Assembly (NCBI GenBank): GCA_019509785.1
Contig: JAEKLQ010000052.1
Span: forward strand, 1 to 64,000
Source of the DNA: Fibrobacterota bacterium
Lineage (GTDB): Bacteria; Fibrobacterota; Fibrobacteria; UBA11236
Length of the DNA stretch: 64,000 nt
Direction of reading: 5' to 3'
Shown here: piece after piece, positions 1-64,000 of the stretch
Position numbering within the stretch: position 1 is the stretch's first letter
How the letters are laid out: the number at the start of each line of letters is the position of its first letter
The notes under the pieces: generated by a model
What the model saw: the letters and a program-made list of their open reading frames with translations, nothing else
What the model was told of the DNA's origin: nothing
Databases searched by the model: none
Program-made: the position numbers and the translations under genes

Positions 1-407
1 CGATGCGGAGCCAATTGCGCCACCAGGCTGCCGCTACCCAGGATGACCATGTCGGTGGGCCCTGCCTTCAGCTTCCGGATCGCGCCTAGGAGATCCTCCT
101 TGATCAAACGGGTATTGGCCCAATCGACCTTGGGCAGAGTGCGCGAGAAGACGATCTTGGACCGCGAGTTCATGCGCTCGGCGACCACGGGCATCATCTT
201 GGCCGCCATGGGCGTGGGCCAGAAGGCGGCCATCTCCTGATAGGTGATCCGGCCGAATACCAGCATCCCGCCCCCGCTGGCATTGCCGGAAACGAAGTCG
301 GTCCATTCCTTGTCGTTGGGATCCTTGCGCGCGAATTCCATCTTCCCGTGCACGTCGGTGAAGAATCCGTCCAAGGAGATGTTTTCGAAAACCTTCAAGG
401 TGGCCAT
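1..407 (-). CDS. Dihydrofolate reductase family protein (partial, 3' end outside window)
   Basis: The gene runs off the left edge, so only about 135 N-terminal codons are visible. The protein begins MATLKVFENISLDGFF, then shows a GGGMLVFGRITYQEM stretch and, near the cut, DMVILGSGSLVAQL. This order is typical of the RibD C-terminal / dihydrofolate-reductase-like superfamily, which binds NADPH in a Rossmann-like fold. Members of the short stand-alone type (roughly 180-220 aa) are common in soil bacteria and mostly have no assigned substrate. The start is the ATG at 405-407 with a purine-rich GAAAGGGA upstream. It is divergent from the helicase gene. The family call is good; the substrate is unknown. 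Confidence 0.75.
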   Translation of the reverse strand, partial: MATLKVFENISLDGFFTDVHGKMEFARKDPNDKEWTDFVSGNASGGGMLVFGRITYQEMAAFWPTPMAAKMMPVVAERMNSRSKIVFSRTLPKVDWANTRLIKEDLLGAIRKLKAGPTDMVILGSGSLVAQLAPH

Positions 408-696
408 AGCGTTCCCTTTCGTCCGGAGAGCAACCAGGCGGAAAATAAACTTTAGGGAGTAAGGCCGCTATCGCGGGTCCGGGATCCTGGGCCGAGGGGA
501 GTATCGCGCCCCGGTCGCGACGGCTTAGCGGAGTTATGGGGAGTGGGGCCGGAATTCAGGGTCTTTGGGGGATAGGTCCGGGTCGAACGCGCAGGATACG
601 GGCGATAAGGGCGTTTCGATTTACCTACGGCCGGCTTTTTTTTATCATGCACGCCCTGCTTCGCCCGGAAGGCTTGCAGCCATAGCCGGGAGTCTT

Positions 697-2409
697 ATGT
701 CGAAAGTCCTTTTCACCGAGTTACCCTTGTCCCGCGAAGTGCTGAAAAGCATCGAGGAAATGGGATTCGAAACCGCCACCGCCATCCAGGGCGAAGCCAT
801 TCCGCCCATCATGGAAGGCCGCGACGTGATCGGCCAATCCGGCACCGGCACCGGCAAGACCATCGCCTTCGCGGTTCCGGCCGTAGAGAAAATCGACGGC
901 GCCAATTCCGCCCCGCAAGCCCTTATCCTTTGCCCCACGCGGGAATTGTGCATCCAGGTGGCCGAGCAGGTGGGCAAGCTGGGGAAGCATACCAAGGGCC
1001 TGCGGGCTTTGCCCATTTACGGCGGCCAGGCCTACGATAGGCAATTGTTCGGATTGAAGCGCGGTGCGCAAATCGTCATCGGCACGCCCGGGCGGCTCAT
1101 CGATCATCTCGAACGCGGTTCGCTAAAGCTCGATCAGGTAAAGCTGGTGGTGCTGGATGAAGCCGACGAAATGCTGGATATGGGCTTCCAGGAAGACATG
1201 GACAAGATCCTGGAACGGGTTCCCGAGGATCGCCAGACCCTGCTCTTCTCCGCCACCATGCAGCCGGGCATCCGCCGCTTGGCCCAGCGCTATCTGAAAA
1301 ATCCCCTGGCCATCAAGTCCACTCCCGAGAATCTGGCCATGCCCGCCATCGAGCAGGCCTATATGGAAGTGCGCGGGCCGCTCAAGCTGGAAGCGCTGGC
1401 GCGCGTGCTCGACTTCCATCGCGTGAAGCTCGGCATCGTGTTCTGCAATACCCGCATAGGCGTGGACGAACTGGTTCAGCATCTGCAGGCGCGCGGCTAT
1501 TCCGCCGAAGGCCTGCACGGCGAGCATAAGCAGGCCATGCGCGACCGCATCATGGCGCGCTTCCGCAGCCGGGCCGTGGAAATCCTGGTCGCCACCGACG
1601 TGGCGGCCCGCGGCATCGACGTGAAGGACATCGAGATGGTGGTCAACTACGATCTCCCCAAGGACGAAGAGGATTACGTCCACCGCATCGGCCGCACGGG
1701 CCGCGCGGGCAAGAGCGGATTGGCCCTGAGCTTCGCGTCGGGCAAGGACCTGTTCCGGCTGCGCAACATCGAACGCTTTTCCAAATCCAAGATCACCCGC
1801 CGCGCGGTTCCGACCCTGGACCAGGTGGAATCGGCCCAGCATTCCGTGCTGCTCGACAAGGTGCGCGAGACCGTGGCTGCCGGCGGGCTGGAGCGCTATG
1901 CGGCCCTGCTGGATACGCTTTCCGAAGGCGAGATCTCGGCCTCGGACGTAGCTTGCGCGTTACTGAAGATGGCTTTGCCCGATGCGCCCGCGCGCGCGAC
2001 CAAGGGCGAGGACGCCTTTCAGGGGGGCGGTTTCCCGGGCAAGTGGGAAGGCAACGGCAGGAGCGGCGGAAGCGACCGTGACGACCGCGGCGACCGTTTC
2101 GGCAAGGGCGGCAAGCCCTTCAAGGCTCGCGACGCCCATACGGGCCCGGATTCGCGCTTGTTCTCCGGCGGCATTCCGGCCCAGGTTTTCCTGAACGTGG
2201 GCCGCTTGCAAGACGTGCGCCCCAAGGATATCCTCGGCGCCATGGCGGGGGAGACCGGTTTGCCGGGAACCGCCTTCGGCAACATCAACGTGCAGTCCAA
2301 GCATACCCTGGTGGAAGTGCCGGAAGACCAATTGGAAATGATCCTGGAGAAGCTCAAGAAGGTGCGCATCAAGGGCGTGCCCGTTAAAGCGCGCAAGTCG
2401 GAGTTCTGA
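697..2409 (+). CDS. DEAD-box ATP-dependent RNA helicase with DbpA RNA-binding domain
   Basis: This 570-aa protein is an ATP-driven RNA helicase, probably acting in ribosome assembly or RNA turnover in the cytoplasm. The Q motif lies around residues 23-31, the Walker A motif GQSGTGTGKT at 46-55, the DEAD box at 154-157, SAT at 185-187, and HRIGRTGRAG near 330, so the helicase core is complete. A Gly/Arg/Asp-rich linker follows, and the last 85 residues match the DbpA C-terminal RNA-binding fold. In E. coli DbpA that domain recognises 23S rRNA hairpin 92; the same target here is inference. I chose the ATG at 697 because the helicase homology starts there; the frame stays open to 565, but those upstream codons look unrelated. 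It could be called dbpA or deaD/cshA-like. Confidence 0.92.
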   Translation: MSKVLFTELPLSREVLKSIEEMGFETATAIQGEAIPPIMEGRDVIGQSGTGTGKTIAFAVPAVEKIDGANSAPQALILCPTRELCIQVAEQVGKLGKHTKGLRALPIYGGQAYDRQLFGLKRGAQIVIGTPGRLIDHLERGSLKLDQVKLVVLDEADEMLDMGFQEDMDKILERVPEDRQTLLFSATMQPGIRRLAQRYLKNPLAIKSTPENLAMPAIEQAYMEVRGPLKLEALARVLDFHRVKLGIVFCNTRIGVDELVQHLQARGYSAEGLHGEHKQAMRDRIMARFRSRAVEILVATDVAARGIDVKDIEMVVNYDLPKDEEDYVHRIGRTGRAGKSGLALSFASGKDLFRLRNIERFSKSKITRRAVPTLDQVESAQHSVLLDKVRETVAAGGLERYAALLDTLSEGEISASDVACALLKMALPDAPARATKGEDAFQGGGFPGKWEGNGRSGGSDRDDRGDRFGKGGKPFKARDAHTGPDSRLFSGGIPAQVFLNVGRLQDVRPKDILGAMAGETGLPGTAFGNINVQSKHTLVEVPEDQLEMILEKLKKVRIKGVPVKARKSEF

Positions 2410-2487
2410 ACCGGCTTCCGCCGTTTCCGGAGCCCGCCTTTCCGCTTTGCCCCTGCGCACGCACGGGAGGCGAGGGTGGCGAAGATC

Positions 2488-4590
2488 CTATATCGGCGCG
2501 AATGCCCGGATGGACTCCCACAAAAACCGCCCCATCTCCGGCGTGTAGATATCGCTGTGCGCTCCGCCGCCTTTCCCGTAGGGCCGCTCTTTCACGATGC
2601 TGGAAACGTCGATGGTGAATATCCTCCCCTTGACGTCCTTCGCCTCAGGGTTCCATCCCCGCTTCGGATCATATTGCCGTCCCTTCTCCCGGTAAGGCCA
2701 ATCCCAGGAATTCATGCCGTCGGCGCCGTCCTTGTAGATGACGGGCCAGAAGGACTCCTGGTGCTGCAAGCAGAATTCGTTCCCGATTTTCCCCCCCATA
2801 TGGTGGGCGCCGGTGACGTAGGCCGCGACCGGATTGGCCTTGTCGTTCTCGGCCCATGTGAAAATGAATCGCGTGGGCCGCTTAACCAATTCGGAATAGG
2901 GCGAACCTTCCTGCCATCCGCTGGTGAGCGCGCCCGTAGCCACGAATCGGTTGGCGCTGACGGCCCCCTGCAACCCGACGAACAGGTCGATTTTCTTGGC
3001 CGTCGTGTCCGCCAGCGAAGCGTGAACGATTGGGTCGTGAGGCTCCGGAACGCCCTTGATCCAATCGGGGTCGCTCGCGACGGCGCGGGTCAGAACGCGG
3101 GACCCGAAGCTATGGCCGATCAGGATCAGGGGGACCTTATGCCGGACCTTCAGCGGCTCCAGCACCCGCTTCAGCAGATAGGACCCCCAGACCAATCCGG
3201 TTTCGTCTGCATCCCCGGCCTTGGAAACGTAGCTCAGCGGTTTCAGGTAGCTCCATTCCGAAGGCCAGCTTATCCCGATGACGAGGGGACGGAACGGCTT
3301 TCCGCCGCCTAGCTTGTCCGCCGCTTCGGCCAGATACCCCATCAGGCTGTTATAGTTGCGGATCGATTCCTGCTGATCCGTATTCCATCCCATGCAATAG
3401 ACCAGGATATGGGTATACGGCTTGGCTTTCTCCGGATCCGCCGACGTACCTGGTTCCGGAGGCGGAGCCTCCGCTTCCGCCATCTTCGATTCCAACCGCT
3501 CCCGCAGGGCATTTAGTTCGGTGAAACTGCGTGTGAATGCATGATCATATCGTGCGCTTTCATAGATGTTGTAGAGCATATTGGTTCGCACCATTTCGGC
3601 ATTCGGGGCGGACTTGGCATCCCGGGTGCCCGGATCGCGGTCTTCGAATTCGACGATATGGGAAACGAAGGTACGCCGTCGATCATTCAGCAAGGCCGCG
3701 ATTCCCTTGACGCCCTTTCCCGCCGCCGCCACGTTGTCGCCCGGAGGCACGTCGATCAGATACCGGTTGGTCTGTTCCACTCCGATCAAGTAGCCGGGAA
3801 ACCGGAACGCCAGCCCGAAGGGCTCATCGGCCATGCGGTGGAAGACCATGGCGTTCCACTCGCGGGTCCCCAGGCGGTATTCCACCAATCTGCGATAGCG
3901 GCTCAACAAGGTATCCTTGTCCAAGGAAGCGGTGTTCTTCAGCTGCGCGTCCCGGCTTTCGTTTTTCCGCATGGCTTCGATCTGAATCGTCTTCTGCTGC
4001 AACTCCGAGCGCTTCTCGCGAAACAGGACTTCATACCAAGCCCAGGATCCCACGATAATCACCAATCCGGCCAAAGACCCGAACAGCATCGGTGAGATGA
4101 ACCCATAAGCCTGGACGGCCAGGATGATGAGCCAAACGCATAACGCCGCGGCCAGGATTGAGCCATAGAAGACCGCGCAAGGCAGAACCACCTGGGCGTT
4201 CGGAAACCATTGGGGTTTGAAGTCGATCCCCAATAGATGGGGCAAGGCTTTCTCGCCCAATTGCTTGGGGAGGGCGTATAAGATGAGGACGGCAAGGGCC
4301 AGTATCAGCGTCTGCGCCCCCACCTTGATGAGCGTGGTCCAGATTTGGCCCCATGCGAATGCGGCACTCCGCGAATCGGAACCGACATGGGCCACTCCGG
4401 ATCCCGCGTAAGCCGTCTTCCACCAAAAGCACAGGATCCCAACCGAGATGAACGCAAATCCCCCCCAGGCGATCACTTTGTACCATGCCGGCGCCTGCTG
4501 GGAAAATCGGTACGCAAGCACGCACATGAATGCGAAAACAATCCACCCGATAAAGGTCGCGATTTGGGAATAGTAGGATGTCATTTTCAT
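2488..4590 (-). CDS. Membrane-anchored alpha/beta hydrolase of unknown substrate
   Basis: This 700-aa protein has about five hydrophobic segments in its first 195 residues (near 10-28, 38-58, 87-107, 136-160 and 165-190), then a charged helical stretch and a soluble C-terminal half. That half carries ILVYCMGWNT, a lipase-like nucleophile elbow GHSFG with Ser494, and later a GAHHMGG segment that may hold the catalytic His. This resembles the loosely defined DUF900-type hydrolases (PF05990), but the N-terminal membrane part is not something I recognise. The start is the ATG at 4588-4590 with GGAG upstream; a second ATG two codons in is also possible. It stands alone between the helicase (convergent) and a divergent lipoprotein. 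The hydrolase fold is likely; the reaction is unknown. Confidence 0.75.
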   Translation of the reverse strand: MKMTSYYSQIATFIGWIVFAFMCVLAYRFSQQAPAWYKVIAWGGFAFISVGILCFWWKTAYAGSGVAHVGSDSRSAAFAWGQIWTTLIKVGAQTLILALAVLILYALPKQLGEKALPHLLGIDFKPQWFPNAQVVLPCAVFYGSILAAALCVWLIILAVQAYGFISPMLFGSLAGLVIIVGSWAWYEVLFREKRSELQQKTIQIEAMRKNESRDAQLKNTASLDKDTLLSRYRRLVEYRLGTREWNAMVFHRMADEPFGLAFRFPGYLIGVEQTNRYLIDVPPGDNVAAAGKGVKGIAALLNDRRRTFVSHIVEFEDRDPGTRDAKSAPNAEMVRTNMLYNIYESARYDHAFTRSFTELNALRERLESKMAEAEAPPPEPGTSADPEKAKPYTHILVYCMGWNTDQQESIRNYNSLMGYLAEAADKLGGGKPFRPLVIGISWPSEWSYLKPLSYVSKAGDADETGLVWGSYLLKRVLEPLKVRHKVPLILIGHSFGSRVLTRAVASDPDWIKGVPEPHDPIVHASLADTTAKKIDLFVGLQGAVSANRFVATGALTSGWQEGSPYSELVKRPTRFIFTWAENDKANPVAAYVTGAHHMGGKIGNEFCLQHQESFWPVIYKDGADGMNSWDWPYREKGRQYDPKRGWNPEAKDVKGRIFTIDVSSIVKERPYGKGGGAHSDIYTPEMGRFLWESIRAFAPI

Positions 4591-4852
4591 GAACCAACTT
4601 TCTCCGGAAGCATCCGGGGGAGTTCAGCCAGTATCTTCCCATACTCGGACCGTCTTATGCAGCAGGATGACGCGACCTGGAGGCGATTCGACGACCCCTT
4701 TGCGTGGCGCGGACGCTCCCTTTCTGAGAGCAGAATGCAGCCTCATCCTCTTTTCCTTCCCCGGCCCTATCGTTAGGTTTTAACGGAAGGAATCGGGAGG
4801 CTTCCGGTCTCCCGCGAATCATGCCCCGGAATCGGGCGAGCGAGGAGGGAAG

Positions 4853-5317
4853 ATGGACGCGAAACGGATACGGATGACGGCGGCGGCCCTGGGCGGAATT
4901 CTGATCGCGGCAGGGTTGGGGGCCTGCGTCGAAAGCGGTAAGGAGCCGGAGCAATGGATGGGCGTGGCGCGGAACACCTGCGGCCCCGCGGACGGGCCCG
5001 CGCTCGAAGTAGTGATCCGCGAAACAGGCACCGGCGGCTGCGCCGACACCGGAACCATCCAAGCCCGGCTCTTTCTGGATCGGCAACAGGTCGATTCCCT
5101 CGGTTCCGGCAAAAGTTTTCTGGATAGCGAGATGGTTTGCCAGTCAGGCGCTTGCCAATCGGCGGCGCTATACCGCCTCCAAATCGAATCCGCGGATGGA
5201 AAATCCGCCCAGGGAATCCTGGAGGTGCGCGAAAAGGCGGCGACCGGTAGCGAGACGGTGAAGCGGGTTCATGTGGATCTCACCAAGTGCCCCTCCACGA
5301 TCCAGATGTGCGGATAG
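4853..5317 (+). CDS. Small cysteine-rich lipoprotein
   Basis: This 154-aa protein starts with a charged n-region and a hydrophobic stretch ending in the lipobox LGAC, which would make Cys25 the lipidated residue after signal peptidase II cleavage. The mature part contains several cysteines (pairs near NTCG/GGCAD and VCQSGACQ, and two at the C-terminus), suggesting disulfides in the periplasm or at the outer membrane. A strong ribosome site (GAGGAGGG) precedes the ATG. I do not recognise the family. It ends 15 bases before the convergent DUF72 gene. Confidence 0.7.
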   Translation: MDAKRIRMTAAALGGILIAAGLGACVESGKEPEQWMGVARNTCGPADGPALEVVIRETGTGGCADTGTIQARLFLDRQQVDSLGSGKSFLDSEMVCQSGACQSAALYRLQIESADGKSAQGILEVREKAATGSETVKRVHVDLTKCPSTIQMCG

Positions 5318-5331
5318 GGACGGCCGCGACC

Positions 5332-6237
5332 CTATAAGGCCAGCCGGGGTTCTTCTTCGTCGGTAAAGAGGCGGGGAATGCGGATGTCCAGGCCCGTGCG
5401 GGCTTTGAGACTGCGCAGGAAATGGACCGCCAGGTCGGCCGTTCCGTCCACGGGATCGAAATGGGGAAAGAAGTAGGCTTCGCGTAGGCCTTTCCCCATC
5501 CAGGCGGCGATCCGCTCCGCCCAGTCGTCCAAGCGGCGATGATCCGATTCGCCGCCATCGTGGCCATTGACGCGGATGAAGGCCCAGGGCGCCGTCAGCC
5601 GCATGTGGATCACGTCGCGGCGGCCCGGCGCATCCGTGATCACCATCGCGGCTTTATTTTCTTCTAACAAGCCGGCCAGCCGATCGGTCCAGGCCGGGTT
5701 CCGGAACCAAGCCGGATGGCGCACTTCCACCGCCAGGGGGAAGGATGGGCGCGCGATCGCCAGCAGGTTCGCGAGTTCGGGAAAACGGCTGGGGCCTAAG
5801 GCTTCCGGGAATTGCAACAGTACGGCGCCCAGGCGATCGTCGAAGGCGGCGAAGTCGCCGCATTGCCGCGTGAAGATCGCGTGGACGGCATCGAGGTTGG
5901 GGGCGAGGGTGACGTCCCTCGTGAACTTGGGGCAGAAGCGGAAGCCGGCAGGAACCGCGGCGGCCCAGGCCCGCGCCCGCCCGGGATCGAAACCGTAACC
6001 CGTCGAATTCAGTTCCGTGGTATCGAACGCCCGCGCGTATGCCGCCAGCCGTTTTGCCTTGGGGGTGCCCGGCGGGCAAACCTTTCTGGCCAGGGCATCG
6101 TCCTGCCAGACCGGGCATCCCGCGTAGATGCGAGGCGAGCCGAACGGGTTACCGGGCAGGATGCGCGCGTTCCCGGGGGCATCCGCAGGCAGGCGGAGAT
6201 CCATCCCGGGCGAATCGGCGGACTTTCCGAATTCCAT
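5332..6237 (-). CDS. DUF72 (YecE-like) family protein
   Basis: This 301-aa protein matches the DUF72 family, a TIM-barrel-like fold whose function is unassigned. Recognisable features are IYAGCPVW near the start of the domain, the early FDTTELNSTGY segment, FCPKFTRDVT, a run ending LLQFPEALGP, and VEVRHPAW followed by the ITDAPGRRD and RVNGHDG stretches. About 35 residues precede the domain. It is cytoplasmic, with no signal peptide. It is divergent from the rhamnose genes with 190 bases between the starts. Confidence 0.85.
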   Translation of the reverse strand: MEFGKSADSPGMDLRLPADAPGNARILPGNPFGSPRIYAGCPVWQDDALARKVCPPGTPKAKRLAAYARAFDTTELNSTGYGFDPGRARAWAAAVPAGFRFCPKFTRDVTLAPNLDAVHAIFTRQCGDFAAFDDRLGAVLLQFPEALGPSRFPELANLLAIARPSFPLAVEVRHPAWFRNPAWTDRLAGLLEENKAAMVITDAPGRRDVIHMRLTAPWAFIRVNGHDGGESDHRRLDDWAERIAAWMGKGLREAYFFPHFDPVDGTADLAVHFLRSLKARTGLDIRIPRLFTDEEEPRLAL

Positions 6238-6427
6238 CGGTAGGTAAAATGCTTAATCCCGCGGCGGAATGGAATCGGATAATGCGCTGGGGAGCCTTGA
6301 GACTCTGGAATCGCCGGAAATACGGGAAGTCATTGTGCGCTCCAATCGGTCCACGGTGCAGGCTGGGCCTCCGCGGAAAATCGGATTACCTTCACCTGCG
6401 GCCGCCACGCCCGGCCGAAGGAGCCAG

Positions 6428-8551
6428 ATGAATACCGCCGTCAAGTCCGCCACCGCCTCCGCCGGCCGGTCCACCGTCATTCCCCATCGCTGGGACGATA
6501 AGGCCGCCCAAGGTTTCACCGAAGAGCAACTCCTGCTCTACCGCAGCAATCTGCTCGGCTCCGACTTGCGGGTGACCAATTACGGGGGCGGCAACACTTC
6601 GGCCAAGGTGGCCATGAAGGATCCCCTCACGGCCAAGGAAACCGAAGTCCTATGGGTGAAGGGTTCCGGCGGCGACATCGGCAGCATGAAGCTGGACGGC
6701 TTCTCCACCTTGTACATGGATAAGCTGAACGCGTTGAAAGCCCTGTACCGCGGCCTCGCCCATGAGGACGAAATGGTCGGCTACCTGCCGCATTGCACCT
6801 TCAACCTCAACACGCGCGCGGCCTCCATCGATACGCCCCTGCACGCCTACGTTCCCCAGAAGCACGTCGACCACGTGCATCCGGACTCGGTGATCGCCAT
6901 CGCCGCCAGCAAGAACGGCGAGGCCCTCACGCAGAAGATCTTCGAGGGCGAACTGGGCTGGATCCCGTGGCAACGTCCCGGTTACGATCTGGGGCTCAAG
7001 CTGGAAGCCATGTGCAAGGCCAAGCCGAACCTCAAGGGCATCATGCTGGGCGGCCACGGGTTTTTCACCTGGGGGAAGACTTCCAAGGAATGCTATCAGA
7101 ATACCTTGCGCGTGATCCAGAAGGCGCAGGACTACATCGACGCCAAATCGACGGCGGCCCCTTACGGCGGGCCCAAGGTGGCGGCCCTGGCCCCGGCCGC
7201 CCGCGCCGCTTTCGCGTCGCGCATCATGCCCGCCCTGCGCGGCAAGCTCTCGAAGCTGTCCCGCAAGGTCGGCCATTTCAACGACTCCCCCGAAGTGCTC
7301 GACTTCGTCTGCTCCAAGCAAGGCAAGGCCCTGGCGGCCCTGGGCACGTCCTGCCCGGACCATTTCCTGCGCACCAAAATCTTCCCGCTCTTCATCGACG
7401 TGGATCCGGCGCAAGCGCCCGTCGATATCCTAATCGCCGATTTGGATAACCGCCTGGAAGGCTATCGCAAGGAGTACGAAGCCTATTACGACCGCTGCAA
7501 GCGGCCCGCTTCCCCCGCCATGCGCGATCCCTATCCGGTCATCATCCTGGTGCCGGGCGTGGGGATGTTCTCCTTCGCTTCCGACAAGGCCACCGCCCGC
7601 ATCGCGGGAGAATTCTACGTCAACGCCATCAACGTGATCCGCGGGGCCGGCGCCATCGACGAATACGTGGCGCTGCCGGAGCAGGAAGCCTTCGACATCG
7701 AGTACTGGGCCCTGGAAGAAGCCAAGCTACGCCGCATGCCGAAGCCGAAATCCCTGGCGGCCCGCATCGCCCTCATCACCGGCGGGGCGGGCGGCATCGG
7801 CATGGCCTCGGCCAAGCGCTTGCTGGACGAAGGCGCGGTGGTCTGCCTCACCGATATCGACGCCGAAGGCTTGCAACAGGCCCAAACCGATCTGGCTGCC
7901 AAGTACGGCAGGGACGCGGTGCGCGTGGCCGTCTGCAACGTGACGGACGAGGGTTCGGTGATCGAGTCCCTGGCGGTTTGCGCGCGCGAATTCGGCGGCG
8001 TGGACATCCTGGTCAATAACGCCGGCATCGCTTCGGCCGCGGCTTACGAAGAAACCTCCCTGGAACTCTGGAACAAGAACCTTTCCATCCTCGCCACCGG
8101 CTACTTCCTCGTCTCGCGCGAGGCCTACAAGGTGATGCTGGGGCAGGGGATGGAAGCCTCGCTCATCTTCATCTCCAGCAAGAACGGATTGGCCGCGTCC
8201 CAAGGCGCATCCGCCTATTGCACGGCCAAGGCCGCGGAGATCCATTTAGCACGGTGCCTGGCTTTAGAAGGCGCTCCCAAGGGCATCCGCGTCAACGTGG
8301 TCAACCCGGACGCCATCATCCGCGGGTCCAAGCTTTGGCATAGCTCGTGGCGCAAGGAGCGCGCGGCCGCCAACAAGATCAACGAAGATCAGATCGAGGA
8401 ACATTACCGCCAGCGCAGCATGCTGAAACGTAACGTCTTCCCCGAGGACGTGGCGGAAGCGGTGTATTTCTTCGCCAGCGATGCCAGCGCCAAGTCCACC
8501 GGCAACATCCTCAACGTGGACGCCGGCAACGTGCAGTCCTTCCCCAGGTAA
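6428..8551 (+). CDS. rhaD: Bifunctional rhamnulose-1-phosphate aldolase / short-chain alcohol dehydrogenase
   Basis: This 707-aa fusion cleaves L-rhamnulose-1-phosphate to dihydroxyacetone phosphate and L-lactaldehyde, and its second domain oxidises or reduces lactaldehyde. The N-terminal class II aldolase domain has GGGNTS at 53-58 and a His-rich HVDHVHPDS at 146-154 for zinc binding. The C-terminal SDR domain has TGGAGGIG near 451-458, NNAG, and the catalytic Tyr597-x-x-x-Lys601. I chose the ATG at 6428 because AAGGAG sits just before it; an in-frame ATG at 6269 adds 53 residues without homology. The kinase follows after 6 bases, so the two form an operon. The same fusion is known in Bacillus and rhizobia (also called rhaEW). 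No rhamnose isomerase or mutarotase gene lies in the window. Confidence 0.93.
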   Translation: MNTAVKSATASAGRSTVIPHRWDDKAAQGFTEEQLLLYRSNLLGSDLRVTNYGGGNTSAKVAMKDPLTAKETEVLWVKGSGGDIGSMKLDGFSTLYMDKLNALKALYRGLAHEDEMVGYLPHCTFNLNTRAASIDTPLHAYVPQKHVDHVHPDSVIAIAASKNGEALTQKIFEGELGWIPWQRPGYDLGLKLEAMCKAKPNLKGIMLGGHGFFTWGKTSKECYQNTLRVIQKAQDYIDAKSTAAPYGGPKVAALAPAARAAFASRIMPALRGKLSKLSRKVGHFNDSPEVLDFVCSKQGKALAALGTSCPDHFLRTKIFPLFIDVDPAQAPVDILIADLDNRLEGYRKEYEAYYDRCKRPASPAMRDPYPVIILVPGVGMFSFASDKATARIAGEFYVNAINVIRGAGAIDEYVALPEQEAFDIEYWALEEAKLRRMPKPKSLAARIALITGGAGGIGMASAKRLLDEGAVVCLTDIDAEGLQQAQTDLAAKYGRDAVRVAVCNVTDEGSVIESLAVCAREFGGVDILVNNAGIASAAAYEETSLELWNKNLSILATGYFLVSREAYKVMLGQGMEASLIFISSKNGLAASQGASAYCTAKAAEIHLARCLALEGAPKGIRVNVVNPDAIIRGSKLWHSSWRKERAAANKINEDQIEEHYRQRSMLKRNVFPEDVAEAVYFFASDASAKSTGNILNVDAGNVQSFPR

Positions 8552-8557
8552 GCGGCC

Positions 8558-10033
8558 ATGGAAAAGCATTACCTCGCCATCGATCTGGGGGCCGAAAGCG
8601 GCCGCGTCATGCTGGGTTCCCTCGCGGAGGGTAAGCTGAACGTGGAGGAAATCCACCGCTTCCCGAATACGCCCGTTTTCATCCGGGGGACCTTACGCTG
8701 GGATCTGCTCGCCTTGTTCCACGGGGCCAAGGCCGGCCTCAAGAAGGCCGCCGATCGGGGTATCGCCATCAGCGGGATCAGTACCGATGCCTGGGGGGTC
8801 GATTACGTCTTGACCTCCAAGAACGAGCCCATGGTGGGCCAAGCCTTCCATTACCGCGACGAACGCTTGGACGGGGCTCCCGAAAAGGTTTTCACGCAGG
8901 TATCCGCGGATCGCATTTTCGCCGAGACCGGCATCCAGTTCATGCAGATCAACACCCTGTACCAGCTCTGGACCGACGCGCGCACGCGCCCGGAAGTGCT
9001 GGAGTGGTCCGAACGTTTCCTCATGATCGGCGACTTCTTCAACTATCTCTGCTCGGACCGGTTGGTCGGGGAAGCCACGCTGGCCAGCACCTCTCAGCTT
9101 TATAATCCCGTGAAGCATGACTGGGCCTGGGATCTGATCGCCGCGCTCAAGCTGCCGCGGAAATTGTTCCCCGAGTTGGTGCGTCCGGGCACGCGCCTGG
9201 GCCCGCTCTCCCGCGAGGTCGCCCTGGAAACCAATCTCAAGCAGGTCGAGGTGATCGCCGGCTGCTCCCACGACACCGCCGCCGCCGTAGCCGCCATTCC
9301 CGGCCAAGGCGAGGATTGGGCCTTCCTGAGCTCGGGCACCTGGTCGCTCTTGGGCACCGAGCTTCCGGCCCCCATCATCAACGCCGACAGCCGGCGTTAC
9401 AATTTCACCAACGAAGCCGGCTATGCCGATACCATCATGTTCCGCAAGAACATCGTGGGGCTATGGATCGTGCAAGAGTGCAAGCGCGCCTGGGAAGCGA
9501 TGGGCAACGCATACGGCTACGACGACCTCACCGCCATGGCCGAGGCCGCCGCGCCTTTGCGCAGCCTGATCCGGCCGGAAGACGCGCGTTTCGGGAAACC
9601 GGGCCGCATGCCGGGGAAGATCACGGACTATTGCCGCGAAACCGGCCAGCCCATCCCCGATTCCCCCGGAGCCTTCATCCGTTGCGTGCTGGAAAGCCTG
9701 GCCCTGTTGTACGGGAAGACCCTGGCCGAGTGCGCCGCGGTCACCGGCCGTTCCTTCCGCACCCTGCACGTGGTAGGCGGAGGCAGCCGCAACCGGCTCC
9801 TCAATCAGCTCACCGCCGACGCGGTGGGACTGCCCGTGCTGGCCGGCCCGGTGGAAGCCACCGCCATCGGCAACCTGCTCATCCAAGCCAAGACCCTGGG
9901 GCATGAGGCGGGGGACATCCGCTCGGTGGTACGCCGATCCTTCCCCGTGGAGACCTTCGTCCCGGGCGAATCGGGGCCCTGGAGCGGTGCCGCCAAGCGC
10001 TTCGAAGCCTTGCCGGTGGACGGCACGGTTTAA
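8558..10033 (+). CDS. rhaB: Rhamnulokinase (FGGY family)
   Basis: This 491-aa sugar kinase phosphorylates L-rhamnulose with ATP, supplying the substrate of the upstream aldolase. The first phosphate-binding motif AIDLGAESGRVML is at the N-terminus; DAWGVDYV, the substrate-side CSHDTAAAV, LSSGTWSLLG and the ATP-site HVVGGGSRN follow in the normal FGGY order. Its length is usual for RhaB. It starts 6 bases after the aldolase stop, so it is translated from the same message. The L-rhamnose assignment rests on the pairing with the aldolase; alone, the sequence could also suggest a related deoxyketose kinase. Confidence 0.93.
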   Translation: MEKHYLAIDLGAESGRVMLGSLAEGKLNVEEIHRFPNTPVFIRGTLRWDLLALFHGAKAGLKKAADRGIAISGISTDAWGVDYVLTSKNEPMVGQAFHYRDERLDGAPEKVFTQVSADRIFAETGIQFMQINTLYQLWTDARTRPEVLEWSERFLMIGDFFNYLCSDRLVGEATLASTSQLYNPVKHDWAWDLIAALKLPRKLFPELVRPGTRLGPLSREVALETNLKQVEVIAGCSHDTAAAVAAIPGQGEDWAFLSSGTWSLLGTELPAPIINADSRRYNFTNEAGYADTIMFRKNIVGLWIVQECKRAWEAMGNAYGYDDLTAMAEAAAPLRSLIRPEDARFGKPGRMPGKITDYCRETGQPIPDSPGAFIRCVLESLALLYGKTLAECAAVTGRSFRTLHVVGGGSRNRLLNQLTADAVGLPVLAGPVEATAIGNLLIQAKTLGHEAGDIRSVVRRSFPVETFVPGESGPWSGAAKRFEALPVDGTV

Positions 10034-10187
10034 TCCTTCCGGAGAGACGGCCTCCTTTAAGGCGGCCGCCTCCTTTCCGACCGCCGGTAATTTTTCAACG
10101 GCCGAGATCGCGGTCGATTTCCATCGGTAAACGAATTCTTTCCGACTCCTCATGCGAGGGATTTGCTTTTGGAGTAAATATGTAACT

Positions 10188-10196
10188 TGATATAAT
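10188..10196 (+). promoter_or_regulatory. Extended -10 promoter ahead of the GntR-type regulator
   Basis: A perfect TATAAT at 10191-10196 is preceded by TG at 10188-10189, giving an extended -10 element in an AT-rich patch. No good -35 is present (TTTGGA at 10168 with 17-base spacing is poor), as expected for extended -10 promoters. It would start transcription near 10203, about 30-55 bases ahead of the regulator's start codon. The rest of the 223-base gap after rhaB holds a repeated GCCTCCTTT and the palindrome GGCGGCCGCC at 10061-10070. Confidence 0.6.
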
Positions 10197-10256
10197 ACGG
10201 TGTTTCCGTGATTCCAGACCCGGAGTAATCGCCTGTTCACTAAGACCCATCCGGCC

Positions 10257-11852
10257 GTGCAAAAATCCCTGGCCTACGTCCGCGGAGAGATCAAAGGCGG
10301 AGCCTGGTCTTTAGGCGATCGCCTGCCTCCCATCCGCATGCTGGCCCGTCAGGCCCAGGTTTCGGCGGCGGCCATGTGCGAAGCGCTGGGGATGCTTAAG
10401 GGCGAGAACCTGGTGACCATCGTCAAGAACCGCGGCGCCTACCTGGGCCATCCCCCCGCGGACGGGCGCAACGGTTTCCAAGCCGCGCGCCCGGGGGAAT
10501 CCCAGCGTTGGCAGCGGCTTAAGATCCAGATCGAAAAGGATATTTTCAACGGCCAGTTCGCCCCCGGCGAAGCCATGCCTTCCCTGCGCGATCTGCAAAA
10601 GGCGTACGCCGTATCCTACAAGACCTTGCGCAAAGCCATGGAGGCAATCGCCTTCGAAGGCGTGGTCGTGCCCCACAAGAAGACCTATATGGTACCGCAC
10701 CTGCGCCGCGCGCACGGCACCCTGGTATTCATCAGCGCCCCCGAGGCCGCGACCAAGATCATCTGCGGCGGCTATCCCGTCACCGAATTCCTTTCCACCC
10801 TGCGCCGCGAAGGCGGCAAAAGCATGATCAACGTCACGGTGGTTCCTTTTGATCCCGAGCGCCGCCGTGCCGTGTTCGGCAACCAGTTGGCTTTGCTGAG
10901 GGAAAAGCATTCCGTGGTGGGATACATCCTGTGGGCGTCCCTGCTGCCGGAACGGAAGCTGGAGCAGGCCCTGCAGACCTTGCGCGAGGCGGTGCGTCCT
11001 GAGCCTTTGCCGGTGGAAGGCCCCCACTTGCGCAGCGGGGACGGCAAGGCCGGGATGGAAAAGCCCGTGGCCGTGGTGGACACCACTTGGGACATGGCGG
11101 TGACCAACACCCTCCATCATCAGGCCGATCTGGCGGGCTGGGCCTTCCGCACCTTCACGGTGGCGGGCATCGCGGGCGGGCGCCAGGTGGGGCAATACCT
11201 GCTTAAGCTCGGGCACCGCAAGGTGGCCTTCCTCTCTTACTGCCATAAGGAACTCTGGTCCCAATACCGGTACCGCGGCCTGTTCCAGAGCTTCCAAGGC
11301 GCCGGCTTCGGCGACGGGGTGCGCAAGTTCGTGATCGAAGAGGTGGACGATCGCTTCCACGCCTTGCCCGGCCCGGATGATTTGGAAGAGTTCCGCAAGC
11401 AGGCGGACGGCTTCATGGCCTCCGCCCTGGCCGCGGGGACGGGGTATTACGCCGGTTACGCCTTGGAGCAAATGTCCGGTTCCATCTGGAACTACATCCA
11501 TCAGCTCAAGATGGCCGCCCGCGTGGAACCCATCCTGGCGGCCGCCCTGCAGGAACCGGGCCTCACCGCCTGCGTGGGGGCCAACGATCGCATGGCCTTG
11601 CTGGCCCGGGATCATTTTTCCAAGCGCGGCTTGCGCATCCCGCGGGACATGTCCTTGATCGGTTTCGATGACAGCAAGGCCGCCACCGACAACGATCTCA
11701 GCAGCTACAGCTTCACCTTCTCCGAAATCGCGCGCAAGATCCTGGCCTACGTGCTTAGCCCGCGCCAGCGGGTCCATCAGCAGGAGGGGAACGTGGTGGA
11801 GTGCGATGGGCTCCTGATCGAACGCGGCTCCAGCGGGCCGGCCCGGGGCTAA
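10257..11852 (+). CDS. Transcriptional regulator: two GntR-type winged helices plus sugar-binding domain
   Basis: This 531-aa protein has two successive GntR-like winged-helix domains, at about residues 1-65 (GDRLPPIRMLARQAQVS) and 85-145 (GEAMPSLRDLQKAYAVSYKT), followed by a LacI/periplasmic-binding-protein-like effector domain from about 150 to 520, where GQYLLKLGHRKVAFLSY, TACVGANDRMAL and SLIGFDDSKAA are typical. It very likely controls the rhamnose genes upstream in response to a sugar; that is inference from position. The GTG at 10257 has no ribosome site. An in-frame CTG at 10233 lies 7 bases after CGGAG and may be the true start, adding 8 residues. Confidence 0.82.
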   Translation: MQKSLAYVRGEIKGGAWSLGDRLPPIRMLARQAQVSAAAMCEALGMLKGENLVTIVKNRGAYLGHPPADGRNGFQAARPGESQRWQRLKIQIEKDIFNGQFAPGEAMPSLRDLQKAYAVSYKTLRKAMEAIAFEGVVVPHKKTYMVPHLRRAHGTLVFISAPEAATKIICGGYPVTEFLSTLRREGGKSMINVTVVPFDPERRRAVFGNQLALLREKHSVVGYILWASLLPERKLEQALQTLREAVRPEPLPVEGPHLRSGDGKAGMEKPVAVVDTTWDMAVTNTLHHQADLAGWAFRTFTVAGIAGGRQVGQYLLKLGHRKVAFLSYCHKELWSQYRYRGLFQSFQGAGFGDGVRKFVIEEVDDRFHALPGPDDLEEFRKQADGFMASALAAGTGYYAGYALEQMSGSIWNYIHQLKMAARVEPILAAALQEPGLTACVGANDRMALLARDHFSKRGLRIPRDMSLIGFDDSKAATDNDLSSYSFTFSEIARKILAYVLSPRQRVHQQEGNVVECDGLLIERGSSGPARG

Positions 11853-12076
11853 ATAAACTCTCACTCCTTAACTACCTGACTTCCCGCCTTGGCCTGCCGG
11901 ATCGGATTCGGTGAAAACGGACGCGGGCCCAAGCTTCCCTAACGCGAGAGAAACGCCTTAGATGCGCTTTATACGCCGATTAAAAATCCCCGTGCGCCCT
12001 ATATTAGGACTGTCCATCCGACATTGACAGAGCTCGGCTCCCAGCCGGGCATCGGAACGGGCACGGAGGTCGACCG

Positions 12077-14710
12077 GTGAAAGCTCGCATCTTATTCTTT
12101 GCTGCCTCGATATTGATCGGTTTCAATTTCGGGCGGGGGCAAGCGGTCAAACGTTGCGACCTGCTGATCAATTCCACGCCCGGCGCCGGCGCCGATACCG
12201 CGTGCCTGGACTTGGTCGCCCTCACCCAAACCGGCGGGCCCGCCATCCAGGTCGGGAACAACGTGACCCGCATCAGCAATGCGGGCCTGAAGCTATGCGC
12301 CAACGCCTTCAAGGTCAGCTCGGGCGGCTCGGCGGACATCGTGTTCATCTACGATAACAGCGGCAGCATGTGGAGCAACCGCGCCACCATCGACACCGTC
12401 GCGAAGGACACCACCTTCTGGGACGCGACCGGTTGCAATGGGACCGGCACCCCGATTAACTATGCGGTCCAGGATACCGATTTTACCCCTGTGGCCGGTA
12501 ATCCGCCCCAGACCCTGGTGAAAACCATTCCCGTCCTATCCAGCGCAACGGCTTGCCGCGAATACGCGGGCGATCCCTACAATGCCCGCGGAGTGGTAAT
12601 CCGCAATGCCATCAAGTACCTGGCCCAGAAGGCCCCCACCTCCACGGTGGGCTCGGTGGGTTTCGCGCAGACCACCGCATTCGAGCAGCCACCTTTACAA
12701 TTGAACGACCCGGCCCGGGTCGCCCAGGCTACAGGCATGATCCGGTTGGACAGCATCCCGACCACGAACTACGCGCCGCCCTTAAAGCTCGCGAAGACCT
12801 GGCTTAGCGATACCACCCTCGTCAAGAACACCAGGCACGCCATCGTCTTCATCTCCGACGGCATCGCGTCGGATGGAAACTCAGGCTTGAATCTCGTCGA
12901 CTCGACCACGCCGGTTTACAGCATTTTCCTGGGCAAGAAACCCACCTCGGATACGGTGAGCCTGAAGCAGCTTTCGGATAAATCGGGCGGGCTCTTCTTC
13001 CGGGTCGATCCCAGCAAGCCGGCCGCCATCCAGGTGGTGATGGACAGCATTATCCGGAAAATCACCGAGACCAGCATCCCCAAATCCATCGCCATCACCA
13101 ACACCACCCTCGGGCAAACCTCGGTGGCGGGACCGATGTCCATCGGCGCCGGCGGGAATCTCGTCATCACCCTGGATAGCATCATCGCCTTGACCCAGGG
13201 GAAGAACGATTTCTCCGTGACGGTGACGAAATCGGACGGGACCGTAGGCAAGTACGCGTTCACCGTCAAAGCCGACGGCGCCGCCGAGCCCCAGACCACG
13301 AAAACCACCCAATGCTACGATCCCCCGGCCCTGACCATGCTGAATTCCCAGGGGCTAACGGACCCGCAGTATTCCCTCACCGCGACCTCTTATACCATCA
13401 AGCTCACGCGCTCGCCCTCCGACGTGGGTCCCGTAATCGTTACGGCTATCACGAAAGATTCCCTGGCGACTCCCGGCTGGGGCGACGCGGAATCGGTGAC
13501 CTTGGCGGCCGCCGGCGCTTCCGGAGGCGCGTCGGTGTACCAAAGCCCGTATCCGTTCAATGGCTTAAGCGCCAAGCCCACGGCTGCCAACGGGACCTTG
13601 GAGGCCGCCGCCGGGGGGCAAATCGTATTGAGCTGGGTTTATCCCCGGGATACCCGCGACTTCGCCACCTACACCTTGCCCGGAAGCAAGATGCTGGTGA
13701 CCCAACCGCCCACCGCCAATCCCCCCGGGGCCACCTTCACCAGCTTGGATCCGGATATCCCCGTGACCCTCGTCCCCGGGGAAGCGGGCTCGGTCATCCA
13801 TTACACCCTGGACGGATCCATTCCCACCGCCAGCAGCCCGGTGTACGCGGCGCCCATTCTCGTATCTACCACGATGACCATCAAGGCCATCGCGATCAAG
13901 CCCAACCAAATCAACAGCGCCGTCATGGTGGCGGTCTTCACCGAAACCCAGGCCGCCAAGGTCGCCATGCCGGTCGCGACTCCGCCGGGGGCGTCGAACG
14001 CTTCGCCTAACGTGTATACGATTTCGCCCTTGGCGGTAAGCCTGACGGACGCCACACCCGGGGCGACCATCCACTATTCCCTGGACGGAGCGGCATGGGC
14101 GGACGGCGCGGCCTTGAACGTGACGAAGAGCTCTACCTTGAGGGTATACGCCACCAAAGTGGGACTCTACCCGAGCGATACCCTGACCCTCCGCTTCGAT
14201 TACCAGGCGCCCAGCGACGTGACCGTGCTGTTTCCCGACGGGGGCAAAAACCCCGGAGCCACGGTTATCCCGGTGCCGACGTCCCCTGCGAACGTCATAT
14301 TCATCCCGGTCGGTAGGACCGGCACGGCCTTACCCGGTAACGCGAACGGGAAGTGCGGGGGTTGCGTGGCGGGGAACGGTACGACCATCGTGGGGCCCAT
14401 CATCAACCTGGACATTCCCGGACCCGTGGACTATGAGTTCAAGATCTTTTCGAACCTGGGCGAGTTCCTGGTCGGCGGCGCCGGCAAGGTGGAGGCGGCG
14501 GACATTCCCTTGCTGGCCTCCGCCGCGGACGGCATGCGCTACCGCCTACGCATCATTTGGACCGGCCGTTGCCAGAATCAGGAAAAAGCCGGCACGGGCG
14601 CTTACATCCTGAAAACCCTCATCCGCAACTCGGAAAATCCCAAGACGGCGGCGCAGTCCCCGCTGCAGAAAAAGCTCATCGTTTTCGGATACGAAAGGCA
14701 CGGCATCTAG
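12077..14710 (+). CDS. Secreted vWA-domain protein with chitobiase-type C-terminal beta-sandwich repeats
   Basis: This 877-aa exported protein has a signal peptide (residues 1-22). A von Willebrand factor A domain follows, with an intact metal-ion site DNSGS at 93-97 and VFISDG further on (residues 85-330). After linker and Ig-like regions come two copies of the CHB_HEX_C-type beta-sandwich, recognisable by IHYTLDGSIPT and IHYSLDGAAW, at about 545-710. The C-terminal 170 residues include a CGGC pair and are unassigned. Such proteins are usually cell-surface adhesion or fibre components in FCB bacteria. No membrane anchor is visible. It stands alone, 225 bases after the regulator, and that gap holds nothing I can name with confidence. 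Confidence 0.8.
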   Translation: MKARILFFAASILIGFNFGRGQAVKRCDLLINSTPGAGADTACLDLVALTQTGGPAIQVGNNVTRISNAGLKLCANAFKVSSGGSADIVFIYDNSGSMWSNRATIDTVAKDTTFWDATGCNGTGTPINYAVQDTDFTPVAGNPPQTLVKTIPVLSSATACREYAGDPYNARGVVIRNAIKYLAQKAPTSTVGSVGFAQTTAFEQPPLQLNDPARVAQATGMIRLDSIPTTNYAPPLKLAKTWLSDTTLVKNTRHAIVFISDGIASDGNSGLNLVDSTTPVYSIFLGKKPTSDTVSLKQLSDKSGGLFFRVDPSKPAAIQVVMDSIIRKITETSIPKSIAITNTTLGQTSVAGPMSIGAGGNLVITLDSIIALTQGKNDFSVTVTKSDGTVGKYAFTVKADGAAEPQTTKTTQCYDPPALTMLNSQGLTDPQYSLTATSYTIKLTRSPSDVGPVIVTAITKDSLATPGWGDAESVTLAAAGASGGASVYQSPYPFNGLSAKPTAANGTLEAAAGGQIVLSWVYPRDTRDFATYTLPGSKMLVTQPPTANPPGATFTSLDPDIPVTLVPGEAGSVIHYTLDGSIPTASSPVYAAPILVSTTMTIKAIAIKPNQINSAVMVAVFTETQAAKVAMPVATPPGASNASPNVYTISPLAVSLTDATPGATIHYSLDGAAWADGAALNVTKSSTLRVYATKVGLYPSDTLTLRFDYQAPSDVTVLFPDGGKNPGATVIPVPTSPANVIFIPVGRTGTALPGNANGKCGGCVAGNGTTIVGPIINLDIPGPVDYEFKIFSNLGEFLVGGAGKVEAADIPLLASAADGMRYRLRIIWTGRCQNQEKAGTGAYILKTLIRNSENPKTAAQSPLQKKLIVFGYERHGI

Positions 14711-14888
14711 GAGCCCTCCTTTCGAAGGGGGGTACGGCTTGCTTGCGGCTGAGAGGGCGCGGCTAAGAAATTCCGGAATTACCTTCTCTCCGGAAGGCAA
14801 AAATCCCTGGACGAACGCTGGATTCGCATCGTTCGCGATTGGATACCTTTGCCCCGTGCCCTCGTCCTGAAAGCGCGGGCCGCATCCC

Positions 14889-15659
14889 ATGCCCAAGCCT
14901 TCCAAAGTCCAACTCTTCCATACCTGCATCATCAACGAAGTCTATCCCGAGGTGGGCTTGGCGGTGGTCAACGTGCTGGAGCGACTCGATATCGCCGTCG
15001 AGGTGCCTTTGAACCAGACCTGTTGCGGCCAACCCGCTTTCAACGGGGGCTTCCATGCGGACGCCCGTAAGGTGGCCCGCCTGACCGTGGACATCCTCTC
15101 CGCCACCAAGGGGCCCATCATCATCCCGTCCGGGTCCTGCGGGGATATGCTTACGCATCAATACCACATGCTCTTCGCCGACGAGCCCGCCTACCTGGAA
15201 AAGTCCCATGCCCTGTCCGAGCGCTGCCATGAGTTCTCCATGTTCCTGGTCGATGTGCTGGGGATCCGCGATCTGGGGGCGCACCTGCGGGCCTCGGGAC
15301 CCGGCGTGGCCGCCCCCAAGTCCGCCTATCATCCTTCCTGCCATCTCCTGCGCGGGCTGGGGGCCAAAAGCCAGCCGCAGACCTTGCTGGCCCAGGTCAA
15401 AGGCCTTGCCTGCGCCGAGGTGAAGGATCAGGAAGAATGCTGCGGCTTCGGCGGGATGTTCTCGGTGAAGAACTCGGCCATCTCGGGCGCGATGCTGGAG
15501 AACAAGATGCGTAACCTGGAGGCCTCCGGGGCGGAGACGGTGATCAGCTGCGATATGGGATGCCTGCTCCACCTGGCGGGCGGACTGCACCGGAAAGGCT
15601 CTACTCTCAAGGTAAAGCACCTCGCGCAAGTACTGGACGAGGGGATGTCGGGACGATGA
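14889..15659 (+). CDS. lutA: L-lactate utilisation protein LutA, Fe-S oxidoreductase subunit
   Basis: This 256-aa protein has two CCG cysteine-rich domains (PF02754): NQTCCGQPAFNGG near residues 38-50 and ECCGFGGMFS near 180-190, each with a paired downstream cysteine-rich turn (SGSCGD, SCDMGC). LutA works with LutB and LutC to oxidise L-lactate to pyruvate in the cytoplasm. The length matches the family (about 240 aa). lutB starts 50 bases later, so this is the first gene of a lutABC operon. No lactate permease or LutR regulator gene is adjacent. Confidence 0.93.
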   Translation: MPKPSKVQLFHTCIINEVYPEVGLAVVNVLERLDIAVEVPLNQTCCGQPAFNGGFHADARKVARLTVDILSATKGPIIIPSGSCGDMLTHQYHMLFADEPAYLEKSHALSERCHEFSMFLVDVLGIRDLGAHLRASGPGVAAPKSAYHPSCHLLRGLGAKSQPQTLLAQVKGLACAEVKDQEECCGFGGMFSVKNSAISGAMLENKMRNLEASGAETVISCDMGCLLHLAGGLHRKGSTLKVKHLAQVLDEGMSGR

Positions 15660-15709
15660 GCTTCCCTGGGTTTTCCATGGGCTTTCTATAAGCATTTTAT
15701 GAGCATCTT

Positions 15710-17140
15710 ATGAGCCATTTCCTCGACCGCGTCGAAACCGCCCTGCGCGATCCCGACTTGAAGACGGCCCTGGGTAGGGCCACGGAGCGCTTGGGCTCCC
15801 GACGCTCGGTTTCCCTCGACTCCTTGCCCGACTCCGATGCCGTGCGCGACATGGCGCGCCGGGCCAAGCTTGGACTATTGCGCGATCTGGCCGGCAACCT
15901 GGAGACCTTCGAGAAGAACCTGATCAAGAACGGCGTCCAGGTGCATTGGGCCGAGGATGGCGCCGCCGCCAACCGCATCATGGTCGATATCGCCAAGAGC
16001 CGCGGCTGCAAACGCGCGGTCAAGTCCAAGTCCATGGCCACCGAAGAGACCCATCTCAACCACGACCTGCTGGAGGCGGGGCTGGAGGTGCTGGAAACCG
16101 ATCTCGGCGAGTACATCGTGCAATTGGCCGAGACCACGCCTTCCCATATCATCCTGCCCATCATCCACATGACCAAGGAAAGCATCGGCAAGGTCATGCA
16201 CGAGAAGATCAAGGTGCCTTATACCAGCGACCCGGAGAAGCTGGCCAAGATCGCGCGGGCCAAGCTACGGGAAGCCTTCCTGTCCGCCGACCTGGGGATC
16301 ACGGGGGCCAATTTCGGGGTCGTCGATTCCGGCGCCCTGGTCCTGGTCAGCAACGAAGGCAACGCGCGCCTGGTCACCACCCTGCCGCGCGTCCACGTGG
16401 CCGTGATGGGCATCGAGAAGCTGGTGCCCTCGCTCTCCGACCTGGATCTGATGATCAAGATTCTGGCGCGTTCGGCCACCGGGCAGAAGATCACCACCTA
16501 CACTTCCCTGGTCACCGGGCCGCGCCGCGAAGGCGAAGCCGACGGTTGCCAGGAAATGCACGTCATCCTCCTCGACAACGGCCGCAGCCGCATCCTGGGC
16601 GGCCCGCTCGCCGAAATCCTCGGGTGCATCCGCTGCGGCGCCTGCCTCAACGCCTGCCCGGTCTATAAGAACGTGGGCGGCCACGCTTACGGCGACACCT
16701 ATCCCGGCCCCATCGGATCCATAGTAACTCCGGGGTTACGGGGGATAAAAGCCTGGAAGGAACTGCCGGACGCCAGCTCCCTATGCGGCGCCTGCCGCGA
16801 CGTCTGCCCCGTGCGCCTGGACATCCCCCGCATGCTATTGGAACTGCGCAAGCAAGCCGTCGACGAGGCGAGCATCCCTTGGGCCTTGCGCATCGGGCTA
16901 TGGGGATTCGGGGTGGCCGCCTCACGGCCCTGGCTGTACCGCGCCGGCGCCGGGCTCTTCCGCTGGGCCTCAGGCCTGATGGCCAAGAGCGGCTGGATCC
17001 GGAAGCTTCCGGGCCTGGCCGCGGGTTGGACCCGCTCGCGCGATCTGAAAGCGCCCGCGCCCAAGTCCTTCCAGGAACTCTGGCGCCAACGTCCCGTACG
17101 TCCGGCCCCCGCCGGCAAGGAGGCCGCCCCTGTCCGCTGA
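15710..17140 (+). CDS. lutB: L-lactate utilisation iron-sulfur protein LutB
   Basis: This 476-aa protein contains the LUD domain in its first 300 residues (KSKSMATEETHLN, then GITGANFGVVDSGALVLVS) followed by a ferredoxin-like 4Fe-4S pair: CIRCGACLNACPVYK near 305-320 and LCGACRDVCPVRL near 360. The C-terminal part includes a weakly hydrophobic stretch before a basic tail. It passes electrons from lactate within the LutABC complex. Its stop overlaps the probable lutC start by 11 bases, so the two are translationally coupled. Length and domain order are normal. Confidence 0.95.
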   Translation: MSHFLDRVETALRDPDLKTALGRATERLGSRRSVSLDSLPDSDAVRDMARRAKLGLLRDLAGNLETFEKNLIKNGVQVHWAEDGAAANRIMVDIAKSRGCKRAVKSKSMATEETHLNHDLLEAGLEVLETDLGEYIVQLAETTPSHIILPIIHMTKESIGKVMHEKIKVPYTSDPEKLAKIARAKLREAFLSADLGITGANFGVVDSGALVLVSNEGNARLVTTLPRVHVAVMGIEKLVPSLSDLDLMIKILARSATGQKITTYTSLVTGPRREGEADGCQEMHVILLDNGRSRILGGPLAEILGCIRCGACLNACPVYKNVGGHAYGDTYPGPIGSIVTPGLRGIKAWKELPDASSLCGACRDVCPVRLDIPRMLLELRKQAVDEASIPWALRIGLWGFGVAASRPWLYRAGAGLFRWASGLMAKSGWIRKLPGLAAGWTRSRDLKAPAPKSFQELWRQRPVRPAPAGKEAAPVR

Positions 17141-17765
17141 CGCCCGGCTCGCCATCCTGGCGCGCGTGCGCCAGGCCCAGATCCGCGCCTACCTCCCCGA
17201 ATCGCCGCATGGGCTGCCGGCGCGCCTGGCTTATCCGGCCACGGTTCCCGCGGCCCGCCGCGCGCGCTTTCTGGAAGAGCTCAAGCTGCTCGGGGTGGAA
17301 GCCTTCGTCGAAGAGGACGATGCGGGCGTGCGCGACCGCGTCAAAAACCTGATCGCCGGCAAAGCCATCCTCAGTTGGGATCCCGATCAGCTTCCCTATG
17401 GGGCGGGAGAAGCCTTGCAAGGGGAGGCGGTCTCCTTCGGCCGCGATCCGCGGGAACAACAGGCCCAGGCCGATATCGGACTTACGGGCTGCGAAGCGGC
17501 CTTGGCGGAGACCGGCAGTTTGGCCATGGTGTCAGGACCCGGTCGGCCGCGCACGGCTTCCTTGCTGCCGTTAACCCATATCGCCCTGATCCGCCAGGCC
17601 GATCTTATGCAAGGCATGGGCGAATTCTTCGAACGCTATCGGCAAAGCGCCGTTCTGCCCTATCTGGTTTTCATCACCGGGCCCAGCCGCACCGCCGACA
17701 TCGAGTTGTCCTTGACCTTGGGCGTGCATGGTCCCGGAAAGCTGATCCTGATCCTGGGCCCGTAA
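17130..17765 (+). CDS. lutC: L-lactate utilisation protein LutC (LUD domain), probable CTG start
   Basis: This is the third subunit of the lactate oxidation complex, a LUD-domain protein of 211 aa if read from the CTG at 17130. The segments GCEAALAETGSLAMVS, HIALIRQADL and FITGPSRTADIEL are typical. I prefer the CTG because a perfect AAGGAGG at 17117-17123 lies 6 bases before it, and the resulting N-terminus (SADARLAILARVRQA) matches the helical start usual in LutC. The next in-frame candidate, GTG at 17166, has no ribosome site and would cut this helix. The reading frame overlaps lutB by 11 bases. Confidence 0.9.
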   Translation: MSADARLAILARVRQAQIRAYLPESPHGLPARLAYPATVPAARRARFLEELKLLGVEAFVEEDDAGVRDRVKNLIAGKAILSWDPDQLPYGAGEALQGEAVSFGRDPREQQAQADIGLTGCEAALAETGSLAMVSGPGRPRTASLLPLTHIALIRQADLMQGMGEFFERYRQSAVLPYLVFITGPSRTADIELSLTLGVHGPGKLILILGP

Positions 17766-17824
17766 TTTTCCGTCCCCAGTCCCGTACTTGGCCCGATCGC
17801 AGTCTTGACTCGCGGCCCCGCGCT

Positions 17825-18274
17825 ATGCGGAAATGGACCATGCCTTCGCAGCCCGTCCTCCGCATGGCCGCGGTCCTGGCCTTGGCCCTCATTGCCCTGA
17901 GCGCCTTGGCTTTGGCATCGGGCATGGCCCTCTCCGGTTGCGCGGCTTCGGGGTCGAGCGCTTCCGATTCCCATGTCGAGCCGGAGTGGCGCCTGGTCCC
18001 CGAGGGTACGGCCCTGGGGCAACGCAGGCAGTTCTTCCTCTATGGGCGCCACCTCGATAGCGTACGCGTTTCGGCCCCGCCCAGCGTAAGCGTGGAGCAG
18101 GGCGCTCCGCGTTCGGGAGGCCACGCCTTGCCCATGTATCTGACCGTAAACGCTTTATCCAAGGATTCCCTCGCCAAAGGGGAGTCGGTGGGCGGGCGCG
18201 AAATCCAGGTCAAGACCGCGGACACCTCCCTCACCTTCAAGCTCAAGATCGTGGACGAGAGCCTGCCGCGTTGA
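17825..18274 (+). CDS. Small lipoprotein of unknown function
   Basis: This 149-aa protein has a hydrophobic N-terminal stretch ending in a lipobox (LSGC near residue 38), so it is probably lipidated and exported. The mature part is mostly beta-like, with the late segment VGGREIQVKTADTSLTFKLKI. The ATG at 17825 has a weak ribosome site; a second ATG at 17840 would also keep the signal sequence. Its last 32 bases overlap the end of convergent trpF. I do not recognise the family. Confidence 0.6.
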   Translation: MRKWTMPSQPVLRMAAVLALALIALSALALASGMALSGCAASGSSASDSHVEPEWRLVPEGTALGQRRQFFLYGRHLDSVRVSAPPSVSVEQGAPRSGGHALPMYLTVNALSKDSLAKGESVGGREIQVKTADTSLTFKLKIVDESLPR

Positions 18275-18959
18275 TCGCGTTGAAGGCGTTAATCGCAGTC
18301 AGGCAAGTTTTCACCTTCGCCAGATCCTTCTTCCCCGGCGCGAACTCCACCTTGCTGTTCAGGTCCACCGCGAAGGGCTTGGCCTGCAAGGCGTCGGCGA
18401 GATTTTCCGGCCCTAACCCGCCGGCCAAGATGACGGGCAAGGGCAGGGGATGGGCCTTGAGCAGATCCCAATCGAAGGCCTGGCCGGTCCCGCCGAACGA
18501 TTTGCCCGCCGCGGTATCGACCAGGAAATAAGCCAGGGGCGCCGCTAAGCCCCGCTCGCCTGCGAGCGCCCGCTCGCCTGCGAGCGCCGCTTCCAGGCCA
18601 GCTTTAAGCCCACCCCAATCGGCCAAGCGCGTATGCGGAATGGCCTTGATGACGGGCAGGGGCATCCGCCGTACGTAATCCCAATCTTCGCTCCCATGCA
18701 GCTGGATCCAAAGAATTCCGGTTGCTTTCGCGACGGAAATCACATGATCGACAGGCGCGTCCACGAAAACGCCCACCGGCTGGGAACGCGCCAGAGCCCG
18801 GACCATGGGCGCGGCGGCCTCCGGCGTTACATAGCGGGCGCTGCCGGGGTGGAAATTGAATCCGATCCAATCCACGCCCAGGGCATCCAAGGCGGCAGCC
18901 TCGCCGGGTTCGCGAACGCCGCAAATTTTTACTCGAACAGGGTCGGTTTCGGAGTGCAT
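18243..18959 (-). CDS. trpF: Phosphoribosylanthranilate isomerase
   Basis: This 238-aa TIM-barrel enzyme converts N-(5-phosphoribosyl)anthranilate to the 1-deoxyribulose form in tryptophan synthesis. The signature VKICGVRE with the catalytic Cys is at the N-terminus, followed by GFNFHPGSARY, IQLHGSE, the acidic LVDTAAG with FGGTGQAFDW, and ILAGGLGPENL. It is longer than the usual 200-210 aa partly because of a loop with the repeated peptide LAGERALAGERGL (see the 18-bp repeat at 18553) and an Ala/Asn-rich tail. No other trp genes are nearby. Confidence 0.93.
   Translation of the reverse strand: MHSETDPVRVKICGVREPGEAAALDALGVDWIGFNFHPGSARYVTPEAAAPMVRALARSQPVGVFVDAPVDHVISVAKATGILWIQLHGSEDWDYVRRMPLPVIKAIPHTRLADWGGLKAGLEAALAGERALAGERGLAAPLAYFLVDTAAGKSFGGTGQAFDWDLLKAHPLPLPVILAGGLGPENLADALQAKPFAVDLNSKVEFAPGKKDLAKVKTCLTAINAFNAINAAGSRPRS
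18553..18586. repeat. 18-bp tandem palindrome inside trpF
   Basis: The 16-base hairpin CGCTCG-CCTG-CGAGCG occurs twice with an 18-base period (18553-18568 and 18571-18586). Each copy is a perfect 6-bp stem with a 4-base loop. Translated in trpF it gives the 6-residue repeat LAGERA / LAGERG in a loop where other TrpF proteins are shorter. It looks like an in-frame duplication of a palindromic unit. Confidence 0.85.
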
Positions 18960-19051
18960 AAGCCGTTTGCCAAACTAACGAATTAATGGATTTTTTCCTA
19001 ACTTTCCCCTAGGTTAGGGCTCCTATGGGGCATTTCGGGGGAATTCCGGCT

Positions 19052-20143
19052 ATGAGCGAAATGAAGAAGATTGCGGCCCTGGAAGGCGTGGTTTTCAACT
19101 ACCCCGCGGGGAACAACGCCTTAGACAAAATCACCATGGATTTGCGCCAAGGCGAAATCATCGGCTTGGTGGGGGCGAACGGCGCGGGGAAAACCTCGCT
19201 CATGAAGATCCTCGCCGGCTACATGGATAAGACCGACGGTAGCATCCTGTACAACGGCCGGCCCATCGAGGATTTCTCCAACAAGCGCCTGCACGAATAC
19301 GTGAACCTGGTGGAACAGAATCCCGAAAGCCAATTGGTGGGCCCCACGGTCGAGGACGAACTGGCCCGCGCCTGCCGCTTGATGGGCTACGAGGGCCGCG
19401 TCATCCGCGAGAAGGTGGACTTCGTCCTCAAGCTGGTGCGCATGAAGCAAGCCAAGGAATGGTACTTGGACGAGATGTCCGCCGGCGAACGCCGCCGCAT
19501 CGCCCTCGCGCTGGCCCTCATCGCCGATCCGTCCATCCTGCTTTTGGACGAGCCGCTTTCCGATCTGGATTTCGTGGGGGTGAGGGATGCCATCGCCACC
19601 CTGAAGGAACTCAAAGGTCGGGGTCTGTGCGTGGTGGTTTCTTCCCATCGCCTGGAGGATATCCTGGAGCTGACCGATCGCGTGGCGGTTCTGGGAGAAG
19701 GCCGGCTGCTCATGATCGACGAGCCGCAGAAGGTATTGACCAACGAAGAGATCCTCAAGCTCGCCGCCTTGACCTTGCCGGCCTTGCCGCGCCTGTTCCT
19801 GCGCCTGAAGGCCGAAGGCATCCTCGCCTCCGATAAGCTGCCCTTGAACATGGACGAAGCCGTGGCCCGCATCAGGGAAGCGGTGGACCTCCGCCTGGAA
19901 GCTTCCCAGGGCTTCGCGCCCGGTAATGAATTGGATAAGACCCAGGTGTTGCCGGCGAAGATCGTCGCCGCTGCCGCCGCGACTCCGGCCCAAGCGCCGA
20001 TGGCAGAAGCGCCCGCTTCCTCAGAAGCGCCCGCTTCCTTGGAAGCGTCGGCTTCGGAATCCGCATCGGACCCCTCGGTTTCCGGCGGCCAGCCGCAGGC
20101 TCAGGATTCGGCGAATCCCATTACCTCCAAACTCGCCATTTGA
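19052..20143 (+). CDS. ABC transporter ATP-binding protein, EcfA/CbiO-like, with Ala/Ser-rich tail
   Basis: This 363-aa protein is a stand-alone ABC ATPase. Walker A (GANGAGKTS) is at 41-49, the Q-loop VEQNPESQLVG at 87-97, a variant signature MSAGE at 142-146 in place of LSGGQ, Walker B ILLLDEP at 162-168 and the switch His in SSHRLED. The Q-loop region and order resemble EcfA/CbiO energy-coupling ATPases. No EcfT or substrate-binding subunit gene is adjacent, so the partner is unknown. Residues beyond about 290 form a low-complexity Ala/Pro/Ser/Glu tail with a 6-residue repeat. I chose the ATG at 19052; an in-frame ATG at 19025 is also possible. It is divergent from trpF. Confidence 0.85.
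   Translation: MSEMKKIAALEGVVFNYPAGNNALDKITMDLRQGEIIGLVGANGAGKTSLMKILAGYMDKTDGSILYNGRPIEDFSNKRLHEYVNLVEQNPESQLVGPTVEDELARACRLMGYEGRVIREKVDFVLKLVRMKQAKEWYLDEMSAGERRRIALALALIADPSILLLDEPLSDLDFVGVRDAIATLKELKGRGLCVVVSSHRLEDILELTDRVAVLGEGRLLMIDEPQKVLTNEEILKLAALTLPALPRLFLRLKAEGILASDKLPLNMDEAVARIREAVDLRLEASQGFAPGNELDKTQVLPAKIVAAAAATPAQAPMAEAPASSEAPASLEASASESASDPSVSGGQPQAQDSANPITSKLAI
20005..20058. repeat. 18-bp tandem repeat with palindromic core in the ABC ATPase tail
   Basis: Two nearly identical 18-base units (20005-20022, 20023-20040) and a third decayed unit (20041-20058) are visible. Each intact unit contains GAAGCG-CC-CGCTTC, a perfect 6-bp inverted repeat. They encode a 6-residue repeat of the type EAPASS in the low-complexity tail. 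Confidence 0.8.
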
Positions 20144-20208
20144 CCCTTTCCATTTGACCAGAGCCCGGCGCGCCGGGCATATGGGATCGCAACTCCACCG
20201 GGGCCCGC

Positions 20209-23055
20209 ATGGAATCGCTATACCTCATCGACGTGATGGCGCTGGCCTACCGGTCCTTCTTCGCCTTCATCAACAATCCGCTTAAGAAGGGCTCCCAGGA
20301 AACCTCCGCCCTATTCGGCTTCGCATCGCATAGCTTGCGCCTCATCGCCGAATGCAAGCCGACCTATCTGGCCTACGTCCGCGATCTTCCCAAGCCCACC
20401 TTCCGTCACGAGCTTTACAAGGAATACAAGGCGCATCGCAAGCCCATGCCCGATTCGCTCATCAGCCAGTTGCCCCTGATCGACGACTTCGTGGCGAAAA
20501 GCGGGCTCCGCACCGTGGCCCTGGCCGGCTACGAGGCCGATGATTTGATGGCCGCCTTGGCCTGCACCGCGCGCGAGCGCGGCATCAAGACCTATATCGT
20601 CACCCGCGATAAGGACATGATGCAATTGGTGGACGATCGCGTGTTCCTCTTCGAGCTGGGCAAGGCCAAGCAGGATTCCATGATCGTCGGCGCCGAGCAG
20701 GTGAAGGAAAAGATGGGCGTGCCGCCCGAACGGATCGTGGATTACCTGTCGCTTATCGGCGACGCGTCGGACAACGTGCCGGGCGTGGCCAAGGTGGGCC
20801 CCAAGACCGCGGTGGAATTGCTGGAAACCTACGGCACCTTGGAGCGCATCTACGAGAACGTGGAGAACATCTCCAAGAAGGGCCTGCGCGAGAACTTGAA
20901 AGCGGGCCGCGAGAACGCGTTCCTCTCGAAGAAGCTGGTGACCCTGGATTGCGACGTGAAGTCGCCGGTGGCCTTGGAGGATCTTCGCTACCAAGGGGTG
21001 AACGCGGAAGCCACCACCGCTTACCTGATGGAATGGGAATTGAAATCGCTGGTCCGCTTGGTACCGGGCGGGGCGACCGCCGCAAAGTCCGCCACTGCCG
21101 GCCAAGCCGCCCTGGATCTGCCCAACCTCGCCACCGCTCCCGGCACCGCGCCCGCGGCCGCCATCGCGCAGGAAGTCGCCGAAGCCGCGGCCGATTATCC
21201 CGAGGAGCGGCCCGAGCCGGAGGCCCGCTATGAACTCGTCGATACGCCGGAAGCCCTGACGGCCCTGGCCAAGCGCCTGGAGGCCGCCGGCCGCATCGCG
21301 GTCGATACCGAGACCACCGATTTGGACAATAAGGTCGCCGCCTTGGTGGGTCTGTGCCTGTCCATCGAAGCCCATGCGGGCTATTACCTGCCCGTCGGCC
21401 ACGTGGAAGGCCGCAACCTGCCCCTGGCCCTGGTGAAGGACGTTCTCGCTCCCATCTTCGCGGAGCCGACCAAGCTGCTGCTCTTCCATAATTCCAAGTA
21501 CGACATGCCCATCCTGCGGCGGAACGGATTGCTGGCGGCCGATTTCGCCTGGCCGGGCACGCCCGAGCGCCGTCTGGCCGACACCTTGGTGGCCGCCCAC
21601 CTAGCCAATCCCGGCGAGCGCAATCTATCCCTTGACGATCTCTCCCTGCGCCTGTTCGGCCACGAGATGATCCCCATTGAAGCGCTGATCGGCAAGGCCG
21701 CGCGCGGCCAAAAGCAGAAGAACTTTTCCGAGACCGCCATCGCCGACGCCTGCAAGTACGGGGCCGAGGACGCCGACATCACTTTCCGTCTGTGGGAGTA
21801 TTACGAAAAGGAATTGCGCGAGAAGGGCCAGATCGATCTCTACTTCGACGAGGAGATGGCCCTTACCCCCGTGCTAGAGGCGATGGAGGGAAAGGGCATC
21901 ACCCTGGACGTGGAGACCCTCAACGTGCTCTCGGGAAAGTTGGATACGGAGATCCACCGCCTCGAGAAGGAGATCCATGCGGCTGCGGGGGAGGAGTTCA
22001 ACATCGGTTCGCCCCAGCAATTGCAGGTGATCCTTTTCGAGAAGCTGGGGCTCAAGTCGGGCAAGAAGACCAAGACCGGATTTTCGACCGATGCCGACGT
22101 GCTGGGCCGCCTGGAGGGCGAGCATCCGATCATCTCCATGCTGCTGGACCATCGCGAGTGCACCAAGCTGCAAAGCACCTACGTGGAGGCGCTGCCGCAG
22201 CTGGTGCATCCCAAGACCCATCGCGTGCACACCAATTATTCCCAGGTCATCGCCGCGACCGGACGCCTATCCAGCATCAATCCGAACCTGCAGAATATCC
22301 CCATCCGCACGGAACTGGGGCAGGCCGTCCGCAAGTGCTTCACCGCCTCCGCGCCCGGCCGTCTTTTGCTTTGCGCCGATTACTCCCAGATCGAGCTACG
22401 CCTCTTGGCCCATCTGTCTGGCGATCCCGCGCTTCGCGACGCCTACCAGCGGGGGTTGGACATCCACGCCCGCACCGCCGCCAGCCTTTACGGGGTTACG
22501 GAAGACAAGGTGACCGCGGACATGCGGCGTAACGCCAAGGTGGTGAACTTCGGGGTGCTTTACGGCATGGGCGCGCATCGCCTGGCCAACCAGCTCCGCA
22601 TCCCCCGCGCCGAAGCCGCCCGCTTCATCGAGAATTACTTCGGCGCCTTTACCAAGGTGGATCAGTACATCACCGATACGGTGAACAAGGGCCGGCAATC
22701 GGGATACGTGGAAACCCTTTCGGGCCGCCGCCGCTACCTGCCCGATCTGCATTCCGAGAACCGCATGTTGCGTGAGAACGCCGAACGCATCGCGGCGAAC
22801 ACCCCCATCCAGGGCAGCGCCGCCGATCTCATCAAGCTGGCCATGATCCGGGTTCATAAGGACCTTTCCGATTCCGACCTCGACTGCGACATGCTGTTGC
22901 AAGTACATGATGAATTGGTCTTCGAAGTGGCTGAGAAGGACTTGGACGCCGCCTCCGCGCTTATCAAGCGGGACATGGAAGGCGCCATGCGGTTGGAAGT
23001 GCCCCTGGTGGTGAGCTTCGGCAGGGCGTTCAATTGGTTGGAAGCGCATAGCTAG
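20209..23055 (+). CDS. polA: DNA polymerase I
   Basis: This 948-aa protein has all three domains. The 5'-3' flap exonuclease covers about 1-290 (LIDVMALAYRSFFAF, then YEADDLMAAL and DASDNVPGVAKVGPKTA). The 3'-5' proofreading domain covers about 350-545 with intact Exo I (VDTETTDLD near 365), Exo II (HNSKYD) and Exo III (YGAEDAD), so proofreading is probably active. The polymerase domain has ADYSQIELRLLAH near 722 and LQVHDELVFEV near 898. It acts in Okazaki fragment processing and repair. It lies 65 bases after the ABC ATPase gene and may be cotranscribed with it. Confidence 0.97.
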   Translation: MESLYLIDVMALAYRSFFAFINNPLKKGSQETSALFGFASHSLRLIAECKPTYLAYVRDLPKPTFRHELYKEYKAHRKPMPDSLISQLPLIDDFVAKSGLRTVALAGYEADDLMAALACTARERGIKTYIVTRDKDMMQLVDDRVFLFELGKAKQDSMIVGAEQVKEKMGVPPERIVDYLSLIGDASDNVPGVAKVGPKTAVELLETYGTLERIYENVENISKKGLRENLKAGRENAFLSKKLVTLDCDVKSPVALEDLRYQGVNAEATTAYLMEWELKSLVRLVPGGATAAKSATAGQAALDLPNLATAPGTAPAAAIAQEVAEAAADYPEERPEPEARYELVDTPEALTALAKRLEAAGRIAVDTETTDLDNKVAALVGLCLSIEAHAGYYLPVGHVEGRNLPLALVKDVLAPIFAEPTKLLLFHNSKYDMPILRRNGLLAADFAWPGTPERRLADTLVAAHLANPGERNLSLDDLSLRLFGHEMIPIEALIGKAARGQKQKNFSETAIADACKYGAEDADITFRLWEYYEKELREKGQIDLYFDEEMALTPVLEAMEGKGITLDVETLNVLSGKLDTEIHRLEKEIHAAAGEEFNIGSPQQLQVILFEKLGLKSGKKTKTGFSTDADVLGRLEGEHPIISMLLDHRECTKLQSTYVEALPQLVHPKTHRVHTNYSQVIAATGRLSSINPNLQNIPIRTELGQAVRKCFTASAPGRLLLCADYSQIELRLLAHLSGDPALRDAYQRGLDIHARTAASLYGVTEDKVTADMRRNAKVVNFGVLYGMGAHRLANQLRIPRAEAARFIENYFGAFTKVDQYITDTVNKGRQSGYVETLSGRRRYLPDLHSENRMLRENAERIAANTPIQGSAADLIKLAMIRVHKDLSDSDLDCDMLLQVHDELVFEVAEKDLDAASALIKRDMEGAMRLEVPLVVSFGRAFNWLEAHS

Positions 23056-23104
23056 CCCCCCAGGGGCACCATAACCGCTGGTCCTTGACCGGAGCGCTCC
23101 TCCG

Positions 23105-23144
23105 GGTTGCCTCTGTGATAAGGGTGCTGCCTTTCCAGGCAACC
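23105..23144. other. Intergenic hairpin between polA and the YidD-fusion gene
   Basis: GGTTGCCT (23105-23112) and AGGCAACC (23137-23144) form a perfect 8-bp stem. The 24-base loop can fold again through AAGG/CCTT. It lies 50 bases after polA and 65 bases before the next start codon. There is no T-run, so it is not a classical terminator; it could be a factor-dependent terminator or leader structure. Confidence 0.45.
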
Positions 23145-23209
23145 TGCTATTACTTACCTTCCGACCCGGACCCGATTCTTTCCGAACACTTCCGTTTTTC
23201 GAGGGTATT

Positions 23210-24430
23210 TTGCGCCTTTCGCGCTATTCCTTGCCTACGCGGGTCCTCCCATTGGCCCTGGCGCTGGCCGTTTTCCCTTTCCGGACCGCCTCGGCCGCCG
23301 AGGAAACCGGCGAAGCCTACGGGACCGGCCGCAATGCCGTGCTGGATCTGTACCAGGATTTCGTGTCCCCCGCCCGGGGCAGTCGCTGCGGCATGCATCC
23401 GTCCTGCTCGCAATACGCCAAGCTCGCCTTCGCCAGCCTCAATCCGGTGGATGCCTACCTGGCCACCATGGACCGCCTGATGCGATGCACCCAGGATGCC
23501 GGTACGTATCCGGCGCGTTATGTGGGCGGCCAGCGCCTGTCTTACGATCCCGTTTCCGCGCCCCCGGCCTTGGAGGAAGCCATCGTTCCGCCCGCTTCCC
23601 CGGCGGCCGCCTCGGCGCCCGCGGGCGAAGCCGCTCTCCCCGGCTGGCTGGAAGGCCTGGATTTCCCCTCGGACGCATTCGCCGTCTATGCCCGGGCCTA
23701 CGCATCAGCGGCCGATCCGCAGGGCCGGGAGGCGGCGTTGCGGGGAATGTCCCGTTGCCTGCGCCACCGCGGCGACTACCGGGGGTTGGGACGCTTGCAC
23801 CGGTTCGTGTTGGCCCACGAGCCGGGCTTGGCCTCGTTAGGAAAGGATCTTTACGCGGAGGAAGCGGCCGCCCTCTTCGATGCGGGCGAATATGAACGCT
23901 CCCTGTCCGTGCTACGCTTGCGCGCCTCCCGTCCCGAGGACCCGGACTTCGCGCGCGTACAATTGCTCCGCTGCCTGGACCTGGCCCGCCTACAGCGCAT
24001 GCATGATCTCACCGCCGCCACAGCCCCGCTCTCGGGCCCCGATTACGGCAAGGCGGCTGAGGGCCTGCGCGCCCTTCCCGCGGCCGTCGACGCGTTGCCG
24101 CGTAAAAAGCCTGCCTTGGCCGGCATGCTGTCGGCGGTGATTCCGGGAGCGGGTTATGCCTATGCGGGTCGGCCCGGCGCCGGATTCGCGTCCTTCCTCA
24201 TCAACGGCCTTTTCTTCTGGACCGTTTCCGAAGCCGTCCTCCATCGCAACTACGCCATCGCCGCCACGGCCGGGGCGTTGGGAGCCGGATGGTACGCGGG
24301 AGGGATCCGGGGAGCCTACCATTCGGCCCAGCAGGAAAACTACCGCGCCCGCCAGCAGGCGGCCGACGGCCCCGTGCAAACGGGCTACGATGCCTTCGAG
24401 CGCAATGAACCCACAAGGAGCGAATTATGA
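23210..24430 (+). CDS. Exported YidD-domain fusion protein with C-terminal membrane segment
   Basis: This 406-aa protein starts at TTG (GAGGG just upstream) and has a clear signal peptide ending ASA-A near residue 30. Residues 40-105 match YidD (PF01809): LDLYQDFVSPARGSRCGMH, PSCSQYAKLAF and MDRLMRC retain the conserved cysteines. Canonical YidD is an 80-100-aa protein that helps membrane protein insertion from the cytoplasmic side. Here the domain is followed by an Ala/Pro linker, a helical middle region (150-300) rich in paired Arg/Leu helices and a C-terminal segment SAVIPGAGYAYAGRPGAG followed by hydrophobic helices that resemble a TM2-type hairpin. The next gene overlaps it by 4 bases. 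Confidence 0.78.
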   Translation: MRLSRYSLPTRVLPLALALAVFPFRTASAAEETGEAYGTGRNAVLDLYQDFVSPARGSRCGMHPSCSQYAKLAFASLNPVDAYLATMDRLMRCTQDAGTYPARYVGGQRLSYDPVSAPPALEEAIVPPASPAAASAPAGEAALPGWLEGLDFPSDAFAVYARAYASAADPQGREAALRGMSRCLRHRGDYRGLGRLHRFVLAHEPGLASLGKDLYAEEAAALFDAGEYERSLSVLRLRASRPEDPDFARVQLLRCLDLARLQRMHDLTAATAPLSGPDYGKAAEGLRALPAAVDALPRKKPALAGMLSAVIPGAGYAYAGRPGAGFASFLINGLFFWTVSEAVLHRNYAIAATAGALGAGWYAGGIRGAYHSAQQENYRARQQAADGPVQTGYDAFERNEPTRSEL

Positions 24431-25092
24431 ACCGGAAAAACCGCATCTTTTTCTTCCTCTCCCTGGCCTGCGCCGCCTTCTGCCATGCGGAAGGCGGAAA
24501 CCCGGTCCCGGGAAAGGTGACCGTAACTCAAGTCGAGGCCGCCGACGGATCGGGACGGCATTTCGCCTTGGTCGACGCCGATGACAAAGCCATCAAAGCG
24601 AGCCTGCTCCAGGCGATGAGCAAGGAGTTTCCCGGGCAAGTGTACGTGGAAGCCGCGAAGGACGGGCCCCGGCAGGGACCGATCCTTTACGCGGAAAGCC
24701 ATAGCGGATCCATGCAGCATTCCAAGGCCGGTCGCGATCTCGGGATTGGCGTGGCCATGTGCGCGGGAGCCTGCCTCTTCGTGCAGGCCGCGGGCGAGGA
24801 TGCCGATAAGGTTCATGGGGATGGCTTGTTCGTCCAGGCGGGGAGCAAGGTGGTCACCGGCGGCGCCGCGGTGATTCCGTGCGCCTTGGGGGGCTTGGGC
24901 CTGGTTTTCCTCGGGCGTAGCGCCATCGAAGCGTTCCTCCCGGGGGAATCGGAGAGCCAATCCCCGAAAACCACCGAGACGATCCTGGCGGAAGGACGAT
25001 TCCGGAAACTGGGAAGCTACGCTTTCGACGCGTCCCTCCCGGCGGAGGATCTGAAGTCGCAGGTCCTGCTCTACTGCGCCTCGACGATTTAG
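24427..25092 (+). CDS. Exported protein of unknown function
   Basis: This 221-aa protein has a signal peptide (RIFFFLSLACAAFCHA) and, near residues 95-115 and 135-160, Gly/Ala-rich hydrophobic stretches that may form one or two membrane segments. The rest shows no motif I recognise. Its ATG overlaps the stop of the YidD-fusion gene (ATGA), so the two are coupled in translation and may act together in the envelope. Confidence 0.6.
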   Translation: MNRKNRIFFFLSLACAAFCHAEGGNPVPGKVTVTQVEAADGSGRHFALVDADDKAIKASLLQAMSKEFPGQVYVEAAKDGPRQGPILYAESHSGSMQHSKAGRDLGIGVAMCAGACLFVQAAGEDADKVHGDGLFVQAGSKVVTGGAAVIPCALGGLGLVFLGRSAIEAFLPGESESQSPKTTETILAEGRFRKLGSYAFDASLPAEDLKSQVLLYCASTI

Positions 25093-25255
25093 AATCCCTA
25101 ACTTAAGGGGACAATTAGGCCGAAGGCCGTCCCGCCGAATCCTTGCTAGATTTTCCCGCTCGCCGCGGATGCCTTAGGGCCGCGGCAGCGAGGACGTTCC
25201 GTTTGGCCTGCATTCCCCATTCGCGTTCGCTTCGTCCGACCCCCGTGGAGGAGCC

Positions 25256-25909
25256 ATGAGCCGATTGATTCTCGGGGTGACCGGGAATATCGCCAGCGGA
25301 AAATCCGAGACCGCGCGCCTTTTACAGCAGAAAGGTTGCGCCCTCGTCGATGCGGACGCCGTGGCCCATGAGCTATACGGCTACGATCGCGCCCTGGTGC
25401 AGCAAATCGCCGCGGAGTTCGGGCAAGACGTGGTATGGACCAACGGGAGCCTTAACCGCGGCAAGCTCGGCAGCCTGGTGTTCGGCCGCCCCGAAGCCAT
25501 GGCCGCCCTGAACCGCATCGTCCATCCCGCCCTTATCGCGGCCATCCGGGAGCGCATGCGCTCCTCCATGCGCGTCATGAACCGGGTGGTGCTGGATGCC
25601 GCCCTCATCGTGGAGCTGGGCTTCGCTACCGAGGTGGATTACCTGGTGCTGGTTTCGGCCTCGGTCAAGGTGCGGCTCGCCCGCCTGATGGAGCGCAGCG
25701 GCCTCACCTCCGAGGAGGCCATGCGCCGCATCGACAGCCAAATCCCGGAAGAAGCCAAGCTGCAATACGCGGATTTCGTTATCAAGAACGAGACCACCAA
25801 GGAATACCTGCACGACCAGGTGGATGCCCTTTGGGAAGAGCTGATGGAACGCGAACGCGAGGAGAACGCTCCCTCGGAGCGCGATCCGGAGCAGCCGGAA
25901 GATCGTTAG
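25256..25909 (+). CDS. coaE: Dephospho-CoA kinase
   Basis: This 217-aa P-loop kinase phosphorylates the 3'-hydroxyl of dephospho-CoA, the last step of coenzyme A synthesis. The P-loop GNIASGKS is at residues 10-17, DADAVAHELY at about 33-42, the NRIVHPALI segment near 87, and the base-binding YADFVIKNE near 174. Length is typical apart from an acidic Glu/Arg/Pro-rich tail of about 20 residues. A GGAGG ribosome site precedes the ATG. The 163-base gap upstream holds no obvious promoter. Confidence 0.94.
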   Translation: MSRLILGVTGNIASGKSETARLLQQKGCALVDADAVAHELYGYDRALVQQIAAEFGQDVVWTNGSLNRGKLGSLVFGRPEAMAALNRIVHPALIAAIRERMRSSMRVMNRVVLDAALIVELGFATEVDYLVLVSASVKVRLARLMERSGLTSEEAMRRIDSQIPEEAKLQYADFVIKNETTKEYLHDQVDALWEELMEREREENAPSERDPEQPEDR

Positions 25910-25961
25910 AGACGGGCCGGCGGATTCGGCCCGGTTACCTTGATATCGTAACGGAGGAATC

Positions 25962-26678
25962 GTGGATAAGAAGATATGGATCCTGGGGATACTGGGCATT
26001 CTCGCCGGACTGGGCCTGGGTGTTTTCCGCACCATGAAAAACGGCGCGGTCGCCGCCAAAGCGGCCCAAGATCTGTTCCCGGCGGAGAAACTGAACGGCT
26101 ACGTCCAAGGCACGCATATCGAGGTCCGCGGGGACGATAAAGGCGGCCGTCCCGTGATAGCCGTCGCGGTGACGCCATACGGGATAAAGCCGGATCAGGT
26201 TTCGCCCACCGGCTACGGGGCCCTCAAGGCCCTGCGCCGTTCCTTCCCGAAGGCCGATTGGATCTCCGTTTTCATCGCCGAGGATTCGGCCATGGCCGAG
26301 GCCAGCGAATGGGTGGGCGTGGCCGAAATGCGCGGGGGCAAGGTGACCGTAACCGGCGGGATACCCTCCGGCCGCGGGCTCGATTCCATTTCCCTACCGG
26401 GCGAAAAAGCGCATCGCCCGACCAAGGCTGATCTCAAAGCCGTCGCCGCCCTGTTCGATAGCACCAGCGGCCTTTCGGCCGAACGCTGGGACGAGTCCCA
26501 AGCCTTGCTCGGCGCGGGCTCGGGCCGGGTAGACAAATCCCGGTTCCTCACCCTGGATCTGCAAACCGCCTCCCTGCATGCCGCCGCCAAGTCCCTGGGC
26601 ATGGATCCCAAGCAACTCCAGTCCCTGGCCCTCGGGGTAAACCGTTTCTATTGGTCCAAGGCCGGGGATCCCTTGTGA
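25962..26678 (+). CDS. Single-pass membrane protein of unknown function
   Basis: This 238-aa protein starts at GTG, well supported by GGAGG 7 bases upstream. One N-terminal hydrophobic segment (ILGILGILAGLGLGVF) would anchor it in the inner membrane with the rest outside. The remainder shows no known motif; it includes VAVTPYGIKPDQ and a C-terminal helix region. It lies 52 bases after coaE in the same direction and may share its message. Confidence 0.6.
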   Translation: MDKKIWILGILGILAGLGLGVFRTMKNGAVAAKAAQDLFPAEKLNGYVQGTHIEVRGDDKGGRPVIAVAVTPYGIKPDQVSPTGYGALKALRRSFPKADWISVFIAEDSAMAEASEWVGVAEMRGGKVTVTGGIPSGRGLDSISLPGEKAHRPTKADLKAVAALFDSTSGLSAERWDESQALLGAGSGRVDKSRFLTLDLQTASLHAAAKSLGMDPKQLQSLALGVNRFYWSKAGDPL

Positions 26679-26757
26679 GCCTTGCGGCCGGCGCCTCCCG
26701 CGCGCCGGTTCCCGCGCGCCCCCCGCGCGGTCCTTTTCCCGCGGTCCGCGGGCCCCG

Positions 26758-26786
26758 GGAACTTTTCCGCGGATGCCATGTCTAAA
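26758..26786 (+). promoter_or_regulatory. ECF-type promoter for the sigma/anti-sigma operon
   Basis: The -35 element GGAACTT (26758-26764) is followed by 15 bases and GTCTAAA (26780-26786). This is the classic RpoE/ECF promoter layout, and the same pattern is found at 28624-28653. It lies just upstream of the sigma gene, which indicates autoregulation. Transcription would begin about 10 bases before the annotated ATG. Confidence 0.75.
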
Positions 26787-26806
26787 CCCGTTATGGGCAT
26801 AATCCC

Positions 26807-27481
26807 ATGACCTTGTCCCCGGGAAACGGGGAAAGCCTCGGGACGGGCGCGCCATCCGGCCCCGAGCCGGCCGAGGCGGAGGACAATGCATGGATCCGGG
26901 AATTCCAGGCGGGCCGCGAACTGGGTTTCAACCGCCTGGTACTCAAGCACAAAGATCGCGTTTACGGCCTATGCCTGCGCCTCCTGTCCGGCGACGACGC
27001 GGAGGCGGAGGACGCGGCCCAGGAGTCCTTCGTGCGCGGGTACCGCGGTTTGCGGGACTTCCGTATGGAAGCCAAGTTCTCGACCTGGATGTACCGGATC
27101 GCCGTGAACGTGTGCAAGAACAAGCTGGATTCGCGTTCCTGGCGGGAGTCGCGGCGGACCATCGCTATCGATTCGGACGAAGCCGGCGCGTCGACGGAAG
27201 CCTCTTCCCCGTCGCCCTCCCAGGTCCTGGACGCCAAGACCCGGCGGGTGCGCATCGAATCCGCCATCGCCCGCTTGCCGGACGATCAGCGGGAATTGGT
27301 GGTCTTGCGGGACGTGGAAGGCCGATCGTACGAGGAAATCGCCGCGGCGACCGGACTCAATCCCGGCACGCTGAAATCGCGTCTCAACCGCGGGCGGGGG
27401 CAGCTGCGCGAATGGCTCAAGGATATGCTATTGCCTTTGCTGCTTTTGGCGGCTGCCTGGATTGCGAAGAACCATGGATAA
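26807..27481 (+). CDS. ECF (sigma-70 family, RpoE-like) RNA polymerase sigma factor
   Basis: This 224-aa protein has sigma region 2 at about 40-105 (AAQESFVRGYRGLRDF, then TWMYRIAVNVCKNKL) and region 4 at about 150-205 (LPDDQRELVVLRDVEG and YEEIAAATGLNPGTLKSRL). It directs RNA polymerase to GGAACTT-type promoters, two of which are visible here. The C-terminus is odd: DMLLPLLLLAAAWIAK forms a short hydrophobic tail that sigma factors normally lack. An acidic Pro/Ser-rich stretch of about 25 residues precedes region 2. The anti-sigma gene overlaps by 8 bases. Confidence 0.92.
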   Translation: MTLSPGNGESLGTGAPSGPEPAEAEDNAWIREFQAGRELGFNRLVLKHKDRVYGLCLRLLSGDDAEAEDAAQESFVRGYRGLRDFRMEAKFSTWMYRIAVNVCKNKLDSRSWRESRRTIAIDSDEAGASTEASSPSPSQVLDAKTRRVRIESAIARLPDDQRELVVLRDVEGRSYEEIAAATGLNPGTLKSRLNRGRGQLREWLKDMLLPLLLLAAAWIAKNHG

Positions 27482-28535
27482 GCACCTCGACGTCGAAGCC
27501 TTAAGCGATTACGCGGAAGGCCTGTTGGACGGGCCCCGCCGCGCGGCCGCGGACGCGCACCTCGCGGGCTGCGCCGATTGCCGCCGCGGCCTTGCCGCCG
27601 CCCAGGCTTATTTCCGCGAGCTCGGAGGGCTCGAACCCGTGCCTGCGCCGGCCGATTTCCTGGCCAAGGTGCGCGCCCGCCTGCCGCAAAGCGCTTCCCC
27701 ATGGAGACGCCTCTGGTCCGATCTTTCGGCGGCGATTCGGGTGGTTCCCACGCCCATCGCCGTCGGATTGATTTTGGGCGTTACGGCGATCACGGTTTAC
27801 TTAAGGCATGGCGGGCCGGACCAAAACCGTTTGGTTCCGTTGTCCGCGACGAGTCGGGATGCCGCCCCCATGGCCGACCTTCCCAGGGCCCCTCAGGCCG
27901 CCCCGGCGCCGCTCCGTCCCCCCGCCCCCGTCGCTCGCAAAGTGCCGATGGACCTTTCCCGCCCGAACCAAACGCGCATCGGGGGAAGGAGAGAGCGATT
28001 TCCATCCGAGGAGGCCGCGCCGGCTCAGCCGCCGGCCTCGGAGCCAGCGCTTGTGGCCGCGCCCGGCCAAGGCGGCCAGGCCGCCAATGTTCCGGGAAAT
28101 GTCCCCGCTCCGACCGAAGCGGCGGCTGACCGCATGCAGGCCGGGGCGGGGGAGGGAGTCGCGTCCACGCCTGAGCGCGGGAAAGCCACGTCCCCGCTTG
28201 CCGCCGCGAAAGCACAGCCGCGCCCCGCGGAAAAAAAGGCCGTTCGCGCCGATGACGAAGCCGCCGTTTCCCCTTTCGGATGTGCCTTGACCCTCAAATT
28301 TCCAGGGGATAGCGCCGCCATCCTTGCCGGGCTACGGTCCATGGGCATCCGCTACGAAGCCGGAAGCGGGGATCGGGGACTGCGCCAATACTTCCTGATC
28401 GTGCCCGCCCCCATGCTGCGCGGGCTGGTCCCGTACCTCTCGCGTTACGGGACCTTGATCCTGCAAGGCGAGCCCCCGGCCGCGCGGACCGACAGCATCG
28501 CCGTCCGCTTACGGCTTCGTCTTCCTGTCCCCTGA
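27474..28535 (+). CDS. Zinc-finger anti-sigma factor with long periplasmic domain
   Basis: This 353-aa membrane protein should hold the ECF sigma factor inactive. Residues 1-50 carry the ZAS-type motif HLAGCADC (His-x3-Cys-x2-Cys). One membrane helix lies at about 92-112 (TPIAVGLILGVTAITVYL). Beyond it is a Pro/Ala-rich periplasmic linker containing TRIGGRRERFP, and a compact C-terminal domain (about 265-353, FGCALTLKFPGDSAAIL). The ATG at 27474 is preferred over an in-frame TTG at 27462. The TRIGGRR peptide recurs in the vWA lipoprotein encoded next. Signal sensing through the periplasmic part is inference. Confidence 0.85.
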   Translation: MDKHLDVEALSDYAEGLLDGPRRAAADAHLAGCADCRRGLAAAQAYFRELGGLEPVPAPADFLAKVRARLPQSASPWRRLWSDLSAAIRVVPTPIAVGLILGVTAITVYLRHGGPDQNRLVPLSATSRDAAPMADLPRAPQAAPAPLRPPAPVARKVPMDLSRPNQTRIGGRRERFPSEEAAPAQPPASEPALVAAPGQGGQAANVPGNVPAPTEAAADRMQAGAGEGVASTPERGKATSPLAAAKAQPRPAEKKAVRADDEAAVSPFGCALTLKFPGDSAAILAGLRSMGIRYEAGSGDRGLRQYFLIVPAPMLRGLVPYLSRYGTLILQGEPPAARTDSIAVRLRLRLPVP

Positions 28536-28623
28536 TTGACCCCAAAATCCCCAATCATTCCTCGGCCCTCGGCTCTCTTTTCCGCCACCGGACCGGGGCA
28601 ATATTTTTTTTCGCGATTCGTCG

Positions 28624-28653
28624 GGAACTTTTCCCGCGGGCTCCGGTCTTAAA
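28624..28653 (+). promoter_or_regulatory. ECF-type promoter for the vWA lipoprotein gene
   Basis: GGAACTT (28624-28630), 15 bases, then GTCTTAAA (28646-28653) repeats the layout of the promoter ahead of the sigma gene. The bases flanking the -35 are shared as well (GGGAACTTTTCC), followed by a short CG-rich run. It drives the lipoprotein gene starting at 28717 and ties it to the sigma factor's regulon. Confidence 0.75.
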
Positions 28654-28716
28654 GCCCGAACCCGCGGCCATCGCCGCCGGGGACCGCTCCGGGTCCCCGC
28701 AACGAGGAGAACGCCT

Positions 28717-30594
28717 ATGAACCGACACGCCGCCTGCCTTTCACTAGCCGCCGTCCTGCTCTCCGCTTGCACCTTGAAGCGGGCCGAGCCCGAAGCCGTG
28801 AAAATCGTGCCACTGTCCTCGACTACGGCTTCCGATGCCGCTCCCGTTTCCGAAACCGTGGCCGCCGCGCCCGCCGGCGCCCTTAAGCTGAACGCCCCGC
28901 AACCCGCGGGAAAAAAGGCGGCCCTGGTTCCTCCCTCGGCGCTCTCCAATACGCGGATCGGGGGCAGGCGAGACTTTCCGGAAGGATCGGCTGACGCCTA
29001 TAGCCTGCCGGTAATCCCGGCGGCCCCGGCGCCGCGAAGCCTGCAGGCCCCTTCCCGGAAGGAATACCGCGACGCCGAACGTTGCGCGCGCTGCTACCCC
29101 GAGCCTACCGTTCCCGCCGAAGCGTCTCCGACGCCGAACAGCGAAGAGTATGCCGCCATCTATGAGAACCCCTTCCTGGAATCGCGTAGCAATCCGTTAT
29201 CCACGTTTTCCATCGACGTGGACGGAGCATCCTACTCCAACACGCGACGCTTCATCCAGGAAGGGCAGCTGCCGCCCGCCGACGCCGTGCGCATCGAGGA
29301 ATTCGTGAACTATTTCGATTACGATTACCCGCAGCCCACCGGTTCCGATCCGTTCTCCATCTCCACCGAAATCGCCTCGACCCCCTGGAACGCATCGACC
29401 AAGTTGGTCCGCATCGGCCTGCAGGGGCGGCGCATGGAAGCCTCGCGTTTGCCGCCCAACAATTTGGTCTTCCTCATCGATGTTTCCGGCTCGATGAATA
29501 CTCCCGAAAAGCTGCCGCTCCTCAAGGACGGCTTCCGCATGCTCATCGATCAACTCCGCCCCCAAGATAAGGTCTCCATCGTGGTCTATGCCGGGGCCGC
29601 CGGCATGGTGCTTCCTCCGACCCCGGGTTCGGACAAGGAGTCGATCCGCGAGGCCCTCGATCGCTTGGAGGCGGGCGGATCGACGGCGGGAGGCGCGGGC
29701 CTGCGCATGGCCTACCAGGCCGCCCAGAACGCGTTCATCCGCGGCGGGAACAATCGCGTGATCCTGGCGACGGACGGGGATTTCAACGTGGGCGTATCCA
29801 ACGATGCCGACCTGATCCGGCTCATCGAATCGGAACGGGGCAAGGGCGTTTTCCTGTCGGTGCTAGGCTTCGGGACCGGCAATTACAAGGACGCGAAGAT
29901 GGAGCAACTCGCCGACAAGGGCGACGGCAACTACTACTACGTCGACAACATCAACGAGGCCCGTAAGGTGTTGGTGGAAAAGCTGGCGGGAACGCTGTTC
30001 GCCATCGCCAAGGACGTGAAGCTGCAAGTCGAGTTCAATCCCGCCGCCGTGAGTTCTTATCGCTTGATCGGCTACGAGAACCGCGCCCTGGCGGCGGAGG
30101 ATTTCAACGATGATCGCAAGGATGCCGGCGAGTTGGGGGCGGGCGCGAGCGTCACCGCCCTCTATGAAATCGTTCCCGCCGCCCCGGCCCGCCCCAAGGT
30201 CGATCCCCTCAAATACCAGGACAAAGGCGGATCCGGTTGGAATTGGGGATGGGGCAAGGCCCGCGACGCCGAGCTGCTGACGGTCAAGTTCCGTTACAAG
30301 CAACCCGGCGGCTCTACCAGCAAACTGATCAGCCGCAGCCTTAAAGGGAACGACGCGGCCTGGCAAGACGCTTCGGAGGACTTCCGTTTCGCGGCGGCGG
30401 CCGCCGGCTTCGGGCTGGTGCTGCGCGGATCCCGCTTCCGCGGGGACCTTGACTTCGATAAGGTGGCGGCCATGGCCAACGGCGCGCGCGGACGGGATAC
30501 GCAAGGCCGCCGCGCGGAATTCGCGACCTTGGTGGACCAAGCCCGCGCCCTGGCCGGCAACGGCCGGGTGGGCTACCGCGGATACGGCGAATGA
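28717..30594 (+). CDS. YfbK-like von Willebrand factor A lipoprotein
   Basis: This 625-aa protein has a lipobox LSAC with Cys18. After a low-complexity stretch containing TRIGGRRDFP (near 77-88) come the vWF_A N-terminal domain (PLSTFSIDVDGASYSNTRRF, about 165-185), the vWA domain with an intact metal site DVSGSM at 255-260, and a C-terminal DUF3520-type domain (about 430-615). This is the E. coli YfbK architecture. Such proteins often sit beside ECF sigma genes in Bacteroidota and Planctomycetota, but their task is not established. It follows the anti-sigma gene by 181 bases and has its own ECF-type promoter. Confidence 0.9.
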   Translation: MNRHAACLSLAAVLLSACTLKRAEPEAVKIVPLSSTTASDAAPVSETVAAAPAGALKLNAPQPAGKKAALVPPSALSNTRIGGRRDFPEGSADAYSLPVIPAAPAPRSLQAPSRKEYRDAERCARCYPEPTVPAEASPTPNSEEYAAIYENPFLESRSNPLSTFSIDVDGASYSNTRRFIQEGQLPPADAVRIEEFVNYFDYDYPQPTGSDPFSISTEIASTPWNASTKLVRIGLQGRRMEASRLPPNNLVFLIDVSGSMNTPEKLPLLKDGFRMLIDQLRPQDKVSIVVYAGAAGMVLPPTPGSDKESIREALDRLEAGGSTAGGAGLRMAYQAAQNAFIRGGNNRVILATDGDFNVGVSNDADLIRLIESERGKGVFLSVLGFGTGNYKDAKMEQLADKGDGNYYYVDNINEARKVLVEKLAGTLFAIAKDVKLQVEFNPAAVSSYRLIGYENRALAAEDFNDDRKDAGELGAGASVTALYEIVPAAPARPKVDPLKYQDKGGSGWNWGWGKARDAELLTVKFRYKQPGGSTSKLISRSLKGNDAAWQDASEDFRFAAAAAGFGLVLRGSRFRGDLDFDKVAAMANGARGRDTQGRRAEFATLVDQARALAGNGRVGYRGYGE

Positions 30595-30608
30595 GGCCCG
30601 GCTTTCCA

Positions 30609-30637
30609 TTGAGCTTCCCCGGGCCGTGAATTATATT
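30609..30637 (+). promoter_or_regulatory. Promoter for tRNA-Val
   Basis: TTGAGC (30609-30614), a 17-base spacer and TATATT (30632-30637) form a sigma-70-type promoter ending 10 bases before the tRNA gene. It overlaps the 16 bases after the vWA gene's stop. Confidence 0.6.
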
Positions 30638-30647
30638 TCCCCGTCCG

Positions 30648-30724
30648 GGTCGCTTAGCTCAGCTGGTTAGAGTACATCGTTCACATCGATGGGGTCGAAG
30701 GTTCAAATCCTTCAGCGACCACCA
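30648..30724 (+). tRNA. tRNA-Val (anticodon CAC)
   Basis: The 77-base gene includes an encoded CCA. The acceptor stem GGTCGCT pairs fully with AGCGACC; the D arm is GCTC/GAGT; the anticodon stem CATCG/CGATG encloses the loop TTCACAT, so the anticodon is CAC and reads GTG (valine). The T arm GAAGG/CCTTC encloses TTCAAAT. All four arms pair well. Confidence 0.95.
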
Positions 30725-30754
30725 CCCTTCTTCCTCCCCCGGGGGGAAGCATCC

Positions 30755-30786
30755 AGAACCCCTGCAACCGCGGGGGTTCTTTTTTT
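30755..30786 (+). terminator. Rho-independent terminator after tRNA-Val
   Basis: AGAACCCC (30755-30762) pairs with GGGGTTCT (30773-30780) and is followed directly by a run of T (30780-30786). It lies 30 bases after the tRNA and ends its transcript before the Crp-family gene. Confidence 0.85.
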
Positions 30787-30981
30787 ACCCCCCCACGCAT
30801 TGATTCGATCATGGCCCGCCCACGTTGTTGCCCCCGCTAGAATTGTCGCCCACCCGGGTTACCCCTCCGGGAAGCGCCGTGACCGTCCTCACCCGATTCC
30901 TCCCTTCGCTTGTGATCGGAATCATGCATCTGGCTCACTTGGGAACTTAGCTTCCCTGTCACCATCAACCGGGAGGATCCC

Positions 30982-31710
30982 ATGACCGCTACGACAGTTT
31001 CTGCCCCCGCCGCCGACCGCCGCCTGGCGGCCCTGGAAACGGTGGACTTGTTCTCCGTGCTTTCCGAGGAGGAATCGCGACGCTTGGCCGCGGCCCTGCT
31101 GGAGCGCTCCTACCCGGCCGGCTCCCCCATCGTGCATGCCGACGACCCGTCGGGCGGGCCTTTCTTCATCGTCGCGGAAGGGGAAGTGGCCGTGGTGCTG
31201 GAAACCGGCGAAGGCAAGGAGTCGGTGCTCGCGACCTTGCAACCAGGGGAGTTCTTCGGGGAGATGTCCCTGATCGACGAATCGCCGCGCGCGGCCACCG
31301 CCCGCGCCGTGCGTCCCTCGCGCTTGATGCTGCTGCGCCGGGAGGACTTCCGACGCGTGATGGCCGATTGCCCGCGCATTTGCCTGGCCCTCCTGATCGA
31401 GATGAACCGCCGCCTGCGCCAGAGCAACCGCCGCGTGGCGGGCTTATCCTACCGCTCCATGCGGTCCCGCGTGGCGGGGGCCTTGCTCACCTTGATGGAT
31501 GAAAAAGGCCTGCGCCGGATGGACGAGGGCGGCATGCGCGTGGTGATCCGGGAAAGGCCCACCCAGAAGTACCTGGCCGAGATGGCGGGGACGACGCGGG
31601 AATCGGTCTCGCGCACCTTGGCCGCCTGGGAGCGGGAAGGCTTGCTCAAGCCCAAAGGCCGTGACTTGGTCATCCTCCAGGAGGAGGCCATCCGCTCGCA
31701 GCTCGGGTGA
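30982..31710 (+). CDS. Crp/Fnr family transcriptional regulator
   Basis: This 242-aa protein has a cyclic-nucleotide-binding beta-roll at about 20-140 (LQPGEFFGEMSLIDESPRAA) and a C-terminal winged helix at about 165-240 (TQKYLAEMAGTTRESVSRTL). The phosphate-binding loop GEMSLIDESPRAATA is close to the Crp consensus, so it may bind cAMP or a similar nucleotide. No Fnr-type cysteine cluster is present. The gene stands alone after the tRNA terminator, with GGGAGG as its ribosome site. Targets cannot be inferred from context. Confidence 0.9.
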   Translation: MTATTVSAPAADRRLAALETVDLFSVLSEEESRRLAAALLERSYPAGSPIVHADDPSGGPFFIVAEGEVAVVLETGEGKESVLATLQPGEFFGEMSLIDESPRAATARAVRPSRLMLLRREDFRRVMADCPRICLALLIEMNRRLRQSNRRVAGLSYRSMRSRVAGALLTLMDEKGLRRMDEGGMRVVIRERPTQKYLAEMAGTTRESVSRTLAAWEREGLLKPKGRDLVILQEEAIRSQLG

Positions 31711-31753
31711 GGGGCGCCTCGGTGGGCGTGGGAAGCGGGTCATGGAAATGAAA

Positions 31754-31813
31754 GCGGCGCGCCAGGGGGGACCAGCGCGCCGCCGGGAGGGCGAAACCCG
31801 GGGGGAGGGTTTC
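31754..31813. other. Two adjacent hairpins between convergent crp-like and purF genes
   Basis: GCGGCGCGC (31754-31762) and GCGCGCCGC (31775-31783) form a perfect 9-bp stem with a 12-base loop. GAAACCC (31793-31799) and GGGTTTC (31807-31813) form a 7-bp stem directly after it. No T-run follows on either strand. They probably end or protect the two convergent messages. The rest of the 278-base gap has an isolated TATAAT at 31882 without a -35. Confidence 0.5.
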
Positions 31814-31988
31814 CGCCGATTCAGGGCCCCGCAGGGGAACGGGGCGGCCCGGGTTCCCGGGTAAAGATCCCGCGGCCAGGCTATAATCTATCGCTTTCGC
31901 GGGACTGGTTTTGTCATGGGAAGGTAAGAGAAGGGTCCCGGGTTACCAATGACGCGGGCTTCCCGAAGGGGATCCCAGGGGCCAGGCC

Positions 31989-33377
31989 TCAATCGCAACG
32001 GAACTTGGTGCTGCCCGCGGGGATGTCTTCCGGGTAGTTGCCGGTGAAGCAGGCGGCGCAATAATTCTCCGGCCCACCCGGCGCCGTGCCCAAGAGGCCC
32101 TTGCTGCTCAGGTATTCCAGGCTATCGGCGCCCAGCAGCTTGCGGGTCTCTTCCTTGGTGAGGTTGCTGGCGATGAGCTCGGTCTTGGAGGGGAAGTCCA
32201 TCCCGTAGAAGCAGGGGTTCACCACCGGCGGCGAGCTGATGCGGATGTGCACTTCCTTGGCTCCGGCGTCGCGCAGCATACGGGTCAGGAACTTGAGGGT
32301 CGTCCCGCGCACGATGGAATCGTCCACCAGAACCACCCGTTTGTTCTTGAGCACGCCGGCAATGGTGTTGAACTTCAGCTTCACCTTCTGCTCGCGCACG
32401 TTCTGCGAAGGATCGATGAAGGTACGGCCCACGTAGTGGTTCCGCAAGAGGCCGATGTCGAAAGGGATGCTCGCCTCCTGGGCGTAACCGATGGCGGCGG
32501 TGTTGCTCGAATCCGGGACGGAGATCACGACGTCGGCGGTAACGGGATGCTCCTTGGCCAGGGCCTTGCCGATCTTGCGGCGGATCTTGTCGCAGCTTTC
32601 CTCGAAGATGCGGGAATCCGGGCGCGCGAAGTAGACGAACTCGAAGACGCAGTGGGCCTTGTGCGGCTTGCTCGTGAACTGGGACGATTCCAGCCCGTTG
32701 TCGTTGATGCGGCACAATTCCCCGGGCTTGATGTCGCGCACGTAGCTGGCCCCGAGCAAATCGAGCGCGCAAGTCTCCGAAGCCACCACCCAGGTCTTGT
32801 CCAGGCGGCCCAGGCACAGGGGCCGGATGCCGAAGCCGTCGCGGGCGACGTAGATTTCGTCCTTGGTGAGGAACACCAGGCAGAACGATCCGGTGAGCTG
32901 GGCCAGCGTGTCGGAGATGGCCTCCATGAGGCTTACCTTCTGCGAGCGCGCGATGAGATGGAGGATGATCTCGGTATCCGAAGTGCTTTGGAAGATGCTG
33001 CCTTCTTCTTCCATCCGCTTGCGGATCTCCGGGGCGTTGACGATGTTCCCGTTATGCGCCACCGCCAACGGGCCGCGCTTGGTGGAGACCAGCATGGGCT
33101 GCGCGTTGTTGATGTTGGAATTGCCGGTGGTGGAATAGCGGACGTGGCCGATGGAGGCGACCCCCGTCATGGACTGGATTTCCTTTTCCTCGCGGTTGAG
33201 TTCGGTGACGAGCCCCATGCGCTTGAGGGCGTGGATCTTTTCGCCGTTGGAAGTGGCCACGCCGACGCTTTCCTGGCCGCGGTGCTGGAGCGAATACAGC
33301 CCCATCACCACCCGGCGGGTCACTTCCGGCCCGCCGAAAACGCCCATCACGCCGCATTCATCATTGATCCGTTCCAA
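31989..33377 (-). CDS. purF: Amidophosphoribosyltransferase
   Basis: This enzyme makes 5-phosphoribosylamine from PRPP and glutamine, the first step of purine synthesis. Read from the TTG at 33377 it has 462 aa with a short propeptide MERINDE before Cys8, which becomes the N-terminal nucleophile after self-cleavage (DECGVMGVFG). The PRPP loop VVLVDDSIVRGTT is near 345-357. Cysteines in AHCVFEF, NPCFYGM and YCAACFTG (near 440) match the ligands of the 4Fe-4S cluster in the Bacillus-type enzyme. The frame is open upstream to 33461, but homology begins at the TTG. It stands apart from other pur genes. Confidence 0.94.
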   Translation of the reverse strand: MERINDECGVMGVFGGPEVTRRVVMGLYSLQHRGQESVGVATSNGEKIHALKRMGLVTELNREEKEIQSMTGVASIGHVRYSTTGNSNINNAQPMLVSTKRGPLAVAHNGNIVNAPEIRKRMEEEGSIFQSTSDTEIILHLIARSQKVSLMEAISDTLAQLTGSFCLVFLTKDEIYVARDGFGIRPLCLGRLDKTWVVASETCALDLLGASYVRDIKPGELCRINDNGLESSQFTSKPHKAHCVFEFVYFARPDSRIFEESCDKIRRKIGKALAKEHPVTADVVISVPDSSNTAAIGYAQEASIPFDIGLLRNHYVGRTFIDPSQNVREQKVKLKFNTIAGVLKNKRVVLVDDSIVRGTTLKFLTRMLRDAGAKEVHIRISSPPVVNPCFYGMDFPSKTELIASNLTKEETRKLLGADSLEYLSSKGLLGTAPGGPENYCAACFTGNYPEDIPAGSTKFRCD

Positions 33378-33539
33378 CTTAGGCCGCCTTTGTTCCCGGG
33401 CCGCTAAATATAGGTTCTGGGATCCCGGCCGCCGCCCGCAGCGCCCCGGAAGGCCAGACAAATTAAAAAACGGCCGGGTCCGGGCGAATCTCGTGGAAGG
33501 GAGCGATTGCCGCGCGTTATCATCCGGGGCGGAGCCGCC

Positions 33540-34496
33540 ATGCCATTAACCCCAGAATCCCAAAGCGAATACGCCGGCCCCGGCCGCATCCTGGCCATTG
33601 GCGATTTGCACGGGAACCACGCCGGATTACGGCGTATCCTCCTGGATACCGGTCTTATCGACGGGAAGGACCGTTGGGTGGCGCGGGACGTCCATCTGGT
33701 GCTGATGGGGGACGTTCTGGGGCGGGGCGGCGAGCCTGGGAAGATCTTCGAGCTGATACGCCGCCTGGAAACGGAGGCTCCCGCCCTGGGGTCGCGCGTG
33801 CATCTGCTGCTGGGAAACCACGAGGCCTTGGCGCTCCTGGGGATCCTGCGTTACAACACCTTGGAAGAATTCCGCGATGTGGCCGCCGCGGATTGGGAAA
33901 CCGACCGGCCCGGGTCGGAGTCCGCGGAATCCGGATCATCGGCCGTCGGCGAGGATCGAAGCGATCTGGACGCCAAATTCGGAAAGCGGCTCGACATGCT
34001 AGGGGCGCGCGAGTTCCAGATGGCGCTATCGCCGCGCGGGGGAATGGGCGCTTGGCTATTGGCGCATGCCAGCGCGGTCGCCCTCAACGGGCACCTATTC
34101 GTGCACGGCGGGCTTAACCGCGCCCATGGCCTTTTGCCCTTGCCGGAACTGAACGCCTTGGTTCGCGCCGCCATCGCCGCCGCCGCGGAGCGTCCTGACG
34201 GCGGCGCGCCTCTCCGCGGGGACGGCCCGCAATGGAACCGGGAATACATCCTGCATCCCGGCCCGGAGCGCGAGGAGGAATTGCAGGAGGTACTCGATTA
34301 CCACGGCTGCCAACGCATGGTAGTGGGGCATACGCCCACGGCCTGCATCGTCCCGAAGCAAGCGGGGCGCATCCTGCCTTTGTACCACGGCAGCATGTAT
34401 TGCATCGACACCGGCATCGGACGGGCCTTCGGCGGGCACTTGAGCGCCTTGAGCCTGGAAGACGATCGGCGGCCGAAAGCCCTTTACTTCGCCTGA
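33540..34496 (+). CDS. Metallophosphatase, Shewanella-like phosphatase (Shelph) type
   Basis: This 318-aa protein has the metallophosphoesterase motifs in order: IGDLHGNH near 20, GDVLGRGG near 62, LLGNHEAL near 93, VHGG and VVGHTPT near 270. The second motif reads GDVLGRG where PPP phosphatases usually have GDxxDRG, so one acidic residue is replaced. The distance between motifs and the long insert after GNHE resemble bacterial Shelph enzymes. It is probably a cytoplasmic protein or small-molecule phosphatase. The ATG at 33540 follows GGAG; an in-frame TTG at 33507 is less likely. It is divergent from purF. Confidence 0.82.
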   Translation: MPLTPESQSEYAGPGRILAIGDLHGNHAGLRRILLDTGLIDGKDRWVARDVHLVLMGDVLGRGGEPGKIFELIRRLETEAPALGSRVHLLLGNHEALALLGILRYNTLEEFRDVAAADWETDRPGSESAESGSSAVGEDRSDLDAKFGKRLDMLGAREFQMALSPRGGMGAWLLAHASAVALNGHLFVHGGLNRAHGLLPLPELNALVRAAIAAAAERPDGGAPLRGDGPQWNREYILHPGPEREEELQEVLDYHGCQRMVVGHTPTACIVPKQAGRILPLYHGSMYCIDTGIGRAFGGHLSALSLEDDRRPKALYFA

Positions 34497-34537
34497 ACGA
34501 CGGGACGCCCGCAAGGGTCCCGGAAACCGGAGGCCTG

Positions 34538-34566
34538 GAGACATTTCCGGGTAGGCCGATTATATT
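34538..34566 (+). promoter_or_regulatory. Candidate promoter for the DUF3467 gene
   Basis: GAGACA (34538-34543), a 17-base spacer and TATATT (34561-34566) lie 38 bases before the start codon. The -10 is the same TATATT seen ahead of the tRNA gene and at 53413. The -35 is only a moderate match. Confidence 0.4.
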
Positions 34567-34604
34567 TGGGTCCGGTCCGCCTATCGGCGGCCGTCCGGAG
34601 CCCC

Positions 34605-34925
34605 ATGGTCGCGCCCAACGAATTCGACGAAAATCCTCCCCAACAGCAGATCAACATCGAGCTGTCCGAAGCCGCGGCCGAGGGCATCTATTCCAACCTG
34701 GTGCTCGTCTCGCATTCGCCTTCCGAGTTCGTAATCGATTTCGCGCGCCTGTTGCCGGGGCCGCCCAAGGGCAAGGTGCATAGCCGCATCATCATGACGC
34801 CCATGCACGCGAAGTCCCTCATCGCTACCCTGCAGGAAAACCTGGCGCGGTACGAGCGCGCCTTCGGGCCCATCATGCCGCCCGCAGGGCCCGGCCCCCG
34901 CCCGCCCGGCGAGTTCGATCTATAA
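34605..34925 (+). CDS. DUF3467 family protein
   Basis: This 106-aa protein matches DUF3467 (PF11950), small bacterial proteins of unknown role. The core INIELSEAAAEGIYSNLVLV, followed by SPSEFVIDFARLLPG and MTPMHAKSLIATLQENL, is characteristic. A Pro/Gly-rich tail ends it. GGAG lies 6 bases before the ATG. thrH begins 33 bases after it in the same direction, so both may be in one transcript. Confidence 0.88.
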   Translation: MVAPNEFDENPPQQQINIELSEAAAEGIYSNLVLVSHSPSEFVIDFARLLPGPPKGKVHSRIIMTPMHAKSLIATLQENLARYERAFGPIMPPAGPGPRPPGEFDL

Positions 34926-34958
34926 TCCATCCGGTAATCTCTTCGGCGCGGGAAGCCC

Positions 34959-35558
34959 ATGAAAATCGTTTGCCTGGACATGGAAGGGGTTCTCACCCCC
35001 GAGATTTGGATCCACGTTGCCAAGCGCAGCGGCATCAAGGAGCTCAACCTCACCACGCGCGACGTGAAGGATTACCGGGAGCTGATGGACAGGCGCGTCG
35101 AGATCTGCGCGCGTCACGGTGTGACCTTGGAGATGATCCAGGGCCATATCGCCGAACTATCCCTCTTCGAGGGCGCCCGCGAATTCACGGACTGGATCCG
35201 TGAACGCTACCAGCTCATCATCCTGTCCGATACCTTCGCGGAATTCGCCGACCACTTCATGAAGCTGCTGGGCCGGCCCAGCTTGTTCTGCCACAACATC
35301 GACTATGACGATGCGAGCGGTAAGCTGCGGTATACCCTCCGGCAGGAGAATGCCAAGGCCTCCGCCGTGCGCGCCATGAAGGGTTTGAATTTCCGGGTGC
35401 TGGCGGCGGGCGATTCCTACAACGACATCCACATGCTGCGCGAGGCCGATACCGCGACCTTCTTCCGCGCCCCGGCCAATATCAAGGACGAATTCCCCCA
35501 GTACGGAAACTTGCAGAGCTACGGGGAATTGAAACAGTTCATCGCGCAAAACCTGTGA
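34959..35558 (+). CDS. thrH: Phosphoserine phosphatase / homoserine phosphotransferase ThrH
   Basis: This 199-aa HAD-superfamily protein follows Pseudomonas ThrH closely along its length: CLDMEGVLTPEIWI at the N-terminus (HAD motif I, DxE instead of DxD), LSDTFAEF (motif II), LRQENAKA (motif III) and AAGDSYNDIHML (motif IV). ThrH removes phosphate from phosphoserine and can pass it to homoserine, linking serine and threonine synthesis. No serB-type gene is visible in the window, so it may be the serine-pathway phosphatase here; that is inference. Confidence 0.92.
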   Translation: MKIVCLDMEGVLTPEIWIHVAKRSGIKELNLTTRDVKDYRELMDRRVEICARHGVTLEMIQGHIAELSLFEGAREFTDWIRERYQLIILSDTFAEFADHFMKLLGRPSLFCHNIDYDDASGKLRYTLRQENAKASAVRAMKGLNFRVLAAGDSYNDIHMLREADTATFFRAPANIKDEFPQYGNLQSYGELKQFIAQNL

Positions 35559-35561
35559 AGA

Positions 35562-35641
35562 AGGGTATAGGCGGCGCTACGCGCCGGTGGGTCGATTGCA
35601 GGCCAGTCTCTGTACCCTGAACCCTATACCCTGAACCCTTA
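35562..35641. repeat. Telomere-like 7-bp repeat element, copy 1
   Basis: Four 7-base units of the type ACCCTNA lie end to end at 35614-35641 (ACCCTGA, ACCCTAT, ACCCTGA, ACCCTTA). Upstream, AGGGTATAGG (35562-35571) is the exact complement of CCTATACCCT (35623-35632), giving a 10-bp inverted repeat around a GC hairpin (GGCGC/GCGCC). The last unit supplies the stop codon of the downstream convergent esterase gene. A second element with the same plan is at 59850. Confidence 0.75.
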
Positions 35642-36301
35642 TCCTATCCGCTCTTCCATCCACTCCCGGATGTCCCCGACTTCCTCCGGCAGCATGGTAT
35701 GCTCCTTCGGGTACGATTTGAAATCGAGCCGGAGGCCTTGCGCCTTCAGGAATGCGCATTGCGTCTGGGTGACGCGGTAAGGCAGCAAGGGATCCCGTAA
35801 CCCGTGGGTTACCAGGAAGGACTGCTCCCGCGCGACAGGCGAGAAGGCGTCGGGATACTCTTCCTGGAAGGCGAGCCATCCGGATACGCCCACGATTCCG
35901 CCCAAGCGTTTCCCGTAACGCAGTCCGGCGTCCAAGGCCATCAGGCAGCCCTGGCTGAAGCCGAACAGGAAGGTATCGGCGGCGGCGATGCCCTGGGACT
36001 CGAGTTCTCCCAATAGCCCTTGGATAAGGCCACGCGAACGCTTGATGCCGGCGATGGCAGGGCCCATGTCGGCGCCGCCTCCGGTGAAATCGAACCAGCT
36101 GTAGCCCCCGAAATAGTCGTCCGGGGCGTTCACGAGCAGGTAAGACAAGCCGTCCAGGCCCAGCGCGGAAGGCATCCAGGTGAATCCGTTCAGCGAATCG
36201 CCGAGGCCGTGGAAAACCACCATGACCCTCTCGCGCGGGCCCGGGGATTTGGCGGGCACGTATTTATGCGTGAAGAGGCTGGTCCTCAGTATGGCCCCCA
36301 T
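35639..36301 (-). CDS. Alpha/beta hydrolase, phospholipase/carboxylesterase family
   Basis: This 220-aa protein matches the PF02230 esterase family. The oxyanion-side HGLGDS is near residue 31, the nucleophile elbow GFSQG near 117, and the Asp and His of the triad in THGLRDPLLPY and KEHTM. These enzymes hydrolyse short acyl esters or lysophospholipids. There is no signal peptide. The gene starts 4 bases after the htpX stop on the same strand, so the two are probably one operon (htpX first). Confidence 0.88.
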   Translation of the reverse strand: MGAILRTSLFTHKYVPAKSPGPRERVMVVFHGLGDSLNGFTWMPSALGLDGLSYLLVNAPDDYFGGYSWFDFTGGGADMGPAIAGIKRSRGLIQGLLGELESQGIAAADTFLFGFSQGCLMALDAGLRYGKRLGGIVGVSGWLAFQEEYPDAFSPVAREQSFLVTHGLRDPLLPYRVTQTQCAFLKAQGLRLDFKSYPKEHTMLPEEVGDIREWMEERIG

Positions 36302-36304
36302 CCG

Positions 36305-37192
36305 TTAACCTTGGGCCGCTTGCAGGCGCGCGATACGTTCCTCGAGCGGAGGATGGGTGGAGAGCAACGCGAACAGGCCGCCATGCCCGGAGATCTTCAG
36401 GGTGGCCAGGGCGGCGCCGCGGGGATCCTCGACCCGGCGCTCGTAGGCGCGCTGCAGGGCCTGCAAGGCCCCCATCATCCTGCCGCGGCCCGCCACGGCG
36501 GCTCCGCCGGCATCGGCGCGGAACTCGCGCTGCCGCGAGAACCATGCGACCACGAACATGCCCAGGAAGCTGAGTACGGTCTGGAGCAGCATCACCAGCA
36601 TCCAATTGCCTCCGCTCGAGCGCTCCCCGTCGCGATCGCGACCGGAGATGGTGGCGGCGAGGATGCGCGAGAAAAAGATCACGAAGGCGTTGATCACCCC
36701 TTGCAGTAAGGTCATGGTCACCATATCCCCGTTCGCGATATGGGTGATCTCATGACCCAATACGCCTTCGATCTCGTCACTCTCCATGCGTTGCAGAAGC
36801 CCAGTGGAGACGGCCACCAGGGCCCGCCGCTTGGTAGGCCCGGTGGCGAAGGCGTTCAGTTCCGGGCTTTGATAAACTCCCACCTCGGGCAAGGCGGGCA
36901 GGCCCGCTTCGCGCGCCAGGCGATGGACCATTTCCACCAGGCCGGAAAATTCCCCGGGGTTCTCCGGATCGATCACCTGCACGCCCATGGCGAATTTGGC
37001 CATGATGCGGGATAGCCCCAAGGACAGGAAGGCGCCTCCGAACCCCCAAGCCAGGCAAGTGAGAAAGAAGCCGTCGTACCCGCCTCCCATGCCCGAGAGG
37101 TAGCGGCTGAGGCCGGTGAAATGCAGGATGACGGTGAGGGTCAGGACCACCAGGATGTTGGTGGCGATCAGTAAAAAGATGCGCTTGCTCAT
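36305..37192 (-). CDS. htpX: Membrane zinc metalloprotease HtpX
   Basis: This 295-aa inner-membrane protease (M48 family) degrades damaged membrane proteins. It has two N-terminal helices (about 5-25 and 37-60), the zinc motif HEITH near 146-150 with the third ligand in REFRADAGGA near 225, and two helices between them (VINAFVIFFSRILAA and MLLQTVLSFLGMFVVAW). The sequence HIANGDMVTMTLLQGV is typical of HtpX. Length is normal. It is divergent from the TerC gene with 148 bases between starts. Confidence 0.95.
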   Translation of the reverse strand: MSKRIFLLIATNILVVLTLTVILHFTGLSRYLSGMGGGYDGFFLTCLAWGFGGAFLSLGLSRIMAKFAMGVQVIDPENPGEFSGLVEMVHRLAREAGLPALPEVGVYQSPELNAFATGPTKRRALVAVSTGLLQRMESDEIEGVLGHEITHIANGDMVTMTLLQGVINAFVIFFSRILAATISGRDRDGERSSGGNWMLVMLLQTVLSFLGMFVVAWFSRQREFRADAGGAAVAGRGRMMGALQALQRAYERRVEDPRGAALATLKISGHGGLFALLSTHPPLEERIARLQAAQG

Positions 37193-37265
37193 GATGATGG
37201 AATGCTCCTGTCGCCAACGAAAGTATTATTTTGCCCTGATCCGTACCATGCGCGCGCCCGCGATG

Positions 37266-37328
37266 GTTCCAGAATGGAACGAATCCCTTGATTTCGTAGG
37301 CACTCCGGTATTGAAAGCAAAACCGGAG
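37266..37328 (+). promoter_or_regulatory. Structured leader ahead of the TerC-family gene
   Basis: Two hairpins precede the gene: GTTCC/GGAAC (37266-37280, 5-base loop) and CTCCGGT/ACCGGAG (37303-37309 with 37322-37328, 12-base loop). The second ends 4 bases before the AGGAGG ribosome site. TerC genes are often controlled by the manganese-sensing yybP-ykoY riboswitch, but I cannot see its conserved internal loop here, so the leader is only a candidate regulatory structure. Confidence 0.35.
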
Positions 37329-37340
37329 CCAGGAGGATGA

Positions 37341-38072
37341 ATGCACGCTCTCACCAATCCGCAAACCTGGATCAGCCTGTTGACGCTTACCCTTTTGGAG
37401 ATCGTACTCGGCATCGATAACATCGTGTTCATCGCCATCCTGGCGGGAAAGCTGCCGGCCGCCCAGCAGCCCAATGCGCGCCGTTTGGGCCTGGCCGCCG
37501 CCTTGATCACCCGCTTGTTGTTGCTTGCCTCGTTGGCGTGGATCGTCAAGTTGACGCATCCGTTGTTCGCGATCGCGGGAAGGGAAATATCCGGGCGGGA
37601 TCTGGTGCTCATCCTGGGCGGCCTTTTCCTGCTCTACAAGAGCACGACGGAAATCCATGAGAAGATGACGCACGAGGAGGATATCGCGGGCAAGGCCACG
37701 AAGCCGGGGCCCGGGAAAGGGGCCTTCGCGGGCGTCATCATCCAGATCATGTTCCTGGACATCATCTTTTCGCTGGACTCGGTGATCACGGCCGTAGGCA
37801 TGGTAGACAATTTGTACGTAATGATGACCGCAGTCGTGCTCGCCGTGATCCTGATGCTCTTGGCCGTCAATGCCATTAGCCGCTTCGTGACCGAATACCC
37901 GACCATTAAAATGCTGGCTCTATCCTTCCTGATCCTGGTCGGGGTCGCGCTCATCGCCGAAGGCTTGGGAGTGCATATCCCGAAGGGATACATCTACTTC
38001 TCCATGTTCTTCTCCATGGCGGTGGAGAGCCTCAACATCCGTGCCTCCAAGACCCGGAAAAGAAGTCACTGA
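37341..38072 (+). CDS. TerC family integral membrane protein
   Basis: This 243-aa protein has about seven membrane helices and the two TerC signatures: LEIVLGIDNIVFIAIL near 18-34 and FLDIIFSLDSVITAVGM near 138-155, whose Asp residues lie inside the membrane and are thought to bind a metal ion. Family members export manganese or protect exported proteins from mis-metallation; which applies here is unknown. AGGAGG precedes the ATG. The C-terminus is short and basic. Confidence 0.9.
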   Translation: MHALTNPQTWISLLTLTLLEIVLGIDNIVFIAILAGKLPAAQQPNARRLGLAAALITRLLLLASLAWIVKLTHPLFAIAGREISGRDLVLILGGLFLLYKSTTEIHEKMTHEEDIAGKATKPGPGKGAFAGVIIQIMFLDIIFSLDSVITAVGMVDNLYVMMTAVVLAVILMLLAVNAISRFVTEYPTIKMLALSFLILVGVALIAEGLGVHIPKGYIYFSMFFSMAVESLNIRASKTRKRSH

Positions 38073-38264
38073 GCCCAGGGCAATCGCTTTATCGCTCGGG
38101 ATTCCCGGTCGAAGACACGGTTCGGACTTTACCGATTCCTCCGGAGAGTTACCTTTCCGTCCGTGTCAAAGTTACCAATACCTCCCTGCCGGTATTCCTT
38201 ACGTTCTGAATCAGGGAAGGGTCCAGGCCGAATCGGCGGGTGCACGGCCCGGAACGGGATTAGG

Positions 38265-38609
38265 ATGATCTTGAGCATGGCCGGACCTGGACTAAAGACC
38301 CGAACTTCGCCGCCAGTTCGCTTTGCCTTGGCGGCCCTGGCTTTTTCCGCCCTGCTTTGCCTATCCGCCTGCAAAGTCCCCGAGCAGCGCCAGGCCTTCT
38401 ACCCCAACGGCTTCCTCAAAGAGCGGTATTGGGTCTATCAGGAAGGCGGGCGCGAGGTGATGAACGGACTCTATACCGGGTATTTCCCCAACGGGGAGCC
38501 TCAAGTGGAGATCCTCTACCGGGACGGTTCCGAAGTCACCAAGACCTACTTCTCCGAGCAAGGCGCCGTGGTGGGTACGGTCGACCTCGCCTCCCTACGC
38601 GAACCATAG
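38265..38609 (+). CDS. Small lipoprotein with a MORN-like repeat
   Basis: This roughly 114-aa protein has a signal sequence ending in LSAC (Cys near residue 35). The mature part repeats a pattern of aromatic and Gly residues (FYPNGFLKERYWV, GLYTGYFPNGEPQVEILY) that resembles MORN_2 repeats, beta-hairpin units found in surface and toxin-linked proteins. The start is uncertain: the ATG at 38265 and the ATG at 38277 (after AGGA) both keep the signal peptide. It stands alone after the TerC gene. Confidence 0.6.
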   Translation: MILSMAGPGLKTRTSPPVRFALAALAFSALLCLSACKVPEQRQAFYPNGFLKERYWVYQEGGREVMNGLYTGYFPNGEPQVEILYRDGSEVTKTYFSEQGAVVGTVDLASLREP

Positions 38610-39131
38610 CGAAGATTCATCATGGGTAGCTTAGCGGTTACCCGATCGCCTGAGTGCCTTCGCTTTGACGCGGCCTTCCGTTTTCGAGGCACGGTACGCC
38701 GACGCCGCGACGCGCATGGTTTTGGAGACGGAAACCATATATCGGTGTAGAACCAGCGCAAGTAAAAAGGACACGAAGCCGGAATGTGGCGGGTGCTTTT
38801 TGAGGGCGCGGCAAGCGTCTTCGCGAGCGCGCGCCGAACCGCGATTTTAAAAGGTAAAATCATGGTAAATTGTGCCGCGCGACCCTGTGGGTTTGCAACG
38901 CGATTTCGCTTACTTTGACTCATTAATATCATGCGCGATTCGGGGAGGCTTACGAGGGGTAGCCTACAGGTTGCGGGGGCTGGGATCGCATTCCAGGCCC
39001 CGGATTCCCGCGACGACGCATCGGCTGAGCGACTCTTCCGGTTCACAGACTGGCCGGACTCACCACAAGCACGCAAGCGAGCAGGGACTACGACATTGAG
39101 CAACAAGTTCGAGAACGGCAAAGGGGCTTCC
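38610..39131. other. 522-base region without a clear gene, upstream of the HA-repeat gene
   Basis: Short open frames exist on both strands, but none has a recognisable protein or ribosome site. Composition is locally AT-richer than the surroundings around 38740-38770 and 38845-38930 (several TAAAA and TTTT runs). A 5-bp hairpin GGGTA/TACCC lies near 38625. It probably contains the promoter of the HA-repeat gene, though I found no convincing -35/-10 pair. An in-frame TTG at 39096 with AGGGA upstream could extend the next gene by 12 codons. Confidence 0.4.
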
Positions 39132-39983
39132 ATGGGCGGCTTCGCGACCCGTTGGGATGAGCAGTGGGTGCGCCAGTACGGCCACCTGGTGCGATACCGT
39201 CTGAAGTACAACGATTCTTGGCCATCAACCCTAGAGGAATTCCCCAAGGGCAATCGGCTGGGGCAATGGGCGCATCGCCAGCGCGATCTGCATGGCCGCA
39301 GTAAGCTCGAAACCAACCGGGTGAAGCTGCTGAACAAATTGGATTTCCCTTGGGAAAAGCCGGATGAGCGGGAGTCCCACTGGACGCGCCAATTCCAGTA
39401 CTTGAAGGATTACCGCAAGGCCCATCCCGGCGAGTGGCCTTTCGCCCGCGAGGAATTCCCCAAAGGCAATCGCCTGGGCCTATGGGTATGGCGGCAGCGC
39501 CAGAACCACGCCCGCAAGAAGCTCGGGAAGGATCGCCAGCAAATCCTCCTCAAGATGGGGTTCCCGCTGGTGTTGCCCGACAGTTGGGAAAGCCATTTCC
39601 AGACCTTGAAGGAGTATCGCGCCAAGCATCCGGGGCGTTGGCCCAAGGCCCGCGAAGAGTTCCCCGCCGGTAATCGGCTGGGGCTATGGTGCCATCTGCA
39701 ACGCTGCGCCTACAAGGCCGACAAGCTGGACCCGGATCGCGCGTCCAAGTTGAACCGCATCGGTTTCCAGTGGAGCGTGAAAAACCTCGGTTGGATGCGT
39801 TACTACGAGATGCTGAGGGATTACAAGAAGCGGAATCCCGCCAAGTGGCCGACCCTGGAGGCCGCCGCGCTCGAGGACAAGAAGCTCATTTCCTGGTGCA
39901 GCGCGCAGCGCCACAAGCGTAAGCTGAAGAAGCTCGATAAGGAAAAAATCGATCTGCTCAACAAGCTCGGCTTCCGCTGGTAG
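39132..39983 (+). CDS. Protein composed of four helicase-associated (HA) repeats
   Basis: This 283-aa protein consists almost wholly of four HA domains (PF03457) of about 65-70 residues, near 8-75, 80-147, 149-213 and 216-283. Each has an aromatic/Tyr helix, a Pro-x-x-Trp-Pro turn, EEFPKGNRLGLW and QR, ending LLNKLGF. In other bacteria and algae these repeats are fused to superfamily 2 helicases and are thought to bind nucleic acid; here there is no helicase. The ATG at 39132 follows AAGGGG. The protein is strongly basic. Its role is unknown. Confidence 0.85.
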   Translation: MGGFATRWDEQWVRQYGHLVRYRLKYNDSWPSTLEEFPKGNRLGQWAHRQRDLHGRSKLETNRVKLLNKLDFPWEKPDERESHWTRQFQYLKDYRKAHPGEWPFAREEFPKGNRLGLWVWRQRQNHARKKLGKDRQQILLKMGFPLVLPDSWESHFQTLKEYRAKHPGRWPKAREEFPAGNRLGLWCHLQRCAYKADKLDPDRASKLNRIGFQWSVKNLGWMRYYEMLRDYKKRNPAKWPTLEAAALEDKKLISWCSAQRHKRKLKKLDKEKIDLLNKLGFRW

Positions 39984-40040
39984 GGTGGATCCGCATGACG
40001 ACCAGCAATCGTTGTGTATTCCATTTCCAGCCAGGGATTT

Positions 40041-41972
40041 TCAGAATCCCGCTTCCAAACTGAATTGCTGCCCCCCGGCCAGGGGGGCATCCTCCTCAAG
40101 GCCGAACTCGAAGGCGTAGTCGAGGGACAGGCGCATCTTTAGCCCCGCTTCCTTGAGCCCGTCCGTGTCCAGCCCGAAGCCTACGGAAATGGCGCGGACC
40201 GTTTCGCGCCCGAAGGTTTCGTGCAACCCGCCGCGCAAGGCCAGCACGTCCCATAACGTCTCCTCGCCACCCACCCGCAAATGATCCGCCTGATCGGCCC
40301 AGATCCCCTTCTGCCCGTCGAGGAGGAATATCAGGCCGTGATCGGCCCGGTAGGCTGCGCCGACCTTCCATTCGACCGGCAAGATCTCGCCGTAAGATCG
40401 ATCGGTGAAGGTGTTCTGGTGACGCAGGAATCCGAATGCGTCGCGTACGGAAAGGGCGGCCGTGATGCGTTCGCTCAAGGGCGCCTGCACGCCGAAATCC
40501 CATCCCATCCCGTAACTGTGCCCGGTGGAGCGATCCTGCCCGGTTCCGTCCATGCCGGCTTGGGCCAGGTAGAGCTTGGCCTGGGCTCCGGCCTTCACGC
40601 CATCCCACGCCGGCCAGAGCATCCCGAGATCGCAGGCCAGGGTCCCGAACACCGTGGTTTCGTTCGCGAGGCCGTCGCCTTCGTATTGCGCGCCTAGCCC
40701 CTGGTGCCAGCCTCGGAACAACGGGCCCGCGTAAGCGACGAAGAAGGAAGGCGTCCCGTCGGGCAGGCTCCGCTTGGCCATGACCACGTTTTCCCGCTGG
40801 GCCTGGGCCACGCCGGCCGGGTTCATGAGGAGGGAGATCCCGTCCGCGACGGCCGCCACCCCCGCGCCGCCCATGGCGGCGAAGCGCGCGCCGAGGGCGG
40901 GGGAAGCGAAGAACCCGCGTAAGTAGGAAGACGGGCCGGAAGCCGATGCCAAATCGCCCGCGGGCCGGGACGAATTGTCGTCGGCGCCCAGGAGTTGGCC
41001 TTGCGCATACGCCAAAGCCGCGCCGGCCGCGACCAGGCCGGCGCCGGTCCAACCGGTGCGGGCGCGATGGTCGAGGGAATCCTTGGGGTTGAGCCAAGGG
41101 ATGGAGCGCCACGGGCCCGTGGCGAAGAGCGCGCCTTCGATGCTTGGGCCTTCGCGAACTGAAAGGCGATCGGTATCGCGAGCGGAGTCGCGATCGTAAT
41201 CAGGGTTCCGATCGGGATCAGAGTTCCGATCGGGATCGGCCAGGCGCAGTCCCGCTTCCCGCGCGAAAGGGATAAGGCCGCCGGGCACGGCTTCGGACCA
41301 AACTTGCAAGGCGCGGCGGATGACTCCGCCCTGGGCCTGGGCCAGCACCAGCCGCAGGACCCATTGCGAGTCGCGCAAGGCGAGATGGGACGAGAGCACG
41401 AGCGGCACGGGGGCGGAGGCCGCGGCCCGGGCCACGCAGCGCGCCTCGAAGCAGGCGGAGGGAAGGCTTCCGCCGGGCCAGGCTTGCGAGGCCGCCTCTT
41501 GGGTGAGGATGCGAAAACGGCCGGACTCGGCCAGACCCAGGCGCAGGCCCGCGGCGGCTTGGGCCAGGGCGCCGGTATCGAGCCCGGTTACGGCCATCGG
41601 AAGCATGATAAGGCCGGGAGCGGTTCCGGAATCGGCAAATGGTCCGTCGGCGGGGCGGGCTTGTGGATGGGGCGCGACCTTGCGTGCGGAGACCGCGCTG
41701 TCGGCGACGGAGTCGAAGGCGTCGAAGCTTCCGATGTCTGCGCTATCGGACGGCGCGGCCGGGCCTGGCGCTTGGGCCGGGGTCGGGGTCGGGGTACGGG
41801 CGGGGGGCGCGGTTTGAGCCGGGGCCGGACGAGGATCGTCCCAAGCCGCCAGTCGCGGGTCTTCCGCCGCCGACCACCGGGCTTCCGGTTGGGCGAAAGT
41901 GAGGGTCGCGAATACGGAGCAAGCGGCAACGGCCGCGCCGGCCCGGATCGAAATGCCGCTTATCCGGTTCAC
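40041..41972 (-). CDS. PorV/UPF0164-like outer-membrane beta-barrel with N-terminal periplasmic region
   Basis: This 643-aa exported protein has a signal peptide (to about residue 27), a Pro/Ala-rich low-complexity region (45-75), a periplasmic domain (115-240) and an Asp/Arg repeat (DPDRNSDPDRNPDYDRD). The C-terminal half (from about 350) is a beta-barrel beginning GARFAAMGGAGVAAVADG and MNPAGVAQAQ, the signature of PorV-type proteins, and ends in Phe (LEAGF). In T9SS bacteria PorV carries secreted proteins to the attachment complex. It is the last gene of a three-gene operon and overlaps the preceding gene by 4 bases. Confidence 0.8.
   Translation of the reverse strand: MNRISGISIRAGAAVAACSVFATLTFAQPEARWSAAEDPRLAAWDDPRPAPAQTAPPARTPTPTPAQAPGPAAPSDSADIGSFDAFDSVADSAVSARKVAPHPQARPADGPFADSGTAPGLIMLPMAVTGLDTGALAQAAAGLRLGLAESGRFRILTQEAASQAWPGGSLPSACFEARCVARAAASAPVPLVLSSHLALRDSQWVLRLVLAQAQGGVIRRALQVWSEAVPGGLIPFAREAGLRLADPDRNSDPDRNPDYDRDSARDTDRLSVREGPSIEGALFATGPWRSIPWLNPKDSLDHRARTGWTGAGLVAAGAALAYAQGQLLGADDNSSRPAGDLASASGPSSYLRGFFASPALGARFAAMGGAGVAAVADGISLLMNPAGVAQAQRENVVMAKRSLPDGTPSFFVAYAGPLFRGWHQGLGAQYEGDGLANETTVFGTLACDLGMLWPAWDGVKAGAQAKLYLAQAGMDGTGQDRSTGHSYGMGWDFGVQAPLSERITAALSVRDAFGFLRHQNTFTDRSYGEILPVEWKVGAAYRADHGLIFLLDGQKGIWADQADHLRVGGEETLWDVLALRGGLHETFGRETVRAISVGFGLDTDGLKEAGLKMRLSLDYAFEFGLEEDAPLAGGQQFSLEAGF
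41204..41239. repeat. 18-bp tandem repeat in the PorV-like gene
   Basis: Two 18-base units (41204-41221 and 41222-41239) differ at two positions and each contains the palindrome CCGATCGG. They encode the repeated Asp-Pro-Asp-Arg-Asn-Ser type peptide between the periplasmic region and the barrel. The period equals that of the repeats in trpF and the ABC ATPase gene. Confidence 0.75.
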
Positions 41973-44900
41973 CGGTACACCACCACCGGCTTCAAGGTGT
42001 AACGGGTGCGCGTGGATCCCGTCGCGTTCACGGCGACTTCCAGCAGGTACCGGCCATTGCGCGCCCAGCGTCCGCCGTCGGCCTTGCCGTCCCAGTAGAA
42101 ATCCACCGGCCCCTTGGGAACGGTCTTATGATCGACCAGGATCCGCAGCAGTTCCCCGTCCAAGGTGTAGATCTTCAGCGTCAGGGTAACCTCGGAGCTA
42201 CGATCCGATTCGGGTTCCACGCGGATGCGGGCCCCGTATTGGGTGTTCCCATCCCGGGAGGCCAGGACCAGCGGGCTGAACGGATTCGGGGTGATGCTCA
42301 CCTGGCCCGCCGTGAGCGGCCGCGAAGCGCCCAGCAGGCCGTAATAGCTGCCGTCCAGATCGGCGATGTCGGCGGAGAGGACGGCTTCCCCGAAGCTATT
42401 GGTGTCGTCGACGGCGGAATCGGCCAAGGCCATCCAATCCAGCTTCAGGGCATAGAAGCGCTTGAGCGTATGCGACCGGCCCCCGGTGGGGATCCCGATG
42501 GAGATGCGCGGCTTCTTGGCGAAGGCGGCTCCCAACGGGTTGGCGATTTCCCACAGCGGCCCGTCGATGGCGTAGTCGCGCCCGCTGGAGAAGGATTTGG
42601 CCACGCTCCGCCGGAACAATCGCAAGGTCGCTTGGGGCTTATCGGCGAAGGCGGAATCGGGTACGCGCAGTTCGAAGCGTTTGTCGTGGAAGAAGAGGCG
42701 GGCGCTATCGCCGGCGCGCAGCGTTTGGCCCACGTTCAGGCCGCGCGTAGCCGAGTCGCGTTCGGCGCCCAACTCGGTTGCCGCCTCCGATCCGTCGGGA
42801 TTGGACTGGCGCGCGATCACCCGCAAGGGCCCGATGAAACGGGGGTCGAGGGCGACGCGCATCTCGGACACGGTTCCGGCTTCGGGAGGATCGAGGCTGA
42901 AGGCGGGATCGGCCGCCAACTCGACGGCAGGCGTCAGGGTGGTATCGAAGCCGGTGACGAACAGGCCGAAAGGCGCCGGCGCATTGATGGCCTGGGTTTG
43001 GCCCAGGCTGGAAGACAGGACGAGTTTGTTGGCCTGCGCGTCCACCACCTTCGCCGGCAGGCTCAGGCTCTGTTCTACTCCGTCCAGGGTAACGCTCACG
43101 CGCAAGGAATCCCAAACCGCCGCCGCGGCGCGAAGGGACCCGCCCCGTTTGGCGGCCGCCCGGATGGGCGTGCCCGCGGTGGGCGCGGCGGTCTGGTAGG
43201 TCAAGGTGCGCTTAGAACGCTTATCGAGCTTCATGGACAAGGCGGAGTCGGCTTCCCAATGGATCTCCGCTTTGGCATCGACCAGGGAATCGAGGCGGCG
43301 GCCGGCGGCATCGTAGGCATGCAGGTAGAGATGGCCTTTGGTCCGCGCGGGAAGGCGGAGGCTGTCGCCGGAGGACAGTTTGAGGAAAGCCAGTTCGCGG
43401 GAAGGCTCGACATCGGCCTGGAAGCGCCGCGCGGCGTCCTGGTTGGAATAGAGAAGCCCGCCCGACTTGATGCGGAACCAATAGGTGAGCCTTCCCCCCT
43501 GGGGTGCGGGGCGGAATTTGAAGAAACGCGGTCCCGCGGGCCCGAACAATTGCGCCGATGGAACGCGGAAGGTATCGGCGGGGGCGCCGTAGCCATAGAT
43601 GATTTGCACCGAGTCCAGGCGGGCTTGGGCTTGCAACGCCACCTCGACTTGGCCGTCGTTGAACGCGAGCGGAGCGGGGTGATGCGCGAAGGGAAAGGCC
43701 AGGTTGACGATGGTATCGGCGGCGCCGGACGCGGCCAGGGAGAAGGCGTAACGGGAAAGCGGGATCAAATCGCCGCTGTCGGGAACGGCATCCAAGGTAT
43801 AGGTGCCGCCCGCCGCGGGCCCGAACTTCGCGCCGGCGGCCACTTGGGTCGCTTGCGGGGTGATCAGCCGAACGCTTCCCTTCACCGCCTGTCCACCGGC
43901 CGCGAAGGCGAAGGTCAAGGTCTTGGTGGCCTTCTTGAGGGTCAGATCCTGGCCGGTCTTCCAAAGGCCGTCCTTGATGATTACCGTGGGCTCGGCGTCG
44001 GGGCCGTAACCCCTGATGCCGCAGGCGAGGCGATAGGTTCCGTCCGGGACGCCGTCGAGGGAATAGGCCATGGCGCCCGCTTCCCCGGGGACAGGGGCCG
44101 ATTGCGGGACGGCCGTAGCCGCTACGGCCAAGGTAGCGGCATCGAGCAGGGAGATCGTCACCGCGGCGGGATCCAGGACCGTATCCGGGGTAACGTGCAG
44201 GGTACCTTGGACGGAAGCGAAGCCCCGCAGGGAAAGGTCCGCGGCGTAGGTGGAACGCTGGGCGGCCACCCGCAGGACGGCCGAATCCGGGAGGCCCTTC
44301 CCGGCCTTGCTGGCGCGTACCAGGTATACCCCGGTATCCGCCGAGAAGGAGAATTCGCCGCGCAGATCGGCATCGGCCCTTTGCTCCCCGCCGCGGACGC
44401 GGTCGACAAGCTCGACCGAGGCCCCGGGCAAAGGCGCGGACTGCGGCGCGCCGGCGGTCGGCCAGGTGAGCAACGATACCCGGCCTTTCACGAGCGAAGC
44501 GCCCGACGTGAGGGCGAAGGCCAGGGACGCGGCATCGGTGAGCTGCACCGCCTTGGTATCGGAGGCGAAGCCGGCGCGGGAGGCGGTGACGGAGTAGGCG
44601 CCGGGCGACAGGAAAGCGGAAAAGCTTCCCTTGTCGTCGCTACGCAAGGCGCGGACGACGGCGCCGGCCGCGGTCTTCACCGTCACGTCGCAACCGGACA
44701 TGGGCGCGCCCTTGTCGTTGGAAACCGTACCGGTCAAGGCGGACTGCGCTTGGGTAAGGACGAGTTTCCCCAGATCCAAGTCCTTGCCCGCGGCCACGGT
44801 CACCAGGGTATCTGGCCGGGACTGGTAATCGGGCTTGGCGATGGAAATGGCATAGGTCCCCGGGGATAAGCCCAGCAGGAAAAAGCCCTGCGCATCGGAC

Positions 44901-46393
44901 TGGGCGATGATCGTGCGGCCGCCGCCGGTGGCGGTGGCCGCGGCATTGGGAAGGTCGGAGCCGGCCTTGTCGGATAGGCGTCCCGTGACGCGGCAATCGG
45001 CCGGCGCCAGGGAAATGGCCAGGGAAATGGGCGCGCTGGTTCCCAGGTTCACCGTCCGCGTTTGCGACAGGAACCCGTCCTTGGCGAAGGTGAGCGTGTA
45101 TCCGCCCACCGCCATGTCCTTATCGGCAAAACCATCATTCGTGGTGAAGAGCGGAAGCGGATCCGCGCCGCCGTCCACGGGCGCGATGGCCACGCGCACG
45201 TCGGCCAACGGTTGGCCGCCGGCGGCGGAGGTGACCTTGACCGAGAGGGTCTGAACGTCATTGCGGTACTGGAAGGAAGAAGTGTCGCCCACCGTCCCCG
45301 CCCCCGCATCCGAAATGGCGAACACCTTCCAGACGTAACGCCGGGTAAGCAAAACGCGACGGCCATCGAGCCGGGCCGTGGTGTCGGTGACCTCGGTGCG
45401 CCAGATGGGGATGAGTACGTCCACGCCGGCCTGCGCTTCCAGGGAGTAAACGAAAAGCTGGTAGGTGTTGGCCGCGCCGCCTCCCGACGCGGCTTGCGCC
45501 CGCGTCCATTTGAAATCCACCACGCTATCCTGGGGCACGGCCAGGATTTTCCCTTCCGCCGGCGCCAGGTTCTTGGGCGGCGTCAAGGCAGGCCCAGGAG
45601 GCTGCACCGTGAAAAGTTTCAGCGCCTGCGCCTTGGACGAGGAAGCGAGCGCGCTACGGCCGTCGTAGTTATCCAGGATGACGAGGTTGTAGGGAACGCC
45701 CGGGGAAAGGGGCGGGGCCGGTACCTGGGAGAAATTCCCGGAAGGATCGGGGGTGCCGTAGGCGATGGAGGACTGGGTCGTGATCGCCTGCCAGATGATG
45801 CTGGCCCCCGAAACCGTTCCTTTGTTGGCATCGATATCGATGGCCTGATCGGAAAGCAGCAGATGGTAGGCCGGCACGCCCGGCACCGGGGTCCATGCGA
45901 TGTCGGGGCTGGACGACGTTTCCTGCGCCTTGGGCGATAGGAAGGTCGGGGCCTGGCGGGTGGCCACCCACAGCGGCGCTTCGGGCGTGGTCTTGCCATC
46001 GGTGCAATAGCCGATCACGTAGTGGAAGCCCAGGCCCAGCTGCGGCCCGGTCTTACCCGAATCGACGTCTTGCGGTTTGAAAACGAAGATCCATCCCGTC
46101 GAGTCCGGAGTGCGCGACTTGATCGCGCGGATCTTGCCGGGATGCGTTTCGATGCGGGTTCCGGCGGGAACGGGGCTATGGTATAAACCACAGCTATCCG
46201 GCGCGCGCGCCGGAGGAATGGCGGACACGACGATGCGCACGCTGGAATCGGAGAAAACCTCGGCGCGCGGGAAGTCGGAGAAGAGCAGGGTCCCGGGCGA
46301 GGACGGGGTTTGCGACCATGCGGGGCGGGCGAGGCAGAACGCCGCCAATCCCGCCATCGCCAAGGCCGGGCCGATCCGGGCTTCAGAACGCAT
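41969..46393 (-). CDS. Giant secreted protein with carboxypeptidase-regulatory-like domains and FlgD-type C-terminus
   Basis: This 1474-aa protein has a signal peptide (to about 27), Fn3-like modules (about 130-380) and at least four carboxypeptidase-regulatory-like beta-sandwiches (about 390-800; examples SDAQGFFLLGLSPGTYAISI and SDDKGSFSAFLSPGAYSVTA). Long beta-rich regions follow. The C-terminus (about 1385-1474) is a FlgD Ig-like/CTD-like module: LKIYTLDGELLRIL, FYWDGKADGGRWARNGRYLL. Such modules are typical of secreted surface proteins in FCB bacteria and may act as a sorting signal. It overlaps its neighbours by 11 bases upstream and 4 downstream, so all three are made together. Confidence 0.82.
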   Translation of the reverse strand: MRSEARIGPALAMAGLAAFCLARPAWSQTPSSPGTLLFSDFPRAEVFSDSSVRIVVSAIPPARAPDSCGLYHSPVPAGTRIETHPGKIRAIKSRTPDSTGWIFVFKPQDVDSGKTGPQLGLGFHYVIGYCTDGKTTPEAPLWVATRQAPTFLSPKAQETSSSPDIAWTPVPGVPAYHLLLSDQAIDIDANKGTVSGASIIWQAITTQSSIAYGTPDPSGNFSQVPAPPLSPGVPYNLVILDNYDGRSALASSSKAQALKLFTVQPPGPALTPPKNLAPAEGKILAVPQDSVVDFKWTRAQAASGGGAANTYQLFVYSLEAQAGVDVLIPIWRTEVTDTTARLDGRRVLLTRRYVWKVFAISDAGAGTVGDTSSFQYRNDVQTLSVKVTSAAGGQPLADVRVAIAPVDGGADPLPLFTTNDGFADKDMAVGGYTLTFAKDGFLSQTRTVNLGTSAPISLAISLAPADCRVTGRLSDKAGSDLPNAAATATGGGRTIIAQSDAQGFFLLGLSPGTYAISIAKPDYQSRPDTLVTVAAGKDLDLGKLVLTQAQSALTGTVSNDKGAPMSGCDVTVKTAAGAVVRALRSDDKGSFSAFLSPGAYSVTASRAGFASDTKAVQLTDAASLAFALTSGASLVKGRVSLLTWPTAGAPQSAPLPGASVELVDRVRGGEQRADADLRGEFSFSADTGVYLVRASKAGKGLPDSAVLRVAAQRSTYAADLSLRGFASVQGTLHVTPDTVLDPAAVTISLLDAATLAVAATAVPQSAPVPGEAGAMAYSLDGVPDGTYRLACGIRGYGPDAEPTVIIKDGLWKTGQDLTLKKATKTLTFAFAAGGQAVKGSVRLITPQATQVAAGAKFGPAAGGTYTLDAVPDSGDLIPLSRYAFSLAASGAADTIVNLAFPFAHHPAPLAFNDGQVEVALQAQARLDSVQIIYGYGAPADTFRVPSAQLFGPAGPRFFKFRPAPQGGRLTYWFRIKSGGLLYSNQDAARRFQADVEPSRELAFLKLSSGDSLRLPARTKGHLYLHAYDAAGRRLDSLVDAKAEIHWEADSALSMKLDKRSKRTLTYQTAAPTAGTPIRAAAKRGGSLRAAAAVWDSLRVSVTLDGVEQSLSLPAKVVDAQANKLVLSSSLGQTQAINAPAPFGLFVTGFDTTLTPAVELAADPAFSLDPPEAGTVSEMRVALDPRFIGPLRVIARQSNPDGSEAATELGAERDSATRGLNVGQTLRAGDSARLFFHDKRFELRVPDSAFADKPQATLRLFRRSVAKSFSSGRDYAIDGPLWEIANPLGAAFAKKPRISIGIPTGGRSHTLKRFYALKLDWMALADSAVDDTNSFGEAVLSADIADLDGSYYGLLGASRPLTAGQVSITPNPFSPLVLASRDGNTQYGARIRVEPESDRSSEVTLTLKIYTLDGELLRILVDHKTVPKGPVDFYWDGKADGGRWARNGRYLLEVAVNATGSTRTRYTLKPVVVYR

Positions 46394-47771
46394 AGGCGAT
46401 CCCCGAACGCACGGCGGGCAGCGGCGAGATGAAAAAATCGACCCGGAAAACCAATGGATTGCCCCAGGTGAATCCGAAGTCCAGGATGGGTACGATGGGA
46501 TCGCCGTCCCATTCCAGCGGCGAGGCCCCGGATAGCAGATGGCCTTGCTTGCGATAGCTGACGTTGAGGCTATGCGCCCCGAGATCGCCGTGGAACCATC
46601 CGAATCGGCCGCTCAGGCAGATGACTTGATCGGGGAAAAGATCGAGATCGACGAAACCTTCCGTGTCAACCGCTTCGGCGCCCACCGCCCCGCTGTCGGC
46701 CGCCGCTTCGGACTTCCCGGACGATTCGTTGTGGATGGAGACATGGCCGAACACCTTGGTGTAGCTGAGGGCCAGCTTACCCGGCCATAAATCGACCGTG
46801 AGCGTATGCGATTGCGGCAGGGTGAGGATCAGGCGGTCGTCGATATGCAGGTTGCGTTTCGCGGTTTCGCCATCCAGCAGGCGCCGCAAGTTATCCGTGG
46901 TCAGGAAGGAATCGGGCGCGGTGAAACGCGGCTCGAAGGTATCCGGATCGATGAAGAAGGGGACGCTGTAGGCCAAGTCCAGATGGCCCCGGGCCGACAT
47001 GCGCACTCCCATGCGCGAGACGAGGGACACCGGCCCGATGCGGATGGCCAGGTCCGGGCTCCAGGCATCGCCTTCGTACTGCCCTTGGGCGGTGCCGTAC
47101 ACCTTGTCATCGGGATACTCCACCTGGAAGGATGCGTTCCCCGCGTCCCCGCCCACCGCGATGCGTCCGGAAAGGTCGGGGCGCAAATCGCCCGCGGTAT
47201 GCGCCAGGAAGGTGTGCTTATGGATCTGGAATCCCAAGGCCACGTAAGGCGTGGGCTGGAAGGCGTATCCGAAAGTCAGCGACCGCCACTCCATGTCGAA
47301 GGCGAGCGGCATATGGATGGCTCCGCGCAATAAGATGGACCCGGTATTCTCCAAGGTCGTGTCCAGATTGAAACGCGCGTCGCCCAAGGCCCCGTTCACC
47401 GATAGGCTGGCGTTCTCCCGCGCGGCGAAGAAAGCGATGCCCCCGAATACCGGAGCGGAGATGTCGACGTGGGCGTTCACGCGTTGGGATACCCGGGCGA
47501 AGAAATCGGGGATGACCACGGTGGAATCCGAGCTCGATCCCAGGAAGCGGTTGGCCTGCGCCGAGGCGCGGATCGGCAAATTGAAACTGGCGTTCGCCAG
47601 GCCCTCGTCGAAAGGCCGGGATAGGGGCGATGTCAGGAAATCGTAGGAGAAGGCGCCGGAAATCTCCGCATTGGATTTCCCGACCAGAAGCAAGGGCTGG
47701 GCCTGCGCTTGGAAAAGGAGCAGGGAGAGGGGGAATAGATGGCACGCGATGCGGGCGGAACGCACGGGCAT
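46383..47771 (-). CDS. Outer-membrane beta-barrel protein
   Basis: This 462-aa protein has a signal peptide ending AQA near residue 24 and then alternating hydrophobic/polar strands across the whole length, ending GIAYAF with a C-terminal Phe as expected for insertion by the BAM complex. Recurring aromatic strand ends (FDMEWRSLTFGYAF, YVALGFQIHKHTF) support a barrel of roughly 16 or more strands. I do not recognise a named family. It is the first gene of the three-gene operon and overlaps the next start by 11 bases. Confidence 0.7.
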   Translation of the reverse strand: MPVRSARIACHLFPLSLLLFQAQAQPLLLVGKSNAEISGAFSYDFLTSPLSRPFDEGLANASFNLPIRASAQANRFLGSSSDSTVVIPDFFARVSQRVNAHVDISAPVFGGIAFFAARENASLSVNGALGDARFNLDTTLENTGSILLRGAIHMPLAFDMEWRSLTFGYAFQPTPYVALGFQIHKHTFLAHTAGDLRPDLSGRIAVGGDAGNASFQVEYPDDKVYGTAQGQYEGDAWSPDLAIRIGPVSLVSRMGVRMSARGHLDLAYSVPFFIDPDTFEPRFTAPDSFLTTDNLRRLLDGETAKRNLHIDDRLILTLPQSHTLTVDLWPGKLALSYTKVFGHVSIHNESSGKSEAAADSGAVGAEAVDTEGFVDLDLFPDQVICLSGRFGWFHGDLGAHSLNVSYRKQGHLLSGASPLEWDGDPIVPILDFGFTWGNPLVFRVDFFISPLPAVRSGIAYAF

Positions 47772-48238
47772 AGTGTATCATGGCGCGGCGCTCCTCCGCA
47801 CGTCCTCCGGCTGGGTCGGCCCGCGTCCCGGGGCTCAGACGGCTCCGGGCGCGGCTATTCGAGTGGATGGGTCGACGGCCGGGCAGGATTTCGGGCTTGG
47901 TCTTCAATCCCTTCGTAACGCGCACGCGGAAGCGATGAATGAAGTCACTGCGGGCGCTGCTGGGGTTCGCCTGCCCGGCCATGCCGGCGCCCTTCGCCGA
48001 TTCGCCCCGGGCCGCGGTCCGCCCCGGCCTGTTCGCGCGGGGGAGAGCCGACGCTTTTTGGCGGGGGCAAGGTGATGTCTGGATTCGGAGGGGGAGAATG
48101 CGTGGGTCCTGGGGGCTCGCCGCGGTTGGGGGGATCGAAGGGTTGAAAGCCGCGCGGCGCCTGGGGTTGTGGCTATCTTGGGGTCGGGCGCATCGGGCGG
48201 AAGAGATTAGCGGTAGGCAATCGCGAAGAGGAGAGCGT
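47772..48238. other. 467-base divergent intergenic region
   Basis: This GC-rich stretch separates the envelope operon from the epimerase gene. The frame of the epimerase stays open through it from 47939, but the translation is Arg/Ala/Gly-rich without homology and no ribosome site supports it. I see no convincing promoter, RNA or repeat, although promoters for both directions should be here. Confidence 0.5.
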
Positions 48239-49261
48239 ATGGCGCAGGTTCTGGTTACGGGCGGAACGGGGTTCATCGCATGCCATTGCATGCTGCGATT
48301 GTTGGCCGATGGGCATTCGGTCCGGACCACGGTGCGTTCCCTCGCGCGTGAGAGCGACGTCCGCGCCATGTTGAAGGCCGGCGGCGCCGAGCCCGGGGAC
48401 AAGCTGACCTTCGCGACGGCCGATCTCATGAAGGATGACGGTTGGGCGGCTGCGGCGGCCGGGTGCGAATACGTCCTCCACGTAGCTTCCCCGTTACCCA
48501 TAGGCATCCCCAAGGACGAGAATGATTTGATCGGGCCCGCCCGCGCCGGCACTTTGCGGGCGCTCAAGGCCGCGCGGGACGCGGGGGCCAAGCGTGTGGT
48601 GCTGACGTCTTCCTTCGCGGCTATCGGATATGGGCATACGCCGCCCGGAAGGCCGTTCACGGAAAGCGATTGGACCAACCCCGAGGCGGCGGGCGTGAGC
48701 GCATATTCCAAGTCGAAAACCCTGGCTGAAAAGGCCGCGTGGGACTTCATGGCCAAGGAGGGCGGGGGTTTGGAATTGGCCGTCGTCAACCCGGTGGTGG
48801 TGCTCGGTCCGGTGCTGGGGCCCGATTATTCCACGTCCATCGAAATGATGAAGACCTTGATCCGCGGCGCCGTTCCAGGATGCCCGCGCTTATGGTTCGG
48901 CGTGGTGGATGTAAGGGACGTGGCGGATATGCATGTCCGCGCCATGACCCACCCCGCGGCCCGGGGCGAGCGCTTCTTGTGCGTGGCCGGCGATTTTCTG
49001 TCGGTGCGGGACATGGCCTTGATCCTCAAGGAACGCCTGGGGGAGGCCGCGCGTCGCGTACCCACCCGGGTGTTGCCGGATTGGCTGGTGCGGGTCGGAT
49101 CGCTAATCAATCCGAAGGGCCGAGCTTACCTTCCCGAACTCGGCAAGCGCAAGAATGCGAGCGCGGCCAAGGCGCAGTCGTTATTGGGGTGGCAACCTCG
49201 GCCCATCCCCGAGACGATGGCGTCCACTTACGAAAGCTTGAAGCGATTCGGGCAAATCTAA
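48239..49261 (+). CDS. NAD(P)-dependent epimerase/reductase, dihydroflavonol-4-reductase-like
   Basis: This 340-aa extended short-chain dehydrogenase has the nucleotide-binding VTGGTGFIACH at 6-16, YVLHVASPLP, LTSSFAAIGYG, and the catalytic YSKSKTLAE (Tyr-x-x-x-Lys near 161-165). VVNPVVVLGP and FGVVDVRDVADMHVRAM are typical of the DFR/cinnamoyl-CoA-reductase-like group. In bacteria these reduce aldehydes or ketones of mostly unknown identity. The ATG at 48239 is backed by GAGGAGAG. Cytoplasmic. Confidence 0.88.
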   Translation: MAQVLVTGGTGFIACHCMLRLLADGHSVRTTVRSLARESDVRAMLKAGGAEPGDKLTFATADLMKDDGWAAAAAGCEYVLHVASPLPIGIPKDENDLIGPARAGTLRALKAARDAGAKRVVLTSSFAAIGYGHTPPGRPFTESDWTNPEAAGVSAYSKSKTLAEKAAWDFMAKEGGGLELAVVNPVVVLGPVLGPDYSTSIEMMKTLIRGAVPGCPRLWFGVVDVRDVADMHVRAMTHPAARGERFLCVAGDFLSVRDMALILKERLGEAARRVPTRVLPDWLVRVGSLINPKGRAYLPELGKRKNASAAKAQSLLGWQPRPIPETMASTYESLKRFGQI

Positions 49262-49365
49262 AGACTCTTGAGGAGACGGGATTCAGGCGCCGGTGGGAAG
49301 CGCAGCTCCCGTTAAGGAGCGTCCGCAAGCGAACGGGCCGTGCGGCCCGCTGAACGGAAGATGAC

Positions 49366-49383
49366 CTGCGCGCAGACGCGCAG
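49366..49383. other. Hairpin between convergent epimerase and HU genes
   Basis: CTGCGCG (49366-49372) and CGCGCAG (49377-49383) form a perfect 7-bp stem with loop CAGA. It sits 9 bases from the end of the HU-like gene and about 100 bases after the epimerase. No T-run follows; it may be a transcript-end structure. Confidence 0.35.
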
Positions 49384-49392
49384 ATGGGGGCC

Positions 49393-49725
49393 TTAGTCGA
49401 CGAAGGAAGAGGCGTCGGCCTGGAGGGCCTTGGCTTCTTGCTCGGCCCGCGACTGGGACAAGACCTCGGTCAGTTCCGGAACGTCCCGGATCTGGGTCTT
49501 CATGTCCGATGAGAACCGGAACAGGGCCACCTTGCGCCGGCCAAGAGGGCAGATCTCGCCGGTGCGCGGGTTCCGGGCCGGGCGGGGCTTACGGACCTTC
49601 GTATAGAAGGTGCCGAAACCGCGGATTTCGATGGTCTTTTCTTGGGCCAAGTACTCGCCGACGAGCCGCATAAACTGCTCGGCGACCTCCTTGATGACCA
49701 GATCCTGCTTGGTCACATTCTTCAA
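49393..49725 (-). CDS. HU/IHF-family DNA-binding protein with shortened N-terminus
   Basis: This 110-aa protein has the HU/IHF beta-arm and core: TIEIRGFGTFYTKVRKPRP, ARNPRTGE, KVALFRFS. It should bend and bind DNA. It starts at TTG with a perfect AGGAGG 5 bases upstream. Between the start and GFG there are only about 38 residues, where HU and IHF have about 48-50, so roughly 13 residues of the first helix-turn-helix seem to be missing. A 25-residue Glu/Ala-rich C-terminal tail is extra. It is a single-gene unit with its own promoter. Confidence 0.9.
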   Translation of the reverse strand: MKNVTKQDLVIKEVAEQFMRLVGEYLAQEKTIEIRGFGTFYTKVRKPRPARNPRTGEICPLGRRKVALFRFSSDMKTQIRDVPELTEVLSQSRAEQEAKALQADASSFVD

Positions 49726-49764
49726 ATTAACCTCCTACCCCTAGATATTGTGGTTAACACCCTG

Positions 49765-49793
49765 AAGATAACACGCCCTATGGGGTCTTTCAA
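49765..49793 (-). promoter_or_regulatory. Promoter for the HU-like gene
   Basis: On the minus strand TTGAAA (49788-49793), a 17-base spacer and TATCTT (49765-49770) lie about 40 bases before the start codon. The -35 matches 5 of 6 and the -10 matches 4 of 6 consensus bases. The region between it and the divergent glycosidase is AT-richer than average. Confidence 0.5.
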
Positions 49794-49903
49794 GCACATT
49801 TTGAGAATTTTTGCAGGCTTGGGATCGGCACCCAATCCCCCGATTTACTTTCCTCCCCAACCGACGCTTCGATTTACCATGGGTATGGGGAGGAAATCAT
49901 GGA

Positions 49904-51073
49904 ATGAACGCCATGCGCATCTGGAAAACGAGCCATTCATTCAGGTCCTTTCTGCCTTCGTTTTTCAGAAGCTTTTTCTGCATGGCGCTTTTCTCCTTTA
50001 TCGTAACGCATGCGGCCGTGACCTCCATCCAATCGGGAGTCGCTTGGGTCGATAACAACGGAAATCCGGTCAATGCCCATGGCGGCGGGATCTGGTTCGA
50101 AAACGGGAAATATTTTTTCTACGGCGAATATTTCTCCGGCGGCAACAATGATTTCAAGGCCATCGCCATGTATTCATCCACCGACCTGGCGAATTGGACT
50201 TGGGTCGGGAAGGTCCTTCCCGTGCAAGCGGGCGGGGAGTTGGGCCCGCAACGGATCGGGGAACGCCCCCATATCCTGAAATGCCCCGGCACCGGCGAAT
50301 ACGTCATGTTCATCCACTCTTCCGATCTCACCTATCAGGCCGATAAAGAATGCGTCTACGCCACCAGCCCCACCATCGACGGCATCTATACCTATCGGGG
50401 CGCATTGACCAATTCAAGTGGTACTAAAATCGTCCACAGCGACATGTCCGCGTTCCAGGACGGCGGCACGGGGTATGTCGTAACGGAAAGCGGGTACGCG
50501 TTCAAACTGTCCCCCGACTACCATAGTTGGGTGGAAATAACCTTGAACGGCGCATCGGCCCTGAGCGGTTCGGAGTCGCCCACCCTCTTCAAGATGAACG
50601 GCACGTATTACTGGTTGTCTTCGAGCAAGACAGGATGGAGAAGCAATGACAATAAGTATGCGACCGCCTCGTCCATCGCCGGGCCCTGGACGGACAAAGG
50701 GCTATTGGCGCCCAGCGGGGAACTTACCTGGAACTCGCAAAGCACCTTCGTGTTGCCGGTGACGGGTTCGCAAGGGACGATCTTCATGTTTTGCGGTGAT
50801 CGCTGGAATGCCGACGATAATTCGAAGGCCACCTATGTCTGGCAACCCCTGGTCATCAAAGGCGCTGCGATCTCCATGCCGGCCTTCTACGCGGCCTGGT
50901 TCCTGAACGTCAAGACCGGGATGTGGTCCGCCGATGGAATGCCGGCTGCGCTTCGGCGTCCGAGGCCCGTCAGGCAGTCTTTCCCGGAAAGGGCCCGGGT
51001 GAATCTGAACGGAAGGGTTTACAGGCCCTGGGTTTCCGAATTCATGGAGCCCATGCTCTGGGGCAGGCGGTGA
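49904..51073 (+). CDS. GH43-like secreted glycosidase (five-bladed propeller)
   Basis: This 389-aa protein has an unusually basic signal region with hydrophobic core CMALFSFIVTHAA, then a propeller starting WVDNNGNPVNAHGGGIWF and YFFYGEY, a pattern seen in GH43 enzymes acting on galactans or arabinans (exo-1,3-galactanase-like subfamily). SDMSAFQDGGTGYVV, SGSESPTLFKMNGTYYW and WNSQSTFVLPV are further blade segments. Catalytic residues are probably the early Asp, a middle Asp and the Glu in SGSESPT; this is family-based inference. The ATG at 49904 follows GGGGAGG. The last 55 bases overlap convergent clpS, and no carbohydrate-binding module follows. Confidence 0.75.
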   Translation: MNAMRIWKTSHSFRSFLPSFFRSFFCMALFSFIVTHAAVTSIQSGVAWVDNNGNPVNAHGGGIWFENGKYFFYGEYFSGGNNDFKAIAMYSSTDLANWTWVGKVLPVQAGGELGPQRIGERPHILKCPGTGEYVMFIHSSDLTYQADKECVYATSPTIDGIYTYRGALTNSSGTKIVHSDMSAFQDGGTGYVVTESGYAFKLSPDYHSWVEITLNGASALSGSESPTLFKMNGTYYWLSSSKTGWRSNDNKYATASSIAGPWTDKGLLAPSGELTWNSQSTFVLPVTGSQGTIFMFCGDRWNADDNSKATYVWQPLVIKGAAISMPAFYAAWFLNVKTGMWSADGMPAALRRPRPVRQSFPERARVNLNGRVYRPWVSEFMEPMLWGRR

Positions 51074-51360
51074 TCGGGGCCGTACGCGAGGATCTTGGCG
51101 CACACCCCTTCGCAGTCCGAGCGCGTGCCGTAAAAGACGATGGTCTTCCCGGTCATATCCACCTCCACGGCGCAGCGGAAGGCGTTTTCGCGCGATAGCT
51201 TGCAGGCCGAGGTCAGCATCTCGACCACGTAATCGTAGGTATGCTCTTCATCGTTGAAAAGCACGACCTTCCAATTGAGGGAGGGCTTGGCCAGGGTCTC
51301 GGTTCCGGTTTCGCCTTCCGATTCCGGACTGGTCTTGCCGGGAAGATCGAGATCGCTCAT
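51019..51360 (-). CDS. clpS: ATP-dependent Clp protease adaptor ClpS
   Basis: This 113-aa protein delivers N-degron substrates to ClpAP/ClpCP. The core WKVVLFNDEEHTYDYVVEML with the conserved Asn-Asp, then a helix and VDMTGKTIVFYGTRSDCE, matches ClpS. The N-terminal 28 residues are an acidic disordered extension as usual. It overlaps the gene before it by 4 bases (ATGA), so the two are co-translated. No clpA lies next to it. Confidence 0.92.
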   Translation of the reverse strand: MSDLDLPGKTSPESEGETGTETLAKPSLNWKVVLFNDEEHTYDYVVEMLTSACKLSRENAFRCAVEVDMTGKTIVFYGTRSDCEGVCAKILAYGPDHRLPQSMGSMNSETQGL

Positions 51361-51863
51361 TTCTCCATCACCTTTTCCCAGAAATATTCCCAGGCCAATT
51401 GCTGGTCGCCGGGAGCGAAGGCGTGCTTACGCTTGAAGACGCCGTTCAGGTATTCGTTGATGGTATCGATGGTCTGCCGGAGGAAGAAGGCCTGCCGGCT
51501 TTGCACGAAAGCGAGATCGTCGAAGGTGTGACCGGGCAAGTAGACTTCCAGGGGATTGAAATGCTCCCCTTCCTGCACGCTGGAGAGCACCACCTTCAGG
51601 TAGCGCGAGAAGAAGGCGTCCACCAATCCGCGGTTTTCCTCTTCATGATCGCCCATCAGTTTTTCGAACAGCCGTTCGCCGGATTGGCCGCCCTTGAGGA
51701 GTTGCACGAACAGACCCAGGGCGGAATCGTCCACCTTCTGGGAGAGCTGGAGGAGTTCGTGGGAGGATAGACGGTTCAGATCTTCGGTCTTGCGGAAACC
51801 GGGCCCATCCACCAATCCGGAGAGGTAGATAAGCATCATCTTTTCGTAGTCTTCGGAGAGCAT
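51357..51863 (-). CDS. Unknown helical protein translated with ClpS
   Basis: This 168-aa soluble protein appears mostly alpha-helical and is rich in Leu, Phe and acidic residues (DDSALGLFVQLLKGG, FFSRYLKVVLSSV). There is no signal peptide, membrane helix or motif I recognise. Its stop overlaps the clpS start by 4 bases, so it may work with the Clp adaptor, but that is only positional inference. Confidence 0.65.
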   Translation of the reverse strand: MLSEDYEKMMLIYLSGLVDGPGFRKTEDLNRLSSHELLQLSQKVDDSALGLFVQLLKGGQSGERLFEKLMGDHEEENRGLVDAFFSRYLKVVLSSVQEGEHFNPLEVYLPGHTFDDLAFVQSRQAFFLRQTIDTINEYLNGVFKRKHAFAPGDQQLAWEYFWEKVMEK

Positions 51864-51981
51864 GGGCCGAGGGACGCTCCGATCTAAGAGTTCAAGACCG
51901 GCGTTCGCGCGCCGGCGCGCCTGGCCGCGGATAGGGCACGCAGTTAATATAACCTATTGGGCCTTGGCCCCAAGACCGGAA

Positions 51982-53361
51982 TCACAATCCTGCCACGAGC
52001 TTCTTGAAAGCCTTGCCCCTTTCCTTGTAGTTCTCGAACAGGCCGAAGCTGGCGCAGGCGGGGGAAAGCAGAAGGGATCCCTGCGGCACGCGGTCCATGA
52101 GGAATGCCGTCGCTTCTTCCAAGCCCGCGCAGGTTTCCAAGGCGGGCGATCCGTCCGGGCGGGGAATCCCGGCCGCGCGTAAGCTCGCCTCCAGGCGCCC
52201 CGCCGTTTGGCCGATGAGGGCGACGGCCCTGACATGAGGGGACGCGGCCACGACGGCGGCAAGTTCGGAAAAATCCGCATGCTTCTCCGAGCCGCCCAGG
52301 ATAAGCCCGAGGGGCCGATCGGACAGGGCGCGGATGGCCCCGATGGCGGCCTCCGGGCGCGTGGCGTAGGAATCGTTGTAGAACGAGAGCCCAGCGCGCT
52401 CGCGCACGAACTCCAGGCGATGCTCGAGGCCGTTGAAGGTCATGGCGGCGGCCACCACATGGCGAGGTTCGGCGCCGGCTTCCAGCGCGAGCGTACCGGC
52501 GGCGGCGATGTTCTCCAGGTTGAATGCTCCCGTGAGGCGGGTGGCGGCGAGCGGTACGCGGAAACCGCGCTTGATCCAGGTCACCGAGTCCCCGTCGATG
52601 CGGATTTCGGATCCGGAGCCGAAGGGCAGCTTGCGGGCGGGGGAGCGGGCGGCGATCCAGGCGCTGCCCTCGGCATCGGCGCAAAAGGCGAGCGCATCGG
52701 AGGGGGATTGGAACGAGACCAGGCGCGATTTGTGCAACCAATATTCTTCGCGATCGTGGTGCCAATCCAGGTGCTCGGAGGTGGTGCGCAGCACGGCAGC
52801 CAGGCGCGGGCTCTGCGATAGGGTGGAGAGCTGGAAGCTGGATAGCTCCAGGATCAGCTTTTCCCCGGGGTCGAGGGCGCCGGCCAATTCCAGGGCGGGC
52901 ACGCCGATGTTACCCCCCAGGCGGGCGGCGATGCCGGCCTCCCGGAGCATGGCGTCGAGCAGGGAGCAGCAGGTACCCTTGCCGACCGTACCCGTAACGC
53001 CGATGATACGGTCGGCGCCGACCAGGGAAAATGCGAGGCCGGTCTGGGAGGTCAGGATCCCGCCGCGGGCCAGGAAATCGGCCAGGGGGGGGAGATCAGG
53101 ACGTACGCCCGCGGATCGGAAGACGGTGCGCATCGAACCCAAACCGCTCAGGTATCCGTAGGGGGAACCTTCGCCGCTTCCCGCGTAACGAACGCCCCGA
53201 TCCAGGTCCTTGGGCGGATTCCGATCGAAGACGGTGATATCCGTGAAGCCTCGCGCGAGCAGGAAGCGGCAAGTGCTGGCGCCTTCCACGCCGTATCCGA
53301 GGATCCCGATGGGCTCGGCGAGCGCGGGCTGCGCGCTTTCCAAGGTCGCGGAAGGGGGCAT
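51982..53361 (-). CDS. murD: UDP-N-acetylmuramoylalanine--D-glutamate ligase (MurD), divergent type
   Basis: This 459-aa Mur ligase adds glutamate to UDP-MurNAc-L-Ala in peptidoglycan synthesis. It has an N-terminal Rossmann part (IGILGYGVEGAST), the ATP loop GVTGTVGKGT with Lys128, TSEHLDWHH, the Mur signature HRLEFV, and the C-terminal GGSEKHADF and SPACASFGLFENYKERG. Two sites differ from the E. coli consensus: the ATP loop reads TVGKGT where TNGKST is usual, and NDSKATN is replaced by NDSYATR with Tyr332 for the Lys. I chose the ATG at 53361; the frame is open to 53502. It lies outside any dcw cluster. Confidence 0.87.
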   Translation of the reverse strand: MPPSATLESAQPALAEPIGILGYGVEGASTCRFLLARGFTDITVFDRNPPKDLDRGVRYAGSGEGSPYGYLSGLGSMRTVFRSAGVRPDLPPLADFLARGGILTSQTGLAFSLVGADRIIGVTGTVGKGTCCSLLDAMLREAGIAARLGGNIGVPALELAGALDPGEKLILELSSFQLSTLSQSPRLAAVLRTTSEHLDWHHDREEYWLHKSRLVSFQSPSDALAFCADAEGSAWIAARSPARKLPFGSGSEIRIDGDSVTWIKRGFRVPLAATRLTGAFNLENIAAAGTLALEAGAEPRHVVAAAMTFNGLEHRLEFVRERAGLSFYNDSYATRPEAAIGAIRALSDRPLGLILGGSEKHADFSELAAVVAASPHVRAVALIGQTAGRLEASLRAAGIPRPDGSPALETCAGLEEATAFLMDRVPQGSLLLSPACASFGLFENYKERGKAFKKLVAGL

Positions 53362-53389
53362 CACGCCGAAAAATAGCAACCCCAGCGGC

Positions 53390-53442
53390 TTGGAGCCCCT
53401 CGCCCCTGATTTTATATTCCTGCACGCTTTCGAGATATCTCG
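53390..53442 (+). promoter_or_regulatory. Promoter and 12-bp palindrome between murD and the divergent membrane-protein gene
   Basis: On the plus strand TTGGAG (53390-53395), 17 bases and TATATT (53413-53418) form a candidate promoter. A perfect palindrome CGAGATATCTCG lies at 53431-53442, just after the expected transcription start and before the ribosome site. The same region must also carry the murD promoter (TATAAA on the minus strand at 53411-53416), so the palindrome could be an operator acting on both genes. Confidence 0.45.
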
Positions 53443-53456
53443 TCGAAGGAGCGTGG

Positions 53457-54152
53457 ATGAAGAACGACTTGCTGCTGCTGACCCTGCTTTACGCCGTCGC
53501 ATGCACCGCCTTCATCGGCGCCATCAATGCCCGCGGCCCCGCGCGGGTCGTACTCTCCTACTTCCTCGCCATCCTCACCCTGTGCGCCGCCGTCTTCCAT
53601 ACCAGCCAACTGGTGGCGAGCGGCGATCTGGGCAAAGGCGACGTGGTCGTAGCGCCTCCCCCGGCCCCGGAGCCCGTCAAACCGCCCGAGCCTCCGCCCG
53701 GCCCGGATACCGCGGCTATCAACACTTCGCAACGCGATGCCGCCGTCGCGGAAGGCAAGAACGAACTCAAAGGCGTGTTGGAAGCGGCCCGTCATACCGC
53801 CCGCAGCCTGGCCTCGCTCAACCTGGGCGCCGTCGCCGATATTTCGGACGAGGAATACGAGGGTTTGCAGAACCGCGCCATCGGTTACCTGGCGGAAGCG
53901 CGTAAGGACAAGGATAAGCTAGGCGCCGTGGCCGCCAAAATGCCGCCGCAGTTGAAAGGCGCCGTGGACGCGCTTTCCAAGGGCATGGAATCCCTGATCG
54001 CCGCCGCTTACAATGCCGAGCGTTTCTTCAAGGCCGAGAACGATACCGAGGAAAAGCAGCATGCCGCCGCTTTCCGGCACGGCGCCCAGGAAGCCAATGC
54101 CGAATTCAAGAAGGCCGGCGAGATGCTGGGCGCCCAGGATTCCGGCGAGTAG
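53457..54152 (+). CDS. Membrane protein with Pro-rich linker and helical domain, upstream of gcvH
   Basis: This 231-aa protein has two N-terminal hydrophobic helices (about 4-24 and 30-52), a Pro-rich linker (APPPAPEPVKPPEPPPGP, near 66-84) and a soluble, Ala/Lys/Glu-rich helical C-terminal domain. No family is recognised. GGAG lies 6 bases before the ATG. gcvH starts 24 bases after its stop, so the pair may be one transcript, though no functional link to glycine cleavage is evident. Confidence 0.6.
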   Translation: MKNDLLLLTLLYAVACTAFIGAINARGPARVVLSYFLAILTLCAAVFHTSQLVASGDLGKGDVVVAPPPAPEPVKPPEPPPGPDTAAINTSQRDAAVAEGKNELKGVLEAARHTARSLASLNLGAVADISDEEYEGLQNRAIGYLAEARKDKDKLGAVAAKMPPQLKGAVDALSKGMESLIAAAYNAERFFKAENDTEEKQHAAAFRHGAQEANAEFKKAGEMLGAQDSGE

Positions 54153-54176
54153 AGCCCATTTACTTAGGAGGACGCG

Positions 54177-54548
54177 ATGTCCCTTGTTCCCGATGGATTG
54201 AAGTACACCAAAGATCATGAATGGGCGAAGTTCGAGAGCGCCGTCGCCACCATCGGCGTCACCGACCATGCCCAGCGGGAATTAGGTGATATCGTCTTCG
54301 TCGAGCTGCCCAAGGTGGGCGCGACGGTGACCGCGGGCCAAAGCTTCGGGACCATCGAAGCCGTAAAGACCGTGGCCGAACTGTACGCGCCGATTTCCGG
54401 AACCGTGGAAGCCGTGAACACCGCCCTGGCCGCCGATGCCGGCGTCATCAACCAGGACCCTTACGGAAAGGGCTGGATCATCAAGGTGAAGGGAACCGGC
54501 GGCCAAGACGGCCTGCTGGATGCGGCGGGATATAAAGCCCTGATCTAA
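54177..54548 (+). CDS. gcvH: Glycine cleavage system H protein
   Basis: This 123-aa lipoyl carrier shuttles the methylamine group between the P and T proteins. The N-terminal YTKDHEWAKF, GITDHAQ-like VTDHAQRELGDIVFVELP, and the lipoylation site GTIEAVKTVAELYAP with Lys64 are all in place. Length is normal. AGGAGG precedes the ATG. gcvP lies 1.2 kb away on the other strand and no gcvT is in the window. Confidence 0.96.
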   Translation: MSLVPDGLKYTKDHEWAKFESAVATIGVTDHAQRELGDIVFVELPKVGATVTAGQSFGTIEAVKTVAELYAPISGTVEAVNTALAADAGVINQDPYGKGWIIKVKGTGGQDGLLDAAGYKALI

Positions 54549-55642
54549 GGCGTCGCGCGCAGGATCGGAAGCCGCGGCCCTTCCGCCCGGCCCGGGATCC
54601 CGTCTTTCCACCAACGTCCATCGGCCCGGAAGGATTTCATCGCCCTGGGGCGCAGATCCAGGCGCGGGCCCGAACGCAGCGCGGTCGTACCGGTTTGCGG
54701 CCAGGCGCGGCCGGGGATCTTGAGATCCAAAGAATACAAGCCGCCGTCACCGGTGCAATACAAGGTCTTCCAGTCCTTCCCGCCGAAATGGCAATTGTCG
54801 ACATTGCCCGCCTTCCCTTGCGATGGATCATAAGGGGCGGTTTGGCTTTTGAAAGCGATGCTCCCGATCTTGGTTCCGGCGGCGTTGACCACGTAGACCG
54901 TGCCTTCGCCGTAATCGACCAGGTAGAAGTTGCCGTGGCTATCCACCTCGCAGCCGTCCCCGATGCTGACGGGGAAGAAGTCGCGCGGATTGGCAAGTGC
55001 CCCGTTCGCGCCCACGTCGTAGCGGCGATTGACCCCGGTCGACTGCACGTTCACCACCTTCTCGTCCTCCAGCCATTCGATACCGTTGGCGCCGTTCACT
55101 CCCGTGGCCGCGATGGTGGTCGTCCCATGCGCGTCGGCGTAGAAGATGTTGGCGCCCAGGTCGGTGAAGTAGAAGGAACCGTCCTTGCCCATGCTGAAAT
55201 CGTTGGACTGGTTGAAAGTGGCGGTCTTCCCGCTCGTCGCCAGCTCGGCATCGACGGTCGCGTCCTTCTTATAGCGTACGACCTTACCCTTCTGCGCCGC
55301 GATGACCCTGCCCTGCCCGTCCACGAAAAGGCCGTTGCTCTGGTTGCTGGCCACGATCCACCGCGTTCCCGTGTCGCTGGGAACGGCGGGATCGATTTTC
55401 CAGATGGGCCAGTTCAGGGTGCTGTTGGAAAGCTGTTCGGTGAAGTAGACCGTACCGTCGATGGGATCGACCGAGGCGCCCTCGCAATATTGGGGGACCT
55501 TCTTGACCCATTTCATCTGGGTGCCGGTGGCCATGATGGAATCCGGAAGCGTTAGCGTCGGCGGGACGAAAGTCTGGGCGAAGGCGGAAACGGGTAGGGC
55601 AAAGGCCAGGACAAGGCTATGGCGCAGGCGCGAGTCGGACAT
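54545..55642 (-). CDS. Secreted SMP-30/gluconolactonase-like beta-propeller protein
   Basis: This 365-aa protein has a signal peptide ending AFA-Q near residue 23 and a six-bladed propeller pattern: YCEGASVDPIDGTVYFTE, SNGLFVDGQGRVIAAQ, NDFSMGKDGSFYFTDLG, CEVDSHGNFYLVDYGEG and NVDNCHFGGKDWKTLYCT. These match the SMP-30/gluconolaconase/LRE family, which binds a divalent cation and opens sugar lactones. After the last blade an Arg-rich tail of about 45 residues follows. Its stop overlaps the gcvH end by 4 bases on the opposite strand. Confidence 0.85.
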   Translation of the reverse strand: MSDSRLRHSLVLAFALPVSAFAQTFVPPTLTLPDSIMATGTQMKWVKKVPQYCEGASVDPIDGTVYFTEQLSNSTLNWPIWKIDPAVPSDTGTRWIVASNQSNGLFVDGQGRVIAAQKGKVVRYKKDATVDAELATSGKTATFNQSNDFSMGKDGSFYFTDLGANIFYADAHGTTTIAATGVNGANGIEWLEDEKVVNVQSTGVNRRYDVGANGALANPRDFFPVSIGDGCEVDSHGNFYLVDYGEGTVYVVNAAGTKIGSIAFKSQTAPYDPSQGKAGNVDNCHFGGKDWKTLYCTGDGGLYSLDLKIPGRAWPQTGTTALRSGPRLDLRPRAMKSFRADGRWWKDGIPGRAEGPRLPILRATP

Positions 55643-55750
55643 TCTGATTCTCCCTGATCCCCTCAGGTGGCCGATGGGCCTAGCGGCCTATCGGAGTAAA
55701 GGAATATAACGCCCCGGGGAGGGTTTCGTGGTCCTATACGTCCGACTTCC

Positions 55751-58663
<2,913 letters not shown>

Positions 58664-58824
58664 TTGTTTCTTTCCTGGGAGATGTCGGCCTGTCTTATGG
58701 GGAACGGCCTCGGTGCGTTCCGGGAATCCGCAATAATTTATTAAATTCGAGCAGTTGCCGCAGCCTCGGAAACCCCGCGGCTATGGACCGCCCGGGCTTT
58801 TCCGGAGCTCAGTAAGGAATGGAT

Positions 58825-59823
58825 ATGGGAGTCAGGGTCGCGATCATGGGCGCCACCGGCGCGGTGGGCACGGAGCTTTTGGACATATTGGCAGAACGCA
58901 ATTTCCCGGTTTCGGAATTGCGGCTCCTGGCGTCGGCCCGGTCCGCCGGAAAAACCCTCAAGTATCAGGACAAGGACATCAAGGTCCAGGAGCTGAAACA
59001 CGATTCGTTCCAAGGCATCGATCTGGTGCTGGCCTCGGCCGGGGGCAAGATCAGCAAGGAATTCGCGCCTTCGGCCGTGAAGGCCGGCGCGGTCGTAGTC
59101 GACAACACTTCCTATTTCCGCATGATCGAAGGCGTGCCGCTGGTGATCCCCGAAATCAATCCCGAGGACATCGCCAAGCATAAAGGGATCATCGCCAATC
59201 CCAACTGCTCCACCATCATCATGGCGCTTCCGCTCTTCCCGCTGCATAAGCGCTACAAGGTGAAGCGCGTGGTCGCCGCCACCTACCAGGCCGCCAGCGG
59301 CGCGGGCGCGGTGGCGATGGACGAACTGGTCCAGGAAACAGCCGCCTACATCCAGGGGAAGGAATTCAACCGCACGGTCATTCCGCATCCGTACGCATTC
59401 AACCTCTTCCCGCACAACTCGCCGATGACGGACAACGGGTATTGCGAAGAAGAACTGAAGATGGTGAAGGAGACGCAGAAGATCTTCCATGAGCCGGGAA
59501 TCCGTATCACGGCCACCTGCGTACGGGTGCCCGTACTGCGCGCCCATTCCGAAGCCCTCAACATCGAATTCGAGCAAGAGCCCGATATCGAGGAAGTCTA
59601 CCGCATCCTGAAAGCGGCCCCCGGCGTGGAAGTGGCCGAGGACCGCGGCAATAACCGCTGGCCCATGCCTTTGGACGCCTCGGGCCGGGACCCGGTGCTG
59701 GTGGGCCGCGTCCGCAAGGACCTCACCCAGCCGAAAACGCTGGATATCTGGGTGGTAGGGGATCAGATCCGCAAGGGCGCGGCCTTGAACGCGGTGCAGA
59801 TCGCGGAGAAGTTGTTCAATTGA
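58825..59823 (+). CDS. asd: Aspartate-semialdehyde dehydrogenase
   Basis: This 332-aa enzyme reduces aspartyl phosphate to aspartate semialdehyde, the branch point to lysine, methionine and threonine. The NADP-binding GATGAVGTELL is near residue 9, the active-site Cys128 in NPNCSTI, and the catalytic His241 in VLRAHSE. Length is typical of the Bacillus-like subfamily. I prefer the ATG at 58825 because TAAGGA lies 6 bases before it; the ATG at 58819 overlaps that ribosome site. The divergent gap to gcvP contains an AT-rich core near 58730-58748 where promoters probably lie. Confidence 0.95.
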   Translation: MGVRVAIMGATGAVGTELLDILAERNFPVSELRLLASARSAGKTLKYQDKDIKVQELKHDSFQGIDLVLASAGGKISKEFAPSAVKAGAVVVDNTSYFRMIEGVPLVIPEINPEDIAKHKGIIANPNCSTIIMALPLFPLHKRYKVKRVVAATYQAASGAGAVAMDELVQETAAYIQGKEFNRTVIPHPYAFNLFPHNSPMTDNGYCEEELKMVKETQKIFHEPGIRITATCVRVPVLRAHSEALNIEFEQEPDIEEVYRILKAAPGVEVAEDRGNNRWPMPLDASGRDPVLVGRVRKDLTQPKTLDIWVVGDQIRKGAALNAVQIAEKLFN

Positions 59824-59849
59824 GACCGGACTAGGTCTTTCCTTCGTTA

Positions 59850-59940
59850 GGGTACAGGGTAAAGGGGACAGGGTAAAAGAAGACGGGGAACCGTCTACTG
59901 CCCTTAACCCTTAACCCTTAACCCTTTACCCTTTACCCTG
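59850..59940. repeat. Telomere-like 7-bp repeat element, copy 2
   Basis: On the left, four 7-base units (GGGTACA, GGGTAAA, GGGGACA, GGGTAAA; 59850-59877) are followed by a perfect hairpin AGACGG-GGAA-CCGTCT (59881-59896), then five complementary-type units (CCCTTAA three times, CCCTTTA twice; 59901-59935) and CCCTG. The units on the two sides can pair imperfectly to form a long cruciform. It has the same plan as the element at 35562-35641 and lies between asd and a small membrane protein gene. Confidence 0.8.
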
Positions 59941-59981
59941 TCTTACTTGTCTCCCCCGACGGGTGATCGTACACTCTCCCC

Positions 59982-60215
59982 ATGTCCGTCATCCTCGGCC
60001 TCCTCATCTTCTGCCTCGGCCTCTATTTCCTCAGCCTGTTCTTCCAGCTCGCGCGGCTCGAGAAAAGCATGACCGAAGCGGTCACCGTGCTCGAGAAGTT
60101 CATGATGGCCAAGTACTCCCTGGGGGACGACGGGAAGACGAAAGCGGAAGCGGCGGCCGCCACGGCGGCGGCGGAAAAGGCGCTGGCCAAAGAAGGCGGC
60201 GCGGCTACTCCGTAA
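59982..60215 (+). CDS. Small single-pass membrane protein
   Basis: This 77-aa protein begins with one hydrophobic helix (ILGLLIFCLGLYFLSLFF) followed by an amphipathic, Ala/Lys/Glu-rich helix without known motifs. There is little ribosome-site support before the ATG, so it is less certain than its neighbours, but codon use and the clear membrane helix suggest a real gene. Confidence 0.5.
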   Translation: MSVILGLLIFCLGLYFLSLFFQLARLEKSMTEAVTVLEKFMMAKYSLGDDGKTKAEAAAATAAAEKALAKEGGAATP

Positions 60216-60258
60216 ACCGGATACGCCCGGGTCCCCGACGTAACGGCGGCGCTGCGGC

Positions 60259-60295
60259 CCCGGCCCGCCGGGCTCGGCGGACCTGCCGGGCCGGG
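60259..60295. other. GC-rich hairpin upstream of lysA
   Basis: CCCGGCCC (60259-60266) pairs with GGGCCGGG (60288-60295), and the loop can fold again through GCCG/CGGC. It lies about 45 bases after the small membrane-protein gene and 55 bases before lysA. No T-run follows. Confidence 0.4.
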
Positions 60296-60350
60296 CGCGG
60301 AACCCCCCTAATTTCCTTGCTATCTTTCCCCGCCGGAGGATCCCCGGCCC

Positions 60351-61655
60351 ATGAAGAACCTGCTCACCCAAATCGGCTCCCTGCCGATCCCGCAACTGGC
60401 GCAACGATTCGGGACCCCCGTATTCCTCTACGAGCGCGAAGTGATCGAGAAGCGCATCGCCGAGCTCAAGGCTTTCGAGGTCATCCGCTTCGCCCAGAAG
60501 GCATGCTCCAATATCGCCATCCTGGCGCTCATGAAGAAGAACGGGGTAGCGGTCGATGCGGTCTCCGCCGGAGAAATCTACCGCGCCCTCAAGGTCGGCT
60601 ACACTGGAGGCTCCCAATTAGCGCAATCCGCCGCAGGCGGATTGCAAGGCGCCGCGAATGCGGCGCCCTCCATCGTATTCACCGCCGATCTTTTCGACGA
60701 AGACGCCTTGCGGCTCATCCGCGAGCATAAGATCCCCGTCAACGTGGGTTCGCCGGACATGATCGCGCAATTGGGCCGGGCCTGTCCCGGCGCGGAAGTC
60801 ACCCTGCGCATCAATCCCGGTTTCGGCCATGGGCATTCGCGCAAGGTGAATACCGGCGGCAATTATTCCAAGCACGGGATTTGGCATACCGAAGTGGAAG
60901 AATGCCTGCGCTTGGGCGAAGCCGCCGGCGTCAACATCCACGGGCTCCACATGCATATCGGCTCGGGCAGCGATTACCACCATCTCGCCACCGTATGCGA
61001 TGCCATGGTGAAGACCGCCAAGCGCATGGGCCCGCGTCTCAAGGTCATCAGCGCGGGAGGCGGACTGCCCATCCCTTACCATAAGGACCAGGCCCGCATC
61101 GACATCGCCGCCTACCATGGCCTTTGGGACAAGGCCCGTAAGGCCATCGAACGCGAGATTGGCCACGTCGTTTCCCTGGAAGTGGAGCCCGGGCGTTACC
61201 TGGTGGCGGAGTCGTGCTCGCTGCTGACCCAGATCCGTTCCGTGAAGAACACCGGCGGCAACGTATTCTATCTGGTGGACGCCGGCTTCGACACCCTGAT
61301 CCGGCCCGCCATGTACGGGGCCTACCATGAGATCTCCATCTGCACCGCCGACGGCCGCGTTCCGGAAGTGGCCCAGGACGTCATCGTGGCGGGGCCCCTC
61401 TGCGAATCGGGCGACGTGTTCACCCAGGAAGAAGGCGGCGTCGTCACCACCCGCAAGCTCCCCGAAGCCGCGGTCGGCGATTACCTGATCCTGCACGATG
61501 CCGGCGCTTACGGCGCGGCCATGTCCTCCAATTACAATACGCGCAAGCTGGCCCCCGAAGTCCTGATCCACGGCGATAGCGCCGAAATCATCCGCGAGCG
61601 GCAGACCTTCGAGGCCATCCTCCAGTTCGAACGCATCCCCGCCGGCCTGGCCTAA
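60351..61655 (+). CDS. lysA: Diaminopimelate decarboxylase (E. coli LysA type)
   Basis: This 434-aa PLP enzyme makes L-lysine from meso-diaminopimelate, the last step of the pathway. The PLP lysine is Lys50 in FAQKACSN; INPGFGHGHSRKVNTGG, KHGIWHTE, HMHIGSGSDY, SAGGGLPIPYH, EVEPGRYLVAES and GPLCESGDVFT follow E. coli LysA closely. Compared with it there is an insertion of about 15 residues at 91-106 (LQG-AANAA type, low complexity), encoded by two tandem hairpins at 60623-60667. It lies on the surface loop before the strand IVFTADLF, so activity is probably kept. A terminator follows the gene. Confidence 0.95.
   Translation: MKNLLTQIGSLPIPQLAQRFGTPVFLYEREVIEKRIAELKAFEVIRFAQKACSNIAILALMKKNGVAVDAVSAGEIYRALKVGYTGGSQLAQSAAGGLQGAANAAPSIVFTADLFDEDALRLIREHKIPVNVGSPDMIAQLGRACPGAEVTLRINPGFGHGHSRKVNTGGNYSKHGIWHTEVEECLRLGEAAGVNIHGLHMHIGSGSDYHHLATVCDAMVKTAKRMGPRLKVISAGGGLPIPYHKDQARIDIAAYHGLWDKARKAIEREIGHVVSLEVEPGRYLVAESCSLLTQIRSVKNTGGNVFYLVDAGFDTLIRPAMYGAYHEISICTADGRVPEVAQDVIVAGPLCESGDVFTQEEGGVVTTRKLPEAAVGDYLILHDAGAYGAAMSSNYNTRKLAPEVLIHGDSAEIIRERQTFEAILQFERIPAGLA
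60623..60667. repeat. 45-base double-palindrome insert in lysA
   Basis: Two perfect inverted repeats stand end to end: GCAATCCGCC/GGCGGATTGC (10 bp, loop GCA, 60623-60645) and GGCGCCGC/GCGGCGCC (8 bp, loop GAAT, 60648-60667). Their total span of 45 bases equals the length of the extra 15 codons relative to E. coli LysA. The coincidence suggests a small palindromic element inserted in frame. Confidence 0.7.
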
Positions 61656-61709
61656 TCGGCTCCCGGATTTCGGGCGCCGCCGTCGTACTCTAAAGCGCCG
61701 CCGGCGCTA

Positions 61710-61739
61710 CCCAGGGGGCGAACCGCCCCGGGTTTTTTT
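61710..61739 (+). terminator. Rho-independent terminator after lysA
   Basis: CCC plus GGGGCG (61710-61720, one bulge) pairs with CGCCCC plus GGG (61724-61732) around a 3-base loop, followed by seven T (61733-61739). It lies 55 bases after the lysA stop. Confidence 0.85.
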
Positions 61740-61798
61740 CCGCCACCGGTTTCCACGGCATTTATTTTCCCCTTGGGCATACCTTCCCGCGGAGGCTT

Positions 61799-63130
61799 AT
61801 GCGGAACCTCGATTGGCGAAAGCTCGATTTCGCGGCCTGCGCTTGCATCGCCGCCCTCCTTTGCTGGTCCGGATGCGATAACCCATTCACGACGACTGGG
61901 AGCACGGGGAACTTGCCCGCCGATACGGGCGCGGGAACCCTCCATCCTCCTCCGGACTCCGCCGATACCGGGGTTTCCGTGCGCCCCGCGGATACCATGA
62001 CAACGCCCGTGGGATTGGATTCCGGATTTGTCGCGGGGGGCGGCATCCGCGCGGTGCCGGTTTTCGATAAGGCCAAGGTCCCCCTTTCCAATCCGGTCTG
62101 GTTCGGGGCGCTCCCGGGCCGGGCCGATGCCTATGTAGCCCTGGAAGAGTATTCGGGGACGGTGGTCCTGATCAGCCGGACCGATACGGGCTGGGCCCGG
62201 TCGGAATTCCTCAAGCTCCCGGTGCGGGGCGATGGGGAGATGGGGCTGCTCGGCATCGCCTTCCATCCCCGCTTCACGGAAAACCGGAAGTATTACCTGC
62301 ATTACGTTCCGAAGAGCGGCGACCTGGCCACCGTCATCGAAGAGCGCGAGGCCGATGCCACTCTGCTCAAGGACTCCGGCAAACCGGGACGCCTGGTCCT
62401 CAAGAACGTGCAGCCGCCGCACCCGAACCATAAATCGGCCTTGCCCATCTTCGGGCCCAAGGACGGTTACCTGTACGTCGCGACCGGGGACGGCGCGAAC
62501 ACCAACTCGGCCCAAGATCGATCGCAACTGTTGGGGAAGATCCTCCGCATTGACGTCAACGCGCCCGATTCCTTCCGGGTCCCCGCGGACAATCCCTTCG
62601 TGGGGCAAACGGGCACGCGTCCGGAGATCTGGGCCCTGGGGGTGCGCAACCCCTGGCGGTGGAGCTTCGATGCGGCCACGGGCGATATGTGGATCGGGGA
62701 CGTGGGCGAGGACGTGCGGGAGGAGATCGATATCGCGCATGCGGGCGATAACCTGGGTTGGGGATGGATGGAGGGGAATTCCTGCCATCAGTCGGACAGT
62801 TGCCATGCCGCCTTCCAGGCTCCCCTGATCGATTTCACCCGCGACCAACTGACCGTCATCATCGGCGGATACGTGTACCGCGGGGATCCGGCTTCCCCGT
62901 GGTACGGCGCCTATTTCTTCGCCGATTTCGCCGGCCATACCCTGTGGTCCCTGCGCCGCGGCTCCGACGGCAAGCCTACCGATGCGAAAAAACTCCTGAC
63001 CCTGCCCGCCTCCCCGTCCTCCTTCGGGACGGACGGGGCCGGGAACCTGTACGTGGTCGGCTACTCGAACGGGGTCATTTACCGATTGGAAGCCGATGCG
63101 GGCCCCGCTCCGGGCCGGGGACGCCTTTAA
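61799..63130 (+). CDS. Lipoprotein PQQ-type glucose/sorbosone dehydrogenase (YliI-like)
   Basis: This 443-aa protein has a signal sequence ending in a lipobox-like WSGC (Cys26), then a Thr/Pro-rich linker (30-75) and a six-bladed propeller of the glucose/sorbosone dehydrogenase family (PF07995): GEMGLLGIAFHPRF, NHKSALPIFGPKDGYLYVATGDGA, LGKILRIDVN, EIWALGVRNPWRWSFD, WIGDVGEDVREEIDI and GGYVYRG. Family members such as E. coli YliI oxidise aldose sugars with PQQ as cofactor. Whether this one binds PQQ is not certain from sequence. GGAGG precedes the ATG. It would act in the periplasm. Confidence 0.88.
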   Translation: MRNLDWRKLDFAACACIAALLCWSGCDNPFTTTGSTGNLPADTGAGTLHPPPDSADTGVSVRPADTMTTPVGLDSGFVAGGGIRAVPVFDKAKVPLSNPVWFGALPGRADAYVALEEYSGTVVLISRTDTGWARSEFLKLPVRGDGEMGLLGIAFHPRFTENRKYYLHYVPKSGDLATVIEEREADATLLKDSGKPGRLVLKNVQPPHPNHKSALPIFGPKDGYLYVATGDGANTNSAQDRSQLLGKILRIDVNAPDSFRVPADNPFVGQTGTRPEIWALGVRNPWRWSFDAATGDMWIGDVGEDVREEIDIAHAGDNLGWGWMEGNSCHQSDSCHAAFQAPLIDFTRDQLTVIIGGYVYRGDPASPWYGAYFFADFAGHTLWSLRRGSDGKPTDAKKLLTLPASPSSFGTDGAGNLYVVGYSNGVIYRLEADAGPAPGRGRL

Positions 63131-63441
63131 GCGAACCGGTAGCCAGGTCCTTCTCCGTACCGCCCGAGGTCCGCGGAGACCTAGGTATCGCGCATGTTAC
63201 CCCTGGGTATCACCTATGTTCCCCAAAGCGGAGGTAGCATCCGGGTTTCCCGATTGGCGGAATCCGCGTATCACCTCGCGCGAATACCATCCTATCCGCC
63301 AGCGCGCAAGCCTTTTCCGCCGTTTGCGGAATTCGAGGGCGACAAGCTGAAATCCGGGCGATTGAGCGGGGAATTCCGGGATGCGAGGTCGGAATAGGAA
63401 CGGGATCCGGCCGCCCGGAGAGCTGCCGACGGAGAATGGGG
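63131..63441. other. 311-base intergenic region
   Basis: No gene with a ribosome site or known family is visible. Short frames on both strands are not supported. I see no terminator or promoter with consensus elements. Confidence 0.5.
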
Positions 63442-63876
63442 ATGATTATTCCCGCGCTGGAATCCCGCGATGCCCTTATTATATGCCCCATGCTCACCTT
63501 GGCTTTCGCCTTCGCTGCCTTGAGCCTGCTCCTCGCCGGGAGTTTCTTCCGCAAATACCAACATCGGGTCCGCATGGAGACCCTGAACGCTTTGCGGTAC
63601 CATCGCATCGCCGACTATCTCGGACGTCCCATCCCGCTGGCCTTCGAATACCGCCCCGACGGCGGCCCGGCCACTCCGGTGAATGTCGACGTGGACGAAA
63701 TCTACCACTACGGGCGGGATTATTTCCTCAAGGGGCACGAGCCCGAGGGCAAGCGCAGCCAGGTTTTCAGATGGGATCGCGTCTCCCGCCCGCGCGTGCG
63801 GCACGGGGACCGCGATTTGTCATCCCTCGATGAACTATTCCAAGCCGCGGGCGGGCAGGCCCGGGCCGCGGCCTGA
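63442..63876 (+). CDS. Membrane-anchored small protein with a WYL-like C-terminal part
   Basis: This roughly 144-aa protein has one hydrophobic helix near residues 16-36 (MLTLAFAFAALSLLLAGSFF) and a soluble part. Around residues 65-125 the pattern IPLAFEYRP, VDVDEIYHYGRDYFLKGH and QVFRWDRVSRPRV resembles the WYL fold, a ligand-binding domain usually found in regulators. GGAG lies 7 bases before the ATG at 63442; ATGs at 63436 and 63490 are alternatives. The membrane anchor makes a regulator role less likely. The WYL resemblance is weak. Confidence 0.5.
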   Translation: MIIPALESRDALIICPMLTLAFAFAALSLLLAGSFFRKYQHRVRMETLNALRYHRIADYLGRPIPLAFEYRPDGGPATPVNVDVDEIYHYGRDYFLKGHEPEGKRSQVFRWDRVSRPRVRHGDRDLSSLDELFQAAGGQARAAA

Positions 63877-64000
63877 AGGAGGTTTCCCCAGGTATTCTGC
63901 GTGTTACGTCGGACCGGGCCGGTGCCACTACTGGCCAAAAAGCCCGGCCAATGCTTGACAAACCGGAAAGCCGACGGCGAAACCGCGGCGCTTCCGGAAT

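Follow-up and report, generated by a model that had tools for sequence, protein, structure and literature searches.

The question raised by this locus is how a housekeeping gene came to carry, in frame, 45 nt of DNA made up of two adjacent perfect hairpins. The gene is lysA, which lies within the 64,000-nucleotide stretch of a Fibrobacterota genome analysed here (hereafter the window), and an earlier, sequence-only reading had proposed that the hairpins are either a mobile element tolerated by the protein, resembling the in-frame palindromic elements of Rickettsia (RPEs), or a product of replication slippage. In our judgement the insert probably reflects a single event, confined to this species, in which a surface loop of LysA that naturally varies in length was expanded in frame, and it is probably not a dispersed element. 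The draft genome comprises 5.4 Mb in 106 contigs; the hairpin census and the ranking of folds were made on a 464-kb sample of it, and the comparison set consisted of five congeners, all of them Fibrobacteres/Fibrobacteria metagenome-assembled genomes.

An expanded loop in LysA

The identity of the host protein is secure: it scores 365 bits against the TIGR01048 equivalog model, for which the cut-off is 298, and its nearest solved structure is that of E. coli LysA (PDB 1knw; also 1ko0). As the sequence-only reading had supposed, there are about 15 additional residues relative to the E. coli enzyme, seen as a 15-residue gap at the hairpin site in the alignment with 1knw; four of the five congeners are likewise shorter there by 15 codons (45 nt), and the reading frame runs uninterrupted across the extra codons. 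The hairpins themselves are exactly as that reading had given them, in sequence and in position (60623-60667), with stems of 10 bp and 8 bp separated by the AA at 60646-60647 and a combined length of 45 nt (Table 1). To equate the insert with the hairpin pair is to rely on a length match (45 nt = 15 codons): the flanking loop codons are unalignable between species, so that the exact breakpoints of the insertion are unplaceable.

Table 1. Features of lysA and its hairpin-bearing loop, in window coordinates
Feature	Position	Strand	Description	Basis
lysA, diaminopimelate decarboxylase	60351..61655	+	434 aa	TIGR01048 equivalog and best PDB match 1knw/1ko0
Expanded alpha-beta loop, G83 to S107, GYTGGSQLAQSAAGGLQGAANAAPS	60597..60671	+	precedes IVFTAD	congener alignment and structure model
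Predicted branched fold, 68 nt	60605..60672	.	outer stem, mini-hairpin, hairpins 1 and 2	
Hairpin 1, GCAATCCGCC-GCA-GGCGGATTGC	60623..60645	.	perfect 10-bp stem, 3-nt loop	read from sequence
Hairpin 2, GGCGCCGC-GAAT-GCGGCGCC	60648..60667	.	perfect 8-bp stem, 4-nt loop	read from sequence

The loop in question, from G83 to S107, has 25 residues in the window protein and 10 in the same four congeners, and across about 90 homologues the segment that starts at G83 and ends before I108 almost always has 6-14 residues, the extremes being the window protein (25) and that of the fifth congener, G001 (21). The lysA of G001 is thus only 4 codons shorter than that of the window at this site, owing to an 11-codon insert of its own (on L009). 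We considered whether the two inserts might be homologous and rejected this, their sequences being dissimilar (p = 0.62); the G001 insert lies in the same loop, has no hairpin and does not fold (z = +0.8). In the lysA tree G001 lies at the base of the genus, while the window sequence groups with G002, and the branch leading to the window's species measures about 0.21 substitutions per site. Given this basal position, the dissimilarity and the lack of a fold in the G001 insert, the most reasonable reading is that one tolerant loop was expanded twice, independently.

An AlphaFold2 model of the window protein, confident overall (pLDDT 85, pTM 0.87), has a single run of residues with pLDDT below 50, namely 92-103, and this run falls in the loop between the helix at 73-82 and the strand at 107-111. 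In such barrels, loops after helices sit on the side away from the active site. Together, the variation in loop length among homologues and the predicted structure make it well supported that the insertion site is tolerated by the protein, as had been claimed from the DNA. One could also envision an error of assembly or sequencing, given that the assembly is a draft of 106 contigs and that the species is known here from that one assembly; the insert, however, is an exact multiple of three, introduces no stop and falls precisely within the variable loop, and we regard an artefact as extremely unlikely.

Strength of the fold and its expectation by chance

The hairpin pair is predicted to be part of a larger branched structure of 68 nt, closed by a 5-bp outer stem (TGGAG/CTCCA, 60605-60609 paired with 60668-60672) that also encloses a 3-bp mini-hairpin at 60610-60622; the outer stem, too, is missing in the relatives aligned. 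The folding energy of this stretch is low (RNA z = -4.5 against dinucleotide shuffles; DNA z = -4.6), and after correction for GC content the 68-nt fold ranks about 8th among the 23,116 windows ranked in the 464-kb sample. Such a fold, with stems that have remained perfect despite the long lysA branch, would fit a functional RNA or DNA structure kept by selection, such as a translational pause, an mRNA-stability element or an attenuator. Against this, the region matches no Rfam family, direct reading of the sequence finds no T-tract 3' of hairpin 2, and the structure is missing in every relative seen, leaving no covariation on which to draw. Moreover, given the encoded peptide, the observed energy is only 2 SD below that of synonymous redraws, and a selected function for the hairpins seems to us highly improbable.

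How far chance could produce the pattern depends on which part of it is considered. For one 10-bp hairpin on its own, the expectation is roughly one in every 64 kb. Adjacent pairs with stems of at least 8 bp number two in the 464-kb sample, as against about 0.2 expected by simple density and none in four Markov replicates. The second of these pairs, with 8-bp stems (L154:19257-19301, VHLARQMVEVVDFIHQ), lies in a protein-kinase segment and apparently arose by chance; it is outside any apparent insert, and therefore chance pairs do occur in coding DNA. Overlapping hairpins were also seen in a Pro/Ala-rich repeat linker (L138:6894-6940). We considered both as comparables to the lysA pair, and neither looks comparable, the one being in a kinase segment and the other in a repeat linker.

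These figures bear on the reading in which the loop simply expanded, through duplication or random indels, and then drifted in a GC-rich, Ala/Gly-coding stretch, the perfect hairpins being coincidental. The independent 11-residue expansion in G001, which has no hairpin, is consistent with such a history, as is the double hairpin in the kinase segment; in addition, the mean energy of synonymous redraws of this peptide, -36 kcal/mol, is already that of a strong fold, and 91 of 3000 (3%) reach the observed energy. The stems themselves are harder to obtain in this way: only 6 of 3000 synonymous redraws, and 1 of 3000 codon shuffles, yield a pair of perfect stems of 8 bp or more, and a 10-bp stem inside a lineage-specific insert was equalled by none of 200 random segments. 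The pattern is unusual, though not extreme for a GC-rich genome, and we hold coincidence to be unlikely while giving it appreciable weight.

Copies of the hairpins and other repeats

The sequence-only reading had suggested searching the genome with each hairpin, and had named a lack of other copies as grounds for abandoning a mobile element; in the 5.4 Mb there are no further copies beyond chance. BLAST of the 91-bp region against the genome returns only the self match. At up to 3 mismatches hairpin 1 has two other places, where about two are expected from the frequencies of its arms, and hairpin 2 is near the control level. The 18-base word that spans the hairpin junction, GGCGGATTGCAAGGCGCC, has one other place at 2 mismatches; at up to 3 it has 25 forward and 19 reverse places as compared to 5 in each direction for the reversed control, an excess that probably reflects composition or codon bias. 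BLAST finds no other copy in the genome, so these places do not include the complete unit.

A search of 168 genomes of the phylum gives five further matches to hairpin 1 at up to 2 mismatches, four of the five within the same family. A reversed-pattern control gives none in the 168 genomes, and is unfair because the reversed arm holds the stop-like TTAG, which is rare in GC-rich coding DNA; set instead against the roughly 1.2 expected from arm frequencies, the four same-family matches, in four other genomes, amount to an enrichment that we judge weak. The phylum near-matches all differ from one another, lie in unrelated coding stretches and mostly have partial arms, and hairpin 2 is absent from the flanks shown. 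Viral contigs contain no exact match to the hairpins, and no transposase of the Y1 REP type (PF01797) was found in the window's own genome.

A spreading hairpin unit, similar in kind to RPEs or double-hairpin elements and able to enter genes in frame, would explain why two adjacent perfect hairpins equal the insert in length, why this arrangement is rare in the genome, and perhaps the near-matches in the four family genomes. It is, however, already largely refuted by its single copy in 5.4 Mb, by near-matches that are close to chance level, differ from one another and are mostly incomplete, by the viral and transposase searches, and by a length far below the approximately 150 bp of RPEs; we therefore regard the mobility once proposed for the hairpins as very unlikely. 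That the lysA pair might be the founding copy, or the last one remaining, of a bacterial double-hairpin mobile element that enters protein genes in frame, its other copies being confined to strains not yet sequenced, we consider exceedingly improbable.

We also considered a more general process, in which insertions in this genus tend to create hairpins. In syntenic genes, 39 inserts 5 or more residues long were compared; three of them, one being the lysA insert, carry a hairpin at p <= 0.05. This is near expectation, and the general process is thus unsupported; that all three belong to the genome of the window is a weak hint only. The lysA insert is an outlier among the 39. Two other in-frame inserts specific to the window, at 58008-58034 and 41204-41229, each hold a 7-bp hairpin (GCGGTCGAAGCGACCGC, p 0.02, and ATCGCGACTCCGCTCGCGAT, p 0.03).

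The genome does contain real dispersed palindrome families, two in number and unrelated to the lysA hairpins. The first has a member at 59840-59985, between asd and the small gene preceding lysA, about 650 bp upstream; its arms are composed of degenerate seven-base units (GGGTAAA/GGGTACA/GGGTTAA) around a spacer of 20-30 nt, and it is spread through the genome as 79 BLAST pieces at about 40 places. The second comprises REPIN-like palindromes, GGCGCGCCATTGGAGCGCC, often in doublets about 90 nt apart (L144:4405-4548 and L146:610-728; also on C21, C25, C27, C38, C40, C53 and C69), for which no Y1/RAYT transposase (PF01797) was found in the genome. With up to 2 substitutions allowed, neither family turned up in about 246 kb of sequence surrounding lysA in the congeners. 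Separately, a tandem repeat of GCTGCTAAAGCAGCTTCG units at L155:10881, itself palindromic, forms the strongest fold for GC content in the 464-kb sample. As repeat biology of this genome, the dispersed families are more promising than the lysA hairpins.

Origin of the insert and comparison with known systems

In the one-off expansion that we favor, the inserted DNA would have arisen recently on the lineage of this species; that it is recent or maintained is suggested by stems that are still perfect despite the lysA branch length. One or more fold-back (template-switch) replication errors would have made these stems: the nascent strand would fold back, copy its own arm and then rejoin the template, and selection would retain only an in-frame, stop-free outcome, the hairpins being taken to have no further function. 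Perfect hairpins are documented products of single template-switch events (PMC8794818), and the 3-nt and 4-nt loops fit fold-back synthesis. One such event gives only a loop and one arm, however, so 45 nt with four arms would need several events or a prior expansion. Neither arm is kept in any of the five aligned congeners and, as no relative retains an ancestral arm, the template-switch steps are not reconstructible and the copying is something that we infer. Of the two origins first proposed, then, a product of replication is the best available reading, with its individual steps left to inference.

The lysA insert is a clear small example of a perfect hairpin entering a housekeeping gene without breaking it, and it appears that this LysA loop has absorbed large insertions more than once within one genus. 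A mobile element, if true, would matter more, but the test for copies was negative. Double-hairpin elements (DHEs) of mitochondrial and other organelle genomes consist of two adjacent short hairpins, occur as dispersed repeats and are thought to be mobile; the lysA insert likewise has two adjacent hairpins with short loops, whereas DHEs are repeated and dispersed in organelle DNA and the lysA pair is a single copy in a bacterial gene. With REPs and REPINs it shares the property of being short, hairpin-forming bacterial DNA, but REPs are many-copy and extragenic, and the lysA pair is single-copy and intragenic, in a genome without a PF01797 match.

Perfect inverted repeats inside protein-coding genes are also found in the mitochondria of Nematomorpha, where they reach 284 bp and encode conserved regions (PMC6649704), while those in lysA are short and in a dispensable loop. 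The likeness to template-switch products, or quasipalindromes, lies in perfect stems and short loops, as one replication error can create (PMC8794818); proof of such an origin needs the parental arm in an ancestor, and no lysA congener keeps either arm. RPEs are about 150 bp long, fall into ten families and account for 44 insertions in R. conorii (PMC10969869), whereas the lysA pair is 45 nt (68 nt with the outer stem) in one genomic copy, and has no further copies with which to share the conserved encoded peptide that marks RPEs. It is thus because of copy number that the lysA insert belongs with neither RPEs nor DHEs. RPEs are nonetheless the nearest described bacterial case, in that both are palindromic DNA read in frame, within a housekeeping gene and at a site that the protein tolerates.
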